Part shown: piece after piece, positions 1-7,045 of the stretch
Layout of the letters: the number at the start of each line of letters is the position of its first letter
Position numbering within the stretch: position 1 is the first letter of the stretch
Source of the DNA: Thermodesulfobacteriota bacterium
GTDB lineage: Bacteria; Desulfobacterota; DSM-4660; Desulfatiglandales; HGW-15
Assembly (NCBI GenBank): GCA_025454125.1
Contig: JALOPA010000126.1
Span: forward strand, 1-7,045
DNA: 7,045 nucleotides
Direction of reading: 5' to 3'
The notes under the pieces: generated by a model
What the model was told of the DNA's origin: nothing
What the model saw: the letters and a program-made list of their open reading frames with translations, nothing else
Database searches by the model: none
Translations under genes and position numbers: made by a program

Positions 1-1096
1 GACCAGGTGATCATCGGGAGCAGCGTGAATTCTTCCTTCCGGGACCTCATGGTGGTGGCCAAGATTCTGGAAGGCAGGCGTCGTCACCCGGACGTTTCCC
101 TTTCCATCAATCCGGGAAGCAATCAGGTCCTTGAGAATGTGGCGAGTGAAGGCGGGCTTGTCCTGCTGCTGCGTGGCGGAGCACGCATCCATCAGTCCGG
201 GTGCCTGGGGTGCATCGGCATGGGACAGGCTCCGGGCACAGGGCAGGTGAGCCTTCGTACCTTTCCGCGCAATTTCCCCGGCCGCTCCGGCACCAAGGAT
301 GATCGCGTGTATCTCTGTTCTCCGGAAACCGGAGCCGCGGCTGCTCTGAAAGGCGTGATCACCGATCCTCGCGATTTGGGCAAAGAAATGAAATACCCGA
401 GAATCACGGATCCAAAACGCTATATCGTGGACAAGGACTCCATTATTGCGCCATCGGAAAATCTCCGAAAAACCGAAGTCGTAAGAGGCCCCAACATCAA
501 ACCTCTGCCCAGGATGGATCCTCTTCCGGAGACGCTCGAGGGAGACGTGGTGATCAAGGTGGGAGACAATATTTCCACGGACACCATCATGCCCGCAGGG
601 AGCAAGGTGCTCCCTCTTCGCTCCAACATCGAGGCGATCAGCGAGTTCGTCTTCTATCAGATCGATCCCAAGTTTTATGAAGCGAGCCGGGAGGCAGGGA
701 GCGTCGTTGTCGTCGTGGGAGGGGAAAACTACGGACAGGGTTCAAGCCGGGAGCACGCGGCACTGGCGCCCCGCTACCTGGGGGTGCGCGCAAAGATCGC
801 CAAGAGCTTTGCGAGGATTCACAAAGCCAATCTCTGCAACTTCGGGATTCTGCCCCTGGTGCTCAAAGATCCGAAAGGATCCGAAAGACTACGACCTGTT
901 CGGCAAAGGATCGCATGTCACGCTCCCAGGAGTGCGCGAGCGGATTGAAAAGGGGGAAAAGGAGATCCCTGTGGAAGTCAACGGCCATCGCGTGATCACG
1001 ATCCTCGATGTCTCGGAAAGGCAGCGCAAGCACCTGGTGGCCGGCGGGACGTTGAATGCGGTGAAAGATGAGTTGGAGAGGGCAAAGAAGCAATGA
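1..1096 (+). pseudogene. acn: Aconitate hydratase, 3' part, frameshifted near the C-terminus
   Basis: Aconitase interconverts citrate and isocitrate through a [4Fe-4S] cluster in the cytoplasm. The reading frame is open from base 1, so the gene starts upstream. Visible in order: GSSVNSS (bases 16-36, where most aconitases have GSCTNS), CLGCIGMGQ with two cluster cysteines (202-204 and 211-213), PRNFPGRSGT (265-294), then the swivel domain with GDNISTDTIMPAG and GQGSSREHAAL (from 733). The overall sequence resembles the divergent Aquifex-type aconitase branch. A 10-bp tandem duplication at 868-887 shifts the frame. The first frame ends at 946-948 after 23 foreign residues; the true C-terminus (69 residues from DYDLFGKG) continues in the next frame to the TGA at 1094-1096. 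Removing one repeat copy restores a seamless protein ending ELERAKKQ. The gene may be a real pseudogene, a variant, or an assembly error. Citrate synthase follows 299 bases downstream. Identity is confident; functional status is not. Confidence 0.9.
868..887 (+). repeat. Perfect 10-bp tandem duplication that frameshifts aconitase
   Basis: GATCCGAAAG occurs twice back to back (868-877 and 878-887). With one copy the frame reads VLKDPKDYDLF, as expected for an aconitase C-terminus. With two copies the frame moves by +1 and ends at 946-948. The junction creates a GGATCC hexamer. Slipped-strand duplication is the simplest origin. Confidence 0.95.
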
Positions 1097-1128
1097 TCGG
1101 GTTATTTCAGAAGCCTAGCACGAGGGAA

Positions 1129-1300
1129 GTAGCACGCAGCAGGTTGCTGGTTGCAGGTGGCAGGTTGGAAGTCTCAGCTCGCTCGCCGCTTGCTGCGGGT
1201 CGCATGTTGCTGGTTGGGAGTTGCAAAAGGATCAAGAAAAGCCTTTTGGTTTTTCGACGTGCCACTTGCAACCTGCAACAGGCCACCTGCAACATGCTAC
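1129..1300. repeat. Degenerate TTGCAGG/TTGCTGG repeat forming large imperfect palindromes
   Basis: The gap between aconitase and citrate synthase (1097-1395) has no convincing gene. It holds degenerate direct copies of GGTTGCTGGTTG-like units (about 1129-1169 and 1206-1224) and their inverse (about 1260-1300). GTAGCA at 1129-1134 is matched by TGCTAC at 1295-1300. The arm 1206-1224 pairs imperfectly with 1261-1279 around a perfect 7-bp stem, CAAAAGG (1224-1230) and CCTTTTG (1242-1248), followed by five Ts (1250-1254). That inner hairpin is AT-rich and a poor match to an intrinsic terminator, though some termination after aconitase is possible. The unit looks like a dispersed intergenic repeat; copies elsewhere in the genome cannot be checked here. 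From 1301 to 1384 only a short ATTGG-T-CCAAT palindrome (1356-1366) was seen and no convincing promoter. Confidence 0.75.
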
Positions 1301-1384
1301 AAGCAACGCGCTGCCGGCCGGAGCAGAGTAGCTTTTCTCAAGAATACCATCCATTATTGGTCCAATGACCTGTGAAGGGTCGCC

Positions 1385-1390
1385 AGGAGG
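1385..1390 (+). promoter_or_regulatory. Ribosome binding site setting the citrate synthase start
   Basis: AGGAGG lies five bases before the ATG at 1396. A GTG at 1372 in the same frame would add eight residues, but it has no comparable site, and an in-frame TGA sits just before it at 1366-1368. The ATG is therefore preferred. Confidence 0.85.
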
Positions 1391-1395
1391 TTTTT

Positions 1396-2577
1396 ATGGC
1401 CCAATTGGTTAGCGTAAAAAACACGGGATTGCGGGGAATCACGGTCGCCGACACCAAGATCAGCTTCATCGATGCGGACAAAGGCGTGCTGATCTATCGG
1501 GGCTATCGGATCGAAGAGCTCGCTGAGCGGTCAAACTTCATGGAAGTCGCATACCTTCTTCTCAATGGCTCTCTCCCGACGCCGGAAGAACTCCAGAAAT
1601 TCGAAAAGGAGGTGACCGCTGCAAGGGAGGTCCCCGCCTATGTCTATGCGTGCATGAAGGAGTGGCCCAAAGGGGCGAAGCCCATGGATGTTCTCCAGGC
1701 CAGTGTGCCTGTGCTCGCCATGGCGGATCCGGAACTTGCCGAGGAGAGCAGGGAGGCCAATGTTCGAATGGCGATCCGATTGATCGCCCGGACAGCGGTC
1801 GTGGTCGCGGCATGGCATCGGATCCGGAACGGTTTGGAGCCCCTCGCGTCAGACCCCTCTCTCTCCCATGCGGCGAATTTTCTCTGGCTCCTTCACGGTA
1901 AAAGACCGGATGGGGAAACGGCGAGGGACCTGGATGTGTGCCTCATCCTCCATGCCGACCACACCTTCAACGCATCCACTTTCGCCTGCCGGGAGGTGGT
2001 GTCCACCCGGGCTCATATGTACGCCGGGATCGCGGCAGGGATCGGTGCCTTGTCCGGAAGCCTGCACGGGGGCGCCAATGCCGAGGTCATGAAGATGCTC
2101 CTGGAACTGGAGTTCGAGAAAGACATCCCCAGGTGGGTGAAGTCCAGGCTGGACAAGGGAGACCGGATCATGGGTATGGGCCACGCGGTTTACAAGACCA
2201 TGGACCCCAGGGCCAGGTTTCTCAAAGACATGTCGTACCGCATAGGCAAAAAGACAGGACAGAGCCGGTGGCACGAGCTGTCCACCCAGATCGAAGCCGT
2301 GGGTTTGGAAGAGTTCAAGAAGAGAGGAAAGACGGAGATCCAGCCCAACGTGGATTTCTTCAGCGCGCCGGTCTACCACATGATGGGCATTCCCAGAGAC
2401 CTGATGACGCCGATTTTTGCCATCTCCAGAACCGCGGGGTGGTGCAGCCACATCATCGAGGAGAAGTTCGCAGAGGCCCAGGAAAAACCGGCCCTTTACC
2501 GGCCCCAGGCCGAGTACGTGGGGCAGTACTGCGGGCTCATGGGGTGCGAATACTCTCCAGCGGAAGAGAGGAAGTGA
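1396..2577 (+). CDS. gltA: Citrate synthase
   Basis: Condenses acetyl-CoA and oxaloacetate to citrate and CoA, the entry step of the TCA cycle, in the cytoplasm. The protein has 393 residues from the ATG placed by the strong AGGAGG, within the normal range for the family. The catalytic triad is visible: His224 in SLHGGAN, His263 in GMGHAVYK, and Asp320 in PNVDFFSAPVYHMMGIP. Also present are LILHADHTFNAST (183-195), which carries substrate-site histidines, and arginine-bearing DPRA (270-273) and SRTAGW (344-349). The ending EYVGQYCGLMGCEYSP is intact. It lies between aconitase and fumarase on the same strand, which supports a TCA role. 2-Methylcitrate synthases share this fold and these motifs, so use of propionyl-CoA cannot be excluded from sequence alone, but no prp-type genes are in view. 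The gaps on both sides carry repeats, so co-transcription with its neighbours is uncertain. Confidence 0.95.
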   Translation: MAQLVSVKNTGLRGITVADTKISFIDADKGVLIYRGYRIEELAERSNFMEVAYLLLNGSLPTPEELQKFEKEVTAAREVPAYVYACMKEWPKGAKPMDVLQASVPVLAMADPELAEESREANVRMAIRLIARTAVVVAAWHRIRNGLEPLASDPSLSHAANFLWLLHGKRPDGETARDLDVCLILHADHTFNASTFACREVVSTRAHMYAGIAAGIGALSGSLHGGANAEVMKMLLELEFEKDIPRWVKSRLDKGDRIMGMGHAVYKTMDPRARFLKDMSYRIGKKTGQSRWHELSTQIEAVGLEEFKKRGKTEIQPNVDFFSAPVYHMMGIPRDLMTPIFAISRTAGWCSHIIEEKFAEAQEKPALYRPQAEYVGQYCGLMGCEYSPAEERK

Positions 2578-2710
2578 TTCACCGAAGGGGGCGCAAGAAA
2601 CGCAGGGGAAACAAAGATAGCGGACACGGATTTGCACAGATAAACGCTGATCTTTGTTTATGATCCATTAAATCCGTGTTGATCTGTGTCCCAATACTCT
2701 CTGCGGTGAA
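2578..2710. repeat. 133-bp palindromic element with TTCACCG ends and nested inverted repeats
   Basis: The element starts directly after the citrate synthase stop codon and ends where the fumarase ribosome site begins. Terminal inverted repeats are TTCACCG (2578-2584) and CGGTGAA (2704-2710). Inside are a perfect 10-bp inverted pair, AAACAAAGAT (2609-2618) and ATCTTTGTTT (2650-2659), and an imperfect pair, GGACACGGAT... (2622-2641) against ...ATCTGTGTCC (2672-2691), matching at 15 of 20 positions and built from CAC(A/G)GAT units. The two inner pairs interleave, so they would form alternative structures. It resembles the CACGGAT and CACCGCAGAG intergenic repeats I associate with Deltaproteobacteria-like genomes. 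It has no coding capacity and may be a MITE- or REP-like sequence. Confidence 0.75.
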
Positions 2711-2721
2711 AGGATATTTCC

Positions 2722-4113
2722 ATGAAGTATCGCATCGAGCAGGACAGCATGGGGGAGGTACAGGTGCCGGAAGGCGCCTATTACGGCGCACAGACCCAGA
2801 GGGCCAAGGAGAACTTCACAGTCAGCACCCTGCGTTTGCCGGCCTGCTTCATTCAAGCCATTGCTCTGATCAAACAACATGCAGCGCAGGTGAACAAAGA
2901 ACTCGGGCTTCTCGATGCCGGCCTGGCTCAAAGCATTGTGACCGCGGCCACGGAAGTGCTGGAAGGCAAGCTCGCGGACCAGTTCGTGGTCGATGTGTTT
3001 CAGACAGGGTCAGGCACGTCGACCAACATGAATGTCAACGAGGTGGTCGCGGGCAGGGCCAACGAACTCCTCACAGGAAAGAGGGGGGGTAAATTCCCTG
3101 TTCACCCCAACGATCACGTGAACCTGGGCCAGTCGAGCAACGACGTGATCCCCTCGGCGATTCATATCGCCGCACTCCTTGAAATCAAGACTCTGCTTCT
3201 CCCTGCTTTGGACGTGCTCCACAAGGAGCTGGAAAAGAAGAGCGAAGCCTTTCGAGGCGTCAGGAAGATCGGCCGAACGCATCTCCAGGATGCGGTTCCC
3301 ATGACTTTGGGCCAGGAGTTCAGCGGATATGCAAGGCAGGTTGAGCTGGGAGTCGAACGTTTGCAGGGCGTCGAGAAAAGGCTCTCGGAACTGGCCCTGG
3401 GTGGGACCGCTGTGGGGAACGGGCTCAACACCCATCCTGAGTTCGCTGCGAGAGTTGTCGCCGCGATTTCGCGAGAGACCGGGCTTGCCTTCCAAGAAGC
3501 AAAGAACCATTTCGAAGCCCAGGCGGCTCAGGACGCTGTTGTGGAAACCAGCGGAATTCTGAAGACCATTGCCGTGAGCCTCACCAAGATCGCAAACGAT
3601 GTGCGGTGGCTGGCCTCAGGCCCTCGCTGCGGAATCGGAGAGATCACCATCCCATCTCTCCAGCCCGGCTCATCGATCATGCCGGGCAAAGTCAACCCTG
3701 TCATTCCCGAAATGGTTCTTCAGGTATCGGCCCAGGTGATCGGCAATGACGCTGCCATCACCCAGGGAGGGCAGACCGGGAATTTCGAGCTCAATGTCAT
3801 GCTCCCTCTCATGGCGTACGCTCTGATTCAGTCCATCCGGTTGCTTGCCGAGGCTGCACGGGCGCTGGCTGAGAAGTGCATCAGAGGAATAGAAGCCAAC
3901 GTGGAGAAATGCGCTTCGAACCTGGAGCAGAGCCTGGCTCTCGCAACGGCTTTTGTTCCTCTCCTCGGTTATGACAGGGCCGCTTCCCTGGCCAAAGAGG
4001 CTTATGAAAAGAAAAAGACGATCCGTGAAGTAGCTCTGGAGAAGCGGGTGTTGTCTGAAGAGGAGATTCGGAAGATACTGGATGAGATAGTGGGAAAAGA
4101 TGAAACGATTTGA
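2722..4113 (+). CDS. fumC: Class II fumarate hydratase (fumarase C)
   Basis: Reversibly hydrates fumarate to L-malate; the class II enzyme is a cluster-free homotetramer in the cytoplasm. The 463 residues match the usual length, and motif numbering runs almost in step with E. coli FumC. Visible are TGSGTSTNMNVNE (95-107), HPNDHVNLGQSSND (128-141, including the second-site loop), catalytic GRTH with His187, and the superfamily signature GSSIMPGKVNP (316-326) with the catalytic serine in its mobile loop. Aspartases and argininosuccinate lyases share the signature, but SGTSTNMN and HPND favour fumarase. The ATG at 2722 follows AAAGGA (2709-2714) with a seven-base gap. That ribosome site abuts the palindromic element upstream, so the element would lie in the leader of any readthrough mRNA. 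The gene is convergent with the minus-strand operon, with only 35 bases between stop codons and no clear intrinsic terminator there. Confidence 0.96.
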   Translation: MKYRIEQDSMGEVQVPEGAYYGAQTQRAKENFTVSTLRLPACFIQAIALIKQHAAQVNKELGLLDAGLAQSIVTAATEVLEGKLADQFVVDVFQTGSGTSTNMNVNEVVAGRANELLTGKRGGKFPVHPNDHVNLGQSSNDVIPSAIHIAALLEIKTLLLPALDVLHKELEKKSEAFRGVRKIGRTHLQDAVPMTLGQEFSGYARQVELGVERLQGVEKRLSELALGGTAVGNGLNTHPEFAARVVAAISRETGLAFQEAKNHFEAQAAQDAVVETSGILKTIAVSLTKIANDVRWLASGPRCGIGEITIPSLQPGSSIMPGKVNPVIPEMVLQVSAQVIGNDAAITQGGQTGNFELNVMLPLMAYALIQSIRLLAEAARALAEKCIRGIEANVEKCASNLEQSLALATAFVPLLGYDRAASLAKEAYEKKKTIREVALEKRVLSEEEIRKILDEIVGKDETI

Positions 4114-4148
4114 ACGTACTCCAAGCTTTTACCATTCAGATGACCTTT

Positions 4149-5000
4149 TCAGGGCCTGCGCCTGAAGAGGCCGGCCAGGGCCGTGGCAATTCCCGGTGAG
4201 GCAGTCTCCCAGGTGGACTGCACATAGGGCAGGAAAGGCTCAGCCCCCCACTTGCGCTTGAAAAAGCCGATCCCTTGGTTCACCGACAACCCCAGGTTCA
4301 CCACCGTGTGCCCGCGTCGGCTTGCCTCTTCCAGAATCTGTGCGAGAAGAAGGTCTGTCGCCCCCGGCGGGGCTGTTCCGGGATCCCTGAAGGAAAACAT
4401 GTAAAAGGCCGTGCTCAAGCTCGCGTACTCCCCGACAGAGAAAGCGGCCAATCGGCCGTTCGCCAGGCGAGCGGAGAACAGCACGCTGCTCGAGGACTCG
4501 GTCAGGTAGCGGGGAAGGTTTTTGAAAATCTGTCGGGTGCCGGCTGCAAGGGGCCTCTCGTTCAGATACCGCTGGACAAGGGCCTCGTGATCCTCCCGCC
4601 AGGAGCCCCCGCGATCCACCGTGAGCTCCCGTTCGGCACGGCGGAGCAGGTTCCTCGTTTTCTGGCCCGGCGCCGGAGCCGGAACCGGGAGAGAATAGTA
4701 GCAGTCCTCCTCGATTGCAGCCCTCTCAGGCGCCTGGGGCGGACGGGCCGGACCCAGAACCGTGATTCGGCGGAGGCCGGGAAGGCGCAGGGCCAGGCCG
4801 ACCGCTTCCGCCATTCCCCCTGTGTCTCTGGGGTCGCGAAGCGGGTAACCCACAAGCACCACGTCCCCTTCTGTTTCAAAGCCCACGCAAGGCCCCAGGA
4901 TCAGGGGCTTCAGATCGGACACGGCGAGGACATAAGGGATCACCTGCTCGGGGATCCGGGCCTGAGCCGTGACTCCCGCAAACTGTCCGGGCACAATCAT
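4149..5000 (-). CDS. GNAT/FemAB-like acyltransferase-type protein, stand-alone paralogue of the upstream protein's N-terminal domain
   Basis: A 283-residue protein that I recognise only at fold level. The C-terminal part, TVVNLGLSVNQGIGFFKRKWGAEPF (232-256), has the dLG...G...FKrkwG pattern of FemAB/BioF2-type GNAT-like acyltransferases (Pfam Acetyltransf_6-like). The N-terminal part has the acidic and hydrophobic pattern GPCVGFETEGDVVLVGYPL (37-54). It aligns along its length with residues 1-265 of the upstream protein: IGPYLFF..LIAVGFPL matches LGPCVGFE..VLVGYPL, DLLFREMIRIASEQGK matches DLLLAQILEEASRRGH, and HLGLGVNEGIRRFKTKWGG matches NLGLSVNQGIGFFKRKWGA. Start choice: the ATG at 5000 overlaps the upstream TGA as ATGA and is preceded by AGGAGG (5006-5011), so translation is probably coupled. 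A longer in-frame extension to 5246 only shadows the upstream gene. No signal peptide or membrane segment was seen. Substrate is unknown; aminoacyl or acyl transfer is family-based inference. Confidence 0.8.
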   Translation of the reverse strand: MIVPGQFAGVTAQARIPEQVIPYVLAVSDLKPLILGPCVGFETEGDVVLVGYPLRDPRDTGGMAEAVGLALRLPGLRRITVLGPARPPQAPERAAIEEDCYYSLPVPAPAPGQKTRNLLRRAERELTVDRGGSWREDHEALVQRYLNERPLAAGTRQIFKNLPRYLTESSSSVLFSARLANGRLAAFSVGEYASLSTAFYMFSFRDPGTAPPGATDLLLAQILEEASRRGHTVVNLGLSVNQGIGFFKRKWGAEPFLPYVQSTWETASPGIATALAGLFRRRP

Positions 5001-6688
5001 CGGCCCCTCCTGACCTTGAAGCCCGCACCCTCGATCATGGGCAAAAGATTGAGCAGGTGGGCTGCGCCGACAAAGACGGCACATCGGCCCTCCTCCAAGA
5101 ACGGCGTCATGCGTTCGAGAAAGAGCGCGTCGCGGCGGCGAATCACGTGCTCGGTGCGCGTGGGGAATTCGGTGCTGGTTCCCATCATTCCGTTCAGATT
5201 CCCCTTGAGATAGGCGCGCTCGTTGCGCTTGATGTACCCGCCCCACCGCTCACAGAGGCGGAAGAATCGCACGATCCGCGAGAGGGGAATGCTCTCCAGG
5301 GTTTCGATCTGTTCCGCAATGGTCTCCATACCGGCCACGGTCTTTCCCATGTCATGGGCCAGATGCCAGGCCTCCAAATCCACGGACTGGTCCCACCCGT
5401 GGCGCTTCAGATAGCTGGTCCAGAGAGAGAAAAATGCCATCCATGGGCGGGTTTCTGAGAGAAAGCAACGCACATCCGGAGGATCCGGCCGTTGAAAGCC
5501 CAGCACCCGAGGCCAGAAGCCCCTCGGTCCGACCACCACCCGCTCCAGCCGGCGAAGGTCTTCGGCGGTGAGGGCACCGATAAGACGGGTGCTTCCCGGT
5601 TCTGGGCTGCGGCCGATCTCTGAGACCTGGTCGAGGCTCGCCTGATCCAAGGGCCCCTCGAAGATCACCGTGTCCACCCGATCAAAGAGATCGCGGAACG
5701 AGGACTCGAAGCTGTAGCAGAAGAAGTGCGCCGTACCGCCGATCCAGGACCTGCGCCCCTCTTTTTCGAGCTCCCAGAGCATGGCGAAGCGCCGCTGCCG
5801 GGGAAGGCTGGCCAGGAACTCCCTCTTGGACATGGACGCCCCCCGTGAGGCGGCCAATGCTTTCATCAGATCGGTCACACCGGATCGGACGGTCTCCTTT
5901 TCCTCCCAGGAAGCCATCTCGTAGGGTAAGGAGGGAACTCCGCCCCATTTGGTCTTGAAGCGGCGGATGCCTTCATTGACGCCGAGGCCCAAATGAATGA
6001 ACGTCTTGCCCTGCTCACTCGCGATCCGGATCATCTCACGGAACAGTAAATCAGAGGCGTAGGGGGTGCAGTGCGTGCGGGAGTGGGCGCCGATCAGATA
6101 GGTCAGGAAACCGTGAGGAGCCGTGTCCAGCAGCAGGCAGGCCGCCAGGTGACCGTTCGGATCCCATGCATTGAGCAGGATGAGTCCCGGAGCTTTTGGG
6201 AGAACGGTCTCGGTCTTTGCAAAGAGCTCGCGCACATTCGCAGGCAGCGCCACCCGGCCCACAAACTCAGCCCAAAGGCGCCGGTGCGCTGCGGTGAAGG
6301 TGCTCCCTTCCTCCACCCTCAGGATCCTCGCTGTTTTTTCCGCCAGCCGCTCCAGCCGTCCGGACACCTTGGCCTTAGCAGGAAGAACGTAGTAGTGATC
6401 CCGGTCACGGCAATAGGGCTTCAGCCGATCAGGCAGCGAGGGGGCGATGGCCCAGCATGTCCTGGCCCTGGAAATACGCACCGCTTCCTCAAGGGCTTCA
6501 TCAAATCCCTTGCCGCCGGTTTCGCCGGAAAGGGGAAATCCAACAGCGATCAGCCAGTCCTCTGCCGTGAAAAAGAGGTATGGGCCTATGGTAAACGGTT
6601 CCCCGCCGGACATGGACTGCATGAACAAAGCCGAATGCTCCGGCACAGTGGCCCTTTTCAGGATTGAATCCAGTTCGGAAGAGTTCAA
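4997..6688 (-). CDS. Fusion protein: N-terminal GNAT/FemAB-like domain plus C-terminal TraB/GumN-like (TIKI-type) domain
   Basis: 563 residues. Residues 1-265 are GNAT/FemAB-like, ending in FIHLGLGVNEGIRRFKTKWGGVPSLPY (230-256). A linker (about 266-296) leads to residues 297-563, which fit the TraB/GumN family (PF01963, related to TIKI metalloproteases). Evidence for the second domain: the first GxxH motif in SWIGGTAHF (His321), VDTVIFEGP with Glu344, the helix DLEAWHLAHDMGKTVAGMET (437-456) followed by AEQIETLESIP, RRRD (517-520) where the family often has RN, and the second GxxH in VFVGAAHLLNLLP (His544) before GFKVRR. Family knowledge suggests metal-dependent peptidase-like or peptide-signal activity, but the substrate is unknown. 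No signal peptide is visible, unlike many GumN/TIKI proteins, so a cytoplasmic location is inferred. The start is a TTG at 6688, supported by GGAGG five bases upstream; no earlier start exists in frame, and the next ATG (residue 23) would cut the domain. It overlaps the downstream paralogue by four bases. Confidence 0.8.
   Translation of the reverse strand: MNSSELDSILKRATVPEHSALFMQSMSGGEPFTIGPYLFFTAEDWLIAVGFPLSGETGGKGFDEALEEAVRISRARTCWAIAPSLPDRLKPYCRDRDHYYVLPAKAKVSGRLERLAEKTARILRVEEGSTFTAAHRRLWAEFVGRVALPANVRELFAKTETVLPKAPGLILLNAWDPNGHLAACLLLDTAPHGFLTYLIGAHSRTHCTPYASDLLFREMIRIASEQGKTFIHLGLGVNEGIRRFKTKWGGVPSLPYEMASWEEKETVRSGVTDLMKALAASRGASMSKREFLASLPRQRRFAMLWELEKEGRRSWIGGTAHFFCYSFESSFRDLFDRVDTVIFEGPLDQASLDQVSEIGRSPEPGSTRLIGALTAEDLRRLERVVVGPRGFWPRVLGFQRPDPPDVRCFLSETRPWMAFFSLWTSYLKRHGWDQSVDLEAWHLAHDMGKTVAGMETIAEQIETLESIPLSRIVRFFRLCERWGGYIKRNERAYLKGNLNGMMGTSTEFPTRTEHVIRRRDALFLERMTPFLEEGRCAVFVGAAHLLNLLPMIEGAGFKVRRGR
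5006..5011 (-). promoter_or_regulatory. Ribosome binding site for the stand-alone GNAT-like gene
   Basis: AGGAGG on the minus strand lies five bases before the ATG at 5000, inside the end of the upstream gene. It fixes the start of the second gene and supports coupled but independent initiation. Confidence 0.85.
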
Positions 6689-6693
6689 TGCCG

Positions 6694-6698
6694 CCTCC
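6694..6698 (-). promoter_or_regulatory. Ribosome binding site supporting the TTG start of the fusion gene
   Basis: GGAGG (within GGGGAGG) on the minus strand is five bases before the TTG at 6688-6686. With no other start upstream in frame, this decides the unusual TTG. Confidence 0.75.
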
Positions 6699-6780
6699 CC
6701 ATCATCCTTGAAAGAGTCTTTGATCCCGTTCCCATTGCACCCAGCAGGCCGCCGAAAAACCCGGCTCTTGGGCCTTTGGT

Positions 6781-6871
6781 GTCATTCCCGCGGAGGCGGG
6801 AATCCAGTTTTTCCTGGCTCTTCTGGACTCCCGCCGGAGTTTACCCCCGCGAAGGCGGAGGCGGGAGTGAC
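6781..6871. repeat. 91-bp palindromic repeat of the ATTCCCGC...GCGGGAAT type
   Basis: The outer ends GTCATTCCCGC (6781-6791) and GCGGGAGTGAC (6861-6871) are inverted with one mismatch. Inside the left half is ATTCCC-N8-GGGAAT (6784-6803), the same pattern as the Neisseria dRS3 repeat and as common GTCATTCCCGCGAAGGCGGGAATCCAG repeats in many proteobacteria. CCAG after the left unit is mirrored by CTGG before the right unit. The right half has lost perfect symmetry (CCCCGCGAAGGCGGAGGCGGG). The element sits in the predicted leader of the minus-strand operon and would fold strongly in RNA. Confidence 0.8.
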
Positions 6872-6883
6872 GGAAGGATTGTT

Positions 6884-6902
6884 TTCCAGCAACCTGCTGG
6901 AA
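6884..6902. promoter_or_regulatory. Perfect 8-bp palindrome at the predicted start point of the minus-strand operon
   Basis: TTCCAGCA (6884-6891) and TGCTGGAA (6895-6902) are perfect inverted repeats around a 3-base centre. The site touches the last base of the predicted minus-strand -10 and covers the predicted transcription start. It could be a repressor operator or a 5' mRNA hairpin. No T-run follows on either strand, so it is not a terminator. Confidence 0.5.
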
Positions 6903-6930
6903 TGCTAGCACATCGATATCTTACAGTAAA
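6902..6930 (-). promoter_or_regulatory. Predicted sigma70-type promoter for the minus-strand operon
   Basis: On the minus strand TTTACT (6930-6925, 4 of 6 to consensus) is followed by a 17-base spacer and TAGCAT (6907-6902, 4 of 6). TGC directly before it makes an extended -10. The predicted start near 6895 would give a leader of about 200 bases before the TTG at 6688. Predicted by eye only. Confidence 0.45.
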
Positions 6931-6978
6931 CGGCTCCGAATCCACGGCAGCGGCCTTTTCCTGCTTGCCGGCTGGGTA

Positions 6979-7000
6979 CTGTCAAAGCTACCTTTGACAG
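6979..7000. promoter_or_regulatory. Perfect 9-bp inverted repeat overlapping a -35 box, probable operator
   Basis: CTGTCAAAG (6979-6987) and CTTTGACAG (6992-7000) are perfect inverted repeats with a 4-base centre. The right arm contains TTGACA, the -35 of the plus-strand promoter, so a protein bound here would block polymerase. The binding regulator is not known; a dimeric helix-turn-helix repressor is a reasonable guess. Confidence 0.6.
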
Positions 7001-7020
7001 ACGCTCTAATCTGCTATATT
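6994..7020 (+). promoter_or_regulatory. Predicted sigma70-type promoter reading out of the window
   Basis: A consensus -35 TTGACA (6994-6999) and an extended -10 TGCTATATT (7012-7020, hexamer 5 of 6) are separated by a short 15-base spacer; TATTTT at 7017-7022 would give 17. Predicted start is near 7027. An ATG at 7031 has no ribosome site and only 15 bases remain, so no gene is called; the target lies beyond the window. Confidence 0.5.
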
Positions 7021-7045
7021 TTTATCTAAGATGGTATGGACTGCG

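Follow-up and report, generated by a model that had tools for sequence, protein, structure and literature searches.

Analysis of the window, the whole 7,045-nt stretch of DNA, revealed two adjoining genes on the minus strand. Gene A (4997..6688, stop codon counted in) encodes a protein of 563 amino acids in which a Fem-type double GNAT domain (GN1) is joined to a TraB/PrgY/GumN domain, and gene B (4149..5000) encodes a 283-amino-acid paralogue of GN1 (GN2). The ATG of gene B overlaps the stop codon of gene A (ATGA). The other scanned genes of the window are all on the plus strand and encode an aconitase, a citrate synthase and a lyase of the class II fumarase type, the last being convergent with gene B.

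Gene A and its two domains

The open reading frame of gene A had been recorded in an earlier note on this DNA; our analysis confirmed it and places it on the minus strand, on which that note was silent. The start codon is TTG, and GGGGAGG, located 5 nt upstream (6694..6700, minus strand), is likely the ribosome binding site. Relatives start at the same residue, with ATG at locus L002 and TTG at locus L004. GN1 comprises residues 1-264 (5897..6688, minus strand), as judged from fold matches over residues 1-267 and from invariant columns. Residues 265-293 (5810..5896, minus strand) form a flexible linker with pLDDT below 50, and residues 294-563 (5000..5809, minus strand) represent the TraB/PrgY/GumN domain according to PF01963, the model and residue conservation. 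Pfam and the predicted fold both bear out the earlier proposal of one chain with a GNAT-type N-terminal half and a TraB/GumN C-terminal half. The sequence elements behind that proposal were also found: LGLGVNEGIRRFKTKWGG occupies residues 233-250, a check of the numbering placed His321, Glu344 and His544 as given, and GKTVAGMET is present.

PF13480 (Acetyltransf_6) matched the N-terminal half of gene A weakly (E 0.012, 16.2 bits, below the cut-off of 22) and 12 of 27 GN1 rows at E<=0.1; no sequence-level match to PDB chains was found. On gene B the same family scored above the cut-off of 22 (E 3.3e-7, 31 bits), and PF09924 (LPG synthase C-terminal) scored slightly below its cut-off (E 4.8e-6). 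Among 29 GN2 rows, PF09924 appeared in 21 and PF13480 in 14 at E<=0.01. The profile of GN1 can be aligned with that of GN2 across 275 columns (27% identity, probability 100, E 1.6e-72), so gene B is a paralogue of the N-terminal half of gene A. Despite the weak sequence match, the fold of this half is clear in the predicted model. Fold comparison revealed a double GNAT of the Fem/LPG-synthase type, and the closest solved folds of known function belong to users of aminoacyl-tRNA. The earlier description of this half as GNAT-like is right but needs refining, as the domain looks like a Fem/LPG-synthase-type double GNAT.

The pattern Q/RxxGxG/A after strand 4, which we take to be the loop motif of acetyl-CoA-dependent GNATs, is missing at its place in 27 of 27 GN1 rows and in 28 of 29 GN2 rows, the remaining GN2 row having the motif. 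Phenylalanine followed by lysine was found to be invariant in both groups, as F244-K245 in 27 of 27 GN1 rows (approximately 5954-5959, minus strand, in gene A) and as F247-K248 in 29 of 29 GN2 rows. According to an excerpt of PMC12945691, the key residues are Lys305 in FemX and Lys329 in DhpH-C, the latter together with Phe328 and Asn325. The invariant lysine after phenylalanine (K245, K248) would be the counterpart of the FemX and DhpH-C lysine, with a different spacing of the asparagine. GN1 and GN2 may use aminoacyl-tRNA; transfer from tRNA is supported by their fold, by the lack of the CoA loop, by the invariant Phe-Lys pair and by the pairing of paralogues.

In the C-terminal half, residues 303-561 match PF01963 at 116.9 bits, well over the cut-off of 26.8 (E 1.9e-33), and the similarity to this family expected for residues 297-563 is clear. 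The family matched 30 of 30 TraB rows at E<=0.01, and the predicted model of the domain has a pLDDT of 91.7. Gene A has the active-site His, Glu and His conserved in TraB/PrgY/GumN proteins (PF01963): E344 and H544 are conserved in 30 of 30 rows and H321 in 27 of 27 covering rows, a count that leaves out three rows whose fragments end short of this residue. Two positions before H321, these 27 rows have threonine (19), serine (4), alanine (3) or cysteine (1). The full 2His/2Glu motif is given in an excerpt of PMC6254334 for a TIKI endopeptidase, as in VvRRSP. This full motif is absent here, T/S/A/C replacing the first glutamic acid, and we do not class gene A as an established TIKI-type protease. 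Gene A is thus like the TraB/PrgY/GumN and TIKI superfamily in its PF01963 match and in H321, E344 and H544, and unlike it in the replaced glutamic acid and in the Fem-type fusion. Fold matches of the domain to ChaN and erythromycin-esterase-like proteins are weak. The TraB domain is a putative hydrolase.

Fused and split forms of the cassette

A search for the same domain pair in other genomes (7997 candidates scored) identified 639 homologues of gene A at E<=1e-3. The 120 of these that were listed are 541-790 amino acids long with at least 96% query coverage. Given 639 homologues, the listed ones being near full length, the fusion frame is not a product of chance. Relatives occur at 18 loci in public genome contigs, in records named Deltaproteobacteria, Desulfobacterales, Syntrophobacteraceae, Desulfobulbus, Desulfovibrio and kin, together with a pair of records named Clostridia and Firmicutes; Desulfobulbus alkaliphilus DSM 24258 (L009) is a cultured carrier.

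Matches were found in 28 of 297 genomes drawn from one phylum, and 25 were counted as carriers after three weak TraB-only matches were dropped. Judged from the coordinates, eight carriers have the fused form (G058 only partly), in 15 GN1 and TraB are encoded separately by genes that adjoin each other, and in G099 and G156 a contig end interrupts the locus. The earlier note speculated that one chain could modify and cleave the same target; a single chain is not needed for this, since in many genomes the two halves are separate neighbours. When 30 TraB rows were placed in a tree, the 17 that are fused formed one side of a single branch (support 100/99), and one change between fused and split states suffices against 10.2 in shuffles; the root is at the midpoint only and gives no direction between fusion and fission. 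The fusion is kept down to approximately 50% identity across several families and also in the phylum of a Firmicutes record. In two carriers of the latter phylum the fused GN1-TraB frame is open, and GN2 lies at another site. In the third (G006, contig C21, locus L018, named Firmicutes bacterium) the fusion copy is interrupted, with three stops inside the match, and a GN2-like gene lies elsewhere in the genome. In G058, a 658-amino-acid open frame (L052:5453-7429) consists of GN1 followed by the first part of TraB and the last part of the radical SAM protein, as if the intervening genes had been lost or the assembly were in error.

The GN2 profile, which also picks up GN1, matched the same 25 carrier genomes. 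GN2 proper is present in 22 of them: after TraB in 18 (7 fused, 11 split), before GN1 in two (G026, G100) and elsewhere in two (G183, G032). It was not found in G058, G146 and G156, the last two being cut by contig ends. The cassette genes co-occur even when dispersed (G183, G032, G005, G345, G398). A radical SAM/SPASM gene, identified by its Pfam domains, lies directly 3' of GN2 in 16 of 22 carriers; no such partner is present within the window. Comparison with NCBIfam revealed metalloenzyme maturases as nearest to this radical SAM protein (103-116 bits, far under the cut-offs of 380 and 400), and profile comparison with PDB chains placed it closest to BtrN and PqqE. At E<=1e-40 the radical SAM protein is found in 23 of the 25 carriers and also in 46 of the 272 non-carriers, the match being weak in G026, G032, G100 and G156. 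Among fusion genomes without an adjoining copy, the gene occurs elsewhere at more than 370 bits in G003, G005, G306, G308 and G310; G303, G312, G004 and G006 gave weak matches and G311 none. The earlier note did not mention gene B, the radical SAM partner in relatives or the dsrA link described below. We tentatively regard gene A as a natural fusion that joins two genes of a conserved cassette consisting of GN1, TraB and GN2, usually with a radical SAM/SPASM gene.

A PF03601 protein (Cons_hypoth698, presumably the sulfate exporter family) is encoded within two genes of the radical SAM gene in 12 of 44 radical SAM loci, with or without the cassette. A radical SAM/SPASM gene related to that of the cassette is at most two genes from that of a PF03601 membrane protein at L069, L070, L071, L074, L076, L078, L080, L085 and L102, and NifU-like and NifS-like genes lie near the pair at L067, L069-L071 and L076. 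At L055 (5.5-9.0 kb) and L063 (5.3-8.7 kb), hemB lies between a pair of radical SAM genes, divergent from the split cassette; these sets look like an alternative heme synthesis set. Genes A and B matched no family of the PADLOC defence models at E<=0.01, and the radical SAM protein of L001 gave a partial viperin match (37.6 bits).

Co-occurrence with dsrA and possible function

Presence of dsrA (TIGR02064) was recorded in 144 of the 297 genomes and in 23 of the 25 carriers (Fisher p 2.8e-6), the exceptions being G100 and G156. Among 149 genomes of the phylum of G006 (the record named Firmicutes), dsrA is present in 26 and the GN2 profile matches three; all three of these carriers have dsrA (p 0.005; leaving out the centre genome, p 0.03), and these p values, like the first, are inflated by kinship among genomes and come from incomplete drafts. 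A further 17 carriers, selected for holding the fusion, all have dsrA. The cassette sits almost only in bacteria with sulfide-producing Dsr, and its co-occurrence with dsrA extends to at least two phyla.

Near cassette genes on the same contig, dsrA was found at 6.4 kb in G087, 3.8 kb in G131 and 3.5 kb in G183. The gene order in G183 and G131 is GN2, radical SAM, PF03601 gene, NifU-like, NifS-like and dsrA, where the PF03601, NifU-like and NifS-like labels follow the Pfam matches of homologues in L069. The aprA gene scored above cut-off in 19 of 42 carriers; by our own reading these are 16 of 25 fused-form and 3 of 16 split-form carriers, and dsrA is present in 15 of those 16 split-form carriers. 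Because split-form carriers mostly have dsrA and lack aprA, the cassette tracks sulfite reductase more closely than APS reductase. Split-form genomes with dsrA and without aprA above cut-off are G025, G030, G068, G087, G099, G128, G131, G146, G181, G183, G205, G228 and G251. Such carriers may reduce sulfite and not sulfate, or the drafts may be incomplete. Two results count against a role in Dsr metabolism: the cassette is absent from 121 of 144 dsrA genomes, and linkage to dsrA occurs in only 3 of 23 dsrA-bearing carriers, all of the split form.

Comparison with known systems revealed several differences. Unlike the FemX/FemABX peptidyl transferases, GN1 is fused to or beside TraB and, as given above, no PDB match was found at sequence level. 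Unlike the aminoacyl-tRNA-dependent enzymes of natural products (Sbb17/Sba18, Orf11, VlmA, PacB, DhpH-C), the cassette lies outside an antibiotic cluster, has two paralogues, TraB and radical SAM, and co-occurs with dsrA. In contrast to the C-domain of MprF/lysyl-phosphatidylglycerol synthase, GN1 and GN2 are soluble and short, without a flippase domain. Graspetide branch 2 loci, as described in an excerpt of PMC8939145, likewise pair a SPASM radical SAM with a Tiki/TraB peptidase, which shows that partners of this kind also meet in other systems; the cassette differs in having two Fem-type enzymes, no precursor peptide was found among the short ORFs of 39 loci, and no ATP-grasp gene was noticed. 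Consistent with the earlier statement that no system joining these two activities was known, our searches of open-access papers found none. The superfamilies of each part are known, but these searches of open-access full text gave no description of the fusion or the cassette.

The function that we favour, with some reserve, is aminoacyl-tRNA transfer by GN1 and GN2, alteration by radical SAM and hydrolysis by TraB on a target of Dsr metabolism. GN1 and GN2 would each transfer an amino acid from aminoacyl-tRNA to an amine of one target, be it a protein, a peptide or a metabolite, that is connected with dissimilatory sulfite reductase metabolism. The product would then be altered by the radical SAM enzyme, and the TraB domain would hydrolyse an amide or peptide bond, thereby trimming or releasing the product or removing wrong additions. 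Through the fusion and the ATGA overlap, GN1, TraB and GN2 would be kept at similar amounts. The domains, their predicted folds, the fused and split arrangements, the order of the genes and the co-occurrence with dsrA are observed, and the use of aminoacyl-tRNA, the hydrolysis, the order of the steps and the target are inferred. Counted against this mechanism were the occurrence of radical SAM also without the cassette, its weak match in four carriers and its absence from the window, the finding of aprA in only 19 of 42 carriers and the incomplete 2His/2Glu motif. It seems improbable that the cassette is a dedicated Dsr accessory, retained by dsrA genomes whether or not they have APS reductase, that builds an amino-acid-based cofactor or protein modification; DsrC, another Dsr partner or a siroheme-type tetrapyrrole would be candidate objects. 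If the cassette serves Dsr metabolism, it would represent a step not known so far, next to the pathway that is the main producer of sulfide in anoxic environments.

Three other explanations were considered. GN1 and GN2 could be CoA-dependent acyltransferases acting on an amine, with TraB as the matching deacylase, either as an acylation switch or as part of a pathway for a lipid or metabolite; this is rather unlikely. An RiPP-like pathway, in which radical SAM/SPASM alters an unlinked precursor peptide, GN1 and GN2 extend it and TraB releases it, would agree with the pairing of SPASM radical SAM and Tiki/TraB peptidase in graspetide branch 2 loci (excerpt of PMC8939145) and with the work of Fem-type transferases in natural product pathways (excerpt of PMC12945691). 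However, among 738 short ORFs within 3 kb at 39 loci no family occurs in more than four loci, the sole likely recurrent short gene encodes a 61-amino-acid ferredoxin-like protein (4 of 39 loci), there is no constant exporter, and a general natural product would not be expected to co-occur with dsrA; we consider such a pathway unlikely. Neutral joining of adjacent genes, with GN1, TraB and GN2 sharing no substrate and the dsrA link reflecting kinship only, would account for the single tree change between fused and split forms, the common split form and the relatedness of carriers. It appears quite doubtful, since the fusion is kept to approximately 50% identity in several families and a second phylum, the genes co-occur although dispersed in the five genomes named above, and in that second phylum dsrA is present in 3 of 3 carriers against 26 of 149 genomes (p 0.005 and 0.03, as above).

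Other observations in the window

At 7-1096 the aconitase gene changes frame near a 10-bp direct duplication, in which GATCCGAAAG occurs twice (approximately 868-888). The front part lies in the ORF 7-948 and the remainder in the frame of the ORF 677-1096; the change is either real or an assembly error. The gap between the aconitase and citrate synthase genes (1129-1314) contains degenerate direct and inverted repeats of the GCAGGTTGCTGGTTGCA type, with arms of 45 and 41 nt that are 71-76% complementary. Upstream of gene A, at 6784-6866, analysis revealed a stem, ATTCCCGCGGAGGCGGGAAT; 65 nt away GCGGAGGCGGGA occurs a second time, and this stem and repeat are like a dispersed palindromic element.
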